From contig PUNE01000013.1 in NCBI GenBank assembly GCA_003551665.1, forward strand, positions 62,001 through 126,000: a DNA stretch of 64,000 bases, in the 5' to 3' direction. The notes beneath the pieces were generated by a model. The model did no database searches. It was not told the origin of the DNA and saw nothing but the letters and a program-made list of their open reading frames with translations. The DNA is from Halobacteroidaceae bacterium (GTDB lineage Bacteria; Bacillota; Halanaerobiia; B1SED10-174). Position 1 is the first letter of the stretch; each line of letters begins with the position of its first letter. This document shows positions 1 to 64,000 of this stretch, piece after piece. Made by a program: the position numbers and the translations under genes.

Positions 1-2
1 AA

Positions 3-1028
3 ACTCCTGAGGGTATTCCAATTGACTTCCACATCGGTGACCACCAGGCCTGGGGTAGCTGGCTTGTAGCCACTACGGGGAATTCAATGCACCTGGGTCT
101 CATCCAGGAAAACGAAGCTTCTTCTCCGCCAGCCCTTGATCTCCGGGAGGGGAAAGTTCCCCAACCACAAATGAAAACTGAAAAGGATTTTTACCAACAT
201 TACTCCCTCCCCTTTATCCCCCCTGAATTAAGAGAAGGATACAAAGAAAAAGAGTTTTTTCAGAGCAATTCAACACCCCGCCTGATCGAGTCCTCTGATA
301 TCAAGGGAATTTTTCATATCCATACAACTTTCAGCGACGGTGCTGCTACCCTGAAAAAGGTGGCAGAAGAATCCGCAAGTCTTGGTTGGGAATATATTGG
401 CATCTCCGATCACAGTCAGTCCGCTTTTTACGCCAATGGACTTGAAAGAAAAGACCTGGAAAGACAGGCTAAAGAGATCGCCCGGTTGAATGAAAAATAC
501 GGAGACAGGATTCACCTTTTTCACGGAGTAGAATGCGACATTTTGCCTGATGGATCCCTGGATTACCCTGACTCACTTCTGAATGAATTAAATCTGGATT
601 TTATTATCGCTTCGGTTCATTCCCACTTTCGAATGACCAGAGAAGAAATGACCCGGCGAATTACCAGGGCCCTGAAACATCCCCGTGTAACTATGCTGGG
701 TCATCCAACAGGAAGACTTCTTCTTGCACGAGAAGCCTATCCTCTCGATCTCGAAGAGATTATCAGGGTTGCAACTGAAAATGAAGTTATCCTGGAGATA
801 AATGCTAACCCCTACCGCCTGGATTTAAGCTGGGAATGGGCAGATTATGCCTATGAACAGGGAGCTTTCCTGGCAATTAACCCCGATGCTCACCGCTTGG
901 ACGGATTGGAGCACCTCGAGTATGGGCTTGCAGTTGCGCGCAAGGCCGCCCTTCCTCCCCAGGCAGTTATCAATACCTTTTCCCGAGATGATGTCCAGAA
1001 ACTTTTCAATCAGAAGAGAAAAGGTTGA
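3..1028 (+). CDS. polX: DNA polymerase/3'-5' exonuclease PolX, C-terminal part (5' end outside window)
   Basis: Frame is open from base 3 (PIDFHIGDHQAWGSWLVATTGNSMHLGL), then a PHP domain (FHIHTTFSDGAATL, SDHSQSAFYANGL, HGVECDILPDG, SVHSHF, GHPTGRLLLAREAY, NPDAH). Confidence 0.85.
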   Translation, partial: TPEGIPIDFHIGDHQAWGSWLVATTGNSMHLGLIQENEASSPPALDLREGKVPQPQMKTEKDFYQHYSLPFIPPELREGYKEKEFFQSNSTPRLIESSDIKGIFHIHTTFSDGAATLKKVAEESASLGWEYIGISDHSQSAFYANGLERKDLERQAKEIARLNEKYGDRIHLFHGVECDILPDGSLDYPDSLLNELNLDFIIASVHSHFRMTREEMTRRITRALKHPRVTMLGHPTGRLLLAREAYPLDLEEIIRVATENEVILEINANPYRLDLSWEWADYAYEQGAFLAINPDAHRLDGLEHLEYGLAVARKAALPPQAVINTFSRDDVQKLFNQKRKG

Positions 1029-1665
1029 TAATTTCTGGAAAACTATCGATCAGGTGGTCGGCTTCCTTTAATTCCTGGGCCTCTCCGTAACCGTAACGAC
1101 AGCCAACGGTAATAAGACTGTTGTCCTGACCTGCTTCCACATCCGACCTTCTATCGCCAACCATGGCTTTTAAACCGGGGAACTTTTGCCTGGCAATCTG
1201 CAAGAGGTCCCCTTTATTTTTGGTTCCATATTCCCCAGCACTATAGATTCCCGCAAAGAAAGCGTTTAAATTATGAAATTCAATTACTGATTTTACGTAC
1301 CCTTCCCCTCCGTTAGAGGCCACCAGGAAATCCCACCCCTTTTCTTTCAATTCCTGGAGGGTATCCCTGACACCGGGATATATTCGCCCCAGTCCTTTTT
1401 GCAGAAATTCTTTTTCAATTTTTTCCAGGAGGTAATCAGCCCTCTCCTGGACCCGGGGACCTGAACCAGGCAATAGAAAATCCCAGATTTCTTCGCTGAT
1501 CATCCCAAGAACTTCCAGGCATTCCTCTTTTTGGGGCTCGGGCCGGGAGTAAAGCCCTTCTTCCTTCAGTTTTTCCATGGTTTTCTTTACAGCAACAACG
1601 GCAAGTTCCTCCGTCTCGAAAAGGGTCCCATCCAGATCGAAGGCAATAGTTTTTTTCTGGATCAT
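1006..1665 (-). CDS. HAD-family hydrolase (phosphoglycolate phosphatase-like)
   Basis: AFDLDGTLFETEE motif I, ASNGGEGYVKS, MVGDRRSDVEAG motif. Confidence 0.85.
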   Translation of the reverse strand: MIQKKTIAFDLDGTLFETEELAVVAVKKTMEKLKEEGLYSRPEPQKEECLEVLGMISEEIWDFLLPGSGPRVQERADYLLEKIEKEFLQKGLGRIYPGVRDTLQELKEKGWDFLVASNGGEGYVKSVIEFHNLNAFFAGIYSAGEYGTKNKGDLLQIARQKFPGLKAMVGDRRSDVEAGQDNSLITVGCRYGYGEAQELKEADHLIDSFPEIINLFSSD

Positions 1666-2915
1666 TTTGATGTTCCTTCCTCCTTTTTTTCTACAATAAA
1701 CAGTGATGCAATAAATCCTACCAGGGCAAAAATTATGAAGATGGAAAAGGCATCCTGGTAAGCAGAAAGTGGATATAGCCTGAAACCTTCCACCAGTTCA
1801 CCCTCCCACCGTTGGTCAAGCATATATCCAATTATCAGGCTGATAATTGAACTGATGCTAAAGGCTCCGAAGTTGATTACACTTGTGGCTATTCCCGAAT
1901 AACGGCTGGGATTAACCTGGGTAACATTGGTAAAACAGAGGATAAAAACAATTGAAAAGAATCCCACCCCAAAATATAAAAAGGGCCATAGCCAACCTGG
2001 GGCCTGGGGGAAAAATACGATTAAAACCCAGAGAAAAAGGGCAACCCCCCCACCAAAATTAATTATGGGTTTAACTCTTCCCCAACGGGAGGCAAGACTT
2101 CCAAAAACAGGAGAACCTAAAAGCAAACCTAAAAGCACAAGTAAAATATAGGAGGAAGCTCTATCCTGACTCCAATCCTGGACCTGCATCAGGTATGTAA
2201 CTCCCCAGACTCCTGCCAGAGACATACTCGTTCCCATTAACCCCGAAATGGTCAGGAAATTTGGCCAGGTCTTCAGATTCTTTATTACCCCAAGAAAACC
2301 TCCCCAGAGACTCCTTGCATCTTCTTTGGTTTCTGTTTTCCTGTCATCGGGGCGGGGAAACCGAGAAAGCCAGAAAATAGCAAGGCCAATCAGGAGGGAA
2401 AAAGCCCCCAAAACCCAAAATGTGCTCCGCCACCCAAGGGCCAGAACAACAATGGCAAAAGGAGCAGAAGCCAGAACAGCCCCAAAATTTCCCACAGCAG
2501 AAGTAATACCAGTTAAGCGGGGAAATTCTCTGGGTTGGAACCAGGTGGACTGGACCTTCAGGATGGAAAGGAAGATAACCGAAACTCCAAGGCCAACAAG
2601 GAGTCGGCCGGAAAAAGCAAGAAAATAAGTAGTGGAAAAACCGAACAAAATTGAACCCAGACCAGTTACTACCATTCCCAGTGCAGAAATACGCCTGGGC
2701 CCTATTTTATCAATCAGCAACCCCGAAGGGATCTGCATAATTCCATAAACATAAAAATAAACTGCGCCCAGGTTACTCAGGGCTGCCCCTGTCAATCCAA
2801 GGGCACCACCAATATCTGAGGCAACCACTCCAAAAGCAAAACGATGAAAAAAGGAAATAAAAAGACCCATAAGTAAAACAATCCAGGTCAAAAGAGCCAG
2901 TTTTTGTTTGCCCAT
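1662..2915 (-). CDS. MFS transporter
   Basis: 12-TM-like hydrophobic protein; GLLIDKIGPRR loop; 4-nt overlap with HAD gene. Confidence 0.85.
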   Translation of the reverse strand: MGKQKLALLTWIVLLMGLFISFFHRFAFGVVASDIGGALGLTGAALSNLGAVYFYVYGIMQIPSGLLIDKIGPRRISALGMVVTGLGSILFGFSTTYFLAFSGRLLVGLGVSVIFLSILKVQSTWFQPREFPRLTGITSAVGNFGAVLASAPFAIVVLALGWRSTFWVLGAFSLLIGLAIFWLSRFPRPDDRKTETKEDARSLWGGFLGVIKNLKTWPNFLTISGLMGTSMSLAGVWGVTYLMQVQDWSQDRASSYILLVLLGLLLGSPVFGSLASRWGRVKPIINFGGGVALFLWVLIVFFPQAPGWLWPFLYFGVGFFSIVFILCFTNVTQVNPSRYSGIATSVINFGAFSISSIISLIIGYMLDQRWEGELVEGFRLYPLSAYQDAFSIFIIFALVGFIASLFIVEKKEEGTSK

Positions 2916-2925
2916 TTTTTTCCTC

Positions 2926-4326
2926 CTACCCTACGGTTTTTTCCTTGGTCTTCAATTTTACAGCCGGCTTTTTCCAGTGACCAGAAGCAAAACGAAGGCT
3001 GGTTAAAAAGAACCTGATAATAAAATCAACAGAAAGCCCTATCCAGGCACCGAGCAGTCCAAGGTTAAAAACAAAGGCCAGAAAATAAGAAAGAACTATT
3101 CTGGCTCCCAATACGCCCAGGGCTGTGATATACATTACCCATTTGGTATCCCCCGCACCCCGAAGGGCTCCAGAAAGAGTAATTGTTGAGCCCAGGAAAG
3201 GCATGGTCAGGGCCACAATTCTCAAGACCAGGGCAGCCTGGGAAATCACCTCGGGATCTTCAATAAAAAGCCGGGTAAACTGAGGGGCAAGGAAAAACAA
3301 TATTGCCCCAAGAGTTCCCATGGCAAGCATTGCGATCCTGTTGGCAGTAATCCCACTTTCTTCAGCTCGATCCATAAGCCTTGCTCCCAGGTTCTGCCCC
3401 ACAAGGGTGGTTGCAGCCAGGCCGAAACCGAAAGCCGGCATAAAAGCAAGAGAAAGACCTCTCATGGCAACCTGATGGGCAGCAAGTGACACGGTACCAA
3501 GTCCCGCAACCAGAATGGTTAGAAGTGTCTGCCCACTTGAACGAATTAACTGTTCCATTGCCGCAGGGATCCCAATTCTTAAAACATCTTTAATCAGGGG
3601 AATTTCCAGCCGCATCGAGGTCCTTGAAAGGGAGATCCGGAAATATTTAGTGCCCCGGAGCAGAATAAAGAAGGCTGCCAGTGCTGCAAAAACCCGGGCC
3701 GAACCGGTTGCAATGGCTGCTCCCCGAACTCCAAGTTCTGGGAAAAAGCCAATGCCAAAAATCAAAAAATAATCCATAACAATATTGTAGGCATTGGTTA
3801 GCGCCATTATTATCAAGGGAGTTCTCATATCCCCCGCTCCCTGGAAAATCCCGTTGAAAAGGATCAGGCTAAAAAAAAGGGGGATTGAAAGAGAAATTAT
3901 CCGCAGGTATTCTCCTCCGTAAGCAATAACCTGGGGATCTGTTTCCTCCATTCGGCTAATCAAAATTTCAATGATTTCGAAGGAAAAAAGAAAGCCAAAA
4001 AGTCCTACTGCAAAGGAAAGCAAGAGGGTTACAAGTAACGATTGAATGGCTACTTCCTGTGCTTTGTCCTTTCTATCTGCCCCAATAAATTGGGCCACCA
4101 GCGTGGTGGTCCCGATAGAAAAGGCAGTTATTATCCCAATAAGGAAAAACACAATCTGGTTGGAAACTCCAACTGCAGCGATAGCGGCAGCTCCAATTCT
4201 TCCCACCATAGCCGTATCAGCCAGGCCTACTAATGACTGCAACGACATTCGGGCGACTACTGGAAGAGCCAAAAGTAAAACGCTTTTTTTGATATCCATT
4301 TCTGTTAACCTGGGCATTAATAACAT
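2926..4326 (-). CDS. MATE family efflux transporter
   Basis: Polytopic membrane protein with ALPVVARMSLQSLVGLADTAMVGRIGAAAIAAVGVSNQ and FGLAATTLVGQNLGA. Confidence 0.9.
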   Translation of the reverse strand: MLLMPRLTEMDIKKSVLLLALPVVARMSLQSLVGLADTAMVGRIGAAAIAAVGVSNQIVFFLIGIITAFSIGTTTLVAQFIGADRKDKAQEVAIQSLLVTLLLSFAVGLFGFLFSFEIIEILISRMEETDPQVIAYGGEYLRIISLSIPLFFSLILFNGIFQGAGDMRTPLIIMALTNAYNIVMDYFLIFGIGFFPELGVRGAAIATGSARVFAALAAFFILLRGTKYFRISLSRTSMRLEIPLIKDVLRIGIPAAMEQLIRSSGQTLLTILVAGLGTVSLAAHQVAMRGLSLAFMPAFGFGLAATTLVGQNLGARLMDRAEESGITANRIAMLAMGTLGAILFFLAPQFTRLFIEDPEVISQAALVLRIVALTMPFLGSTITLSGALRGAGDTKWVMYITALGVLGARIVLSYFLAFVFNLGLLGAWIGLSVDFIIRFFLTSLRFASGHWKKPAVKLKTKEKTVG

Positions 4327-4401
4327 CCAATCCTGTTCTTAACTCCAATAAATTATTTTATCACTTATAATAACTCATGTCCAATTTTAAGGGGGTTTAG
4401 T

Positions 4402-5592
4402 ATGACCGGGAATAAAATTAACGTTATCTGGGCACCAGGTGAAGATTACATTATCCACCAGGGGCACCCTGAGAGTCCAGAACGAATGCTGGTGTTTAAA
4501 GAAATAGTTGAACATTTTGGTTTTGAACTCCAATCTCCCCTTCCCCTTTCCCGAAGCCAGATTGAAAACATTCAATTTCTGGGACCTGAAACCGAAATCC
4601 AAAACGCCCATCAAATGGCTGCGGGTGCCGTGAAAATGGCCTGTCAAAAACTTTTAAATGGGGAAAGAGCCCTGGTGCTGGCCAGACCTCCCGCCCACCA
4701 TTCTCCCCGGCTTAGTTATGGAACAAGGGGCTTCTGCACAATTAACAATGATGCCATTGGTATTGCCCACCTATTAAGGGAAAAGCCAGATCTCCGTCTG
4801 GCAATAGTTGATACTGATGCCCATCATGGAGACGGCAATGAAGACTTCTTTTTTTACGATGCCAGGATTAAGCATTTCTCCATTCACCAGGACGGAAGAA
4901 CCATTTTCCCGGGAACCGGGTTTCCCGAGGTTATTGGAGCTTATAACAATAATCGGAACATACCCCTTCCTCCTGGAACAGGAGATTCTTATCTTTATCA
5001 GGCTCTAACTGACCTTGTGATACCGGAGCTCAGGGCCTTCTCACCTGATTATGTAATTCATGTAACAGGTTTTGATGGGCACCAGGCTGATTATCTTTCC
5101 GCCCTGGAGTATTCGGACGATGCCTGGGGGATGATTTCTCACCTCCTGCAGCCAGACCTGACAATAATTGAAGGGGGATATGATCTGAAAAAAGCCATAC
5201 CCTCTTCACTTCCACCCCTTATAAAAGCCCTAACCGAAAAGACTTATTCAATTTCGCCTCCTCCCCACCTGAAAAAAGCAAAGAACTGGACGGGGGCAAT
5301 CAGGGGGATCTGGGATCAGAGTGAGGAAGAGCTGGAAAATGGGAAAAATGATCCCCGGTCACGTCATATTTCCTTTTTTTACGATGAAGCTTTTTTTGCC
5401 GAAGAACGGGCAGAAACTTACTATCCCTGTAATCGGTGTGGGGGGTTGCTCCACGTTATCTCCAGTTGTTTTTCCCGCCGAGAATTTCTCTATATGCCCC
5501 CTGAGATCTGCAATAGATGCGAGGAACAGCAGGGTTCTTTACAAAATAAAAAAGAGGGCGACCCGCTGATTATCCGGGAGGCCCCCTTTTAA
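4402..5592 (+). CDS. histone deacetylase family protein with C-terminal Cys-rich (zinc-ribbon-like) tail
   Basis: RPPAHHSPRLSYGTRGFCTINNDAIG, VDTDAHHGDGNEDFF, TGFDGHQAD, IIEGGYDL; C-terminal CNRCGG...CNRCEEQ. Confidence 0.85.
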   Translation: MTGNKINVIWAPGEDYIIHQGHPESPERMLVFKEIVEHFGFELQSPLPLSRSQIENIQFLGPETEIQNAHQMAAGAVKMACQKLLNGERALVLARPPAHHSPRLSYGTRGFCTINNDAIGIAHLLREKPDLRLAIVDTDAHHGDGNEDFFFYDARIKHFSIHQDGRTIFPGTGFPEVIGAYNNNRNIPLPPGTGDSYLYQALTDLVIPELRAFSPDYVIHVTGFDGHQADYLSALEYSDDAWGMISHLLQPDLTIIEGGYDLKKAIPSSLPPLIKALTEKTYSISPPPHLKKAKNWTGAIRGIWDQSEEELENGKNDPRSRHISFFYDEAFFAEERAETYYPCNRCGGLLHVISSCFSRREFLYMPPEICNRCEEQQGSLQNKKEGDPLIIREAPF

Positions 5593-5593
5593 C

Positions 5594-7150
5594 CTATTTC
5601 CTATAGACAAATTCCCCACCAACAACGGTTCCCAGGATTTCCATTTTCTGCAGTCGGGAAGGATCTTGCATGAAATCCGAGGAAAAGACGGTCAGATCGG
5701 CAACCTTGCCCGGCTCAATTGTTCCTTTAAGTTTTTCTTCGCCCGAAGCAATTGCAGGACCATAGGTATAGGCCCGCAGGGTTTGAGATGGTGTAAGAGC
5801 CTGTTCCATGTTTTTCCCCTGGCGATAAATGGCATAATACATTCCCTCTACAGGGTCTATGTTTTCTACCGGGGCATCAGACCCAAGGACCAGTTCTGCA
5901 CCACTATCCAGAAGGCTCCGGCAGGCAAAGGCTCCCTTACCTCTTTCCTCTCCCCAGTGCCTTTTAATCAATTCCTGGTCAGCCTTGAGATGAACTGGCT
6001 GCATTGAAGGAATTATATCCAGTTCCCCAAACTTCCTGATATCTTCTTCTCTCAACAACTGGGCATGTTCAATTCTGTGCCTCAAACGGAAAAATCGGGT
6101 TTTTTCCTGGTTCTCTTCGATAACCTCCACGGCAAGCTTGTTAACTCGATCTCCTATGGCGTGAACTGCAATGGCGAGACCATTTTCAATTGCTTTTCTG
6201 GCTATTCCCCGAAACTCATCCTCTTCCATGGTAGGAATTCCACGGTAATCGGGACTGGAAGTATAGGGTTCAATTAGAGCAGCGGTCTGGGATCCCAGGG
6301 CCCCATCCAAAAAGAGTTTTACAGGACCTATTCGTAAAGAAGAGTTACCAATCCCCGAACTTATGCCCATGGATATTGCTGAATCAAGCTGGGGAGCAGG
6401 AATTCCCAGGAGAAATCTCATTTTTAACTTCCCCATCCGTTGTAGTTGCTGTAATCCCTGCAATGTTCGGAAACCCTCGAAGGAATGTACACCGGTAAGC
6501 CCCAATGCAGTGGCCTCAGCCATTCCCTTTTCCAGGGCCTCAATGGCTACATCAAGTGAGGGGGGTGGAATTTTTTCCAGGACCAGGTCATTGGCATTTT
6601 CCATCAGAATTCCTGTTGGCCATCCTTCCTCGTCCCGAACAATCTCCCCGCCCGGTGGGGTCGGGGTATCCGCAGTAATTCCTGCGGCCTTTAAACCGGC
6701 GGTATTCAACCAGAGGCTATGGTGATCCTTACTGAAAAAAGCCGCGGGAACATCTCCTGTAACTTCATCCAGATCTTTCCGGCCAGGTAAACCCTCCGGC
6801 CAGAAGTTATGGTCCCAGCCTCCTCCCAAAAGCCAGCCCCCGATGCGGGGCTTTTTTTGTATCCCCGATGCAACAAGTTCCTTCGCCTCGGCCATACTTT
6901 TACACTGGCCAAAGCGGAATGAAAGAAGTTGTTGAGAAAACATCAAAAAATGAGTATGGCCGTCAGTCAGGCCAGGAGTAATAATGGAACCGTCCATATC
7001 AAATTTTTCTACATCCCTATCCAGGTGGGGCTCAATATCCTCCTTGCGACCTACCGCCTTTATTCTGTCGCCAGTAACAAGAAGACTGTCATTAATATAT
7101 TCATCATTTTTCCCTGTGTAAAGGCGGGCATTATAAAAAAACTTTTTCAT
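5594..7150 (-). CDS. amidohydrolase family protein (YtcJ-like)
   Basis: GSIITPGLTDGHTHF, LGGGWDHNFWPEGLPGRKDLD, HAIGDRVNKLAVE, RHRIEHAQL, LGSDAPVE. Confidence 0.85.
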   Translation of the reverse strand: MKKFFYNARLYTGKNDEYINDSLLVTGDRIKAVGRKEDIEPHLDRDVEKFDMDGSIITPGLTDGHTHFLMFSQQLLSFRFGQCKSMAEAKELVASGIQKKPRIGGWLLGGGWDHNFWPEGLPGRKDLDEVTGDVPAAFFSKDHHSLWLNTAGLKAAGITADTPTPPGGEIVRDEEGWPTGILMENANDLVLEKIPPPSLDVAIEALEKGMAEATALGLTGVHSFEGFRTLQGLQQLQRMGKLKMRFLLGIPAPQLDSAISMGISSGIGNSSLRIGPVKLFLDGALGSQTAALIEPYTSSPDYRGIPTMEEDEFRGIARKAIENGLAIAVHAIGDRVNKLAVEVIEENQEKTRFFRLRHRIEHAQLLREEDIRKFGELDIIPSMQPVHLKADQELIKRHWGEERGKGAFACRSLLDSGAELVLGSDAPVENIDPVEGMYYAIYRQGKNMEQALTPSQTLRAYTYGPAIASGEEKLKGTIEPGKVADLTVFSSDFMQDPSRLQKMEILGTVVGGEFVYRK

Positions 7151-7249
7151 TTGCTGACCCCCTAGTTTTGCGGTTTTTACAGGAAGTGGGTTTTAACCCA
7201 CTCCTCTTCTTTCCGGGGCTTTTCCTGAAGAAAAGTAAAAGAAGTTGGC

Positions 7250-8272
7250 CTAAAAGTCAATCTTTTCTTCCAGGATTTTTCCCAGTAGAGCAACTGCAGC
7301 CTCTACATCTCTCAGATCTACCATTTCCGCGGGACTGTGCACGTAACGGCAGGGGATAGAAATGCAACCCGCCAGAACTCCCTCTCGAGTAAGGTGGATT
7401 GCCCCGGCATCCGTTCCTCCCCGGGCCAAAACCTCCAGCTGGTACTTAATGTTTGCTTTTTCTGCAATTTCCACCATCATGTCCTTAACAAGAGGACTGG
7501 TGATCAGGGAACTATCCTTTACTTTTATGGCTGCCCCGCCCCCCAGCTTTACATCCATTTTTTTGGCCTCGGGGGTATCACCTGTCATGGTGACATCAAC
7601 AGCAATTCCCAGTCCAGGATTCAGGCCATAGGCGGAAGTCCTGGCTCCCCGGATTCCCACTTCCTCCTGGGAGGTAAAAACAAAGTAGACATCATTGTGG
7701 TTATTTTTTAGTTCTTTTAAAGCTGAAATTAAAACAGCACAACCAATTCTATCATCCATTGCCTTGGCTACCAGGCGATTTCCCAGAGAAACCATTGGCT
7801 GGTCGTAAATGGCAATATCGCCTATTGTAACATGTTTTCTGGCCTCGTCCTGGTTTTCGGCCCCAATATCAATGTACATTTTTTCCAGGTCAAGTTCCTT
7901 GAGCTCTTTAAGTTGTTCGTGGAAAACTACTCCCTTTTTCCCCGAGGGAAGAACCACCCTTGCTCCCACCAGGCGTGAGGGACCAACCCCTCCCACATTG
8001 GTAAAACGTAAAAAGCCATCCTTGTCAATATGGGTTACCATCAAACCAATTTCGTCCATGTGGGCAGCAAGCATAACCGGCCTGGTTTCTTCCGAAGCAG
8101 TGCCCTTTTTCAGGACTATTAAATTGCCCAGGTAATCTGTCCTGATTTCATCAGCAAGTCCCGAAACTTCCTCTTTTATTACTTCCCGAATCCTATCTTC
8201 CCTACCTGAAGGACCATAGGTTTCGGTTAACTTTTTAATAATTTTTTCCAAGGGGAAAACCTCCTTCGGCAA
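7250..8272 (-). CDS. M42 family metallopeptidase (tandem copy 1)
   Basis: LAAHMDEIGLMV, AKAMDDRIGC, TSQEEVGIRGA, AVDVT, YVHSPAEMVD. Confidence 0.9.
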   Translation of the reverse strand: MPKEVFPLEKIIKKLTETYGPSGREDRIREVIKEEVSGLADEIRTDYLGNLIVLKKGTASEETRPVMLAAHMDEIGLMVTHIDKDGFLRFTNVGGVGPSRLVGARVVLPSGKKGVVFHEQLKELKELDLEKMYIDIGAENQDEARKHVTIGDIAIYDQPMVSLGNRLVAKAMDDRIGCAVLISALKELKNNHNDVYFVFTSQEEVGIRGARTSAYGLNPGLGIAVDVTMTGDTPEAKKMDVKLGGGAAIKVKDSSLITSPLVKDMMVEIAEKANIKYQLEVLARGGTDAGAIHLTREGVLAGCISIPCRYVHSPAEMVDLRDVEAAVALLGKILEEKIDF

Positions 8273-9308
8273 TATCCTCTAAAATTGTTTTAACCAGGTC
8301 AATCATGCCTTGCAAATCATCCATATTTAAAAGAGAAACAGGACTGTGAATATACCTGCAGGGCAGGGAGAGTCCAATAGTGGGTATTCCTTCCTCCACG
8401 AGGTGGATCCTTCCGGCATCAGTTCCCCCAATATTGGTCCGGCGAAATTGGTAGCGGATTCCCTCTTTTTCAGCCAGTTCAGCAACCCTTTTATTCAGGT
8501 GCTGGTTGGCCAGAAAGGACCTGTCCATCAGGGTAATTGCCGGTCCCTGTCCCATGGTAGTTGAATATCGGTGCTCCGGGCTTTCTGGAACATCCGAAGC
8601 CGTCGTTCCCTCCAGCACAATCGCCAGATCCGGCCGGACATTACTGGCGGCCACCCCTGCACCTCTCAGCCCGACTTCTTCCTGGACTGTAAAAGCGCCT
8701 GTGAGATTTATCCGGGGTTTGCTTTTTAAAATTTCGATTATTGCAGTACAACCTGCCCGGTCATCAAAAGCCTTGCCCTTCATTACCTTTTCGTTTATAT
8801 ACTCAGTTCTGGTAGCAAAGGTAATCTGATCCCCAATTTTGGCTTTTCTTTTTGCTTCTTCTTCACTGCTGGCCCCAATATCAATAAAGAGTTCCTGGCG
8901 GGAGAAGGGTTTGTTCTGTTCAGCCTTTTTCTGGAGGTGGATGGGTTTGGCCCCGACTATCCCCAGAACCTTATCCTCCCCTACATAAACCTTTTTCCCG
9001 ACAACAACCCGGAGGTCAATTCCTCCAACCGGCGCAAACTTCAAGAGTCCACCGGGGTCATAACCCATTACCATAAAGCCCACTTCATCCATGTGACTGG
9101 CCAGCATTACATGGGGAGTATCCCCTGCTTTATGCCGGGCATACATGTTGCCCATGGCATCCAGGCTGAATCCAAGGTCTTCCCCGACCAGTTTATCCTT
9201 AATATAACTGCGGACCTGGGCTTCCCGTCCCGCAATTCCTGGAACTTCCGTCAGCTCCTTTATAAGCACGTTAATCCCTCCACAAATTCGACATCGGCCT
9301 GCAAGCAA
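8235..9308 (-). CDS. M42 family metallopeptidase (tandem copy 2; the start may be internal to this ORF)
   Basis: LASHMDEVGFMV, GKAFDDRAGC, TVQEEVGLRGA, VLEGTTA, YIHSPVSLL. Confidence 0.9.
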   Translation of the reverse strand: MLAGRCRICGGINVLIKELTEVPGIAGREAQVRSYIKDKLVGEDLGFSLDAMGNMYARHKAGDTPHVMLASHMDEVGFMVMGYDPGGLLKFAPVGGIDLRVVVGKKVYVGEDKVLGIVGAKPIHLQKKAEQNKPFSRQELFIDIGASSEEEAKRKAKIGDQITFATRTEYINEKVMKGKAFDDRAGCTAIIEILKSKPRINLTGAFTVQEEVGLRGAGVAASNVRPDLAIVLEGTTASDVPESPEHRYSTTMGQGPAITLMDRSFLANQHLNKRVAELAEKEGIRYQFRRTNIGGTDAGRIHLVEEGIPTIGLSLPCRYIHSPVSLLNMDDLQGMIDLVKTILEDIAEGGFPLGKNY

Positions 9309-10312
9309 AACCTGGCTAACAGTTTTCCAGTTCTGCGGACGTCCCTGATATCAATTACCTCCAGGGGGGAGTGCATGTTGGCGAGGGGAATGGATAACAG
9401 GGCTGTAGCAACACCACAACGGCTCATCTGGATGGCATAGGCGTCGGTTCCCCCTGGATGAGGGGAAGGTTCCATCTGGAAAGGAATATCATTTTCCACA
9501 GCAATTCCCTGCAGTCGTGAAAAGAGATCGGGATGGACGTGGGGCCCGATACCCAGGGCGGGACCTTTATTTGCTTCAATACTGAGTTCTTTTTCCTGGC
9601 CTGGTCTCTGAGCAAAACCCACATCAACCGCAATACCCAGGCAGGGTTTTAGCAAGAAAGAACTGGTAATCGCACCTCTCACACCAACTTCTTCCTGAAC
9701 CGTTGCCACAAAGGCAATATCTATCTCCGGTTGGGTCCCTTTTAATTCCAGGAGAGCTTGATGTAAAGAAGCAACACCTGCCCTGTCATCAAGGCTTTTA
9801 CCTGTGCAAACATTTTCATTAAACCATTCCAGTTCTTGATTAAAAGTAATGGGGTCACCAATCCGAATTTTTTGGGTCAGGCTCTCTTTCTTTTCACCAC
9901 AATCGACAAAAATTTTATCCAGGGGAATTGCTTTTTCCCTTTCTTCTGGTTTCTGCAGGTGGGGTGGTTTTGCACCCACAATGCCCAGAACCTTTTCCCT
10001 GCCCCAGATTACCACTTCCTGGCCTGGAAGCAGACGGGGATCAATCCCCCCAATGGGTTCTATCCGGACAAACCCCTCCTTATCAATTTCATTAACCATA
10101 AAACCAATTTCATCCTGATGGGCAGCAATCATTATCGGCGGATGGTTACTGTTTTTTCCCTTTCTCCAGGCAATAACATTGCCCAGGGTATCCACTTCAA
10201 CTTCGTCTGCCAGGGTTTCCCAGGTTGAAACAATTTTCTGGCTTACTTCCTTTTCCATTCCGGAAATCCCTGGGGTATTGCTGAGACTGGCTATGAACTT
10301 TTTTAGGTCCAT
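9260..10312 (-). CDS. M42 family metallopeptidase (tandem copy 3)
   Basis: AAHQDEIGFMV, GKSLDDRAGV, TVQEEVGVRGA, AVDVG, NMHSPLEVID. Confidence 0.9.
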   Translation of the reverse strand: MDLKKFIASLSNTPGISGMEKEVSQKIVSTWETLADEVEVDTLGNVIAWRKGKNSNHPPIMIAAHQDEIGFMVNEIDKEGFVRIEPIGGIDPRLLPGQEVVIWGREKVLGIVGAKPPHLQKPEEREKAIPLDKIFVDCGEKKESLTQKIRIGDPITFNQELEWFNENVCTGKSLDDRAGVASLHQALLELKGTQPEIDIAFVATVQEEVGVRGAITSSFLLKPCLGIAVDVGFAQRPGQEKELSIEANKGPALGIGPHVHPDLFSRLQGIAVENDIPFQMEPSPHPGGTDAYAIQMSRCGVATALLSIPLANMHSPLEVIDIRDVRRTGKLLARFCLQADVEFVEGLTCL

Positions 10313-10511
10313 TGCTTACCTCCTCTTCCTATTACTAATATTTATTACTTCTTTAAGAGTTAAAATGTCCCTGCAAATTATTAAAAATGTTTAAGGGAAT
10401 TTGTATTTTTTAAAGTTTTTTTATAAATATTAGAGGGAAAACCCAAACCGAGTAGAATTTTTGATAAAATTATTAATCCCCATTCTGCCCGATCTAAAAT
10501 AAAGGAGGCCA

Positions 10512-11148
10512 TTGATTAGGTCCCAAAAACCGTTTTTAAAAACGTTTATTCCTGGTTTGCTGATATTATTTTTTTCTTTCTCCCCCATTTGCCAGGCTGG
10601 GGAAATAGCCACAGGAGACCTGGCCAGGTTATTGCGTTTGCATGATCCCTTTAAGGTGGAAGTTGACAGACCATCAGTTTCTCCTCAGGTGGAAGTTTAC
10701 CGAACAAAGAACCCCGTGCCCTACGAGGAATCCAATCCCAATCTGGAGGCAAAACCAAGCGAAATCCTGGATATTGGCCAGATGATCCTTTATCCAGAAG
10801 AAGGAGATAAATTATTTTTCCTCTTCGTTCATCAAAACCTTTTAGTTGCAGGAGAAGAAAAAAAATTTTCACTGGGGTCTAAAGCGAGAAGGTGACCGGG
10901 GAGAGGCCCTGGCCCATTCATCATTTAAAATTGATGTTCCCGAGCTTGATGATCCTGGATTCGACTGGTTTTATGGCCTGGACCCAGTTTATGCCGTATC
11001 TGAAAATGCTTTCTCCCCCCTTTACATGCTCAGGGGCCTGGAAAAAAATAGAGAAGCAATAATTATTCATGATCCGGAAAAGGACAACCTTGATACCCTG
11101 ATTCAAACCCATGATATTATTATTGTTATTAATTTCCGGTTGGATTAA
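10512..11148 (+). pseudogene. secreted hypothetical protein split by an apparent frameshift (ORFs 10512..10895 and 10846..11148)
   Basis: N-terminal signal peptide (MIRSQKPFLKTFIPGLLILFFSFSPICQAGE). Coding continues in the next frame after an A8 tract at 10858-10865. Confidence 0.5.
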
Positions 11149-11179
11149 TTATCAGTTCTCTTTTTTCCTCGCTCCGCGA

Positions 11180-11218
11180 GAACAATAAAACCCCGGGGAA
11201 AAAGGGTTTTGTTCTTTT
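11180..11218 (+). terminator. intrinsic terminator
   Basis: GAACAATAAAACCCC...GGGTTTTGTTCTTTT hairpin plus T-tract after the split secreted-protein gene. Confidence 0.7.
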
Positions 11219-11290
11219 CTCACAATGGGGAAAACTTCCAAAAAAACAAGAAATACCTTTATCCAGATAATTTAAGCAGACCAGGGTCCA

Positions 11291-12733
11291 TTAAAGAATT
11301 GGCCCCTGTTTTTCTACAGGTTCAATCTCGTCCTCTTTTTGAAAATCATCAAGGGTATTTTTCAGAGTTTTTAGACCTTCTTCCAGGCTTTTTTGATCCC
11401 CCGTTGCAAAGCTCAGCCGAAACCAGGGAGAGTTTTGTTCACCTGCAAAAAAAAGTGATCCCTGGGCAATAGGGATTCCCCTGGCAAAGGCCAGGCGACT
11501 CAGTTTATTTGAGTTTCCCCCTCTATTGACCCTTACCCAGAAAAAAAGCCCTCCTCCAGGATCCTGGAAATGCAAAAGAGGTTTGGCATTTTGCAAAAAC
11601 TTTTTGACCAGCCGGTACCTGGACCTGAATTCTTTTTTTATTTCCTGAAGGTGAGTTTCCCAGGAATCATCCTGCAGGTAAAAGAAAAGAGCCCGCTGTA
11701 AAAGCCCAGAACTGGAAATATCCGCGGCATATTTTCCCTGCAGGAATTTTTCTTGAAGTTCTTCGGGAAGAATGGCAAAACCAAGGCGTAACCCCGGCAT
11801 TAAAACCTTGGAAAAACTTTTCAACAATATAACACGATCCCAGCGGTCCAGGGCTTTTAATGACGGTTCAACTTGAGGATCGCTCCCGTAATCCAGCAAG
11901 CTGAGATAATCATCTTCGATTATATAAAAGTTGTACTTGTAGGCCATCTGGAGGAGCTGTTCTTTCTGGTCTCGCGTGTAGGAGTAACCCGTGGGGTTTT
12001 GCAATCTGCTCATTACATAAATCAGGCGTGGGCGGAAATCAGCAAGTCGTTTTTCCAGTTCAACAAAATCAAGGCCGGAACGGGTAATGGGAATATGAAT
12101 AATCCGAGCCCCTCTGCTCTGAAAGGTTAAAAGAGAACCTGGATAGGTTGGTTCTTCCAGAAAGATTGTTTCTCCCTGCCCAAGGAATACTTTTGCGGCA
12201 ATATCGATTCCCTGCTGGCTCCCTGAAATTACCTGGATAAAATCCGGAGATACCTGGATACCCTCCTTTTCTAAGAAAGAGGCCATTTTTTCTCGCAGAG
12301 GCCTGTAACCCCGGTGGGGTTGATATCCCAGAGCTTCACCTCCATAATGGTCAAGCACATGGTTAAGAGCCCTTTTAAACTCCTGAACGGGAAAGAGCTG
12401 AGGTGAGGGTGATAGGGATGAAAAGTCATATACTTCTGCCCCTCCTTCCATTTTTCCAGGGCCTTTTAGGATAGTCGAAACAAAAGATCCCCGACCCACA
12501 TGCTTGTAAACCAGGCCTTCTCTGGCCAGCGCATCAAGGGCATGAACCACGGTACTGTTATTGATATCTAAATCCCTGGCAATTTTTCGGATTGGGGGTA
12601 ACTTTTCCCCTTGAGTCAATTCACCTTTTTGAATTTTTTCTTTTATCCCCTGGTATAACTGGACATAAATCGGAATTTCACCGTTTCTTTCTAATTGTAT
12701 CCCTACAATAGGATTGTTTTTATCCATTATCAT
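11291..12733 (-). CDS. pdxR: MocR/PdxR-type transcriptional regulator (GntR wHTH plus PLP-dependent aminotransferase-like domain)
   Basis: GntR HTH (GEKLPPIRKIARDLDINNSTVVHALDALAREGLVYKHVGRGSFV) fused to a fold-I aminotransferase domain (IEDDYLSLLDYGS, LLKSFSKVLMPGLRLGF); divergent from pdxS. Confidence 0.85.
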   Translation of the reverse strand: MIMDKNNPIVGIQLERNGEIPIYVQLYQGIKEKIQKGELTQGEKLPPIRKIARDLDINNSTVVHALDALAREGLVYKHVGRGSFVSTILKGPGKMEGGAEVYDFSSLSPSPQLFPVQEFKRALNHVLDHYGGEALGYQPHRGYRPLREKMASFLEKEGIQVSPDFIQVISGSQQGIDIAAKVFLGQGETIFLEEPTYPGSLLTFQSRGARIIHIPITRSGLDFVELEKRLADFRPRLIYVMSRLQNPTGYSYTRDQKEQLLQMAYKYNFYIIEDDYLSLLDYGSDPQVEPSLKALDRWDRVILLKSFSKVLMPGLRLGFAILPEELQEKFLQGKYAADISSSGLLQRALFFYLQDDSWETHLQEIKKEFRSRYRLVKKFLQNAKPLLHFQDPGGGLFFWVRVNRGGNSNKLSRLAFARGIPIAQGSLFFAGEQNSPWFRLSFATGDQKSLEEGLKTLKNTLDDFQKEDEIEPVEKQGPIL

Positions 12734-12768
12734 TCCCCTCCTTGACTTTTTGGCGGCAAAGGGCTAAT

Positions 12769-12811
12769 ATTGTACCACAGTTTGGGTGATATTTTTATAT
12801 TGTACCCAAAC
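12769..12811. promoter_or_regulatory. putative PdxR/MocR operator in the pdxR-pdxS divergent intergenic region
   Basis: Direct repeat ATTGTACC at 12769-12776 and 12799-12806 (30-bp period) and inverted repeat GTTTGGGT (12780-12787)/ACCCAAAC (12804-12811). Confidence 0.6.
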
Positions 12812-12841
12812 ATTATAGCACGTTTAAGGAGGTAAAAGCAA

Positions 12842-13717
12842 ATGGAAGCAAGGTTTTCTCTCGAAGAGCTCTTTGAACACCTGCAGGGTGGCGTTATCAT
12901 GGATGTTACCAATCCTGATCAGGCCCGAATAGCTGAAGAAGCAGGAGCTTCTGCTGTAATGGCTTTAGAAAGGGTTCCTGCTGACATCCGAAAAGAAGGT
13001 GGAGTTTCCAGAATGTCCGACCCTGGTATGATCAGGGATATTATGAAGACCGTATCAATCCCCGTAATGGCCAAGGTCCGCATCGGGCACTTTGTTGAGG
13101 CCCAGATTTTAGAGGCTCTTGGGGTAGATTTTATAGATGAAAGTGAGGTTCTTACTCCTGCAGATGAGGAGCATCATATTGACAAGAGAAATTTCGGGAC
13201 ACCTTTTGTTTGCGGAGCCCGCAACCTGGAAGAAGCACTGCGGAGAATAGCTGAAGGAGCTTCCATGATCAGAACCAAGGGTGAGGCCGGAACAGGAAAC
13301 ATAGTTGAGGCTGTAAGGCACATGAGGAAAATTTCGGGCCAGATCAGAGAACTCAAGGCCCTTCGAAAAGACGAACTCCCTGCCCGAGCCAAAACAATAG
13401 GTGCTCCTCTTCATCTTGTTGAAGAGGTTAGCACCAAAGGTCGTTTGCCGGTATTAAATCTGGCCGCAGGAGGGGTTGCAACTCCAGCCGATGCAGCGCT
13501 CATGATGCAGCTTGGTTGCGATGGAGTTTTCGTAGGATCGGGAATTTTCAAATCCTCCGAACCAGAAGAAAGAGCCCGGGCAATTGTACAGGCAGTCCAG
13601 AGCTACAGAGATCCTGCTTCTCTGGCCAGTATATCCGAAGGATTGGGATCGGCAATGACTGGTATTTCTCTGGAAGATATTAATGAAGACCAGCGCCTGG
13701 CCTCCAGAGGTAGCTGA
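12842..13717 (+). CDS. pdxS: pyridoxal 5'-phosphate synthase lyase subunit PdxS
   Basis: [80 protein letters not shown]. Confidence 0.98.
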
Positions 13718-13727
13718 AATTGTTTCC

Positions 13728-13760
13728 AAAACCGGACCTGCAAAGGGTCCGGTTTTCTTT
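13728..13760 (+). terminator. intrinsic terminator of pdxS
   Basis: AAAACCGGACC-tgcaaag-GGTCCGGTTTTCTTTT. Confidence 0.85.
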
Positions 13761-13767
13761 TCCCAAC

Positions 13768-13798
13768 AAAAAAACCGCCATGAGCGGTTTTTGTTTTT
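13768..13798. terminator. bidirectional terminator hairpin
   Basis: AAAAAAACCGC-catga-GCGGTTTTTGTTTTT at the 3' end of the convergent DUF362 gene. Confidence 0.75.
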
Positions 13799-14940
13799 CA
13801 GCGAAAAATTATCCTGCCCAGAAGGGGCCGGTAAATGGTAACTGCCTCGTATGGACATAGCTCCTGGCAGCAAAAGCAACGTATACAACCATCAAGGTCG
13901 ATTTCTGGGTTTTTATTCTCTGTTCCACTGATAACCTTCGGTGGGCAGTGTTTTTCACAAATCCCGCAGCCCACGCAAATCTTCTTATCAAATCTGGGAA
14001 CAGGCTGAAGAAGGTTGTGAACCCTTGAAACCCACTTTTCAGAAAGAATCCTGGCAAACAGGGTTATTTCCCTTTTCCCCGTGGGAATAATGAATTTTTC
14101 TGAACCCGGCTCGCCAAAAATTTCTATATCGGTCAGTTTTGCTGGTAACCCGTGGGTTTCTGCCATTCTGATGGTTGGAACCTGAAGGGGATTGATCCCC
14201 ATTATCCTTGCCATGGCTATATCTACTGCAAAAACATTGCATCCCATGATAATTTTGCCTGCTTTTTTTATTGTGCCACTGGAAGGACCATTCCCCTCCA
14301 TGGCCTCGATCCCGTCAATAATAGTGAGGGGAGGATTTAAAAGCCTGGCAATATCGACAAGCAGGTTGGAGAAGTGGCTGATTTCGTTCATTTTCATGTG
14401 ATATTCCGTTTTTTGAAGCCCGGGGACCGCTCCAAATAAGTTTTTTACACCGCCCGTTATCCGGGTTAACCCGTGGGTTTTCATTTTGGCCATATTGATA
14501 AGAATATCTCCACGGGCAATAAACTCAGCAATATCAATTCTTTTTATTACCCTTCCTTCTGAATAGGGGGTATCTACCTGGGACGTATTATAATTAAGGG
14601 TTGCCCCTGAAGCACTGCTGGCCACTTCCATCTGGGTGGTTTTGTATAAAGCCCTGAGGTAAGCTCGATTAAAGGGGCCCCCCGGTGTGTCACCTATGAT
14701 GGCCTCTTCCCCTCCGTGCTCCATTACAAGCTCGGCCATGGCCTGAATAACGGCGGGGTGTGTGGTTACACCCTGCTCCGGTTTTTTGGGTAGCAGTAGG
14801 TTGGGTTTCAAAACACACTTTTTCCCGCCAAAAAAAAGGCGAGGGTCTATATCGAGAACCTCAAGACCCTCACGGAAAACTTTTTTTATGGTTGCAACAT
14901 CATAGGAATCACACTGGCCAATAAAAACCCTTTCTGTCAT
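13798..14940 (-). CDS. DUF362 domain-containing protein with C-terminal 2x[4Fe-4S] ferredoxin domain
   Basis: DUF362-like body (MAKMKTHGLTRITGGVKNLFGAVPG); CVGCGICEKHCPPK and CIRCFCCQELCPYEA. Confidence 0.9.
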   Translation of the reverse strand: MTERVFIGQCDSYDVATIKKVFREGLEVLDIDPRLFFGGKKCVLKPNLLLPKKPEQGVTTHPAVIQAMAELVMEHGGEEAIIGDTPGGPFNRAYLRALYKTTQMEVASSASGATLNYNTSQVDTPYSEGRVIKRIDIAEFIARGDILINMAKMKTHGLTRITGGVKNLFGAVPGLQKTEYHMKMNEISHFSNLLVDIARLLNPPLTIIDGIEAMEGNGPSSGTIKKAGKIIMGCNVFAVDIAMARIMGINPLQVPTIRMAETHGLPAKLTDIEIFGEPGSEKFIIPTGKREITLFARILSEKWVSRVHNLLQPVPRFDKKICVGCGICEKHCPPKVISGTENKNPEIDLDGCIRCFCCQELCPYEAVTIYRPLLGRIIFR

Positions 14941-14952
14941 TTACTTCACCTT

Positions 14953-15978
14953 CTATCGAGGAGGCAGGTAATTTAAGGGATTCACCGGGTCTCCATTTTT
15001 AATAATTTCGAAATGTAAATGGGGTCCAGTACTGACACCGCTATTACCACTGAGAGCAATTACCTGACCCTGGGCAACATAGGATCCTGCCCGAACCAGC
15101 AGGCTTTCATTGTGGGCATAAAGACTGGAATAACCATCACCATGGTCAATAATTATTGTTCTCCCCAGGGCACCTTCCCATCCGCTTGTTGTAACCAGAC
15201 CGCTGGCAGTTGCCTTCACAGGAGTTCCCCTTGACAGGGCGATATCGATACCACTGTGAAACTGGCGGCTACCACTTACCGGGTGGGTTCGGTATCCAAA
15301 GGGGGAAGTGATCCTCCCACTGGCAGGCCAGATAAAATCTGTGGAGGAACCTGTTCCGGATGTGCTCCCTGGATTGGGAATTTCGAGAGTCTGTCCTGCT
15401 ACAATCAGGTCCCCGGACAAACTGTTTTTTTGCCTTATTTCCTCAATAGAAACACCAAAGCGTGAAGAAATCCTGGAAAGAGTGTCTCCTCGCTCAACAC
15501 GGTAGCGTATTGTCTGGCTGGTGGGGTTCTCATCGCTTCCACCCATCCAGGATCGAGGGATAATAATTTCCTGGCCCGCGTAAATAAGGTCACTGGTAAG
15601 ACCGTTGGCAATCTTGATTGCCGAAATGGTGGTGTCAAAGCTTCTCGCGATTTGGGAAAGGGTTTCCCCGGGTCTGATTATGTAGGTAATAAAGGGTTTT
15701 GCTTCCTCTAAAACCTCCCAGGTTTCCTTTCCAACTACTCCGTCGCTTTCCAGGTCAAAGCTGGCCTGAAAGGATTCCACAATTGTTTTTGTTTGCTGGC
15801 CAAAGTAACCATCAACCTCAATGTTGTAGCCTAAAGAATTAAGTAATTCCTGTAGCTCCTTTACCTCACTACCTTCCATTCCCATTTTTAAAATGGGGGG
15901 CGCTTCATCTGCAAAAACATTCGCGGGCAGAAAAGCTAAAACTAAAGCCAATAAACCTACTGTTATGAACTTCTGCAT
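14953..15978 (-). CDS. secreted peptidoglycan-binding/LysM/M23 endopeptidase
   Basis: Signal peptide, PG_binding_1 (LNSLGYNIEVDGYFGQQT), two LysM repeats, M23 (FHSGIDIALSRGTPVKATASG, HGDGYSSLYAH, GPHLHFEI). Confidence 0.92.
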   Translation of the reverse strand: MQKFITVGLLALVLAFLPANVFADEAPPILKMGMEGSEVKELQELLNSLGYNIEVDGYFGQQTKTIVESFQASFDLESDGVVGKETWEVLEEAKPFITYIIRPGETLSQIARSFDTTISAIKIANGLTSDLIYAGQEIIIPRSWMGGSDENPTSQTIRYRVERGDTLSRISSRFGVSIEEIRQKNSLSGDLIVAGQTLEIPNPGSTSGTGSSTDFIWPASGRITSPFGYRTHPVSGSRQFHSGIDIALSRGTPVKATASGLVTTSGWEGALGRTIIIDHGDGYSSLYAHNESLLVRAGSYVAQGQVIALSGNSGVSTGPHLHFEIIKNGDPVNPLNYLPPR

Positions 15979-15995
15979 GGTCTCTCCTCCGCATA

Positions 15996-18002
15996 TTAAT
16001 ATCGTTGCTCCAGGTCAACTCCCTGATAAAAAAGCTTTATGATTTCCGAATGGTTTAAACCGTCTGCCGCCATCTGAGCGGAAGCAGTCTGGTCCAGTCC
16101 TACCCCATGGCCCCAGCCCCCTCCCCAGATCAGGAAAAACTGGGGGGTGCCCTGTTCATTTAGGAGGGGTTCTACCATAAAAACATTGCTTTTCAAACCT
16201 CCTAACTGACTCCTTATCCGGTCTCCAGAAATCTCCTCTTCTCCTTCTTTTCCCCGAACTAAAACCGTTTTAACAAACCCACTTGCTCCCCTTTCAAGGG
16301 GGATAATTTCAGTAATTGGCCCCACCCTGCTGGCAACGGGTGGTTCCTGGGGCAACAAAACTCTTGTCCAGCGGTAACTGGTAGCCGAGCCAAAATTTTC
16401 AGCCCTGGAATAGGACGGGGGTCTTTCCCGCAACCATTCTGATAATCCAGAAGGAAGTAAATCCAGTTCATAGTGGTCGGGGAAAATGGCCTGTCCCTGC
16501 AGGTAGGGGACGTCCCCACCCCAAACAAGTTTTCCATCCTCGGTAAAACCACCGGAGTTGGAACTATAAACTGCATCAATGGCCAGACCCCTGTAGGTGG
16601 CAATTAGACCCCTGGTTTCATCAACGGCCCTTGTTGTTCTTTCATGCTCCCAGTAAGTCCCATTATAGGCAGCATTCATAACCGAAGCGACCAGGTGAAA
16701 CCTGGCTCCGGTGTTTCGGTAATAGCGATTAAGGGTATAGCTCCTGGCAGCAATGGTTTGCGCCTTTAAAGCCTCCATGGGCCAGGAAGCCGGCATTTCC
16801 GATGGGATTACAGAGTAAAGGTATTCTTCAACATTAACTTCATTAATAAAATAAAAGCTGTTCTCGTCCCTGGGTTCGAAAATGAAAGCCCCTCGATACT
16901 TCCTATCTTCTCTACCAGCCCAGAAATATCCTTCCCCATATTCCACATCAAAGATATGAAGGGTGGTATGGCTGTCGTGAAGATCGAGACGGTGTTTCTC
17001 CCCTGTAAAAAATAATTCTTCTCCCTCAAGATTGCTTAGAGAAAACCTTCCTCCATTATAATCAACAATGTAGGTGGTCTTTTCCTCTCCTCGAAAAAGC
17101 TCTTCCCCCTCCATGTTGGAAATGGAGAAATCAGCTCCTGCCTGAAAACTGACCTGTAAGCCCTGGGTTAGAAGGGCAACCCTTAAAACAGGAATGTTCT
17201 CATCGACAACGGGTTCTACCCTTTCAAAATGGACGGGTTCTTCCCTTCTTTCAAAATCAGGTTTGTCGGGAGGTTCGGGAAGCAAATCCTGGATAAATCC
17301 AATCCTTTCTCGGACCAGAGCACTCCTCAGGTTGGCCGGAGTCCGCAGGTAATAATTGTAGGCACTGTGATAATCATCACGCCGAAAAGCCAGGTGGCCA
17401 AGCAGTAAATTGATCCCCGTAAAACTTGTATCCCGCCGCAATCCGCTTTCCAGAATTCTTTCCGCAGCTTCCCAGTTTTCCATTTCATAATGGGCCAGTC
17501 CAAGGAAGTAATAAGCGGCAATGAGGTTGGGATCAAATTCCAGGGCTTTTTCCAGGTCACTGATACTTTTTTCCCACTGTTGTTCCTGGTGGTAATGCAG
17601 GCCCCGATAGAAAAGGAAATCACGAAATTCGACTGTTTCAATTTCTCCCGGGGGAATGCCTCCGCGTTCTGATATAACCTCGAGCCTCACAAGTTCTGCT
17701 TTTATGCGATCTGTGTCCTCTGCTTTTTCCAGGCCTGCCTCCAGAACTGAGCGAGCCTCAGTAATATTGCCTTTCTCTCGAAAAACATTGGCCAGGTCGA
17801 TATATACCCGGGTGGCAGAGGGATCCTTTTTCAGGGCGTAATCAAGCAGAAGAGTACAGGCAGCGAGCTCTCCCCTTTTATAGGCAATCTGTGCATTGTT
17901 AATTGCCTCGGTAAATGCATCTTCTCCTAGAGTTGGCTCGGAGAGAAGGGTAATCCCGGAAAAAACAAGAAAAACAATTAAAGCCAGATTAAACTTCGCC
18001 AT
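15996..18002 (-). CDS. SpoIID/LytB domain protein with N-terminal TPR repeats
   Basis: Signal peptide, TPR segments (AAYYFLGLAHYEMENWEAAERIL), SpoIID core (VEEYLYSVIPSEMPASWPMEALKAQTIAARSY; GWGHGVGLDQTASAQMA). Confidence 0.88.
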   Translation of the reverse strand: MAKFNLALIVFLVFSGITLLSEPTLGEDAFTEAINNAQIAYKRGELAACTLLLDYALKKDPSATRVYIDLANVFREKGNITEARSVLEAGLEKAEDTDRIKAELVRLEVISERGGIPPGEIETVEFRDFLFYRGLHYHQEQQWEKSISDLEKALEFDPNLIAAYYFLGLAHYEMENWEAAERILESGLRRDTSFTGINLLLGHLAFRRDDYHSAYNYYLRTPANLRSALVRERIGFIQDLLPEPPDKPDFERREEPVHFERVEPVVDENIPVLRVALLTQGLQVSFQAGADFSISNMEGEELFRGEEKTTYIVDYNGGRFSLSNLEGEELFFTGEKHRLDLHDSHTTLHIFDVEYGEGYFWAGREDRKYRGAFIFEPRDENSFYFINEVNVEEYLYSVIPSEMPASWPMEALKAQTIAARSYTLNRYYRNTGARFHLVASVMNAAYNGTYWEHERTTRAVDETRGLIATYRGLAIDAVYSSNSGGFTEDGKLVWGGDVPYLQGQAIFPDHYELDLLPSGLSEWLRERPPSYSRAENFGSATSYRWTRVLLPQEPPVASRVGPITEIIPLERGASGFVKTVLVRGKEGEEEISGDRIRSQLGGLKSNVFMVEPLLNEQGTPQFFLIWGGGWGHGVGLDQTASAQMAADGLNHSEIIKLFYQGVDLEQRY

Positions 18003-18075
18003 CCTTGCACCCCCACTACCTCTTATTCGACAGGACAGCCGAAATCCCTCTGTTTAGAAATATTCATTTTTTTAG

Positions 18076-18098
18076 GAAAAAAGCCGCAAAAAGCGACT
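18076..18098 (-). terminator. intrinsic terminator of the gcv-lip-lpd operon
   Basis: Minus strand AGTCGC-ttttt-GCGGCTTTTTTCC directly after the lpdA stop. Confidence 0.75.
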
Positions 18099-18099
18099 T

Positions 18100-19479
18100 T
18101 TATCTGGTGGTATGATAATAGTGACCCTGGGACATGTGGTATGCTTCGCCCAGCCCTTCGCTATAGGTGGGGTGGGCAAAAATTGTTTTTGCCAGTTGCT
18201 CAACTGTTTGTTTCATCCTGATAGCTCCAGCACCGTGGTGAATAATTTCTGTAGCCTCACGACCTATAATATGGATCCCAAGAAGGGTCTGGTTTTTGCC
18301 TTCAAATATTATTTTTATCAACCCTTCAGGGTCAGAGGATGCCACCGCCTTACCCAGGGCGCTAAAAGGAAATTTAACTGTCTCAAATTCATAGCCTTTT
18401 TCTCTGGCTTCTTCTTCACTGAGTCCTGAACAGGCAATCTGGGGTTCGGTAAAAATACAGTTGGGGACACCTTCGTAATCAACCTTTTCCACATCGCCCA
18501 GCATATTATTTATGGCCACAATCCCCTCGTGGTAAGCAACATGGGCCAGCTGATAACCACCGATCAGGTCTCCAGCAGCATAAATTCCATCCCATTTGGT
18601 GTGCATATGTTCATCAACTTCAACTTCCGGGTTTTCTCCCAGAAAGCCGAGGCCTGTATAAACGGGTTTGCGGCCGGTAGCTACCAGCAGGTGGGTTCCT
18701 TTTGCAGTTGCATCTTTATTTTTCCGCTGATAGTGAACGGTTATTTCTTTTTCTCCGGTCTTTTCCACCTTTTCTACCTGGGCTTTTGTTTCAATATTGA
18801 TTCCCTTTTTCTTGAGGAATATTCTCGCCCTCTGGGCAATCTCCTTATCGATTCCAGGTAAAATCTGGTCCATCATTTCTATTACAGTAACCCGGGCCCC
18901 AAGGCTATTGAATATTCCTGCCATTTCCAGCCCTATTACCCCGGCACCGATTACGATTAATTCACCGGGCATTTCTTCAAGATCCAGGATGGTATCACTC
19001 GTTAAAAAGGGAGTTTCTTTTAAACCAGGGATTGGAGGAATAGCCACCTGGCTCCCTGTCGCAAGAAGAAGGCGTCTGGCGGTAATTTTTTCCCCTCCCC
19101 CAAGAGTTATTTCCTTGGGGTCTCCAGTAGAGGTTACCTCGCCTTTTTCATTATAGTAATCTATCTTGTTGGCTTTTATCAGTTGCTTGATTCCCTGCCT
19201 CAGGTTCTGGACCACTTCGTTCTTTTTATTCACCAGGCGGGAAAGATTAAATCCGGCTCCCTCTACCTCCAGCCCATACTCTTTGCCTTTTTCCAGGGAA
19301 GCTTTTATGTGAGCACCTTCAACCATTGTTTTGGTTGGAATACAACCCCAGTTCAGACAGGTTCCTCCAAGAAATTTTTTCTCAACCAGTGCAACTTTTG
19401 CCCCCTTCTGGGCAGCATGAAGAGCCCCCATGTAGCCAGCAGGACCTCCACCAAGAATAATAATATCATAGTCAGGCAT
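18100..19479 (-). CDS. lpdA: dihydrolipoyl dehydrogenase
   Basis: GGGPAGYMGALHAAQKGAKVALVEK, GGTCLNWGCIPTK redox motif, HAHPTYSE-type C-terminus (IFAHPTYSEGLGEA). Confidence 0.95.
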   Translation of the reverse strand: MPDYDIIILGGGPAGYMGALHAAQKGAKVALVEKKFLGGTCLNWGCIPTKTMVEGAHIKASLEKGKEYGLEVEGAGFNLSRLVNKKNEVVQNLRQGIKQLIKANKIDYYNEKGEVTSTGDPKEITLGGGEKITARRLLLATGSQVAIPPIPGLKETPFLTSDTILDLEEMPGELIVIGAGVIGLEMAGIFNSLGARVTVIEMMDQILPGIDKEIAQRARIFLKKKGINIETKAQVEKVEKTGEKEITVHYQRKNKDATAKGTHLLVATGRKPVYTGLGFLGENPEVEVDEHMHTKWDGIYAAGDLIGGYQLAHVAYHEGIVAINNMLGDVEKVDYEGVPNCIFTEPQIACSGLSEEEAREKGYEFETVKFPFSALGKAVASSDPEGLIKIIFEGKNQTLLGIHIIGREATEIIHHGAGAIRMKQTVEQLAKTIFAHPTYSEGLGEAYHMSQGHYYHTTR

Positions 19480-19482
19480 AAC

Positions 19483-20310
19483 TCAGGCCTCCTTTCCTTT
19501 TTTCCATTCAAGTTGTGAATACTTTTCCTTTTCCAGACTGAATGCAAGACTTTTTTCTTCCTGTGTAAGTTCACTCTTACAGAATTCAATTTCCAGAACC
19601 TCGGAAAAGCCTTCAATAATTGCCTGCTGAAGAGGAGACAGGTCCTCCAGGTATTCATCTTCTCGACAGGTGAGTCCTTCTTCCACAAGACTTGAAGCCT
19701 TCCTGTCAAGAATCCTCTCCAAAACATCTCTCCTGTCTGAGGAAAGATTTAAAAGGGAAGTTAGCTCCCGGTTGTAGTTAAAGAGGGGTATTGAACCGTG
19801 CTGCAAAAGAGCCGCTCCCCGTCGGGTCTGGGCGCTCCCAATTAATTTTTTCCCTCCCGAATTAATTTCATAGGAACTGGCGACATCAAAACAGGCTGCA
19901 CTTGAAGTTTCCAGTTTTTTCTGGGCGGGGGTTAACTGGGCAGGCAAACCCACCTTCTGTAAACCTTTGGTCAGGGCCGTACTCAGGGTCTTGTAGGTCT
20001 CCAGGAGTTTTCCCGGTAAAATACTCAGGGGTATGGTTACACTGTAGGTCAGCTCGTTTTTGTGGAGGACTGCCCTGCCTCCAGTTGGTCTCCTGACAAC
20101 GTCAATCCCTTTTTCCGAACAGGCCTGCAGGTCAATTTCTTCAGTTTTTTGAAAATACCCCAGGCTCAAACAGGGAGGCTCCCACTTATAAAACCTGAGG
20201 GTGGGGATCTGGTTTTGGCTACAGTGAATAAGCATGCTTTCATCAACTGCCATATTCCAGGATCCTTTAGATGGTGCCTGGGTTATAAGTCGCCAGGATT
20301 TTTTCTTCAT
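19483..20310 (-). CDS. lipM: LipM-like octanoyltransferase (BPL/LplA/LipB fold)
   Basis: WRLITQAPSKGSWNMAVDESML, VRRPTGGRAVLHKNELTYSV, AACFDVASSYEI (candidate catalytic Cys as in LipM), KLIGSAQTRRGAALLQHGSIPL. Confidence 0.85.
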   Translation of the reverse strand: MKKKSWRLITQAPSKGSWNMAVDESMLIHCSQNQIPTLRFYKWEPPCLSLGYFQKTEEIDLQACSEKGIDVVRRPTGGRAVLHKNELTYSVTIPLSILPGKLLETYKTLSTALTKGLQKVGLPAQLTPAQKKLETSSAACFDVASSYEINSGGKKLIGSAQTRRGAALLQHGSIPLFNYNRELTSLLNLSSDRRDVLERILDRKASSLVEEGLTCREDEYLEDLSPLQQAIIEGFSEVLEIEFCKSELTQEEKSLAFSLEKEKYSQLEWKKGKEA

Positions 20311-21292
20311 CCGGGGTTCCCTCCTGTTTGGTATTGATCAGGGTTTTTTCAATGGCCTTTCTATACTCTTCAAGGGACAGTTGTCTTGGATAGTTATATA
20401 TTTCACCGCCAGGTCTTTCATTATAATAAGGCCGGTTACAGTTGTTACAGCCCGCAGTCTCATAAAAGCAGGGAGATAGAAATCCAACCAGAGTTTGCCG
20501 GGAAACTCCCCAGTCAACCAGGTCCCCTTCCCTAAAAACAAGGTTTTCTATGGTTGACTTCCCCTCCATAAAAAGGTGTCTAGCAGCCTGGACCTTGCGA
20601 TAATAGTCAATTTCTGGAGGTGAATGGTTTGCCAGGGGTGTTCCCTTTATTGGCGTGAAGGCAAATAGCCCCACGGTTATCTTTTTCCAAAGGAGGTCCT
20701 GGAGAATATTCAGCATTTCTTCCTGGGTTTCGCCCAAGCCGACAATTAGATGTGTGGCAACTCTTCCGGGAAAGGTGGAATTCAACTTTTCTAAATCATC
20801 CCAGGTCCGGTCCCATTCCCTTCCTTTAATTTTTTCAAAATGTTCCGGGCTGGCACAATCCAGGGCCAGGGAAATTCTCTCAAAGCCTATTTTAAAAAGT
20901 CTTCTCGCCGTATCCACATCCTCAAAAACACAGGAGGTATTTACAGCAACTCCTGCCTCTATCAGGGGAGTTCCATATTCCACTAATTCTTCAAGGTTTC
21001 CCGGGGAATCTGTAACCTGAAAACAGGCCTTTTTAATAATACCCTCCCGGGCAGCCCGAATAAGTTCAGGGTAAACCACTTCCCACTCAAAACGAGGCCA
21101 GGTAATTCGGGAGAGAAAATTCCTCTGGCTTTCTCCTAAGGTTCCCTGGGGACAGAAACTGCAGTTGTTGCTGCATCCTGATCCAATAAGAAGGTAGGCA
21201 GTTTCAGGGAGGGTATCATTTTTAGTTTTTTTTAAACCCAGTGCAGCAGCGGTTCCACTGGAAACACCTACCAGTCCCATAGGGCACAACAC
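20267..21292 (-). CDS. radical SAM protein, probable LipS1/LipS2-type lipoate synthase component
   Basis: IGSGCSNNCSFCPQG (CX3CX2C); C-terminal SPCFYETAGCNNCNRP; overlaps lipM and the other radical-SAM ORF in the gcv operon. ATG at 21280 is an alternative start to TTG at 21292. Confidence 0.75.
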   Translation of the reverse strand: MLCPMGLVGVSSGTAAALGLKKTKNDTLPETAYLLIGSGCSNNCSFCPQGTLGESQRNFLSRITWPRFEWEVVYPELIRAAREGIIKKACFQVTDSPGNLEELVEYGTPLIEAGVAVNTSCVFEDVDTARRLFKIGFERISLALDCASPEHFEKIKGREWDRTWDDLEKLNSTFPGRVATHLIVGLGETQEEMLNILQDLLWKKITVGLFAFTPIKGTPLANHSPPEIDYYRKVQAARHLFMEGKSTIENLVFREGDLVDWGVSRQTLVGFLSPCFYETAGCNNCNRPYYNERPGGEIYNYPRQLSLEEYRKAIEKTLINTKQEGTPDEEKILATYNPGTI

Positions 21293-22119
21293 TCCTTGCT
21301 AATTATCGGACCCGAAACACTGCAGGACGGCTGAACAAGACCTGCAAATCCAAGGTTTAACACCCCACGATCCAGTTCTGCCCGGTATTTGCCTCCCGGG
21401 CGCATGCATCCCATTACCAGGGGAATGCCCTCCAGCCTGGATTTGGCCCAGCTCAAAAAATGGATGACTTTATCTACCGGGGGAGGTTTTTGGGGAACGA
21501 TGGCGGACTTTATCAGGGGAAGGTAAACCAGAAAAATAACCGCCGGGGGAGGAAAATTCTCCAGGAGTTTAACCACCCTTTTTTCCCCCTCAAAACTTTC
21601 TCCGCCCAGACCAACCAATATATGGGGGATAACACGGGTCCGAGACCAGACCCTCCTGTAACTATCGGCGTAATCAGAAAAAGATTTGTTTAATCCCAGT
21701 ACCTCTCGAATAACTCGTTCGTCACCATGCAAATCCTGGGAAATGGTGTGGGCCCAGGGAATTATTTTATTCAATTGTTCCTCATCAACCAGGGTCACGT
21801 GAAAATTTAGCCGGCCCCGCTTTCCCAGGAGTGACATTTTTTCCTGGGAAGGCAAAAAAACCCGCCCTTCTCTGTCACAACCCCCGCTGATTAGAAAACT
21901 TCTTTTATCACTGGCTTCGGATGCCAGCAATTCTCCAAGGTCGGTCATGTTTTTCAAAAAATGGCCCCGGCAGTGGGCACAGTCAAGAGAACAGCTGTCA
22001 CCGGACACTGAAACCGCCTCCGTCTTAGAGGGGTTAAAAAAGACCGGAGGGCAGGGTCCAGTGATTAAAGAAGCCGGCCGCAGTTCGTTTGCTGCGGCCG
22101 GTCCCCTTTTCAAATTCAT
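21268..22119 (-). CDS. radical SAM protein, probable LipS1/LipS2-type lipoate synthase component (partner)
   Basis: [19 protein letters not shown] (CX3CX2C); [29 protein letters not shown]; start codon overlaps gcvPB stop as ATGA. Confidence 0.75.
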
Positions 22120-23570
22120 CCTTTCGGTTCCCATTTTAAAATGGGATTGCGGGCGGCGCCTGCTTCATCCAGTCGCCTTACCGGAGTTGTATAGGGTGCT
22201 TCTTTAAGTTTCTCGGGATCTTCTTCGGCCATTTTTGCAATCTTCTCCATGACGGCAACGAATTCATCCAGGGTTTCTTTGCTTTCCGTTTCTGTTGGCT
22301 CTATCATCATTGCCTCTTCAACGATAAGCGGGAAATATACTGTGGGTGGATGGATACCGTGATCAAGTAGATTTTTAACAATATCCGTTGTGGTAACCCC
22401 GTGTTCATCCTTCTGCTTTTTGCCTGATAGGACAAATTCGTGCATACAGTTGCGGTGATATTTAAGGTGGTAGGACTTGGCCAGTTTTTCCATGATGTAA
22501 TTGGCATTTAATACGGCGTCCTCACTGACCTGTTTAAGCCCTTCTGCTCCGAGCATCCTGATGTAGGTAAAGGCTTTTACCAGAACGCCAAAGTTCCCGA
22601 AGAAGGATCTGACTCTGCCAATGGATTGAGGGCGATCATAGTCCAGGAAATACTTTCCGTCCTCTTCTTCAATCATTGGATTGGGAAGGAAGGGAACAAG
22701 TTTATCCTTAACTCCAACCGGTCCAGAACCAGGTCCTCCTCCCCCGTGGGGAGTGCCAAAAGTTTTGTGCAGGTTAAAGTGAAGGATATCAAAGCCCATG
22801 TCTCCTGGCCGGGAATAGCCCATTATAGCATTGGCATTTGCCCCATCATAATAGAGCAGACCTCCGCTTTCATGAACCAGGCGACAGACCTCACTAATAT
22901 TTTCCTCGTAAAATCCGAGGGTGTTGGGGTTAGTTAGCATGATCCCCGCCACTTTATCATCCAGAACTTCTTTTAAGGCTTCCAGGTCAATACAACCCTT
23001 ATCATCAGAAGGAATTTCAACGGTCTCATAACCACACATTGTAACTGATGCGGGGTTGGTTCCGTGGCCGGAATCAGGAATAATTATTTTCTTCCTGTGA
23101 TCCTGTCCCCGGTGGCGATGGTAAGCCCGGATCAACATCAGACCCGCAAGTTCCCCGTGGGCCCCTGCTGCAGGCTGAAGGGTTACCCGGTCCATTCCTC
23201 CTATTTCACAGAGGTACTTTTCCAGTTCCGCCATGAGCTTTAGGGCCCCCTGGGTCATTTCTTCTGACTGGTAGGGGTGAAGCTCGGCAAAGCCGGGCAG
23301 TCGGGAAACGTCCTCATTTATCTTGGGATTGTATTTCATTGTGCAGGACCCCAGAGGATAAAACCCGTTATCCACGCTGTGGTTTAACTGGGAAAGGTTA
23401 ATATAATGCCGCAGAACCTCTCCTTCGGCAACTTCGGGCAGTGGAGCGGGATTTTTGCGCTGCAGGTTTTCAGGTAAAAGGTCTTGTTTTTGGGGAACAT
23501 CCAGCTCGGGAAGAGAATACCCTTTTTTCCCGGGGCGGCTTTTTTCAAAAATCAAATCCCTGTCCTTCAT
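22116..23570 (-). CDS. gcvPB: glycine dehydrogenase (aminomethyl-transferring) subunit 2
   Basis: [25 protein letters not shown]-Lys region [23 protein letters not shown]. Confidence 0.97.
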
Positions 23571-24920
23571 TTAAACTCCCTCCAATCCGGCCGCAAATCG
23601 GTCCATTTCTTCCCGGGTCCTTTTTTCGGTTACACAAACCAAAAACCAATCATCCATGCCTTCATAGTAGGGCTCAAGGTGAATGCCGGGCAAGAAACCT
23701 TTATCAACCAGTACTTTCTGAACTTCCTGGAAAGGTCGATTGGCCTTAACAGCAAACTCTTTAAAAATCGGCCCGTTAAATGGTATCGAATACCCCGGAA
23801 GGGCGTCGATTTTTTCTTTTAGGTAATTTGCTTTCTGCAAACACTGGTGGGCAACTTCCTGGATTCCTTTTTTGCCCATAAGGTTCAGGTAAGACGCAGC
23901 TGCAAGAGCATTTAATGCCTGGTTGGTGCAAATATTGGAGGTGGCTCGATGCCTTCTGATATGCTGTTCCCGGGTCTGCAGGGTCATTACAAAACCCCTC
24001 TTTCCATCAACATCCTCGGTCTGCCCGATTAAACGACCCGGCATCTTACGAATCAGTTTTTCCCTGGCGGCGAAAAACCCTAAATGGGGACCTCCGAAGG
24101 AAACAGGGTTACCCATGGGCTGCCCTTCCCCAAGAACAATATCAGCATCGTAATCACCCGGGGGAACAATCACACCCAGGGAAAGGGGATCAACGACACT
24201 GATTAAAAGGGTCTTTTTCCCTTTTTCTTTTAATTTGCTGATGGGGAAAGGATCTTCGATAATTCCGAAAAAGTTTGGACTCTGGAAAGCGATGGCAGCC
24301 GTTTTGTCATCAATGGCTTCTTCCATGGCCTCCAGGTCAGTCTGGCCATCCTTATGTGGAATTTCCACAATTTCCAGTCCGGTTGCCCTGGCATAGGTCT
24401 GTACTGTTTCCCGGTACTGCGGGTTTACCGTCTGGCTGATTACAATCTTATTCTGCCGGGACACTGAAGAAGCCATAAGCACGGCTTCGGCCAGGGCAGA
24501 TGCGCCGTCATACATGGAAGCATTGGCTACATCCATTCCGGTAAGCATGCAGATCAGTGTCTGAAATTCAAAAATGTTCTGCAGGGTTCCCTGGCTGACC
24601 TCTGCCTGGTAAGGAGTATAGGCTGTGTAAAATTCGCTGCGGGAAATAATATGATTAACTGACGCGGGAATGTAATGGTCGGCAACTCCTCCTCCCAAAA
24701 AGGAAACGAGTTCAGAAGCAGGCTGGTTAACATTGGCAATCTGGGTTAAAAGCCTCCTGGCTTCCAGTTCTGAGAGGGGTTTGGGGAGGTTGAGTTTTCC
24801 CTTGAAACGAACATTTTCCGGAATGCAACAGCCGAAAAGTTCTTCAATGGAATTCAGGCCAAGAGATTTCAGCATCTCCTGCCGCGATTCTTCATTATTG
24901 GGCAAGAATTGATGATTCAT
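23571..24920 (-). CDS. gcvPA: glycine dehydrogenase (aminomethyl-transferring) subunit 1
   Basis: FLGGGVADHYIPASVNHIISRSEFYTAYTPYQAEVSQGTLQNIFEFQTLICMLTGMDVANASMYDGASA. Confidence 0.97.
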   Translation of the reverse strand: MNHQFLPNNEESRQEMLKSLGLNSIEELFGCCIPENVRFKGKLNLPKPLSELEARRLLTQIANVNQPASELVSFLGGGVADHYIPASVNHIISRSEFYTAYTPYQAEVSQGTLQNIFEFQTLICMLTGMDVANASMYDGASALAEAVLMASSVSRQNKIVISQTVNPQYRETVQTYARATGLEIVEIPHKDGQTDLEAMEEAIDDKTAAIAFQSPNFFGIIEDPFPISKLKEKGKKTLLISVVDPLSLGVIVPPGDYDADIVLGEGQPMGNPVSFGGPHLGFFAAREKLIRKMPGRLIGQTEDVDGKRGFVMTLQTREQHIRRHRATSNICTNQALNALAAASYLNLMGKKGIQEVAHQCLQKANYLKEKIDALPGYSIPFNGPIFKEFAVKANRPFQEVQKVLVDKGFLPGIHLEPYYEGMDDWFLVCVTEKRTREEMDRFAAGLEGV

Positions 24921-24928
24921 TTTACCAC

Positions 24929-25303
24929 CTACTCTAAAGTTTTTTGATAGGCTTCACTGTCCATTAACTGGTCAAGCTGGCTTTCGTCGGAAAGTTCAAT
25001 GGCAATAATCCAACCTTCTCCATAAGGATCTTCGTTGACTGCTTCGGGTGAATCCTCGAGGTCCTCATTAATTTCAACAACTTTTCCGCTGAGAGGCATA
25101 AAGAGGTCAGAAACAGTTTTAACAGATTCAACCACTCCAAAAGAATCTCCCATTTCAAATTCTTCCCCGATGTCAGGAAGCTCTACAAAAACAACATCAC
25201 CAAGCTGTTCCTGAGCATAGTGGGTAACACCCACATAGGCCTTTCCATTTTCAACACGAACCCACTCATGATCATCTGTGTACTTTAATTCCTCCGGATA
25301 CAT
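24929..25303 (-). CDS. gcvH: glycine cleavage system H protein
   Basis: KYTDDHEWVRVENGKAYVGVTHYAQEQLGDVVFVELP; lipoyl-Lys motif GVVESVKTVSDL. Confidence 0.98.
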   Translation of the reverse strand: MYPEELKYTDDHEWVRVENGKAYVGVTHYAQEQLGDVVFVELPDIGEEFEMGDSFGVVESVKTVSDLFMPLSGKVVEINEDLEDSPEAVNEDPYGEGWIIAIELSDESQLDQLMDSEAYQKTLE

Positions 25304-25310
25304 TAATCAA

Positions 25311-26417
25311 CTACCTCCTTTTATAAAATGGTAATTTAACAACCTCGGCTTGGAGAAGCCTTTTTCTGATTCTAATATCTAAATTACTACCTGCTTGGGA
25401 AAATTCCTTTTTCACCATTATTATTCCAAGATTTTTTTCCAGGGTTGGAGAATAGGTTCCGCTGGTAACAAAACCAACTTCTTTCCCTTCAACCTCTACG
25501 GGATAGCCCTGGCGGGGTATGCCTTTATCCTTCATCTCAATCCCGGCGATACGCCTATCTAACCCTTTTTCTTTGACCTCAAGCAGAGCTTCCCGGCCAA
25601 TAAAATCATCTTTTTCCAGGTCAACAAAAAAACTCATTCTTGCTTCCAGAGGGTTAATCTCAGGGCTCAGTTCATGGCCGTACAGGGGCAAGCCCGCTTC
25701 AAAACGCAGGGTATCTCTGGCCCCAAGCCCACAGGGCTGGAGATTACTATCCTTCCCTGCTACCCAGATAGCATCGAAAATATCAAGGATAGCATCGTTG
25801 GGGGCATAGATTTCGAATCCATCTTCTCCAGTATAACCCGTCCGGGAAACAATGCATTTATGACCCGCAATTTTCCCTTCCTTTTCCAGCCAGAAAAACT
25901 TGATCTGGCTGAGATCCAGGTCATAAACCTTTTGTAAAAGTTCCTGGGCTTTCGGGCCCTGTAGGGCAATCTGTCCGGTTTGGGGGGATTGGTTCTCTAT
26001 TTCTGCATCAAATTCTTTGGTGTTTTCCTGGACCCACTCCCAGTCTTTTTCCAGGTTGGCTGCATTTACCACGAAGAGAAACCGATCCTCATCAAGCCTG
26101 TAAACGAGGAGATCATCAACCACTCCCCCGTCGGGGTAACACATGGGAGTGTACAGGACCTGGTTAATCTTTAGTTTGGCTGCGTTGTTAGCAATAAGTT
26201 TTTGGACAGCTTCCAGGGCCTGGGGACCCCGGAATTCAAATTCGCCCATATGGGAAACATCGAATATTCCCACTTCATTCCTTACAGCCCTATGCTCTTC
26301 AATAATTCCGGCGTACTGAACAGGAAGCTTATAACCCGCAAAATCAACTACTTTCCCTCCCAGCTCCACATGACGCTCGTAAAGAGGGGTTTTCCTGGTC
26401 AATAAAAACACCTCCAT
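25311..26417 (-). CDS. gcvT: glycine cleavage system aminomethyltransferase T
   Basis: KTPLYERHVELGGKVVDFAGYKLPVQYAGIIEEHRAVRNEVGIFDVSHMGE. Confidence 0.98.
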   Translation of the reverse strand: MEVFLLTRKTPLYERHVELGGKVVDFAGYKLPVQYAGIIEEHRAVRNEVGIFDVSHMGEFEFRGPQALEAVQKLIANNAAKLKINQVLYTPMCYPDGGVVDDLLVYRLDEDRFLFVVNAANLEKDWEWVQENTKEFDAEIENQSPQTGQIALQGPKAQELLQKVYDLDLSQIKFFWLEKEGKIAGHKCIVSRTGYTGEDGFEIYAPNDAILDIFDAIWVAGKDSNLQPCGLGARDTLRFEAGLPLYGHELSPEINPLEARMSFFVDLEKDDFIGREALLEVKEKGLDRRIAGIEMKDKGIPRQGYPVEVEGKEVGFVTSGTYSPTLEKNLGIIMVKKEFSQAGSNLDIRIRKRLLQAEVVKLPFYKRR

Positions 26418-26454
26418 AAAATAAAATTGGACATAGCAGTCAACCTGGCCGACT

Positions 26455-26625
26455 ACTCTGTCCCTTTAACCTGAGAGATTATTATTACCCCTTCGGTGAC
26501 CAGTATCGCTGGTCTCTCCAGAGTCCTGTCCAGAAACGGTCCGTATACCTGAGCGTTTCTCCAAAATTGGCCCAACTTCGGATTACGCCTTCGGTGTCCT
26601 TTTAGGAGCTCTCCCGTTCCCTTCA
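26455..26625 (-). ncRNA. tandem (two-aptamer) glycine riboswitch upstream of gcvT
   Basis: Minus strand GGGAACGGGAGAGCTCC...GGACACCGAAGGCGTAA...ACGCTCAGGTATACGGACCG...CTGGAGAGACC...GGTCACCGAAGGGGTAA...CTCTCAGGTTAAAGGGACAGAG: two copies of the characteristic cores. Confidence 0.95.
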
Positions 26626-26652
26626 TCCAACTTTATAGATCTTTCCGAAAAA

Positions 26653-26681
26653 AGTATACCATAAAATGGTTGGTCTGGCAA
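26653..26681 (-). promoter_or_regulatory. sigma-A-type promoter of the glycine riboswitch/gcv operon
   Basis: Minus strand TTGCCA (26681-26676), 17-nt spacer, TATACT (26658-26653), just upstream of the riboswitch. Confidence 0.75.
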
Positions 26682-26682
26682 C

Positions 26683-27312
26683 TTAAAAAACCTTGTAACT
26701 GGGGCATTCTTCACCGATAGGGCACTCGGGACAGAGAGGCTTCCGCGCTTTGCAAATTGTCCTCCCATGAGAAATCAATAGATGGTGAAAAACAATCCAA
26801 TCTTTTTCGGGGTAGATAGAAGTTACCTCTTCTTCAACCTGGTCGGGGGTTTTTCCATTGGTCAGGCCCAGCCGGCGGGAAACGCGAAAAACATGGGTGT
26901 CAACAGGAAAGCTGGCCTTCTCAAAAGCTACAGCCAGAACCACGTTGGCACTTTTTCTGCCCACTCCTGGCAGGGACATTAATTCTTCTCTTGTTACCGG
27001 GACTTTGCCATCAAAATCTCTTAAAAGTTTTTTTGCACAGTTAATTAAAGCTTTGGTCTTATTGCGATAAAGACCAATCCCCTTAATCATTTCTTCCAGT
27101 TCCCTCTGGTTTGCAGAGGCCAGTTTTTCTGGAGTGGGATATCGGGAATAAAGACGGGGAGTTATTTTATTTACCTGTTTATCAGTAGTTTGAGCAGATA
27201 AAATAACGGCCAGCAAAAGCTGAAAAGGGCTGGAATAATCCAGTGCTGTTCCTGGTTCACCATAAAATTTTTTTAGTTCCTGATAGAAAAATTCTGCTTT
27301 TTCCCTGCCCAT
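26683..27312 (-). CDS. nth: endonuclease III
   Basis: LLAVILSAQTTDKQVNKITPRL; LPGVGRKSANVVLAVAF; C-X6-CX2CX5C cluster CKARKPLCPECPIGEEC. Confidence 0.96.
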   Translation of the reverse strand: MGREKAEFFYQELKKFYGEPGTALDYSSPFQLLLAVILSAQTTDKQVNKITPRLYSRYPTPEKLASANQRELEEMIKGIGLYRNKTKALINCAKKLLRDFDGKVPVTREELMSLPGVGRKSANVVLAVAFEKASFPVDTHVFRVSRRLGLTNGKTPDQVEEEVTSIYPEKDWIVFHHLLISHGRTICKARKPLCPECPIGEECPSYKVF

Positions 27313-27364
27313 TTTTCCACCTCTTATTTTATTTAGCTTGCGATTTTTTCTGAGTTCGTTTTAA

Positions 27365-27850
27365 TTAAAATACTGAACGAAACCTCCGGAAAAAGGAATC
27401 ATTGCCGTAATAAATCCTGCCGTCGGCATTTATTTCAAGGAGGTTTTTTCCCATGTATTCCTTTATTGTGGAGCGATCATTGGCAAAAACAACATTCCCG
27501 CGACTTTCAATTTTTACCGTGGGGTTTCCTTCAATGAATCGATCAAACCCGATAAAAACATCGCCACGTCGGGCCTTTATCTCGACCCTTGAATTTCCGG
27601 TAATTTGTTCTCTAAAACGGAGATAAATATCACCCCGCTCAGATTGGATATTGACCCTGGAGTTACCGGTAATATGTCCCTGGAAATCGAGGTTTATATC
27701 TCCTTCTTCTACAAAATTAAAGGTTTCATTGCCACCAATATTTCCTATTTGTTCCGCTTCCCCTGGAACATCAAAAGAAGGCGTAAACTGGACCGTCCCA
27801 AACCCAAAGACAAGGAGCAAAATTACCACAATAAAAATAAGTTCTTCCAA
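27365..27850 (-). CDS. membrane-anchored hypothetical protein with short beta-repeat units
   Basis: N-terminal TM helix; repeating units GHITGNSRVNIQSERGDIYLRF / EQITGNSRVEIKARRGDVFIGF / RFIEGNPTVKIESRGNVVFA. Confidence 0.6.
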   Translation of the reverse strand: MEELIFIVVILLLVFGFGTVQFTPSFDVPGEAEQIGNIGGNETFNFVEEGDINLDFQGHITGNSRVNIQSERGDIYLRFREQITGNSRVEIKARRGDVFIGFDRFIEGNPTVKIESRGNVVFANDRSTIKEYMGKNLLEINADGRIYYGNDSFFRRFRSVF

Positions 27851-27942
27851 AAAGTTTTCCTCCTCTCTTTTGAACAGTCAGCGGGTAATAGTTTTAATCC
27901 AGATTTAAAGGCTGCGGGGGGAAAATATCCCCCGCAGTAACT

Positions 27943-30357
27943 TTAATCATCATTTTCATCTTCTTCTTTACTTCCTTTTTCTCCTTCTTTTTCATGATAG
28001 CGGGCCATTTCTGCAAGGCGTTGTTCCACGAGTTGATTTATACTGCCCTGAGGATAAGTTCCCTCTTTGGTTACTTCTCCGGCTTTTTCCCCGGTCAAAA
28101 GTTCAATGCCCTCGTCAACAGTTTTAATTGCATATATCTTGAACCTGTCTTCCTGTAGAGCAGTCTTTACTTCTTCGGAAAGAAGGAGGTTGTTCAGATT
28201 GGATTCGGGAATAACAACAGCAGCTCCTTCTTTTATTCCCCTGACCTTGGTGGCCTTGAAAAAACCTTCTACCTTTTCAGTAATTCCACCTACCGGCTGA
28301 ATTTCACCCTTCTGGTTTACTGAACCGGTTACGGCAAAATTTTGTTTTATGGGAATTCGGGAGAGACTGGAAAGAAGGGCAAATAATTCGGCTGCGGAAG
28401 CACTATCTCCTTCAATTCCCGAATACATCTGTTCAAATGTAAGGCTTGCAGAAAGGGAGAGAGGATTCTTCTGGGCGTATTTGTAACCCAGGAAACCGCT
28501 GAGGATCAAAACTCCCTTGCTGTGGATGCGCCCGCTCATCTTAACTTCCCGCTCAATATTTACAATTCCAGACTTTCCGAGGAAAGTATTGGCGGTAATC
28601 TTAACCGGGTGGCCAAACTGGTAATCACCCATATTGCTGACCGAAAGCCCGTTGATCTGTCCAACCTTTTCCTCTGCAAAATCAAAAAGCAGGGTCCCCT
28701 CTTCTATCATTGTATGCAACTTGGATTCCACCCTGTTAAAACGGTAGGTCCTCTCCTGAATTGCTTTCTGGACATCTTCGCTCCCCACAAGTTCTTTGCC
28801 TGCCTGCTTGGCATAGGCTTCTGCTTCATAAATTATTTCAACCAGTTCATTGAAGCGAGTTGACAGCCTCGCATAATGGCTTGCAATTCGGGAACTATAT
28901 TCAGCGATGGAAATAACTCCCTCCCGATCAAAGTGGAGTAAATCTTCCTGGTGGCAATGGGTAGCAATAAATGAAGCAAGTTTGTTTACATTTTCCTGAT
29001 CGGCATCCATTTCAATATCAAAGTCGGCCTTAATTTTAAAAAGTTTGGCAAAGTCTTCATCGTAATGATAGAGAATATTGTAATAAAGGGGGCTTCCTAT
29101 CAGGATAACCTTGACATTGAGAGGAATGGGTTCGGGTTTGAGGGCAGCAACTGTCATAAAACCCAGGTGTTCTCCTATATTTTCAATAATAACTTTTTCA
29201 TTTTTCAAGGATCTTTTTAAAGCATCCCAGGCCTGGTAATGGCTTAAAATATCCCTGGCCTGAATTATTAAATATCCCCCGTTGGCCTGGTGGAGACTCC
29301 CAGGTTTTAACAGGGTAAATTCAGTTTCCATTGCTCCCATCCTGTTGCGGTATTCAGTTTTACCGGTCAGGTTGGTATAGGTGGGATTGCTTTCCTGAAT
29401 AACCGGAGCCCCTTCAGTATCGTGATTATCGATAAAAAGGTTTACCCTGTATTTCCGGCGGGGATCCTCCTGCCGCCTGGTTAAAAAGGGGATCTGGGGC
29501 TCTTCTTCCTCAGTTTCCTTGAACTCGTTGATGTTTTCAATAATATCCTCCCGGACTTCTTTGAGGTACTGGATAACCTTGTCATACTGGGGGTATTCTT
29601 CTTTCAATTCATTGATAGGATCATCAACTGCCATCCGGGCAATATTTTTGTCCAGGTCTTCCATTGCTTTCTTGGCTTCCCTGTCAATCTGCCGAACCTG
29701 CCGCATGGCATCGGCAACCTCCTGCTGTACTTCCTGGGAAATCTGGGACAATCTGTCCCTTTCTTCCTTGCTCAGGCTGTCAAAATCCTCCTGCTTCATG
29801 GGCTGGCCATCCTTTTCAGGGATGGTAAAAATTCCCGTGCTTTTTCTCTGGATTATAAAACCTTTTTCCCGGGCAGACTGGTCCAGGTCGCTCATTACTT
29901 CCTGTTGTTTATCCTTATATTTTTTTAATAGTTCACTTCGCTGACGCTCATAATCCTCACCTTCAAAAGTCTTTTTTATTTCTGCCTGGACTTCTTCAAT
30001 TAACTGGTCCATTTTTTTGCAGAAGTTTCTCCCTTCACCTGCAGCCAGGTTGATTGCCGTAGGCTGGTCGGAAGCCTGAAAGTTGTGGACATATATCCAG
30101 TCATCAGGTCTTTCTTCTTTTTTTGCCTTCCTGTCGGTATAGTTCCTTATGTAGGTTATTTTTCCCGTTCCCGGCGGACCGGCCACAAATACATTGTAGC
30201 CTTGCTTTTTTACAGAAAGCCCGAATTCAACAGCTTTTACTGCCCTGCTCTGCCCGATTATTTCCTGGAGGGGTGTTATTTCCCGGGTTGAACTGAAGGA
30301 TGCTAACACCCTGTCAAATTTGCTATCCAAATCTGAATATTTAACCTTTTTGGCCAT
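27943..30357 (-). CDS. Lon-like ATP-dependent protease (LonB/YcbZ family)
   Basis: FVAGPPGTGKITYI Walker A; Lon proteolytic domain EGDSASAAELFALLSSL (Ser) and GGITEKVEGFFKA (Lys). Confidence 0.9.
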   Translation of the reverse strand: MAKKVKYSDLDSKFDRVLASFSSTREITPLQEIIGQSRAVKAVEFGLSVKKQGYNVFVAGPPGTGKITYIRNYTDRKAKKEERPDDWIYVHNFQASDQPTAINLAAGEGRNFCKKMDQLIEEVQAEIKKTFEGEDYERQRSELLKKYKDKQQEVMSDLDQSAREKGFIIQRKSTGIFTIPEKDGQPMKQEDFDSLSKEERDRLSQISQEVQQEVADAMRQVRQIDREAKKAMEDLDKNIARMAVDDPINELKEEYPQYDKVIQYLKEVREDIIENINEFKETEEEEPQIPFLTRRQEDPRRKYRVNLFIDNHDTEGAPVIQESNPTYTNLTGKTEYRNRMGAMETEFTLLKPGSLHQANGGYLIIQARDILSHYQAWDALKRSLKNEKVIIENIGEHLGFMTVAALKPEPIPLNVKVILIGSPLYYNILYHYDEDFAKLFKIKADFDIEMDADQENVNKLASFIATHCHQEDLLHFDREGVISIAEYSSRIASHYARLSTRFNELVEIIYEAEAYAKQAGKELVGSEDVQKAIQERTYRFNRVESKLHTMIEEGTLLFDFAEEKVGQINGLSVSNMGDYQFGHPVKITANTFLGKSGIVNIEREVKMSGRIHSKGVLILSGFLGYKYAQKNPLSLSASLTFEQMYSGIEGDSASAAELFALLSSLSRIPIKQNFAVTGSVNQKGEIQPVGGITEKVEGFFKATKVRGIKEGAAVVIPESNLNNLLLSEEVKTALQEDRFKIYAIKTVDEGIELLTGEKAGEVTKEGTYPQGSINQLVEQRLAEMARYHEKEGEKGSKEEDENDD

Positions 30358-30372
30358 GGGATAATCCTCCTT

Positions 30373-31434
30373 TCAAACTAAAAACCTGTTTTTCAAGAAC
30401 CGATTAACTTCTTCCGAAGCAAATTCTAAATCCTCTCCGGATATTTCCAGATCAAAGCGGGGAAATTTTCTCAAATACCCGGAGTAAAGGGGATCATAAT
30501 AATCCCGCAAAAGAACCAAAATAAATGTGTAAATATCTTTTTCAGCCAGGGCTTTCTCTAACCTTAAAAAGACCTTTTTCCCGGCTTTTTCCTTTACCCT
30601 TTTTTCAATATTCTGTAAACATTTTCGCGCCTGAACCCACAATTCCTTTTCTTTGAGGCCAGAAGAATATTCTTCCCTGATGTACCGGGCCCTTTTTTCC
30701 AGGGGAGTATCAATTAATATATTTACTCCCTCCTCTCTGTTTTTCCCCAGCAGAAAGTCGGGAAGGTAAACATTACCGAGGCGCTTGGATTCGCCTTCAA
30801 TAACCAGGAAAGGAAAGTCCCCCAGTTGATCCAGTTCTTTCCAGAGCAACCCATCAAATATTTTCTGTCCTACCTTGTTTTTAATCCCCAGATGCCCGAA
30901 AACAGAACCACGGTGCCCGGCCATTTTTTCCAGGTCAAGAACCGGTAGCTTTTTATCAGCAAGGTTTTTTAAAATCAGTGTTTTTCCTGCCCCGGTCATT
31001 CCGTGTAGGGTTACCAGTGGTGAAGAAAGCTCGTAATTTTCCAAAAAGTCAAGAACAAATCTTCGAAATTCCCGGTAACCACCCTTAAGCCTATAGGTTT
31101 CTATATTGAGCAACTCACTCACCTGCTGGATGGCCTGGCTTCGCAACCCTCCTCGCCAGCAGTATAGCACGACCGGTTGATTTTTCCCCACCAGGTTGAT
31201 TTTCTCTATTATTTCCGGGAGTTTGGGGGCGACCATTCGGAGACCTGTTTCCCTGGCCCGGGCAGGAGAAAGGTTTTTGTATTCCCATCCCAGCCGTCCC
31301 CTTTCTTCATCAGAAAAGAGGGGAATGTTAATTGCACCGGGGATCCCTCCCCCCGAAAATTCTCCCGGGGTCCGCAGGTCAATAAAAACCGGGTTAACTA
31401 GATTTCTGGTTTCCTCAAAAGAAATTACTTCCAT
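30373..31434 (-). CDS. mnmH: tRNA 2-selenouridine synthase
   Basis: Rhodanese domain FIDLRTPGEFSGGGIPGAINIPLFSDEER, VLYCWRGGLRSQ; P-loop LHGMTGAGKT; LAGHRGSVFGHLG-like segment. Confidence 0.93.
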   Translation of the reverse strand: MEVISFEETRNLVNPVFIDLRTPGEFSGGGIPGAINIPLFSDEERGRLGWEYKNLSPARARETGLRMVAPKLPEIIEKINLVGKNQPVVLYCWRGGLRSQAIQQVSELLNIETYRLKGGYREFRRFVLDFLENYELSSPLVTLHGMTGAGKTLILKNLADKKLPVLDLEKMAGHRGSVFGHLGIKNKVGQKIFDGLLWKELDQLGDFPFLVIEGESKRLGNVYLPDFLLGKNREEGVNILIDTPLEKRARYIREEYSSGLKEKELWVQARKCLQNIEKRVKEKAGKKVFLRLEKALAEKDIYTFILVLLRDYYDPLYSGYLRKFPRFDLEISGEDLEFASEEVNRFLKNRFLV

Positions 31435-32714
31435 TGTTTGGGCTCCACAATGGAAAGACTAAGGTTACTAAAATCAAGCTGTTCCTGCAGCAAACTTTCC
31501 AACTGGGAAAAGTTGACCCTTTCCAGTGCAGAAAAGTGGTCGACCAGTTCCAGGCCCCGCCGATAATCTTTTACGAACTGCCCGGCAAGAACCTCCAGAG
31601 AATTCAAACCGGCCACAAATCCACCCCAGATCTTTTTTTTGGCCCTTTCCAGGTCCTGGGGCTGGATACCATCATTTTTTGCCTGTTTAATTATTTCTCT
31701 GACCCTTTCCACGAGTTTTTCGGGATGGTTTGTTCCTCCCCCCAGGACAAAATGTCCGAAGCTCTCCTCGCCGGAAAAACCGGCGGAAAAACCATCATCA
31801 ATCAGTCCTTCGTCGTAAAGGTCATAAAAAGCGGGGGACCCTGTTCCAAAAAGAATATCTGATAAAAGGGCAAAGGCCAGGTCTCTTTCCAGTAGTTTAA
31901 TCCCCTGCTCTGGTTGGTCATTAATTTTAAAACCCATCTGTAAAATGGGCTGTCCGATACTGAATTTTTCCCTGGTTTCTTTTTTCTTTATTCCTCGAGG
32001 CTCTTCTAACCCGGTAAACCTGAACCTTGGGGGCCTGGAAAACTTTTTGCCTGCCTGGTTTTCTTCAATAACCTGGGTTATTCTTTCTTCCTGGAAATCA
32101 CCTATAACTGCTAAAAGAAGGCTCTCAGGGTGATAAAAAGTCTGGTGGCAGAAATTCAAAATTTCTGCATCTATTTTTTCCACACTCTGAGGGGTTCCGG
32201 CAATATCATTACGAATAGGGTGCTGGAAATAAAGGTTCTGGAGCAAATTATGAAAAACTCTCCAGCCTGGATGATCTTTGTACATGGAAATCTCTTGCAG
32301 GATTACCTTCTTTTCTTTCTGAATTGATTCTGGACTCAGGTACAGATTCTGAACAAAATCGAGCAACAGTTCCAGGCACGAGGAAAAGTTTTCTGTGGTT
32401 GAAAAAAGGTAGCTGGTCCCTACAAATCCGGTATAGGCATTGCAGGAAGCACCCAGGGAAGCAAAATAATCAAAAACATTTCCACCTTCTTTATCTGCAA
32501 AAAGCTTGTGCTCAAGAAAATGGGCAGTTCCCTCAGGAATGCTGTATTCACTTCCCCCAATTTCCACACCGGTGTGAATAGACCCAAGGGGGGATCCCAG
32601 GAGTGCATATTTTTTCTGATAGCCGGGAATATCCCACAACGCAGCAGTTAAACCCGAATTGAATGTTTTAATTTCAGGAGTTTCCTTAAGCAGAGTTTCT
32701 TTCAGGCCGGCCAT
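31425..32714 (-). CDS. M16 family metallopeptidase with HxxEH (YmfH-like)
   Basis: IPEGTAHFLEHKLFA inverted zinc motif; ASCNAYTGFVGTSY. Confidence 0.88.
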   Translation of the reverse strand: MAGLKETLLKETPEIKTFNSGLTAALWDIPGYQKKYALLGSPLGSIHTGVEIGGSEYSIPEGTAHFLEHKLFADKEGGNVFDYFASLGASCNAYTGFVGTSYLFSTTENFSSCLELLLDFVQNLYLSPESIQKEKKVILQEISMYKDHPGWRVFHNLLQNLYFQHPIRNDIAGTPQSVEKIDAEILNFCHQTFYHPESLLLAVIGDFQEERITQVIEENQAGKKFSRPPRFRFTGLEEPRGIKKKETREKFSIGQPILQMGFKINDQPEQGIKLLERDLAFALLSDILFGTGSPAFYDLYDEGLIDDGFSAGFSGEESFGHFVLGGGTNHPEKLVERVREIIKQAKNDGIQPQDLERAKKKIWGGFVAGLNSLEVLAGQFVKDYRRGLELVDHFSALERVNFSQLESLLQEQLDFSNLSLSIVEPKQWK

Positions 32715-34001
32715 TTAGTTCCCCTCCTCTTCAGGTTTGAGGAAATAAATTGTGTCTCTTTTGATTCTGCCTAAAACCCTTGCAACATCTTCGGAACTAA
32801 CCTGATTTATTTTTTCCATTAGCTCCCGGCGAGATTGACCGAAGGAATTAATTGCATTAACGATTTCTATACCCATCAACTGAAATGGATTATCCTCACT
32901 TATCTTTAGCTGACTGCATAGAGCCTTTTGGGTAAAGTTAATTTCCTGTTCATTAACCTCGTTCCTGACAATTTTTTGCCACTCTTTTTCAATAATATCA
33001 ATTGTTTCCTCAAACTTTTCTGCATCAATTCCCGCGGAAACAGTTAGCAAACCCTTGGTCGATTCCAGTCGGGAAAAAATATAATAGGCAAGCCCGTGTT
33101 CTTCCCTTATTGTCCTAAATAACCTTGAGTGAGGGAAAGAACCAAGGAGACCGTTGGCCACAAGGAGTGAAGGAAAATCAAGGTCTCGACGGTTAATTCC
33201 AGTTCGATAACCAATATTAAGCTTGCCCTGGGAAATAGTATCTTTTTCCACGACAACTTTTTCCGGTCTGGAGGGGATTATTACCCCGTTGGTCCTGACC
33301 TCGAAAACCCCCTCGCGGGAAGGAAAGGAGTTATTTACCCATTCCTTAACCTGTTTAAGGGGAATGTTCCCCACAAAAAAGATAAAAATGGGAGTTTGGG
33401 AGCTGATTTTCCGGTGGTGTTCAAAAAGCTCTTCTGGCGTTATCTTCCTGATCTGTTCAGGGTCTCCATAACGGAAAACAGAAAATGGCTCCCCCTGGCA
33501 CATTTCCTGAAAACACCTTTCCAGGGCATATTCCATTTTATTGTTTTTCAGATTAATAATTTCTTCTTCCAGGGTCCGTTTTTCTCCCTCGACATAACTT
33601 TTCCGAAAACCTCCATTTTCCAGGAGAGGCTTAAATTGAACACCGCTCAAAATTTCTAGAACATCGGGAAAAATATCCCGGGTTTCGGGAAGAAAATCGC
33701 TGTTTACTGTCTCCAGAGAGAAATCAATTAACTGCCACTCCCCCTTTTTCCGGACGTCAACAGACAGGTCCGTCCCAAATAATTCCTCCAGCCGCCTTAT
33801 CAGGTCGATACTCTCAGGAAAGTCAGCAGAACCCCGGTAAAGGACAAAGGGAAGAAGGGCATTGGCTGAAGCCTTTTCTCTGTCCAGAGGAAGAGGTAGA
33901 ATGCATTTTAAGGAGTTGGTTTTAAATTTTTTGGTTTCCTGGTGAAAAAGCCATATCCCCTTTTCAGGAAGGAAATGGCGGGAAAAATTAAAACTGCTCA
34001 T
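32715..34001 (-). CDS. M16 family protein lacking HxxEH (YmfF-like)
   Basis: LFRTIREEHGLAYYIFSRLESTKGLLTVSAGID; the zinc motif position reads SADFPESIDLI. Confidence 0.85.
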   Translation of the reverse strand: MSSFNFSRHFLPEKGIWLFHQETKKFKTNSLKCILPLPLDREKASANALLPFVLYRGSADFPESIDLIRRLEELFGTDLSVDVRKKGEWQLIDFSLETVNSDFLPETRDIFPDVLEILSGVQFKPLLENGGFRKSYVEGEKRTLEEEIINLKNNKMEYALERCFQEMCQGEPFSVFRYGDPEQIRKITPEELFEHHRKISSQTPIFIFFVGNIPLKQVKEWVNNSFPSREGVFEVRTNGVIIPSRPEKVVVEKDTISQGKLNIGYRTGINRRDLDFPSLLVANGLLGSFPHSRLFRTIREEHGLAYYIFSRLESTKGLLTVSAGIDAEKFEETIDIIEKEWQKIVRNEVNEQEINFTQKALCSQLKISEDNPFQLMGIEIVNAINSFGQSRRELMEKINQVSSEDVARVLGRIKRDTIYFLKPEEEGN

Positions 34002-36849
34002 CCAAACCTTCCTCCTCTATTAGTATAGCCATTTCCTCAAGGATTTCTCTGAGGATTTCCTGCTGAGAACCATAGGTTGCCCAGTCTCCTTCTTTCAGAG
34101 CTTCCTGGGCCCGGTCATAGGCCTGTTGGGCTCTGCTTATCAGGTCGTTCAGGTCACCATTTTCAGTTACAGGAAATACAGGTGGTTCCTCCTCCGAAGG
34201 GATTTCCTCTTCCAGAGGGAGTTCCTCCTCCAGAATCAATTCTTCCTCTTCTTCCAGAAGAAGTTCTTCCTCAGGCAGGATATCTTCATCAATCAGCCCT
34301 TCTAACTCTTCGGGAATCTTTTCTCCCAATAGAGCTTCCAGGGCCATTTCAATATTTGGTTCCATAACAACTCTTTCTCCTGTTGCCATGATTATCCTGC
34401 GCAGCTGGGGAATTTCTGCCTGTTCGGACTGCAAGAAAAGAGGTTCCACATAGAGAACAGTATCTCCTATGGGTAAAACCAGTAGGTTGCCTCGAATAAC
34501 CCGGGAGCCGTGCTGATCCCAGAGAGAAATTAACCGGGAAATTTCGTCACTCTGGTCAATCTGGGCTTCAATCTGCATGGGACCAAAAACCAGTCGATCC
34601 TTGGGGAAATTGTACTGGATTATTTCTCCGTAGTTTTCGGGATCGCATTTGGCAGCAAGCCAGGACACCATATTGTTCCTCCCGATGGGCGTAAAGGGAG
34701 TCATCAGGATAAAATTGAGCTCCTCCTCTCCCGGCAATTCCATCAGAGTGTAGTAAGGTGTCATATTAATCGTTGATCCTCCGTACCTTTCCTGGGGAAG
34801 TTCCCATTGATCCTCGCGATTATAAAATACGCGGGGGTCGCGCATGTGATATGTGGTCAGCATTCTGCTTTGAATGGAAAAAATATCCTCCGGATAGCGG
34901 AAGTGTTTTTCCAGTCCTTCGGGGAAATCTTCAATGGATTTAAACATATCGGGGAAAATCTTCTGATAGGTCTGGATTATGGGGTCTTCCTCGTCAACAA
35001 CGTAGAAATCCACGCTTCCATGGTAGGCATCAATAACAATTTTGACAGAGTTTCGAATATAGTTAATTCCCTCCCGGGAAACCTCTGAGTAGGGGAAAAG
35101 GTCAGTTACAGTATAGGCGTCCTGAATCCAGACAATTCTCCCATTATGAATTACCGTATAGGGATCTGCATCATAGGCCAGAAATGGTGCGATCTTTCTG
35201 ATTCTTTCGTGAATGGAACGATCAAACATAAGCCGGCTTTCTGGGTTAATATCTCCTGCAAGGAGAATCTGGAAACTGTTGAAACGCAGAGCAAAAAGAA
35301 GTCGCCGCAGGGTGTTCTGGATAGGGATCCCCCCATCGCCTGAATAATCATAATAGATATTTTCATCGCCGCTGGGAAAGTGAAATTCCTGGCTGGCATT
35401 TTTAGCAACCACGAAATCATTTTCCATTTCGCCAAAGTAAATCGAGGGGTTATCAAGGGGGATATCATCGGGATAAATCGGTGGAATATCCCTCATAATA
35501 AGGTCGGGAAAGCCTTCCGGGGTAGCAGTATTTACAGGGCTCATTGCCATTCCAAAGCCATGAGTATACCGGAGAGCCTGGTTAACCCAGGTTTTGGCCC
35601 TTTCAGGTAGGAGGTTCTGGTCCAATTCCCGCGGGGCAAGCATTACTTGCCGTAACTCCCCGTCAATTTCGTAACGATCAATATCAATCCTGTTAAAAAC
35701 GTAATAGGGGCGTCTTTCCTCCAATTGGCGATAAGTTTGCAAAATTGGACGCCAGTCCCAGATCCGGAGGTTTTCAATTGTACCTGAATGTTCTTCAATA
35801 ATATCCCAGTTCAGTTCACCAGTAAAGGGATGAGCTCTTTCTTCTATCTGGTGAAGGTTAAAGCCAAAATTGGTGAATTCTATATTATTGGCGATATATT
35901 GTTCTTCACGAGCAAATTCATTGGGTTCAACCCTGAACCTCTGAATAACATTGGGATAAACGGTAGTCAAAGCAAAGGCCACAACAAGCCATCCAACAAT
36001 GAGGTATAAAACAGGTTTTTTAGAGCGAAGGAAAATGGAAAAAATAGTTACAAGGCCAATAATTACCAGTGCTATGCTCAAAATATTAAATACCGGAATT
36101 CGAACAGTGGCATCGACATAACCAGGTCCGAAAACAACTCCTTCACGGGAAAACATAAGTCGGTAAATATCAAGGCGATAACCCCAGGCCCTCCAGAACA
36201 TCAATAAGCCCGCCAGGACCATTAAATGTTTTTGAGCCAGTGGGGGAATTTTATAAGACCGAAGGGATGGCCGGGTGAGGAGAAAATAGCCGGCGGCTGC
36301 AATAACCAGCGTGACTACAAGTAATATTAAACCGGATTCAAAAACAAACCGGAGAAATGGTAATTCAAAAACGTAAAAGCCCACATCCATGCCTAAAATA
36401 GGGTCGACCATACCAAAATCCGTTCCATTAAGGAAAAATAGAAATTGCCGCCATGCCTCGGGATTGGCAACACTAAATATAACTGCAAGAAGCAGGGAAA
36501 TACCTCCCAAGAGCAGGTTGGCTCTCCTGCCAGGGAGGTTTTCCAAAAACGATAGGTCGGTTTCCTGTCCCCCAATATTAATAATATTGGAAGAGGTCTG
36601 TTGAAGAAAACGCTGGAATATTACTTTTTTCAAAACCATAAAATTAACCAGGAAAAAGAGGAAGAAAATTACAATTTGAACTCCCCTTAACCCCCAGTTT
36701 GTCCCAAGCATCTTAAAAAAGGTATTCAGGTAGCCAACTTCCTGAAACCAGAGGATATCAACATAAAAATTGACAATAATGCTGGAAAACAAAAACAGTA
36801 AAACCAGCAACCCCAGAATAATCCACCTCAGTTTTAATTTCTTGGCCAT
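33988..36849 (-). CDS. UPF0182 family membrane protein
   Basis: N-terminal TM helices then a large soluble region (MFDRSIHERIRKIAPFLAYDADPYTVIHNGRIVWIQDAYT; TPFTPIGRNNMVSWLAAKCDPENYG); Glu-rich tail. Confidence 0.93.
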   Translation of the reverse strand: MAKKLKLRWIILGLLVLLFLFSSIIVNFYVDILWFQEVGYLNTFFKMLGTNWGLRGVQIVIFFLFFLVNFMVLKKVIFQRFLQQTSSNIINIGGQETDLSFLENLPGRRANLLLGGISLLLAVIFSVANPEAWRQFLFFLNGTDFGMVDPILGMDVGFYVFELPFLRFVFESGLILLVVTLVIAAAGYFLLTRPSLRSYKIPPLAQKHLMVLAGLLMFWRAWGYRLDIYRLMFSREGVVFGPGYVDATVRIPVFNILSIALVIIGLVTIFSIFLRSKKPVLYLIVGWLVVAFALTTVYPNVIQRFRVEPNEFAREEQYIANNIEFTNFGFNLHQIEERAHPFTGELNWDIIEEHSGTIENLRIWDWRPILQTYRQLEERRPYYVFNRIDIDRYEIDGELRQVMLAPRELDQNLLPERAKTWVNQALRYTHGFGMAMSPVNTATPEGFPDLIMRDIPPIYPDDIPLDNPSIYFGEMENDFVVAKNASQEFHFPSGDENIYYDYSGDGGIPIQNTLRRLLFALRFNSFQILLAGDINPESRLMFDRSIHERIRKIAPFLAYDADPYTVIHNGRIVWIQDAYTVTDLFPYSEVSREGINYIRNSVKIVIDAYHGSVDFYVVDEEDPIIQTYQKIFPDMFKSIEDFPEGLEKHFRYPEDIFSIQSRMLTTYHMRDPRVFYNREDQWELPQERYGGSTINMTPYYTLMELPGEEELNFILMTPFTPIGRNNMVSWLAAKCDPENYGEIIQYNFPKDRLVFGPMQIEAQIDQSDEISRLISLWDQHGSRVIRGNLLVLPIGDTVLYVEPLFLQSEQAEIPQLRRIIMATGERVVMEPNIEMALEALLGEKIPEELEGLIDEDILPEEELLLEEEEELILEEELPLEEEIPSEEEPPVFPVTENGDLNDLISRAQQAYDRAQEALKEGDWATYGSQQEILREILEEMAILIEEEGLDEQF

Positions 36850-36881
36850 TTTATTCCCTCCACTCCTAAAAGTTCAAGCAT

Positions 36882-36905
36882 AAAAAAAGGCCCTAGGGCC
36901 TTTAT
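36882..36905 (-). terminator. intrinsic terminator
   Basis: AAAGGCCCTAGGGCCTTTTTTT on minus strand, overlapping the stop codon of the 36902..37639 gene. Confidence 0.8.
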
Positions 36906-37639
36906 AGTAGATTTAGTTCATCAAAGCTAAAAAACCCCTTTTTATGAATAACCACGTGATCCAGAATCTCAATCCCGAGAATCTCCCCGGCCTTTACCAG
37001 CCTTTTGGTCCGCAAAACATCTTTTTTGCTGGGGTGGTTTTGTATGGAATTGATGTTTTGGGCCAGGATAACCGAAGTTTCCCCCTTGAATAAGATGGGC
37101 AATCGGAAAATTATCTGGGGGTCAAAAGACATTTGCTGTCGGGTTCCCTCGCCGATTGTTTCCCAGGTCAGAAGACGGTTTTCCTCGTCTACAAGGAAAA
37201 TCATAAGTCTCTTTTTTTCAGGATCATTGTATTTCCTAAACAGGTTGTAAACATCTTCGGGCTGTTTAATCATCTGCCCCTGGTCCTCAACTAAAGTCTT
37301 GCGCTGAATTGAGCATACAGTCAAAAACTCTTTAACAGTTGAAATCTCTTCCAACCTGCAGTGAAAATCAATTAAATCATCGGCCTCAAAATTGGACTGC
37401 ATTTGGGATAACATGATCTCTTCGGGGGTCAACTCCGGATGCTCAGACATTTCAGAGGGTTGGTTTTTCTGGAAAGGGTTTTGACTCAAAAGCTGGTATT
37501 CCTTGCGGTGGCAGGCCGAACATTCAAAGGTAACAAAGGTGGTTCCGGCATATTTCCCTATATTTTGATCAAAGGTACCAACGCCGAGGATATCTTTTTC
37601 CTTAACTTCAGCTCCACATTGCGAACAGAATATTTTCAT
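36902..37639 (-). CDS. N-terminal zinc-ribbon plus RadC-like JAB (MPN) domain protein, metal motif degenerate
   Basis: N-terminal CSQCGAEV...CSACHRKE; RadC-like MIFLVDEENRLLTWETIGEGT...SVILAQNINSIQNHPSKKDVLRTKRLVKAGEILGIEILDHVVIHKKGFFSF. Confidence 0.7.
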   Translation of the reverse strand: MKIFCSQCGAEVKEKDILGVGTFDQNIGKYAGTTFVTFECSACHRKEYQLLSQNPFQKNQPSEMSEHPELTPEEIMLSQMQSNFEADDLIDFHCRLEEISTVKEFLTVCSIQRKTLVEDQGQMIKQPEDVYNLFRKYNDPEKKRLMIFLVDEENRLLTWETIGEGTRQQMSFDPQIIFRLPILFKGETSVILAQNINSIQNHPSKKDVLRTKRLVKAGEILGIEILDHVVIHKKGFFSFDELNLL

Positions 37640-37726
37640 TGAAGTCTTCCCCCCCTCTCTAAGTTTTTATACTTGTAAACTTCGCTAAAAAAACCCCAAA
37701 CCCTTTTACCAGGGACTGTTATTTTT

Positions 37727-39010
37727 CTATCCTGAAAGGCGTGCAGTGCGATTTCGGACTTCCCACTTAACTTTTTCCACATCGATAGTGTAAAACTCCC
37801 CTTTGTCATATAGAATTGTCCCATCAACAATTGTAGTCTGGACGTCATTTCCCCGACAACTATAAACCACGTGGGCAAGTGGATCAAAAACCGGGGTAAG
37901 ATGTACCTTATCCAGGTTGAGAAGAATTATATCAGCTTTTTTTCCTTTTTGCAAACTCCCAATTTCTGATCCCAGGCCAAGAATATCAGCTCCCATAGCC
38001 GTTCCCATTTTAACAACCATACCTGCGGGGAGATTCTGGGAATTTTTGCTCGCAACCTTCTGCAATAAAGCCCCTGCTTTCATTTCCGTGAACATATCCA
38101 GGGAATTATTGCTACCAGGGCCATCTGTCCCAAAACCAACCCTGACCCCTTTTTCCAGTAACCGGGCAATGGGAGCTATACCACTGGCCAGTTTCATGTT
38201 GCTCTGGGGATTGTAGGCAACCCCAACGTCTTTCTCCTTTAAAATGTCAAGGTCTTCATCATTAAGGTGAACACAATGAGCCGCCAGAGTTTTATGCTCG
38301 AAAACCCCAAGATCAAGAGCCCATTTAATCGGAGATTTTTCAAATTCTCTTGCCAGTTGATCTATTTCATCCCTGGTTTCCGCAAGATGGATATGAATGG
38401 GCAGATCGTTCTTTTCAGCCTGTTCAAGAATCTTTTTCATAAAGGAAGGTGGACATGTATAGGGTGCGTGGGGGGCCAGCATGGTTTTAATTCGTCCATC
38501 TGCCTGTCCTTGCCAGTTCCGGGCAAAATCCACGGTCTTTTTTAGCTGAGCTTCTGCTCCTGGTTGCAAGCCAATTAAGCCCCAGGTTAAAACTGCCCTG
38601 ATCCCGGATTCTTCCACAGCTTTGCCTGCTCTGTCCATGGCAAAATACATGTCGGTAAAGGTAGTGGTTCCCGAGGCCAGCATTTCAGAAATAGCCAGGA
38701 GCGTTCCCCAGTAAATGTCTTCAGAGTTTAATCTGCCTTCCAATGGCCAGATATAATCTTCAAGCCAGGTCATTAAAGGCTTGTCATCTGCAAAACCCCG
38801 GGTGTATACCATGCCTGCATGGGTATGGCAATTGATAAGTCCCGGGAGGGCAAGACAGTTAACTCCGTCTATTTCTTTTTCCGCGGAAAAAGATTGGGTT
38901 TCATTATTATTTCCACAGGCACTAATCCGGCCATTTTCAATACAGATATCCCCTTTTTTAATTCCTTTTTCTCCATGGAGAAAATCCACATTCTTGATTT
39001 TTAAACGCAT
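37727..39010 (-). CDS. mtaD: amidohydrolase, 5-methylthioadenosine/S-adenosylhomocysteine deaminase family
   Basis: LPGLINCHTHAGMVYTRGFADDKPLMTWLEDYIWPLE; HIHLAETRDE; GTDGPGSNNSLDMF. Confidence 0.9.
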   Translation of the reverse strand: MRLKIKNVDFLHGEKGIKKGDICIENGRISACGNNNETQSFSAEKEIDGVNCLALPGLINCHTHAGMVYTRGFADDKPLMTWLEDYIWPLEGRLNSEDIYWGTLLAISEMLASGTTTFTDMYFAMDRAGKAVEESGIRAVLTWGLIGLQPGAEAQLKKTVDFARNWQGQADGRIKTMLAPHAPYTCPPSFMKKILEQAEKNDLPIHIHLAETRDEIDQLAREFEKSPIKWALDLGVFEHKTLAAHCVHLNDEDLDILKEKDVGVAYNPQSNMKLASGIAPIARLLEKGVRVGFGTDGPGSNNSLDMFTEMKAGALLQKVASKNSQNLPAGMVVKMGTAMGADILGLGSEIGSLQKGKKADIILLNLDKVHLTPVFDPLAHVVYSCRGNDVQTTIVDGTILYDKGEFYTIDVEKVKWEVRNRTARLSG

Positions 39011-39117
39011 AATCTTTTCCCCCCAGACATTTCTTTTTATTTAATTTCTACTTCCCGGGGGTTAATCCTTTCCAGGTTTTTGTTTTGCCCAATTTTCCAG
39101 AAAATATCCTTTTTCCG

Positions 39118-39147
39118 TTGACCCCCTCCCCAATTTTATGTTATAAT
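39118..39147 (+). promoter_or_regulatory. sigma-A-type promoter of the orphan riboswitch RNA
   Basis: TTGACC (39118-39123), 18-nt spacer, TATAAT (39142-39147). Confidence 0.75.
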
Positions 39148-39162
39148 TTTATTTAGGAATTA

Positions 39163-39251
39163 CACTCTGAAAATGGCAAACTCGTCGAAAGGCGGGGACG
39201 CAAAGCCACGAATCTAAGGCTAAAGCTAAGATGGTCGGGCTGCCGGAGAAT
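39163..39251 (+). ncRNA. cyclic di-GMP-I (GEMM-I) riboswitch aptamer
   Basis: TGGCAAAC-TCGTC-GAAA-GGCGGG-GACGCAAAGCCAC-GAATCTAAGGCTAAAGCTAAGATGGTCGGGCTGCCGG matches the conserved GEMM core. Confidence 0.92.
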
Positions 39252-39260
39252 CAGGATTTG

Positions 39261-39293
39261 GCCTTTTTCTCGCGGCTGAGAAATTGGCTTTTT
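39261..39293 (+). terminator. possible expression-platform terminator of the c-di-GMP riboswitch
   Basis: GCCTTTTTCTC-gcggct-GAGAAATTGGC-TTTTTG hairpin with T-tract (two-pair internal mismatch). Confidence 0.6.
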
Positions 39294-39335
39294 GTTTTGT
39301 TATTTTTAATTCCTCCTTATCAATCCTCCTTTCTA

Positions 39336-39364
39336 AACCCCTTGCAAAAGGGGTTCTTTTTTTT
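39336..39364 (+). terminator. second intrinsic terminator downstream of the riboswitch
   Basis: AACCCCTT-gca-AAAGGGGTT followed by CTTTTTTTT. Confidence 0.75.
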
Positions 39365-39384
39365 CGGCTCTTTCCAGCAAGAAA

Positions 39385-39447
39385 GGAACCTCCCCGGTTC
39401 GAAAAAGGATCCCCTCCTAATCCCTTTCCAAAAAACCTGGAGGTTCC
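39385..39447. repeat. 63-nt imperfect inverted repeat in intergenic region
   Basis: GGAACCTCC (39385-39393)/GGAGGTTCC (39439-39447) with nested GGTT/AACC and AAAGGAT/ATCCCTTT pairings. Confidence 0.55.
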
Positions 39448-39516
39448 AAACTGAAAAAACAAGCTTTATTAATATATTCTATTTTTTCCAAATTTTTCCT
39501 GCAAAAAATAAAAAAA

Positions 39517-39550
39517 AAGCCTCCCAGCCTTAAGAAGGCTGGCGAAGCTT
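39517..39550 (-). terminator. intrinsic terminator overlapping the pgsA stop
   Basis: Minus strand AAGCTTCGCCAGCCTTCTTAAGGCTGGGAGGCTTTTTTTTT. Confidence 0.8.
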
Positions 39551-40060
39551 TTTCAGGGTTATCCGGAAATAATCGAGAGCTGATAAAATAGCGAGGACAG
39601 CTCCTATCCAGATCAGGGGTCTACCCAGGGTGGGAACATCAAAAATATTAATAATCGCAACGGAATAGAGAAAAAACGCAGTGGATTTGCCGAAGTTTGT
39701 AGGGTGAATCATGTCCTTCCCTGAAAGAAAAAGCACCGCAGAAGCAATGAACAAAACAGCATCCCTTGCTATTATTATTATTCCCGCTGCAAGGGGAATA
39801 ACCCCTTTAAATAAAAGAGTAATGAAAATGGCAATAAGGGTTAACTTGTCAGCAACGGGGTCGAGAATTCGGCCCAGATCGGTTTCAATATTAAATTTCC
39901 TGGCAATAATACCGTCGAAAAGGTCAGTCAGAGCTGAGATTACAAATAAAATACCTGCAATCAACTTGTAATTTCCCACTTCAGAAACCAGGACATAAAC
40001 TATCACGGGTATTAATAATAGCCGAAAACTCGTAAGCAGGTTAGCAAGATTCATCCCCAC
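39530..40060 (-). CDS. pgsA: CDP-diacylglycerol--glycerol-3-phosphate 3-phosphatidyltransferase
   Basis: NLANLLTSFRLLLIPVIVY; DLFDGIIARKFNIETDLGRILDPVADKL (CDP-alcohol transferase motif). Confidence 0.93.
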   Translation of the reverse strand: MGMNLANLLTSFRLLLIPVIVYVLVSEVGNYKLIAGILFVISALTDLFDGIIARKFNIETDLGRILDPVADKLTLIAIFITLLFKGVIPLAAGIIIIARDAVLFIASAVLFLSGKDMIHPTNFGKSTAFFLYSVAIINIFDVPTLGRPLIWIGAVLAILSALDYFRITLKKLRQPS

Positions 40061-40087
40061 ATCTCCTCCTTAAATCCCAGCAAAATG

Positions 40088-41161
40088 TCAATAGGAAGTA
40101 AATTTGTTAACAGTTTTTTTATCCAGCCTGGTAATAACTTCCAGGAGCAGTTTCAGAGTATTTTCATAATCCCTTTTACTGATTATACTGTAATGGCTGT
40201 GAATATAACGCGCCGGAACTGCAAGGACCAGTGAGGGGACACCGCTTCCAATAAGGTGTATTTTGCCAGCATCGGTTCCTCCACCTTCCATAAAGTCAAC
40301 CTGGTAGGGAATTTCCTTCTCTCGAGCGGTATCAATTACAAAATCCCGCAGGCGGGTATTGGGTATCATTGACCTATCCAGCATGAAAATCACAGGTCCC
40401 TCACCCAATTTTTCCTGGGCCTGGTGCTCGGTCATACCCGGCATATCACCTGCAATCCCAACTTCAAGGGCAAACCCAACATCGGGTTCAATTGTCTGGG
40501 AACTGGTCTGAGCTCCTCGCAGGCCAACTTCTTCCTGGACGGATCCTACTCCATAAACTGTATTGGGGTGTTTTTTTCTGTTTAGTTCTTCGATTAACTG
40601 TATAAAAAGAGCACACCCAACCCGATCATCCCAGGCCTTGGCCATAAGGGAATCCTCATTGCCCATTTCAACAAAGTCACTGCTGGGGACTACAGGGTCC
40701 CCGGGTTTTACGCCCAGTTTTTCTGTTTCTTCTTTGCTCGTGGTGCCAACATCTATAAACATATTCTTAATCTCCACGGGTTTCTTTTTTTCCTCTGGAT
40801 CAAGAACGTGGGGAGGCTTGGATCCAATGATCCCTTCAACAGGGCCATTTTTGGTGAGGACTTGAACCCGCTGGGCAAGCATAACCTGATTCCACCATCC
40901 TCCCAGTGGAGAAAAGGTTAAAAAACCCTTTTCGTTGATTGTTTTTACCATAAAACCTATTTCATCCATATGACCACTGATCATTATCTTTGGCCCGGAT
41001 GGGTCTCCTTCTTTTTTGCAAATCACGCTTCCCAGTTTGTCAGTAGAAATTTCCGCTTTGCCCTCCATCATTTCTTTTATTAGGTCCCGGACGGGATCTT
41101 CGTGTCCGGGAACCCCCGGAACCGAGGTAATTTTTTTCAATAATTCCAGGTTTGCTTTCAT
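40088..41161 (-). CDS. M42 family metallopeptidase (fourth copy)
   Basis: ISGHMDEIGFMV, AKAWDDRVGC, SVQEEVGLRGA, ALEVG, YIHSHYSII. Confidence 0.9.
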   Translation of the reverse strand: MKANLELLKKITSVPGVPGHEDPVRDLIKEMMEGKAEISTDKLGSVICKKEGDPSGPKIMISGHMDEIGFMVKTINEKGFLTFSPLGGWWNQVMLAQRVQVLTKNGPVEGIIGSKPPHVLDPEEKKKPVEIKNMFIDVGTTSKEETEKLGVKPGDPVVPSSDFVEMGNEDSLMAKAWDDRVGCALFIQLIEELNRKKHPNTVYGVGSVQEEVGLRGAQTSSQTIEPDVGFALEVGIAGDMPGMTEHQAQEKLGEGPVIFMLDRSMIPNTRLRDFVIDTAREKEIPYQVDFMEGGGTDAGKIHLIGSGVPSLVLAVPARYIHSHYSIISKRDYENTLKLLLEVITRLDKKTVNKFTSY

Positions 41162-41194
41162 TGTGGTTCCTCCTTGTTAATGGTTTTTTATTTT

Positions 41195-42208
41195 TTAAAA
41201 GTTGGCTCTAAGTCCAAAGGCAGCACTGGGCTCATCCCAGTTTCCATCTTCAAAACCAATACCCAGGTCCGCCCGGATCGGCCCAACATTTAAGCCCAGG
41301 CCCCCTGTATAATAACGGGCATCAGCACCTTCCCGAGCAAAACCAGCCCGAAGTGCAAAAAGCCCGGCAAGAAATCTTTTTTCCACTCCTGCCCTTAAAG
41401 CAATTCCGCCCTGAGGTAACGAACTCAGATCAGTGGAAGCAGTTAGGCCCACAATAGGAAGTTTCACCCCCGCACCAACTGTATAAACCCTTTCTGCTCT
41501 TTTAATGAAATCAGCCTCACCATCGAGAGAAAAGGGTTTGATTAAATTTTCAATTCGGGCCCCTAAATTAATAATATCAGTCAATTTAACCATAGCTCCA
41601 AAATCAAGACCAAATCCATTTCCCAGAACCGTACTTTCACCAATAACCTCCGGTCCATTGTTGCTGTCTTCAATATAATATTGGTAGTGAGTCCCTTCTA
41701 TATATTTGGCATTAAAGCCCAGGGACAGGGCCCCTACATTTCCAAAGGGTTCTAAAACCCGGTAAGCATAGGCAATATTAAAGGAGTTGTAATTGGTGAG
41801 ATTAAACTCTTTTTCTTCCAGGGATCCTTTTCCTTTAAAGGAAATCCCCGCTCCGAGGGTTCCAAATCGCAGGCCGGTAAAATGGCCATATTCAATGGAA
41901 GCAGGCTCAATTTCAATTTCCAGAAGGTTTGTGGGATCGGCAAGAATATTCTGGACACTGGAAATAACTTCAACTACATTATCTGTTTTTCCTCCTGTTG
42001 AGCTGCCCAGGCCAAACCCTATCCAGCCAGTATGAGCAAGTCCGGCAGGGTTGTAGAGTATTGCAGAATAGTCATCAACAATTGCTGTATAGGCTCCACC
42101 AAGGGCAAAAGCCCGGGTATTATAATAGGAAAAAGCTTCTGCATTCTGAGCCGGAATAAAAAGAAAAATGCTTAAAATCATCAAAACCAATACAACTTTC
42201 CTGCACAT
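41195..42208 (-). CDS. outer-membrane beta-barrel protein (PorV/FadL-like)
   Basis: Signal peptide MCRKVVLVLMILSIFLFIPAQNAEA; SYYNTRAFALGGAYTAIVDDYSAILYNPAGLA; alternating beta strands; C-terminal ...AAFGLRANF. RBS supports start at 42208. Confidence 0.8.
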   Translation of the reverse strand: MCRKVVLVLMILSIFLFIPAQNAEAFSYYNTRAFALGGAYTAIVDDYSAILYNPAGLAHTGWIGFGLGSSTGGKTDNVVEVISSVQNILADPTNLLEIEIEPASIEYGHFTGLRFGTLGAGISFKGKGSLEEKEFNLTNYNSFNIAYAYRVLEPFGNVGALSLGFNAKYIEGTHYQYYIEDSNNGPEVIGESTVLGNGFGLDFGAMVKLTDIINLGARIENLIKPFSLDGEADFIKRAERVYTVGAGVKLPIVGLTASTDLSSLPQGGIALRAGVEKRFLAGLFALRAGFAREGADARYYTGGLGLNVGPIRADLGIGFEDGNWDEPSAAFGLRANF

Positions 42209-42285
42209 GGTAAGTCTCCTTTCCAAAATAACATCTACAATAGCTATTCCATAACCTGAATTAAATTCCTTCCAGGCAAACAAAA

Positions 42286-42309
42286 GAGGCCTCTTTTTAA
42301 AGAGGCCTC
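42286..42309 (-). terminator. intrinsic terminator downstream of HU
   Basis: Minus strand GAGGCCTCTTT-aa-AAAGAGGCCTC then TTTTG. Confidence 0.75.
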
Positions 42310-42383
42310 CTGAGCCTAAATAACCTTCCTACCTGGAGGATACCCCCCATTAAACAAAAAATAAGTACAAATAAGTAGAACGT

Positions 42384-42683
42384 CTAGATATCGACTGATT
42401 CTTTGAGGGCCTTGCCGGGCTTGAAATTAGGTACTTTCTTGGCTGGAATGCTGATTTCAGCCTTGGTGCGAGGATTTAGGCCTTTTCTGGGCTTGCGGTC
42501 CCTTACATCAAAGCTACCGAAGCCAATGATCTGAACTTTCTTTCTCTTGTTCTCGGCCTTCTTTGCTTCCCCGGCAAGAAAGTCAGTGATTGAATTGAAT
42601 ACAATGTTTACTACTTCTCCTGCGTCTTTTTTGGTCATTCCTGCTTTCTCAGCAACCTTTTCGATTAAGTCAGTTTTAGTCAA
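42384..42683 (-). CDS. hup: HU family DNA-binding protein
   Basis: [79 protein letters not shown] start behind an AAGGAGG RBS. Confidence 0.95.
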
Positions 42684-43033
42684 GCAGCTACACCTCCTTA
42701 AAATTTCCATTCCAACAAATTAATTCGTGACCTTCGCAGAAACTCCTGCAAGAAAAGGCGAAAAATTCCCCAGAATTCAACATTTTGGGGATTCAGGGTC
42801 AAAATTTTTCTTTCAAATCGGGAAGAATTGACTACCCCAACCCCCCATTCCTTCTAAATTCCCCCGCTCTATGGCTGGAAAAAGCCTCTATTCGCGCGGT
42901 TTTTTGCGGAAAGGGGAAAAATGGAGTTTTTTTTCTATCTTTTTTTTTCTGAAATCTCACTGATTTACCAAACTGGGAAAAATTTTTGGAAAATGCCCGG
43001 GAAAAGCACGGGTGTTTCTGGTTTTGGGAAGTT

Positions 43034-44065
43034 TTACCAGTATTCTGTCCCGTCTGGCTGATCTTCCATTTCCACCTTGGGTAATCTGCCCATTAACTCA
43101 TACACTCCCTCCCGAGGTGAGAGACCCTGGAAAAGTACCTGATATACCTTTTGGGTAATCGGCATTTCAGTTCCAGTTCTTTTTGCAAGCTGGTAAACTG
43201 TTTGAGTGGTTCTTAAACCTTCTACTGTCTGGTTGATTTCCTTTAAGGCTTCTTCGGTAGATTTTCCCTGGCCGATCCGAAAACCAAATTTCCAGTTCCT
43301 CGAATGCCTGCTGGCACAGGTTACAATAAGGTCACCCAGTCCGGCCAGTCCGGAAAAAGTTTGTGGTTGGGCACCTTCTGCTTTTCCCAATCGGCTGATT
43401 TCACTTAGGCCCCGGGTAATGAGGGCGGCTTTGGTATTATCCCCGAAACCCATTCCGTCGCAGACACCTGCTGCAATTGCAATAATGTTTTTTACCGCTC
43501 CCCCGAGTTCAACTCCTATTACATCCGGGCTGGAATAAATCCGAAAATGATTGTCCATTATTGTATTCTGAAAATAACTGGCTGTCTCCCGGTCTTCACT
43601 GGCCACAACAGCAGCAGAAGGAAGGCCCCTGCTTACTTCTTCAGCATGAGTGGGACCTGATAGGACTGCAACCTTTGCCCTGTTAGCAGGGGGTACACTT
43701 TTTTGAATAACCTGGGAGAGGCGTTCTAAATTTTTCTCGTCCAACCCTTTACTGCAGCTTACAAGGTACTGGTTGGGTTTGATTAAAACCTTTACTTTCT
43801 GAATTACTTCGCCAACAACATGGGAAGGGACAACAAGAAAAATGCTCTCGGCCTGATCCAGAACCTCCCCGATTTCCGTCGAGGCCTCTATATTTTCGGG
43901 AATTTTTACTTCAGGAAGATACCGGGAATTTGTCCTTTTTTCATTAATCTCTTCTACCTGTATTTTAACTGGTTCAAAAACCTTAACTCTATAATCTTTT
44001 TTTGCCAGGTGGATACTCAGGGCTGTTCCCCAGCTCCCCCCACCAAGTATGGCCAGATGGGTCAT
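43034..44065 (-). CDS. gpsA: NAD(P)H-dependent glycerol-3-phosphate dehydrogenase
   Basis: LAILGGGSWGTALSIHLA; VLSGPTHAEEVSRGLPSAAV; GVELGGAVKNIIAIAAGVCDGMGFGDNTKAALITRGL. Confidence 0.97.
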   Translation of the reverse strand: MTHLAILGGGSWGTALSIHLAKKDYRVKVFEPVKIQVEEINEKRTNSRYLPEVKIPENIEASTEIGEVLDQAESIFLVVPSHVVGEVIQKVKVLIKPNQYLVSCSKGLDEKNLERLSQVIQKSVPPANRAKVAVLSGPTHAEEVSRGLPSAAVVASEDRETASYFQNTIMDNHFRIYSSPDVIGVELGGAVKNIIAIAAGVCDGMGFGDNTKAALITRGLSEISRLGKAEGAQPQTFSGLAGLGDLIVTCASRHSRNWKFGFRIGQGKSTEEALKEINQTVEGLRTTQTVYQLAKRTGTEMPITQKVYQVLFQGLSPREGVYELMGRLPKVEMEDQPDGTEYW

Positions 44066-45375
44066 TTCTTATCTTCACCCCTCTTTCTTAATTTTATCCA
44101 GATTGGGCTTCCGGCAAACCCAAAAGCTTCTCTGAACTGATTTTCCAGGTACCTTAAATAAGAAAAGTGGATAAGATTCGGATCATTAACAAACAGAACA
44201 AAAGTAGGGGGACTAACAGCAACCTGGGTTCCAAATAGAATTTTTGGAGCCCTTCCCTTTTTACTGGGCGGTGGAGCTATTTGAATTGCATCCTGAATAA
44301 TTTCGTTTAAAACACCTGTTTTAACTCTCTTCTTCCACTCCTCTTCAACCACCATTACCGTTTCCAGTAGCGAAGAAAGCCCCGTTCCCTCTACCGCAGA
44401 TGTATAAACAAGGGGAACATAAGAGATAAAGGGCATTTGTTCCAAAATTTCCCTACCAATTTTATCCTTATCCCCTTTTACCAGGTCCCACTTATTCAAG
44501 GCAAGCACAATTGCCTTGCCCTGCTCCAGGGCAACACTAACAACCTTTTTATCCTGTTCTGTCAGTCCGGTTGCCCCATCAAGTACTACAACTGCAACAT
44601 GAGCTCTACCTACAGCCTGGTAGGAGCGGAGAACACTGTATTTTTCTACTCCCCTCTCTACTTTTCCTTTTCGGCGTAACCCTGCAGTGTCAATTATGGT
44701 AAACTGATTACCCTGCCAGGAAAAAACACTGTCAACTGCATCCCTGGTTGTTCCCGGAGTTGAGGTTACCAGAACCCTTTTTTCACCCAGCATAGCATTT
44801 ACAAGAGATGATTTCCCCACATTAGGCCTTCCAATAATTGCAATTTTCAGGGTTTCATCCTCTTCCTCTATTTCAATTTCCGGGAGTTTCTCCACCACCA
44901 AATCCAGGACATCTCCTGTTCCCTGTCCGTGTTCGGCCGAAACAGGCTGAGGCTCCCCCAGGCCGAGGCTGTAAAATTCCCAGAGGTCTTTTTTCTGTTT
45001 CGTGTAATCATCAATTTTGTTAACCACAAGAAGTGTCTCTTTTTGTTTTTTTCTTAACAGGGAAGCTATCTCATAATCCTCTGGAAGAATTCCGGCCCGT
45101 CCGTCAACCAGAAAAATTACATAATCAGCCTCTTGTATTGCCAGCAGGACCTGTTCGTAAATTCCGTGTTCAATTTCGGTTAGTGGGCTTTGACTTAAAC
45201 CCCCGGTATCAATAACCGAAAAATTCTTTCCATTCCAGAAAACCTCACCATAGATCCTGTCCCGGGTTAATCCAGGTTCATTATCTACAATTGCCGTTCT
45301 GGATCCTATCAGGCGATTAAAAAGAGTAGATTTCCCTACATTCGGTCTCCCCACAATTGCAACAACTGGTTTCAT
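44062..45375 (-). CDS. der: ribosome biogenesis GTPase Der
   Basis: Two GTPase domains: VAIVGRPNVGKSTLFNRL and IAIIGRPNVGKSSLVNAML. Confidence 0.98.
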   Translation of the reverse strand: MKPVVAIVGRPNVGKSTLFNRLIGSRTAIVDNEPGLTRDRIYGEVFWNGKNFSVIDTGGLSQSPLTEIEHGIYEQVLLAIQEADYVIFLVDGRAGILPEDYEIASLLRKKQKETLLVVNKIDDYTKQKKDLWEFYSLGLGEPQPVSAEHGQGTGDVLDLVVEKLPEIEIEEEDETLKIAIIGRPNVGKSSLVNAMLGEKRVLVTSTPGTTRDAVDSVFSWQGNQFTIIDTAGLRRKGKVERGVEKYSVLRSYQAVGRAHVAVVVLDGATGLTEQDKKVVSVALEQGKAIVLALNKWDLVKGDKDKIGREILEQMPFISYVPLVYTSAVEGTGLSSLLETVMVVEEEWKKRVKTGVLNEIIQDAIQIAPPPSKKGRAPKILFGTQVAVSPPTFVLFVNDPNLIHFSYLRYLENQFREAFGFAGSPIWIKLRKRGEDKK

Positions 45376-46679
45376 AGCGATTCTCCTCTAAATGAATTGA
45401 TTTTTTCCAAAATTTCCCCGAGATCAGAAGCAAGTTTAATTCTAACCGGAGAAAATTGCTCCTGCAAATCAAATAAACTATAATTATCAAGAGTTTTCCC
45501 ATCTTCATTAAACATAACCCGGGGCAAAAAAACCAGAGCAGGTAAAGGATCCTTTTTCTCCAGAAAAGGATGGAGGTCTCTTCCAGCAAGAAGCCCGGTA
45601 ACACTTATATGGGGGCCTAAAAAACTGTTGGCAGGCACTAGCGTCCTTAGGAAAACACCTTTTTCTTTTAATTTATCCAGAACGGGTTCCCAGGCCCAGG
45701 CCCCCAATTTGCTGGTAAAAAAACCTGCAACAAATTTTTCCTCCTGTGTTTTCAAGCTTTTTATTGTCTCCTTACTTTCTTCTCGCAACAGCCTGGCCAG
45801 TCCAATTCCATTTTCCAGCTGTGGATATTCCTCATATTCCTCGTGAGAGGGTAGTTCCCAGCCTGTTAGAGCGTATAATTCATCTGCTCCAAAAATACCC
45901 CGGCTTCTCCGGGTTTGATAAAATCGGGCCTGCCACTTATTAATGGTCTGGAGGATTTCCCTGGCTTTATCTTCTTTTACGGGTTCAAGGGAGGGCAACC
46001 CTTTTCTGTATTTGGTTAAACCTACCGGGACAACTCCAATGGAAAGGATTTCCGGACCCAGGGAATAAAGGTCCTCAATTGTCTTCTCCAGCTCCCTCCC
46101 GTCGTTGTACCCTGGACAGACCACAATCTGGGTATGCAGGAAGATACCTGAAGTGGTAAGATCCTCAAGTAGAGGTAATACCCTTCCGGCTTCAGGGTTG
46201 CCCATCATCCTGGAGCGGACCCCTGAATCCGTGGAATGAACGGAAATATAAAGGGGGGTGAGCCTCCAGTTTTTTATTCTTTCTAATTCTTCTTTTTTCA
46301 GGTTGGTAAGGGTAATGAAACTTCCCTGGAGAAAAGAAAAGCGGTAATCATCATCCTTGATTTTCAGCGAACTCCTTTTAACCGGCCCTCCCTGATCAAC
46401 AAAACAGAAAATACACTTATTTTGACAGGTCCGCAGCCCATCAAAAACAATCCCCTCCAGGCTTATTCCGAGGTTATTCTTAGTGTTTTCAAAGAGAACC
46501 GTTTCTTCTCTTCCTGTTTTTTCCTTTCTAACCCTCAGGACAAATTGATCCTCCGCAGTATAATATAAAAAATCAAGGTAATCCTTTATTTTTTTCCCAT
46601 CAATGGACAAAACCTCATCACCGGGTTGGAGCCCATATCGAATGGAAATTTCTTTATCAAGTTCTTTAATCCTGGGCAC
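45372..46679 (-). CDS. DUF512 radical SAM protein with N-terminal PDZ-like domain
   Basis: GLQPGDEVLSIDGKKIKDYLDFLYY; GLRTCQNKCIFCFVDQ (CX3CX2C); VCPGYNDGRELEKTI. Confidence 0.92.
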   Translation of the reverse strand: MPRIKELDKEISIRYGLQPGDEVLSIDGKKIKDYLDFLYYTAEDQFVLRVRKEKTGREETVLFENTKNNLGISLEGIVFDGLRTCQNKCIFCFVDQGGPVKRSSLKIKDDDYRFSFLQGSFITLTNLKKEELERIKNWRLTPLYISVHSTDSGVRSRMMGNPEAGRVLPLLEDLTTSGIFLHTQIVVCPGYNDGRELEKTIEDLYSLGPEILSIGVVPVGLTKYRKGLPSLEPVKEDKAREILQTINKWQARFYQTRRSRGIFGADELYALTGWELPSHEEYEEYPQLENGIGLARLLREESKETIKSLKTQEEKFVAGFFTSKLGAWAWEPVLDKLKEKGVFLRTLVPANSFLGPHISVTGLLAGRDLHPFLEKKDPLPALVFLPRVMFNEDGKTLDNYSLFDLQEQFSPVRIKLASDLGEILEKINSFRGESL

Positions 46680-46812
46680 AACCCAACCCTCCTTTGCTTT
46701 CCTTCTTAAAGTAAATTATGTATTAAAATACCTTTCTCGTCAAGGAAGGTTTTGGGTTTTTCCCAAATAGGGCTTTAGATTGGAATTAAACCTGGAATTT
46801 AAATAGGTTATG

Positions 46813-46842
46813 AAAAAGCACCCGGAATTCCGGGTGCTTTTT
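46813..46842 (-). terminator. intrinsic terminator of ispH-S1 (30-bp perfect palindrome)
   Basis: AAAAAGCACCCGGAATTCCGGGTGCTTTTT. Confidence 0.85.
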
Positions 46843-46869
46843 GGTACATAATATTTTCTAAAACCCAAT

Positions 46870-49380
46870 TTATTTTTCTTCCTCTTCCTCGTCCTCATCT
46901 TTTTGAAAAATATCTCCAACCATATCTCCAATGGTGATATTGCCTTCTTCTTTGGCCTGATCAGTAAACTCTTTAACTTCTCTCTTCTGTTTATCTTCTT
47001 CCATTTCTTTTAAGCTCAGGCCAACCTTTCTTTCACCTTCATTGATGTTTATTATTTTTGCCAGCACCTTGTCACCTTTTTTGACAACCTCGTCAGGATT
47101 TTCCACGTGACGCCGGGCGAGCTGAGAAATGTGGATTAACCCTTCAATTCCATTTTCTATTTCCATGAAGGCCCCAAAGCTTACAGTTTTGGTAATTGTT
47201 CCATCAACCTTGTCTCCCACCTTATGCTTTTTCACAAATTCATCCCAGGGATCTGGAAGGATTTGTTTTAAGCCAAGGGAAATTCTTTCGCTTTCCTTAT
47301 CCACACTCAGGACTTTTACTTCAATGTCCTGTCCTTCTTCAAGGACTTTAGAGGGATGCTCTATCCGACCCCAGGACATTTCTGAAATATGGAGCAGCCC
47401 TTCTATGCCGCCAATATCAATGAAAGCACCGAAGTCAACAATTTTTGTAACCAGTCCCTTAACAACATCTCCTTCGTTGATGTTTTCCATGGTTTCAACT
47501 TTTTTCTTATCCTGTTCTTCTTCCAGAACCTTCCTCCTGGAAAGGACAACGTTGTTATTTTTCTTTTCAACTTCCAGGACTTTCATTTCCAGTTCCTGGC
47601 CTATGAATTGTTCCAGGTCTTCCACGTACTCAATTGCAATATGAGAGGCAGGAATGAAGCCCCGCAACCCAACATCAACCACAAGACCACCCTTTACAAC
47701 CTTGGTTGCCTTGCCTTTAATTATGGTTTGATCTTTCTGGGCCTGGGTAACTGCTATCCAGGCTTCTTCAATATCTGCTCTTTTTTTGGAAAGCCTGGCT
47801 GCACCATCATCATCGGTTCCCAGGAAAAAGACTTTAATCTCTTCCCCGACCTGAACATGATCGGCTAAGCTTTCCACTGGGTCCTGGGCTACTTCCCGCT
47901 TGGGAACAAAGCCCTCGGTTTTAGAACCAATATCCACAAAAATTCCATCTTCAGTAACTTCGACAACTTTTCCATCAATTATCTGGCCCTTGGAAAACTC
48001 CTGAACGTCCTGACCGTATTGAAGAGCTTCTTCCTCATCCATTGGATGAGTGACCTCTTCTTCTTTCTTTTCCTCTTCTTCTTGGTCTTGTTCTTCTTCT
48101 TGTTGTTTTTGCTCTTCTTCTTCCTCTTCTTCTTGTTCTTCCTTCTCTTTTTCTGCTTCCACCTCGGCAACTATATCTTCAGAAGGCTCGCTTTCTCCTT
48201 CTGGTTTTTTATCGGTTTTTTCAACTGGTTCCTCTTCTTCCATTACTTCTTCAGTTTCTGCTGCTGTTTCTTTTTCTTGAGCTTCAGTTTCTTCTTCCCG
48301 AGTAGTATCTTGTTCTTGTTGTTCCTCTTCTTTTTCCTCTTCTTTCTCTTCTTTAGGTTCTTCTTTTTCCTCCGGTTCTTGAGCTTCAGTTTTTTCTTCT
48401 TCGCTCTGAACAGAGCTTTCTTTTTCTTCAGCCTCTGGTGCTTTTTGTTCTTCCTGCTCTAATTCTTTTTGTTCTTCCTGTTCTCTTTTTTCTTCTTTTC
48501 TTTCTTCCGACTTCTCAAACATCAACTCTTCGACCTCCTTAATTGTCCAGTTCGGGGTTGACGCCCCTGCAACAATACCGACTTTTTCTATTCCATCAAA
48601 CCATTTAAGGTTAATTTCACTCGGGTTTTCAACCTGATATGTTGGAGTTCCTTTTTCTTTACATATATTATAAAGACTCTTTGTATTTGAACTGTTGTGG
48701 CCTCCGACAACAACTACAACATCAACATCCGAGGCCAAAGAGCTGGCTACTGCCTGTCTTTTCTGGGTAACTGTGCAAATAGTATTAATTACCCGCAATT
48801 CACTGGTTTTTTCCAGGAGTTTTTGCACGAGTTCCTGGAAATGTTCCTGATTTTTGGTAGTTTGGGGAACAAGACCAATTTTTGCTGTTTGTTCCACCTT
48901 GAAAGCGTCCTGGGGGTTCCCCAAAACAAGGGCTTTATCGTTAACATGACCCAATATCCCCTGGACTTCAGGGTGTTCCCTGTCTCCAAAAATAACCAGT
49001 TGGTACCCTTCACGGACCAACAGGCGGCTGAAATCCTGGGCTTTTTTTACAAAAGGACAGGTGGCATCGATTATGTGCCAGCCCTTTTCTTTTAACTGGC
49101 AAGTAATTTCTGGCCTGATTCCGTGGGAACGAATAATAACTGTTCCCTTCTTTTCATGGGGTAATTGGGATATATCGTCAATGGAATGGACCCCATAATC
49201 CTCGATTTCTTTAACAACCTCTGCATTGTGAATTAAAGGGCCAAGAGTAAAAATCGGAACGGGAAGCTTCCTGTCTCTGGCCGCGGCAAGGGTTATATCT
49301 ACCGCTCTTTTTACCCCGAAACAAAAGCCCGCATTATCCGCAACAATAATCTCCAAATCGTTCCCTCCGTTGCACTTCAA
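46870..49380 (-). CDS. ispH: bifunctional 4-hydroxy-3-methylbut-2-enyl diphosphate reductase / S1 RNA-binding (ribosomal protein S1-like) fusion with long Glu-rich linker
   Basis: IspH: NAGFCFGVKRAVD, IIDATCPFVKKAQ, NTICTVTQKRQ; roughly 160-aa Glu-rich linker; four S1 domains (e.g. GDVVKGLVTKIVDFGAFIDIGGIEGLLHISEMSW). Confidence 0.95.
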   Translation of the reverse strand: MKCNGGNDLEIIVADNAGFCFGVKRAVDITLAAARDRKLPVPIFTLGPLIHNAEVVKEIEDYGVHSIDDISQLPHEKKGTVIIRSHGIRPEITCQLKEKGWHIIDATCPFVKKAQDFSRLLVREGYQLVIFGDREHPEVQGILGHVNDKALVLGNPQDAFKVEQTAKIGLVPQTTKNQEHFQELVQKLLEKTSELRVINTICTVTQKRQAVASSLASDVDVVVVVGGHNSSNTKSLYNICKEKGTPTYQVENPSEINLKWFDGIEKVGIVAGASTPNWTIKEVEELMFEKSEERKEEKREQEEQKELEQEEQKAPEAEEKESSVQSEEEKTEAQEPEEKEEPKEEKEEEKEEEQQEQDTTREEETEAQEKETAAETEEVMEEEEPVEKTDKKPEGESEPSEDIVAEVEAEKEKEEQEEEEEEEQKQQEEEQDQEEEEKKEEEVTHPMDEEEALQYGQDVQEFSKGQIIDGKVVEVTEDGIFVDIGSKTEGFVPKREVAQDPVESLADHVQVGEEIKVFFLGTDDDGAARLSKKRADIEEAWIAVTQAQKDQTIIKGKATKVVKGGLVVDVGLRGFIPASHIAIEYVEDLEQFIGQELEMKVLEVEKKNNNVVLSRRKVLEEEQDKKKVETMENINEGDVVKGLVTKIVDFGAFIDIGGIEGLLHISEMSWGRIEHPSKVLEEGQDIEVKVLSVDKESERISLGLKQILPDPWDEFVKKHKVGDKVDGTITKTVSFGAFMEIENGIEGLIHISQLARRHVENPDEVVKKGDKVLAKIININEGERKVGLSLKEMEEDKQKREVKEFTDQAKEEGNITIGDMVGDIFQKDEDEEEEEK

Positions 49381-49445
49381 ATTACAATTTTCTATATTCA
49401 GACAGAGAAGTCCTCTTTTTCAGGGGAATTTTTGAACAATTTTTA

Positions 49446-49961
49446 TTAATCAAGCTTTCTTACCCGCTGCATCAGAAACTCAGAAAATTCCGCAAGATCT
49501 TCTCTTGACTGTTTTCCCCAGGCCTGTTCAAAATTTATTGGCTCTCCAATAATAACCCTGATGGGTCTTCGCCAGTTATTCCAGTCAACCCTGACTGGAA
49601 CAACGTCAGCTCCTGTTCGTTTTACAATCTGGGCAACACCTCTTTTGGCCTTCCCCAGTTCTCCCTTTTTCTGACGGGTTCCTTCTGGAAACATCCCCAG
49701 CACCTTGTCTTCCCTGATTTTCTGGTAGGAAGTTCGAAATGCCCCGAGATCAGCCTGTCCGCGTTTCACAGGGTAAGTGCCAATAGCAGTAAATACCCAG
49801 CGGAATAAGGCGTTTTTGAATAGTTCCTCTTTGGCCATAAAATGAACCTGCTGGGGATAAACTGATGCACCAACAACGGTTGGATCCAGAAAGTGCTGGT
49901 GGTTGGCAACAATAATATAAGGCCCCCTGGGGGGAAGGTTTTCTTTTCCCTTAATCTGCAA
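49446..49961 (-). CDS. plsC: 1-acyl-sn-glycerol-3-phosphate acyltransferase (start uncertain)
   Basis: IVANHQHFLDPTVVG (HX4D) and MFPEGTRQKKGELGKAKRGVAQI. Confidence 0.9.
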   Translation of the reverse strand: MQIKGKENLPPRGPYIIVANHQHFLDPTVVGASVYPQQVHFMAKEELFKNALFRWVFTAIGTYPVKRGQADLGAFRTSYQKIREDKVLGMFPEGTRQKKGELGKAKRGVAQIVKRTGADVVPVRVDWNNWRRPIRVIIGEPINFEQAWGKQSREDLAEFSEFLMQRVRKLD

Positions 49962-50040
49962 CCCGTAAAATAATCTGTAGAAAATATAAAAACCCCAGGC
50001 AACAAATTTATATATAATAATGCCAGCAGCTTGCTTGAAG

Positions 50041-50709
50041 TTACTGATCTCTGATCACCTCCCGGGCCCAACAGACAATTTTTTCCACAACTTCTTTTCT
50101 GGTCAGGTTCGAGCTGTCAAGGAAAATTGCATCTTTGGCTGGTTTTAAGGGTCCAGCCTTTCGGTTTTTATCATATTCATCCCGTCTTTTTAAATCCTTT
50201 CGGATAAATTCAAGGGGAAGTTCCCCATTTACCTGCAGGTACCGTCTTTTCATTCGGATTTCAGGAGAGGCAGAGAGGAAAACCTTAAGTTCTGCATTGG
50301 GGCAAACCTGAGTTCCAATATCTCTACCGTCAAGAACAAACCCACCTTCCTGTGCAATCAATCTCTGTTTTTCCACGAGAATCTTGCGGACTCCTGGCAG
50401 GCTCGAAACCCAGGAAACATGTTTCTCCACTTCCTTGGTCCGGAGATAAGGAGTAAGGTCTTCTCCGTTGACGAATATCCTGTTTTCCTGCATATCCATA
50501 TTCACCTTTTGCAGTTCTCCAAGTATTTTGTCTTCATTTTCCAGGGGAATGTTATTCTTTAGCAAAAAATAGGTTGCCCCCCTGTACATGGACCCTGTAT
50601 CAAGGTGAGAATAATTCAGTTTTTTTGCAACCTCAGAGGCAACACTGCTTTTCCCTGCCCCGGCTGGTCCGTCTATTGCAATTATTATGCCCTTTTTCTT
50701 GTCTTCCAT
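50041..50709 (-). CDS. cmk: (d)CMP kinase
   Basis: IAIDGPAGAGKSSVASEVAKKLNYSHLDTGSMYRGATYF; FVLDGRDIGTQVCPNAELKVFL. Confidence 0.97.
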   Translation of the reverse strand: MEDKKKGIIIAIDGPAGAGKSSVASEVAKKLNYSHLDTGSMYRGATYFLLKNNIPLENEDKILGELQKVNMDMQENRIFVNGEDLTPYLRTKEVEKHVSWVSSLPGVRKILVEKQRLIAQEGGFVLDGRDIGTQVCPNAELKVFLSASPEIRMKRRYLQVNGELPLEFIRKDLKRRDEYDKNRKAGPLKPAKDAIFLDSSNLTRKEVVEKIVCWAREVIRDQ

Positions 50710-50803
50710 TCCTTCCCCTCCAGTTGAGTCCTTTTAAAAGGAAAACTTCCGGGTAAACAAAAAAGTCCCAAAAAAGACTCGCTTTCCAGAATTCAAGGCC
50801 AAT

Positions 50804-51472
50804 TTATTTCCATCGTTCCATCTGGGCAATAGCATGGGCTGCTGCATTCTGTTGGGCTATTTTTTTGGTAGGTCCTTCTCCCTTCCCCTGGAGCTTTCCA
50901 TTGAAAAAGACATTAATCAAAAACCACTTTTCATGATCGGGACCTTCCTCCCCCTCAATTGTGTACCTGGGAAGTTCTTTAAATTTCTGTTGAACCATTT
51001 CCTGTAAGGTTGTTTTTGCATCACGAAGGTCTTCCCTCTGGCCAACTTCTTCAATAATAAAGCCCAGTTTTTCCAGGACAAAGTTCCTGGAAAACTCCAG
51101 GCCCCGTTCAATATAAACTGCACCGAGAATTGCCTCAAAAGCATCGGCCAGAATAGAATCCTTTTCCCTCCCCCCGGAGGAAACCTCCCCTTTTCCCAGT
51201 AAAAGCTTTTTCCCCACACCAAGCTTGCGGGAAACCCGGGCCAGAGAATCCATGCTAACAATATGGCCCCGCATTCTTGCCAGTTCACCCTCGGGATGAT
51301 CGGGAAAGGTTTGGAAAAGATATTCGCTTGTAACCAGGTTTAAAACCGAGTCACCCAGGAATTCAAGGCGTTCATTATTCCAGGATAATCCTCTTTCATT
51401 GGCCCATGAGCGGTGGGTCAATGCCAGTTCTCTTAGGTCAGCCGATCTAACAACTTCTTCCAGTTCCGTCAT
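50804..51472 (-). CDS. rnc: ribonuclease III
   Basis: NERLEFLGDSVLNLV signature; DAFEAILGAVYIERG; C-terminal dsRBD. Confidence 0.96.
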   Translation of the reverse strand: MTELEEVVRSADLRELALTHRSWANERGLSWNNERLEFLGDSVLNLVTSEYLFQTFPDHPEGELARMRGHIVSMDSLARVSRKLGVGKKLLLGKGEVSSGGREKDSILADAFEAILGAVYIERGLEFSRNFVLEKLGFIIEEVGQREDLRDAKTTLQEMVQQKFKELPRYTIEGEEGPDHEKWFLINVFFNGKLQGKGEGPTKKIAQQNAAAHAIAQMERWK

Positions 51473-51508
51473 TCTGATTCCCACTCCCAACAGAAAAACC
51501 TTTTTAAA

Positions 51509-51533
51509 GGGAAGCCCCTTTTAGAGGCTTCCC
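51509..51533 (-). terminator. intrinsic terminator between acpP and rnc
   Basis: GGGAAGCCTCTAAAAGGGGCTTCCC on minus strand followed by TTT. Confidence 0.6.
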
Positions 51534-51539
51534 ATTTTA

Positions 51540-51782
51540 TTAGTTTTTATTTTTTTCAATATAATCAACAGCCTCTTGGACCGTAGTGATTTTTTCCGCT
51601 TCCTCATCAGGGATTTCCAGTTCAAACTCATCTTCAATATCCATGATAAGCTCAACAATGTCAAGTGAATCAGCACCAAGGTCATCGATGAAAGAAGCCC
51701 CCGGAGTTACCTCATCGGGCTCAACCCCCAGTTTTTCAACAATCAATTCAACCATCTTGTCAAAAACGCTCACTGCTCTCAC
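51540..51782 (-). CDS. acpP: acyl carrier protein
   Basis: [36 protein letters not shown] (DSL phosphopantetheine site). Confidence 0.98.
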
Positions 51783-51794
51783 CTCCTCTTTTTT

Positions 51795-52529
51795 TTATAA
51801 AGCAAGTCCTCCATCTACTACAAGAACCTGTCCGGTAATATAGCCCGCTTCATCGGAAGCGAGAAACTTAACCATTTCAGCAACATCTTCACAGGAACCA
51901 AATTTTTGCATTGGGATACGGTCCAGCATCTGTTTCTTAATTTTTTCCGGCAACCTGTCGGTCATTTCTGTTTCAATAAAGCCTGGTGCGATCACATTGG
52001 CCGTAATATTTCGGATTCCAAACTCCTGGGCAAGGGTTTTTGTGAAACCAATTATTCCTGCCTTGGCAGCAGAATAGTTGGCCTGCCCGGGATTTCCAGT
52101 TAAACCTACAACAGAAGATATGTTAATAATTCTGCCCCATCTTTTCCTGGTCATGGAACGGACAGCAGCCTTGGTACAATGGAACATACCGTTCAGGTTG
52201 GTTTTGATTACTTCCTCCCAATCTTCCTCATTCATTCTCAAAAAAAGGGAGTCCCGGTTAATTCCCGCATTATTGACCAGAATGTCAATTCCACCCCATT
52301 CATCAATTGCTTTCTGGATCAGCTTATCGGCCCCGTCTCTGGTCTGAATATCAACCCCTACACCAACTACCTGCAATCCTTCTTTTTGTAATTCGCTCGA
52401 AATTGAATTAATCCTTTCTTCTGAACGGGAATTTATTACTACACGTGCCCCATTTTTGCCAAGGGTGCGGGCTATTGCAAGCCCGATTCCCCGGGAACTT
52501 CCTGTTACAACAGCCACCCTATCTTTCAT
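51795..52529 (-). CDS. fabG: 3-oxoacyl-[ACP] reductase
   Basis: VVTGSSRGIGLAIARTLG; LVNNAGINRDSLFLRM; NYSAAKAGIIGFTKTLA. Confidence 0.97.
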   Translation of the reverse strand: MKDRVAVVTGSSRGIGLAIARTLGKNGARVVINSRSEERINSISSELQKEGLQVVGVGVDIQTRDGADKLIQKAIDEWGGIDILVNNAGINRDSLFLRMNEEDWEEVIKTNLNGMFHCTKAAVRSMTRKRWGRIINISSVVGLTGNPGQANYSAAKAGIIGFTKTLAQEFGIRNITANVIAPGFIETEMTDRLPEKIKKQMLDRIPMQKFGSCEDVAEMVKFLASDEAGYITGQVLVVDGGLAL

Positions 52530-53470
52530 AAAAACCCCTCCAATTTTTCATTTCCCTGGTTTTTTATCACTTCTTCTATATCCTCGGGCATGGAAAGTTC
52601 CTTTGCCTTAAACCCGGAGTTGATGGAACGCAACAATAGCCGCAGGGATTTTCCAGGTCCAAAAATAAAGAATTTTTCAAACCCGGCACTGGCCATGTTT
52701 CTTATACTTTTCTCCCACAGAACAGGCATGGTTACCTGCTGGACCAGTAGAGCTTTTATTTCTTCCGGGTCTTCAACTTTTTCTCCTGTTACATTGGCCC
52801 AGACCGGCCAGGCTGGCCTGTTGATGGAGATTTTTTTCACTTCGTCAGCCAGGCCCCGAGCAGCAGGTTCCATTAGCCCACAGTGAAAAGGAGCACTTAC
52901 ATTTAAGAAAACAACTCTTTTGGCCCCTTCTTTTATAAATTTCTTTTCCAGTTTTTCTAAAATCTCCTTTTTACCCGAAACAACAATCTGGTTGGGAGAA
53001 TTCAGATTGGCAACCTCAACCCCCGTTCCGGAAATAATTGCTCGAATTTTCTCCAGTTCCAGGTTGATTATTGCAGCCATTCCTCCCTGGTTTCCAGGAT
53101 ATGATTCTGCCATCAGCTGTCCCCTACGGCGAACCAGATTCAGTCCATCTGCAAAAGAAAGAACCCCGGACCCTACAAGGGCTGAAAATTCTCCAAGGCT
53201 GTGCCCCGCAAAACCCCTCTCCCCGGGGATAAAATTTTCCGCTGCCCGAAGGGCAGCAATGCTAACGGTTAAAATTGCGGGCTGAGCGTTTTCAGTAGCC
53301 CGCAGGTCTTCCTCTGAACCCTCAAAACAAATTCTACTCAAAGAAAAACCCATTATTTCATCGGCCTCTTCAAAAACTTCCCTGGCTACAGAAAAATTGT
53401 CATGAAGCTCTTTCCCCATCCCAATATGTTGCGATCCCTGGCCGGGAAAGAGGAAACCAAACTTTTCCAT
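52526..53470 (-). CDS. fabD: malonyl-CoA:ACP transacylase
   Basis: GFLFPGQGSQHIGMGKEL; GFAGHSLGEFSALVGSG. Confidence 0.97.
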   Translation of the reverse strand: MEKFGFLFPGQGSQHIGMGKELHDNFSVAREVFEEADEIMGFSLSRICFEGSEEDLRATENAQPAILTVSIAALRAAENFIPGERGFAGHSLGEFSALVGSGVLSFADGLNLVRRRGQLMAESYPGNQGGMAAIINLELEKIRAIISGTGVEVANLNSPNQIVVSGKKEILEKLEKKFIKEGAKRVVFLNVSAPFHCGLMEPAARGLADEVKKISINRPAWPVWANVTGEKVEDPEEIKALLVQQVTMPVLWEKSIRNMASAGFEKFFIFGPGKSLRLLLRSINSGFKAKELSMPEDIEEVIKNQGNEKLEGFL

Positions 53471-53495
53471 CCTCTTTCACTCCCTGCATCAATTA

Positions 53496-54485
53496 TTACC
53501 CGATCCACTCAATTATTACTGATCCCCAGCTTAATCCCGCGCCGAAACCAACCATCAGAATCCTGTCACTCTTTTTAACGCGCCCTTCTTTCCATGCTTC
53601 ATATAGGGCAATGGGGATAGAAGCAGCAGATGTATTTCCATAGTATTCCAGATTCATAAATACCTTTTCCGGAGGAATTTTCAGGCGTTTTGCGGCGGAT
53701 TCAATTATCCTGATATTGGCCTGATGAGGGATAAAGAGGTCAATATCTTCAATAGCAATGTTGGATTTTTCGGCGACTTTTTTCGCGGAGCGTGCCATGG
53801 CTTTAACAGCAAATTTAAAAACCTGGTTACCGTCCATTTTTATGTAATGAAGTTTTTCTTCCACAGTATTTCTAGAAGCAGGTTTTGCGCCACCTCCTGC
53901 TGGCATTTTCAGAAAGTCTCCCCCGCTGCCGTCTGACCCCAGTTCAAAACCCCAAAACCCTTTTTCCTCAACGGTTCCCATTACAGCTGCACCGGCTCCA
54001 TCCCCGAATAGAACACAGGTATTCCGGTCCTCCCAGTCGGTTATCCTGGATAGCACTTCCGCCCCAATTACAAGGACATTTCGGTACGCACCATTTTCAA
54101 TAAACTGTGCTGCCAGGGTCAACCCATAAACAAAGCCAGAACAACCTGCCTCCAGGTCAAAAGCCGCTGCAGATTCAGCTTTTAGGGAATCCTGTAAAAG
54201 ACAAGCAGTTGCAGGAAAAATCATGTCGGGAGTTACAGTAGCAACAATGATCAGGTCCAGTTCTGCGGCAGAAATTCCCGAATTTTCCATTGCCTCTCGA
54301 GCCGCTTTCTCTGAGAGAGTGAGAGTGGTTTCTCCGTCTGCTGCTATTCGCCTTTCCTTAATTCCGGTTCTGCCGCTAATCCATTCATCAGAGGTAGCAA
54401 CCACTTTTTCCAGTTCTTTATTGGTTAGAACTCTCTCGGGCAGGCCAATTCCCAGGCCCAAAATTCCTGCATTTTTTTTGCTCAT
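53496..54485 (-). CDS. fabH: beta-ketoacyl-ACP synthase III
   Basis: ISGRTGIKERRIA; FDLEAGCSGFVYGL active-site Cys; FIPHQANIRIIESAAKRL. Confidence 0.97.
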   Translation of the reverse strand: MSKKNAGILGLGIGLPERVLTNKELEKVVATSDEWISGRTGIKERRIAADGETTLTLSEKAAREAMENSGISAAELDLIIVATVTPDMIFPATACLLQDSLKAESAAAFDLEAGCSGFVYGLTLAAQFIENGAYRNVLVIGAEVLSRITDWEDRNTCVLFGDGAGAAVMGTVEEKGFWGFELGSDGSGGDFLKMPAGGGAKPASRNTVEEKLHYIKMDGNQVFKFAVKAMARSAKKVAEKSNIAIEDIDLFIPHQANIRIIESAAKRLKIPPEKVFMNLEYYGNTSAASIPIALYEAWKEGRVKKSDRILMVGFGAGLSWGSVIIEWIG

Positions 54486-54508
54486 ATTTATACCTCAATC
54501 CCTTCGCC

Positions 54509-55492
54509 CTAGAATAAATCCTCCAGGGTATTTACCACCTTTCTCTCTACCATTTCCTGCCCAACAAAAATGGCGTTCTTGATTGCCCGGGCGGAGGAAC
54601 TCCCGTGGCAGATTATTACAGGTGATTGAAGTCCCAGTAATGGCGCCCCACCATATTCTTCATAGTCCATCCTGCCTTTGAGGGTAACAAGGGCTTTTTT
54701 CATTAATAGGGCCCCTATTTTACTGGTAATACTTTTTTTGATTTCAGATTTTAACAGATTAACCAGGGTTTGACCTGTTCCTTCCATGATTTTTAGAGTT
54801 ATATTGCCTACAAACCCATCACTTACAATTACGTCACAGTGATCAGAAAAAATATCCCTTCCCTCTATATTCCCTGTGAAATTCAGGTTGGGTGTTTTTT
54901 TTAATTCTTCATAGGCTTCCTGGTATAACTTGCTGCCCTTTTTTTCTTCTGCCCCCACGTTTAAGAGGGCGACCCGGGGGCTGGACCTTCCATGGATTTT
55001 TTCTATAAAAACCCGCCCCATCTGAGCGAATTGAACCATATTCTGTGGTTTGCACTCCGAATTAGCTCCCGCATCGATTAAAATTGCCATCTGAGCTGTT
55101 CCGGGAACTGGAGTTGCTATGCCCGGTCGGTCAATCCCTGGAAGTCGGCCAATAATAAAAATTCCCGCAGCCATGGTCGCGCCGGTGTTTCCTGCGGATA
55201 CGTAGGCCTGGGCCTTTCCCTCCTTCACCAGCTGGGCTCCCTGCATCAGAGAAGAATCTCTTTTTTCTTTCAGCGCTTTTGAAGGAGCTTCATCCATCTC
55301 AACCAGCCCCGGGGCATGGAAAATCTCCACGTTAGAGGGTTTTCCACCATGCTTATCAAATTCTTTCGACAGAGCCTCAGAATCTCCTGTAACAATAACT
55401 CCCGGCCCCCCGTCCCTGGAAGCCTGGATAATTCCCTTTACTATTTCTTCAGGCGCATGGTCACCGCCAAAACCATCAATAGCGACCTTCAA
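54509..55492 (-). CDS. plsX: phosphate acyltransferase PlsX
   Basis: KVAIDGFGGDHAPEEIVKG; AYVSAGNTGATMAAGIF; SDGFVGNITLKIMEG. Confidence 0.97.
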   Translation of the reverse strand: MKVAIDGFGGDHAPEEIVKGIIQASRDGGPGVIVTGDSEALSKEFDKHGGKPSNVEIFHAPGLVEMDEAPSKALKEKRDSSLMQGAQLVKEGKAQAYVSAGNTGATMAAGIFIIGRLPGIDRPGIATPVPGTAQMAILIDAGANSECKPQNMVQFAQMGRVFIEKIHGRSSPRVALLNVGAEEKKGSKLYQEAYEELKKTPNLNFTGNIEGRDIFSDHCDVIVSDGFVGNITLKIMEGTGQTLVNLLKSEIKKSITSKIGALLMKKALVTLKGRMDYEEYGGAPLLGLQSPVIICHGSSSARAIKNAIFVGQEMVERKVVNTLEDLF

Positions 55493-55520
55493 TTTACTCC
55501 CTCCTTCTCCATTTTTTGCC

Positions 55521-55560
55521 GAAAAAAATACAAGATAAAGAAAACTCCTTTATCTTGTAT
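55521..55560 (-). terminator. intrinsic terminator between rpmF and plsX
   Basis: Perfect 13-bp stem ATACAAGATAAAG (55528-55540)/CTTTATCTTGTAT (55548-55560) with a minus-strand T-tract. Confidence 0.8.
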
Positions 55561-55577
55561 TCAAAGGACAAAAAACA

Positions 55578-55751
55578 TTATACCTCAATTGCCTTTTTTC
55601 CTTTGTAATTTCCACATTCGAGGCAAACCCGGTGCGGAAGTTTAGGCTCGCGACACTTTGGACACTCCACCAGCTTTGGAGCAGTAGCTTTCCAGTGTGT
55701 GCGGCGCTTTCTTTTTCGAGTTTTGGAGACTCTCCTCTTGGGAACCGCCAT
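55578..55751 (-). CDS. rpmF: 50S ribosomal protein L32
   Basis: [57 protein letters not shown]. Confidence 0.98.
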
Positions 55752-55768
55752 TTTCCCACCTCCTACAA

Positions 55769-56248
55769 TTAATTCTCCAGATACTGGCGCAATTTCTCCC
55801 ATCGAGGATCAATTGCTTCTTCCTTACAGTCACACTTCCCACTATTTAAATTTTTGCCACAGCCAGGGCAAAGACCCTGACATTCTTTCTGGCAGACAGA
55901 TTGCATGGGAATACTTAAAACAAGATGCTGATAAATTTCCTGGCTGATATCCAGGACACTGTTTTCCTCAAGGTTCAGCTCTTTTTTGGCATAAGTTTCA
56001 ATAATCTCGCGCATAATTTCCCACCGGAAAGGTTCTAAGCAACGGGTACAGGCCAGTTCGGCTTCACCTCTAATTGTTCCCTGAACAAGAATGTCATCCT
56101 GAGTATTGGTAAGGGTAACTTTAACCCGGGGAGGGTGAGGGAATAAAACCTTCCGAGACTGAATTTCAATCTCTTCAATAGGGAAGTCTTCTTCCAAAGA
56201 AATGTTGCCACCTACGGAGCCTAAAATATCCTTAAGATTAATTTTCAT
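55769..56248 (-). CDS. YceD family (DUF177) protein
   Basis: [37 protein letters not shown]; adjacent to rpmF. Confidence 0.93.
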
Positions 56249-56299
56249 TTAAACTCCTCCTTAACCCTCACACCATTATATAAGGAAGGTTACCCCTTG

Positions 56300-57505
56300 T
56301 CAAGAAGACCCGTTAACCAGTTCATGGGTATCTCTTGCAATTACCAATTCTTCATTGGTGGGCACTATAAACACCTTGACCCTGGACTCGGGAGATGAAA
56401 TCTCGGCAAATTTTCTACGGGCTTTGTTTTTTCCGGGATCCAGCTTAACCCCTAAAAAGTCAAGCCCTTCCAGCGCTTCTTTTCGAACAATATCGGAATT
56501 TTCCCCAATTCCAGCAGTAAAAACAATTGCGTCCAGGCCTCCCATTGCAGCAGCGTAGGCTCCAATATATTTCTTCACCCGATAGCAGAAAATATCCACG
56601 GCAATTTGAGCCCTGTGGTTACCCTCTTCTGCAGCTTCCTCAACATCTCGGGAATCATTGCTTATTCCTGAAATCCCAAGCAATCCGCTTTCCTTGTTCA
56701 TTACATTTTCTACTTTTTCTGCATCCCAACCCCTGTTTTTCTGCAAAAAGGGAACAATAGCAGGATCAATATCTCCACAACGGGTTCCCATAGCCAGTCC
56801 TTCGAGGGGGGTAAAGCCCATGCTGGTATCCACAGATTTTCCACGGTCAATGGCAGTAATACTTGCTCCATTTCCCAGGTGAGCTGTTATTATTTTTAAA
56901 TCTTCCATTGCTTTGCCCATTTCACGGGCTGCACGCTGGGCAACAAACTTGTGGGAAGTTCCGTGGAAGCCGTAACGCCTGACACCCATTTCTTTATAAA
57001 ATTCATAAGGCAGAGCGTAAATATAGGCTTTTTCTGGCATTGACTGATGGAAAGAAGTGTCAAAAACAGCCACCTGTGGTACACTGGGCAGTAATTCTCT
57101 TACTACCTGGATACCGGCTGCATTGTGAGGGTTGTGGAGCGGCGCGAGACGAGAAAGATCCTTTATTTCCTTGAATTCTTCATCTTCTACCAGTGCAGAT
57201 TGGGGAAATGCCTCGCCACCGTGGGCAACCCTGTGCCCAACAGCTTTAATGTCATCAATGCTCTTCAAAACGCCATACTCTTCATCCTGGAGAATTTCAA
57301 TAACTTTTCCAACTCCAGTGTTGTGATCGGGAACTTCTTCTTCGATTTTTGTTTTCTTCCCCGAAATTTCAGCATTGTGTTCCAGGAAAGATCCTTCAAT
57401 TCCAATTCTTTCAACAACACCTTTAGCCATAACAGATTCGTCCCTCATATCAAATACCTGGTATTTAATTGAGGAACTTCCACAATTCAGAACAAGAATT
57501 TTCAT
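56300..57505 (-). CDS. ackA: acetate kinase
   Basis: ILVLNCGSSSIKYQVFDM; YGFHGTSHKFVAQRAA; TAHLGNGASITAI. Confidence 0.98.
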   Translation of the reverse strand: MKILVLNCGSSSIKYQVFDMRDESVMAKGVVERIGIEGSFLEHNAEISGKKTKIEEEVPDHNTGVGKVIEILQDEEYGVLKSIDDIKAVGHRVAHGGEAFPQSALVEDEEFKEIKDLSRLAPLHNPHNAAGIQVVRELLPSVPQVAVFDTSFHQSMPEKAYIYALPYEFYKEMGVRRYGFHGTSHKFVAQRAAREMGKAMEDLKIITAHLGNGASITAIDRGKSVDTSMGFTPLEGLAMGTRCGDIDPAIVPFLQKNRGWDAEKVENVMNKESGLLGISGISNDSRDVEEAAEEGNHRAQIAVDIFCYRVKKYIGAYAAAMGGLDAIVFTAGIGENSDIVRKEALEGLDFLGVKLDPGKNKARRKFAEISSPESRVKVFIVPTNEELVIARDTHELVNGSS

Positions 57506-57527
57506 ATGCTTGCCTCCCCATTAAGTT

Positions 57528-58520
57528 TTATGAACTGGCTTGTAATGCTGTTATTGCAACTAGGTTTATAATATCATCAACTGAACAACCCCGGGAAAGA
57601 TCATTTACAGGTTTGGCCATCCCCTGCAGAATGGGCCCTACCGCTTCTGCCCCGGCCAGTCTTTCAACCATTTTATAACTGATGTTTCCTGACTGCAGAT
57701 CGGGGAAAACGAGGACATTTGCTTTCCCGGCAATGGGACTATCGGGAGCTTTTTTGTTTCCAATTGCGGGTACCAGGGCAGCATCAGCCTGCAGTTCTCC
57801 ATCGTAATCCCCCTGGGGATCCAGTTTTTTTGCTTTTTCTGTTGCCTGAAAAACCTTTTCCACCAGGGGATGCTCCGCACTGCCTTTAGTGGAAAAAGAA
57901 AGAAAAGCCGTTCGTGGTTCGAGTCCGGCAATATTTCTGGCCGTTTGAGCTGAAGCAACGCCAATCTGGGCCAGCTGCTCTGCATCGGGCTCGGGGTTTA
58001 CAGCGCAATCTGCAAAAATTAATTTCCCCTGAGGGGCAAATTCTGATTCCAGAAGCATTATAAAAGCTCCTGATATTACGGAAATTCCGGGGGCAGTTTT
58101 AATTATCTGCATGGCAGGCCGCAAAACATCACCAGTTGAATTATTGGCCCCGGCAACTGAACCGCTGGCGTAACCCTTTTGGACAAGTAATGTAGCAAAA
58201 TAAAGGGGGGCATTTACAAGGTTTTCCGCTTCTTCTTTGCTCATACCCTTTTCTTTCCTCATCTGGAAAAGGGTTTCAGCATAATCCTCTTTCTCTGGGA
58301 ACCGATCAGGATCAATTATTTCCACTTCAGAAAGAGTTATCCCCTCTTTATCTGATCTGGCCTGTATTTCATCTTCTTTACCCACCAGGATTATATGGGC
58401 TAAATTTTCTTTTGCTAAGAAAGAAGCTGCTTTTAAAATCCGTATGTCTTCACTTTCAGGAAGGACTATTTTCTGTTTTTTTTGCTGGGCTTTTTCTCTG
58501 ATTTCCTGGATAAAGTCCAT
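57528..58520 (-). CDS. pta: phosphate acetyltransferase
   Basis: KIVLPESEDIRILKAA; SGSVAGANNSTGDVLRPAMQIIKTAPG; VFPDLQSGNISYKMVERLAGAEAVGPILQGMAKPVNDLSRG. Confidence 0.97.
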   Translation of the reverse strand: MDFIQEIREKAQQKKQKIVLPESEDIRILKAASFLAKENLAHIILVGKEDEIQARSDKEGITLSEVEIIDPDRFPEKEDYAETLFQMRKEKGMSKEEAENLVNAPLYFATLLVQKGYASGSVAGANNSTGDVLRPAMQIIKTAPGISVISGAFIMLLESEFAPQGKLIFADCAVNPEPDAEQLAQIGVASAQTARNIAGLEPRTAFLSFSTKGSAEHPLVEKVFQATEKAKKLDPQGDYDGELQADAALVPAIGNKKAPDSPIAGKANVLVFPDLQSGNISYKMVERLAGAEAVGPILQGMAKPVNDLSRGCSVDDIINLVAITALQASS

Positions 58521-58651
58521 TTTTAAATACCTCCATTTTAGTAAATTGCTTCACAAATAAAAATTTACTACAAAAAGCACCCATCTCCTGCTTTATTTAA
58601 CAGGATTTACCCCCGGGAGAGCGAATTCAGAAAATTAAGGAGGGATTATCC

Positions 58652-59884
58652 TTGTCAAAACTGGGAATTGTCGCAGAGTATAATCCGTTTCACAATGGCC
58701 ATTATTACCACCTGCAGAAGAGCCTGGAAAAAACTGGTGCTCACAGCACTGTCGTAGTAATGAGTTCAACTTTTATGCAGCGGGGTGAGCCGGCCATTTG
58801 CGATAAATGGAGTCGGGCTGAAATGGCAGTGAGCTGCGGTGTGGATCTGGTTCTGGAACTACCCCTGCCCTATGCCTGTGCCAGTGCAGATTATTTTGCC
58901 CGGGGAGCAATTAAATTGTTAACCGAGGCAGAATGTACCCATATTGCCTTCGGGGCCGAACATCCCAGTTTGCCGGAGCTGGAAGAAGTGGCCCGGTTTA
59001 TTGAACTGGAACCCCCCGACTTTTCCCGGGAACTTCGCAAAAATCTGGAAAGAGGGCATTCTTTTCCCCGGGCCCGCAGCCTTGCCCTCCAGCGACTTTT
59101 GGAAATAAACCCGGAGGTAATTGAAAGTCCCAACAATATTCTGGCCGTAGAATATTTGCGTTCCATTTTCCGGGAAAAATCAGCTCTAAAGCCGGTTGCA
59201 ATTCCCCGCAGGGGGGCCCAATACCATGAAAAAAACATGGGAAAAGAAGGTTTTTCCAGTGCAACCGCCATTCGCACGTACATATCGTCCGGCCAGCCAC
59301 TGGAGAACCTAATCAGGCACATGCCAGAAACGGCATTAGAAATCCTTGGTCGGGAAATTAATAGTGGCAAGGGACCGGTTTTTCCAGAAAAACTTGGCAC
59401 TGCCCTTCTGGCAAGGCTTCGAGGAACAAAAGGGGATAATCTCTCCGACTATCCCGAGATTGCACCTGGACTTGACAAAAGACTTATAAAGACTGCCTGC
59501 CAGGCAACTGGTTGGAGTGACCTCCTGGAAAAGCTGCAAACCAGGCGCTTTGTCCAGACCCGGTTGCAAAGAATATTTATCTATATTCTGCTGGATCTTA
59601 CCCTTTCCTTCCGGGAAGAAATCCATTTCCCCGCCAGCCCCATGTATTTCCGACCCCTTGCTTTTAACCAGAAAGGCCAGAAGATCCTAAACGGCCTCAA
59701 AGAAAAGGAAGATGTCCCCCTGTTAACAAGGCCAACTATTCGCCGGTTACCAAAAATTCCTGCCATTTCCAGCATGATTAACCTGGAAGCTCGAGCAACA
59801 GATCTCTGGACACTTTTTGTCCCATCAAATTCCCATCAAAAAGGAGGGCGAGATTTCAGAACCCCTCCCGTGTCCCTGATTTAA
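58652..59884 (+). CDS. tmcAL: tRNA(Met) cytidine acetate ligase-like nucleotidyltransferase
   Basis: LGIVAEYNPFHNGHYYHLQKS; MSSTFMQRGEPAICDKWSRAEMAVSCGVDLVLELPLPYACASADYFARGAI. Confidence 0.95.
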   Translation: MSKLGIVAEYNPFHNGHYYHLQKSLEKTGAHSTVVVMSSTFMQRGEPAICDKWSRAEMAVSCGVDLVLELPLPYACASADYFARGAIKLLTEAECTHIAFGAEHPSLPELEEVARFIELEPPDFSRELRKNLERGHSFPRARSLALQRLLEINPEVIESPNNILAVEYLRSIFREKSALKPVAIPRRGAQYHEKNMGKEGFSSATAIRTYISSGQPLENLIRHMPETALEILGREINSGKGPVFPEKLGTALLARLRGTKGDNLSDYPEIAPGLDKRLIKTACQATGWSDLLEKLQTRRFVQTRLQRIFIYILLDLTLSFREEIHFPASPMYFRPLAFNQKGQKILNGLKEKEDVPLLTRPTIRRLPKIPAISSMINLEARATDLWTLFVPSNSHQKGGRDFRTPPVSLI

Positions 59885-59925
59885 TTTGCAGAAAAGCTTT
59901 TTGCCAGATCCTGCCGTGGAGCGGA

Positions 59926-60432
59926 TTAGTATTCTCCACCTTTATTCTTATAAAAGTCAATCAGAAAATCCCTGACAGGATCAGGAACCAGTCCATCAAT
60001 ACAACCCCCCAGCGAAGCAATCTCTTTTACAAGGCTGGAGCTCAAAAACCCATATTCCTGAGAGGTCATTAAAAACATTATCTCCAGGTCGGGGTTTAAT
60101 TTTTTGTACATTAGGGCCTGCTGGAATTCTTTCTCAAAATCAGACAGGGCCCGCAAACCACGAATAATATTCCGGGCGTTTTTCTTCACAGCATATTCAT
60201 TGAGCAATCCGCTAAAAGAATCAATCCTGACACCTGGAATATCTCCTGCAACCTTTTCCATTAGTTCTACTCTCTCGGCCATGGAAAAGGAAGGAGACTT
60301 GTTGGGATTATTAAATACTGCAACTATAAGCTCATCAAATATGTTGCTGGCCCGCTTAATTATATCAAGGTGTCCATTGGTTACGGGGTCAAAACTCCCC
60401 GGGTAAACAGCTATCCTGTTCATCTGTTTCAC
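59926..60432 (-). CDS. coaD: pantetheine-phosphate adenylyltransferase
   Basis: AVYPGSFDPVTNGHLDIIKRA; FSGLLNEYAVKKNARNIIRGLRALSDFEKE. Confidence 0.97.
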   Translation of the reverse strand: MKQMNRIAVYPGSFDPVTNGHLDIIKRASNIFDELIVAVFNNPNKSPSFSMAERVELMEKVAGDIPGVRIDSFSGLLNEYAVKKNARNIIRGLRALSDFEKEFQQALMYKKLNPDLEIMFLMTSQEYGFLSSSLVKEIASLGGCIDGLVPDPVRDFLIDFYKNKGGEY

Positions 60433-60971
60433 TCCCTTTGCCAGATCAAAAGCCTGGTATCTCCATAAACACGGTTCTCAATTTGTTGCCAGAACGGGCA
60501 TTCGAATGGATCACTGTGACTGGAAGCTTCCAGGATAATTATTCCTCCCGACAACAACAAACCCTTTTCTTCAATCAAACTTAACACCCGGCTGGGGTCA
60601 TAGTTATAAGGTGGGTCCAGGAAAATAATTCCAAAACCAAACCCTTTAAGACGCCTCCTTAAAACCCCATAAACATCTCCTTTCCAGACCGAACTTTTAT
60701 CCAGAAAACTGGTTTTCTCAAGGTTTTCTTTAAGTATTCTGAGAGCAGTAGTATTGTTTTCAATAAAATGGGCCTGAACTGCCCCCCGGCTCAAAGCTTC
60801 TATTCCCATGCTTCCGCTCCCTGCAAAACAGTCCAGAAAAACCGTACCGGCAACATCAGCTCCTATAATATTGAATAGAGCTTCTTTGACCCGGTCACCA
60901 GTAGGCCGGGTAATTTTTTCTGGGGGAATTTTCAAACGCCTCCCCCTGGCTGTTCCCGAAATTACTCGCAA
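60429..60971 (-). CDS. rsmD: 16S rRNA (guanine(966)-N(2))-methyltransferase RsmD
   Basis: MRVISGTARGRRLKIPPEKITRPTGDRVKEALFNII; FAGSGSMGIEALSRGA; IIFLDPPYN. Confidence 0.97.
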   Translation of the reverse strand: MRVISGTARGRRLKIPPEKITRPTGDRVKEALFNIIGADVAGTVFLDCFAGSGSMGIEALSRGAVQAHFIENNTTALRILKENLEKTSFLDKSSVWKGDVYGVLRRRLKGFGFGIIFLDPPYNYDPSRVLSLIEEKGLLLSGGIIILEASSHSDPFECPFWQQIENRVYGDTRLLIWQRE

Positions 60972-61009
60972 AGGCCTCCCCTCCCTCCGCCCGAAACCAA
61001 TCGACTGTC

Positions 61010-63043
61010 CTACCTCATAATATCTCCAGGAAAACGGCGATCGCTTTCATGGAGAAGCTTTACATATCTCGATGCTTTTTCCCGGGCCAAGCGGAGAAGT
61101 TTTTGATGGGCAACAAGATCAGCAAAACGGAAAGGTGTGTCTCCATGCTGCCGGGTTCCAAAAAAATCACCCGCTCCCCGCAATTTTAGGTCCTCCTCTG
61201 CCAGCAAGAACCCGTCACTGTGTCGGACCAGTGCATCCAATCTCATTCTTGCAGAATCATCTTCTACATCTGACATTAAAATGCAGTAGGACTGCTCTGC
61301 ACCCCTTCCAACTCTTCCACGTAACTGATGTAACTGAGAAAGCCCAAAGCGGTGGGCATCCTCAATCAGCATAATGGTTGCATTGGGAATATCTACACCC
61401 ACCTCAATTACTGTAGTGCTGACCATAATATCAATTTTTCCCTCTTTAAAATCCTTCATTGCCCTGGCTCTCTGGACTGCGGGCACCTGCCCATGAATTA
61501 ACATTAATTTCAGGTCAGGGAACACCTCTTCCTGTAAATAGCGGAACATATCTTCTGCAGCTACAAGTTGCAATTTTTCCGATTCCTGAATAAGAGGACA
61601 GACAATGAAGGCCTGCCTCCCCAGGGTTATTTGGTCCCGAATAAATCTGTAAACATTGGGGCGGGAATTGGATTTGCGGGCCCTTGTAATTATGGGCTTT
61701 CGGCCAGTTGGAAGCTCATCAATTACGGATACTTCCAGGTCTCCATAAAGGGTCAGTGCCAGCGACCTGGGGATCGGAGTTGCAGTCATTACAAGAAGAT
61801 CCGGAGTTTTGCCCTTGCTCAAAAGGGCCTCTCTTTGTTGCACACCAAAACGGTGTTGTTCATCGATTACTACCATCCCCAGTTCCGAAAAATTTACTTC
61901 CTCCTGGATCAGAGCATGTGTTCCCACGACAATATCCGCATCTCCTGAGGTTATTGCCCTGTAGTTTTCTTTCTTTTCTCTTGAAGAAAGGCTTCCGGTA
62001 AGCAGAATGGTTTTCAGCCCGAATTTTTGAAAAACCGGTTCCATTTTAAAATAATGCTGTTCTGCTAAGATTTCCGTTGGTGCCATAAAAGCACCCTGCC
62101 ATCCATTTTCCACTGTTTTTAAAAGGGCCAGCAGGGCAATCACCGTCTTTCCCGCACCAACATCTCCCTGGAGCAACCTGGACATGGGAGCAGGGCTCTC
62201 CATATCTTCATTAATTTCTCTCCAGACCTTTTCCTGGCTGGAGGTCAGATTGAATTCCAGGGATTTAATAAATTTCTTGGTGTGAGAGGGAGATGCTTCA
62301 TGACAGTAACCCATCTCCTGGCTTTTTTCTTCCTGCCTGATTGCTAGTTTTACCTGGAACAATAGGAGTTCTTCAAAAACCAGCCTTTCAAAAGCCTTTT
62401 CCCTTTTCTCCATTGCTGAGGGAAAGTGAACTTCCCATATTGCTTTCTGTCTGTCGGGCCATCCCATTTCCTTCAATAATTCCTCGGGTAAAAACTCCCC
62501 CAGTTCACCGATATGTTCTTCCAGGACGCCATTTACCCAGCGTCGAAACTGGTTCTGGTTTAAACCTTCAGTCAGGGGATAGAGGGGAACTATTCTTCCG
62601 CTATGCAGGCCTCCCTCCCCGTCCAGTTCATAATTGGGGTGAATAAATTCAATCCTCCTGGTTTGTTCCCAGACCTTTTCGCTGATTTTTCCGCTGATTA
62701 GAACCTCCTGCCCAATAGAAAAATTATTTAATATATAGGGTTGGTCAAACCAGGTGGCATAGGCAACCCCTGTTTCATCTGAAAAGGCGATCTTATATAT
62801 ATTTCGGCGAGAACGGGTTCGAATTTTATCTCGCGCTTTAACAATGCCAGAGACTGTTACTTCCTGGCCGGACTCAATTTCATTAATTTTCCTAATCTGA
62901 CTCCGGTCTCTGTATTGGCGGGGAATATGATACAGTAGGTCTTCTAATTTTTCAATACCCAACCTGGCCAGCATCTTTGCCCGCCTGGGTCCAACTCCTT
63001 TTACAAACTGAATGCTTTTGTCCAGTCCGGACAACAACACCAC
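61010..63043 (-). CDS. recG: ATP-dependent DNA helicase RecG
   Basis: RLLQGDVGAGKTVIALLALL; VIDEQHRFGVQQR; VMTATPIPRSLALTLYGDLE; QLHQLRGRVGRGAEQSYCIL. Confidence 0.97.
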   Translation of the reverse strand: MVLLSGLDKSIQFVKGVGPRRAKMLARLGIEKLEDLLYHIPRQYRDRSQIRKINEIESGQEVTVSGIVKARDKIRTRSRRNIYKIAFSDETGVAYATWFDQPYILNNFSIGQEVLISGKISEKVWEQTRRIEFIHPNYELDGEGGLHSGRIVPLYPLTEGLNQNQFRRWVNGVLEEHIGELGEFLPEELLKEMGWPDRQKAIWEVHFPSAMEKREKAFERLVFEELLLFQVKLAIRQEEKSQEMGYCHEASPSHTKKFIKSLEFNLTSSQEKVWREINEDMESPAPMSRLLQGDVGAGKTVIALLALLKTVENGWQGAFMAPTEILAEQHYFKMEPVFQKFGLKTILLTGSLSSREKKENYRAITSGDADIVVGTHALIQEEVNFSELGMVVIDEQHRFGVQQREALLSKGKTPDLLVMTATPIPRSLALTLYGDLEVSVIDELPTGRKPIITRARKSNSRPNVYRFIRDQITLGRQAFIVCPLIQESEKLQLVAAEDMFRYLQEEVFPDLKLMLIHGQVPAVQRARAMKDFKEGKIDIMVSTTVIEVGVDIPNATIMLIEDAHRFGLSQLHQLRGRVGRGAEQSYCILMSDVEDDSARMRLDALVRHSDGFLLAEEDLKLRGAGDFFGTRQHGDTPFRFADLVAHQKLLRLAREKASRYVKLLHESDRRFPGDIMR

Positions 63044-63100
63044 TCCCCAAAAAAAATCCTAACACATTCCCCGGAATGCATTAGGACTCTTATTATTCCC

Positions 63101-63976
63101 TTACCTGGGTGTCAGGACTATACCAATTGCCCCGGGGCCGGTATGGGTCCCAACAACTGGTCCCAGTTGCTCAATTTCAATATTCTGGGGCCCAAATTTC
63201 TCTTCAATAAGGTCCTTCAGGCTCTCCGCCTCTTCTTCTGCTGCCGCGTGCAGAATGGCCTGAAAACAATTGGGACCGTGCTGTTCAATAAATTCCCCAT
63301 ATAGCTCAGCAAGCCTCTGATAAACTTTTTTTTGCCCCCTGATTTTTTCAAGGGGAGCAACATAACCTTCCTGGTCTACTGTTAAAATTGGTTTTATATT
63401 CAGGAGGGTTCCCAGAAGTGCCTGGGCCTTGCCAATACGGCCTCCTTTTTCTAAAAATTCCAGGGTTTTAACCGAAAAATATATCCTCTGATTTTGTTGG
63501 GCTTTTTCCAGTCGCTTCAAAATTTCTTCCTTGGAGGAACCTTTTCGGGCTTCTTCTGCAGCCATTCTTACCTGAAAAGCAAGGGAAATGGTAACGGTTT
63601 TGGAGTTGACAGGAATAATATCAATATTGGAAAACTCCTGGGCAGCCAGAACGGCAGCCTGATAGGTCCCACTTAGTTTGTCAGAAATGTGGATGGAAAT
63701 AATTTTATCATAACTGGCAGCAAGCTCTTTATAGATTTCCACAACCCCTCCCACTGAAACCTGGGAGGTCGTAGGAAGCCGATCAGTTGCTCTAAGCTTT
63801 TTGTAAAATTCTTCGGGGAAGATTTCAATACCATCCAGAAAGCTCTGGTCACCAAAATTTACACTGAGCGGGGCTACTTTGATGTCCAGTTCTTCAGCTT
63901 TCTCCCTGCTCATATCAGCAGTGCTGTCGGTTACAATTGCTATTTTGCCCAATCGGTTCACCTCCAAATTATTCAA
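63101..63976 (-). CDS. DegV family (fatty-acid binding) protein
   Basis: IAIVTDSTADMSREKAEELDIKVAPLSVNFGDQSFLDG; TTSQVSVGGVVEIYKEL; SGTYQAAVLAA; VVGTHTGPGAIGIVL. Confidence 0.95.
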   Translation of the reverse strand: MNNLEVNRLGKIAIVTDSTADMSREKAEELDIKVAPLSVNFGDQSFLDGIEIFPEEFYKKLRATDRLPTTSQVSVGGVVEIYKELAASYDKIISIHISDKLSGTYQAAVLAAQEFSNIDIIPVNSKTVTISLAFQVRMAAEEARKGSSKEEILKRLEKAQQNQRIYFSVKTLEFLEKGGRIGKAQALLGTLLNIKPILTVDQEGYVAPLEKIRGQKKVYQRLAELYGEFIEQHGPNCFQAILHAAAEEEAESLKDLIEEKFGPQNIEIEQLGPVVGTHTGPGAIGIVLTPR

Positions 63977-64000
63977 CCGAAATAATCAGGTAATACAGGG

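Follow-up and report, generated by a model that had tools for sequence, protein, structure and literature searches.

The window analysed here, a stretch of 64,000 nucleotides, is part of a 2.87 Mb draft genome. In it, two minus-strand genes, one for an MtaD-like amidohydrolase (37727-39010) and one for a PgsA-like transferase (39530-40060), flank a riboswitch unit on the plus strand. The unit begins with a promoter of the sigma-70/A type, TTGACC-N18-TATAAT with an extended TG (39118-39147), which agrees with the consensus at 11 of 12 positions; the pattern TTGAC-N19-TATAAT occurs only once in the window and in 0 of 100 shuffles. Transcription would be expected to begin near 39154.

The promoter is followed by a c-di-GMP-I (GEMM-I) aptamer at 39165-39247. 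The Rfam covariance-model search that the first-pass annotation had called for gave 83 bits for RF01051 (gathering threshold 35, E 7.7e-15), all 87 model positions (1-87) being covered, and the identity of the aptamer as c-di-GMP-I is certain. Its helix P1 is formed by CUCU (39165-39168) and GGAG (39245-39248). The GG of the GGCAAA core, which contacts the ligand in c-di-GMP-I riboswitches, is retained in the RF01051 alignment, and both P1 and this GG are invariant in the six genomes compared below. A predicted antiterminator 5' arm, CCGGAGAA (39243-39250), overlaps the 3' strand of P1 and has as its partner UUCUC-G-CGG at 39267-39275, within terminator 1 (39261-39293). The latter comprises a hairpin, GCC-UU-UUUCUC / GAGAAA-UU-GGC (39261-39288), and a T-run (39289-39293; UUUUU in the RNA); it was missed by a simple terminator scan and is seen in the sequence and by folding. 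Farther on lie a linker, AAUUCCUCCUUAUCAAUCCUCCUUUCUAA (39308-39336), with two CCUCC anti-Shine-Dalgarno motifs (39312-39316 and 39325-39329), and terminator 2 (39336-39364), AACCCCUU-GCAA-AAGGGGUU-C-U8, in which a hairpin at 39336-39355 is followed by C and eight T.

The unit thus has its own promoter and a final intrinsic terminator, as a riboswitch-gated small RNA does. The same-strand downstream gene of a cis-acting leader is absent, both neighbours lying on the minus strand, likewise in the relatives. The promoter, the strong aptamer with its apparently retained ligand-contacting G, the adjacent terminator-like hairpin, the second terminator and the minus-strand orientation of both flanking genes had all been described in the first-pass annotation and were confirmed. 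Its interpretation as a whole turned out to be partly supported, and to it are added here the 28-nt linker between the terminators, the finding that relatives keep the unit, and another conserved RNA just downstream, encoded on the minus strand.

Conservation of the unit in two genera

The comparison covered six genomes of the family from two genera of Halanaerobiia, namely five of the same genus (the one at hand included) and one of a second genus (G001). The five relatives came to light when the GTDB species genomes were scanned for exact DNA matches, and are Halobacteroidaceae/Halanaerobiales or 'Bacillota' MAGs; their isolate codes presumably point to soda-lake sediments. The element is known from only these six genomes, the named ones being metagenome-assembled. 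Protein search revealed an MtaD-like orthologue in all six, and in each a GEMM-I aptamer is divergent from mtaD, with RF01051 scores of 70-84 bits. At the orthologous site of three relatives (L007, L008 and L009), the best Rfam score is that of the variant family c-di-GMP-I-GGC (RF03167), not of RF01051.

In the six-genome alignment, TTGAC and TATAAT at equal spacing, P1 (CUCU/GGAG), the stem of terminator 1, the linker and terminator 2 are all kept. Terminator 2 shows compensatory changes in the second genus, where the tract of terminator 1 is U-poorer. The 28-nt linker AAUUCCUCCUUAUCAAUCCUCCUUUCUA is near-invariant across the five same-genus genomes, with U for the first A in one of them (G002). 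Between the genome at hand and the second genus, 26 of its 28 positions are identical, against 45% of the third codon positions of mtaD (P about 1e-7). In the second-genus genome, another gene follows terminator 2, namely a convergent ORF of 518 aa that matches no family; since the unit is kept there despite the different downstream gene, its orphan state is independent of the present neighbourhood. It is near certain that we are dealing with a conserved autonomous unit. The suggestion of a decayed regulatory locus, raised in the first-pass annotation, is rejected on this sequence comparison, because promoter, aptamer, both terminators and linker persist in all six genomes and hence across two genera.

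The predicted switch and the linker behind it

Pairing of CCGGAGAA with 39267-39275 is predicted to tie up the 3' strand of P1 together with the 5' arm of terminator 1, so that the P1 and antiterminator pairings, which share GGAG, would be mutually exclusive. In the folding model of the nascent unliganded RNA, when transcription has proceeded no further than the 5' arm of terminator 1, the antiterminator ensemble is better than the P1-closed one by 5.6-13.5 kcal/mol in all six genomes; the antiterminator is weaker in one of them (G003). Once terminator 1 is complete, the modelled difference between aptamer plus terminator and antiterminator is 1.2-3.1 kcal/mol, and therefore ligand binding could decide. 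Such a gap is within reach of a nanomolar ligand, a KD of about 1 nM being quoted in PMC3627812. The folding energies and the competition for shared bases together therefore predict that c-di-GMP terminates transcription and that its absence permits read-through. With c-di-GMP bound, P1 would form, the antiterminator would be blocked and terminator 1 would fold, leaving only an RNA of about 140 nt. At low c-di-GMP, GGAGAA would pair with UUCUC of the terminator-1 stem and the polymerase would reach terminator 2, yielding an RNA of about 210 nt. The opposite sign, in which c-di-GMP promotes read-through and the long RNA is made at high c-di-GMP, appears unlikely: both signs occur among GEMM-I switches and the folding energies are model values, but closure of P1 frees the 5' arm of terminator 1 in all six genomes, and antiterminator and P1 draw on the same GGAG.

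The 3' part of the long RNA would display the two CCUCC segments, which we expect to be single-stranded in vivo. When the whole RNA is folded without constraints, the accessibility of the linker is 0.98 for the sequence at hand and only 0.43-0.57 in the other genomes, which counts against the model. The second CCUCC motif continues with UUUCUAA(G) and thus reads CCUCCUUUCUAA(G), like the 3' end of the 16S rRNA of the class; the 16S 3' tails in the class contain GGATCACCTCCTTTCTAAG at 46 of the 46 sites found, and the family's own 16S gene was sought in the MAGs and not found. With these segments, the RNA of about 210 nt would pair with strong Shine-Dalgarno sequences, lowering the translation of selected or many mRNAs at low c-di-GMP. 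Potential partners are abundant, because AGGAGG precedes 20 of the 55 ORFs of the window. No supported target emerged when mRNAs were searched for long, conserved stretches complementary to the second motif. The leader of a PAP2-phosphatase gene matched in two genera, but its orthologues lose the complementarity. Pairing of the RNA 5' end with the linker (AGGAAUU/AAUUCCU) turned out not to be conserved across the six-genome alignment. The proposed anti-Shine-Dalgarno mechanism is likely, and we consider that the free-standing unit probably encodes a riboswitch-gated, trans-acting small RNA with an anti-Shine-Dalgarno payload. The first-pass idea that c-di-GMP controls a trans-acting small RNA is thereby supported and made specific, with a conserved twin payload behind the switch.

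Another role of the linker would lie in protein or rRNA metabolism, where a mimic of the 16S 3' tail could titrate a factor that recognises the AUCACCUCC end (e.g., Era) or a processing nuclease. The identity of CCUCCUUUCUAAG in the second motif with the 16S 3' sequence, over 13 nt in four genomes and over 12 in the one at hand, includes UUUCUAA beyond CCUCC and speaks for such a mimic. Nevertheless, AU intervenes between CCUCC and the AUCA of the 16S end, the sister genus reads CCUCCUUACUAC, and the first motif lacks UUUCUAA; this alternative, too, is unlikely to be correct. It is quite improbable that terminator 1 is no switch point at all and that a single constitutive RNA buffers c-di-GMP through its aptamer, the linker merely stabilising it. 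The near-consensus promoter would suit a buffer of this kind, and merRNA, to which it would be similar, is a published ORF-less orphan c-di-GMP-I RNA with a proposed reservoir function (PMC3627812). However, a ligand sponge, which had also been put forward in the first-pass annotation, requires neither an invariant segment past terminator 1 nor a conserved overlap of P1, antiterminator and terminator, and it leaves the conserved segment unexplained.

A plus-strand gene or ORF behind the aptamer, against which the first-pass annotation had wished to check its view by synteny, was sought in the six genomes: none is conserved, and no plus-strand ORF with a ribosome site is common to all of them at the locus. 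The linker is conserved at every position and not codon-wise, which disfavours the tiny-peptide leader also proposed there. A cis-regulatory leader that has lost its gene, or one of an unrecognised peptide, is highly improbable: such a leader does exist in this genome, where a paralogous platform stands before a small secreted-peptide ORF, but the present unit is strongly conserved as an orphan in two genera that differ in the downstream neighbour and have no ORF in common there.

Among the other GEMM-I aptamers of the family, some stand in front of flgB, of a GGDEF-type coding region, or of small ORFs for secreted proteins or lipoproteins, these names being given by inspection of translations. 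Because these aptamers precede coding regions, ordinary c-di-GMP switches are in use in the family. A platform of the same design lies in front of a small secreted-peptide ORF in the genome at hand and in relatives. About 0.7 kb separates a pair of c-di-GMP-I aptamers at one locus (L001/L003, G000:C88:5226-6008), which is present in G004 and G005 as well, one preceding a small secreted-peptide ORF and the other an apparent GGDEF-type coding region; the stretch after the first aptamer (around CTCCACAGACCCTTTATAGGGAATTAC) is conserved. At another (L053/L047, G004:C18:4258-4561), tandem c-di-GMP-I aptamers about 135 nt apart apparently precede a lipoprotein-like ORF. The window itself also holds a tandem glycine riboswitch on the minus strand (26455-26626; 65.5 and 48.2 bits). 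No twin CCUCC linker was seen at the GEMM-I loci sampled in other families of the class, which mostly precede same-strand ORFs, and neither the rest of the class nor other GTDB species yielded a copy of the linker next to an aptamer. Linker-like matches with three mismatches in other families and two matches in Pacearchaeota have no GEMM core adjoining.

A hairpin element on the opposite strand

In the five same-genus genomes, the interval from terminator 2 to pgsA holds element 2, a long hairpin on the minus strand (39385-39447) that is convergent with the riboswitch RNA and is probably a second small RNA. As many as 11 of its 25 pairs are changed on both sides, which exceeds 500 of 500 shuffles and all slid controls, and the loop AGGAGGG (39412-39418) is invariant. 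G-U pairs occupy 17 cells vs. 0 for A-C; this agrees with minus-strand transcription, though the minus strand was also the one used to predict the fold. A covariance model found one strong copy per same-genus genome, adjoining the riboswitch RNA; a weak match in the second genus falls inside the 518-aa ORF and was rejected. Upstream of the hairpin, GCAGGAAAA-N11-ATAGAATAT (39474-39502, minus strand) matches exactly RNAGGAWWW-N11-RNNGAATWW, which we take to be the sigma-H consensus and on which the promoter class of element 2 rests. Only 0.12 exact matches to this pattern are expected in 64 kb, and it is seen in the same-genus genomes, with one -10 mismatch in G002. SigH is encoded in all six family genomes.

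The AGGAGG of the loop could form a duplex with one or the other CCUCC motif or with 16S rRNA, or bind CsrA, and element 2 is possibly a partner of the riboswitch RNA. We put forward only tentatively, as a proposal with a rather small chance of being right, that the two form one device, in which the housekeeping polymerase makes a c-di-GMP-gated anti-Shine-Dalgarno RNA and a sigma-H-driven AGGAGGG hairpin sequesters it, or in which that hairpin mimics a Shine-Dalgarno site. If true, this two-RNA device would couple translation to the c-di-GMP level and to the onset of stationary phase or sporulation.

Known systems and significance

The Vc2 riboswitch of Vibrio cholerae is said, by the title of a 2019 report of Pursley et al., to act on an upstream putative small RNA via RNA stability. 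There, a c-di-GMP-I riboswitch is likewise tied to a small RNA, which going by that title lies upstream. The nearest published logic is that of Rli55 of Listeria and EutX of Enterococcus, in which a B12 riboswitch causes premature termination with the ligand and a longer trans-acting RNA is made without it (PMC7602753). The unit described here resembles them as a riboswitch-controlled small RNA with a proposed early stop in the presence of the ligand and a long trans-acting RNA in its absence; it differs in having c-di-GMP as the ligand and a twin anti-Shine-Dalgarno payload instead of B12 and an ANTAR site for EutV. The merRNA of Bdellovibrio bacteriovorus, also an orphan c-di-GMP-I RNA without a conserved ORF, is 445 nt long, not found outside its lineage, and proposed as a c-di-GMP reservoir (PMC3627812), a role marked by massive expression; no gated anti-Shine-Dalgarno segment is described for it. 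The c-di-GMP-I riboswitch Bc1 of Bacillus thuringiensis has a similar layout, its aptamer being followed by a pair of intrinsic terminators separated by 28 bp (PMC11218506), but is the leader of a protein gene, mcpE.

Repeated, ultraconserved anti-Shine-Dalgarno motifs CCUCCUCCC in unpaired regions are a feature of the alpha-r14 or cuckoo RNAs such as NfeR1 (PMC10746234). Those RNAs consist of three hairpins, each with CCUCCUCCC, and have no riboswitch, whereas here the motifs lie in an inter-terminator linker; the present RNA falls outside that family in sequence and structure, and GEMM-I is the only Rfam family scoring above its gathering threshold at the locus. The Betaproteobacteria toxic small RNA family (RF02278) gives a very weak match at 39310-39362, far below the cut-off (18.8 bits vs. 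a gathering threshold of 50). Its members carry an anti-Shine-Dalgarno segment before a terminator and, in contrast to the present RNA, have no aptamer. In the open-access literature, no description was found of this RNA or of an anti-Shine-Dalgarno small RNA gated by a c-di-GMP riboswitch. What would be new is the combination of c-di-GMP as the ligand with an anti-Shine-Dalgarno payload; the logic of a riboswitch-gated, trans-acting small RNA is known.

Only a few trans-acting RNAs are gated by a riboswitch, and B12 is the ligand of those covered by the open-access literature consulted. If the proposed mechanism is true, orphan c-di-GMP riboswitches would gain a testable role besides ligand storage, and the lifestyle signal c-di-GMP would reach translation in these bacteria by RNA alone, via a copy of the sequence with which the ribosome recognises mRNA.
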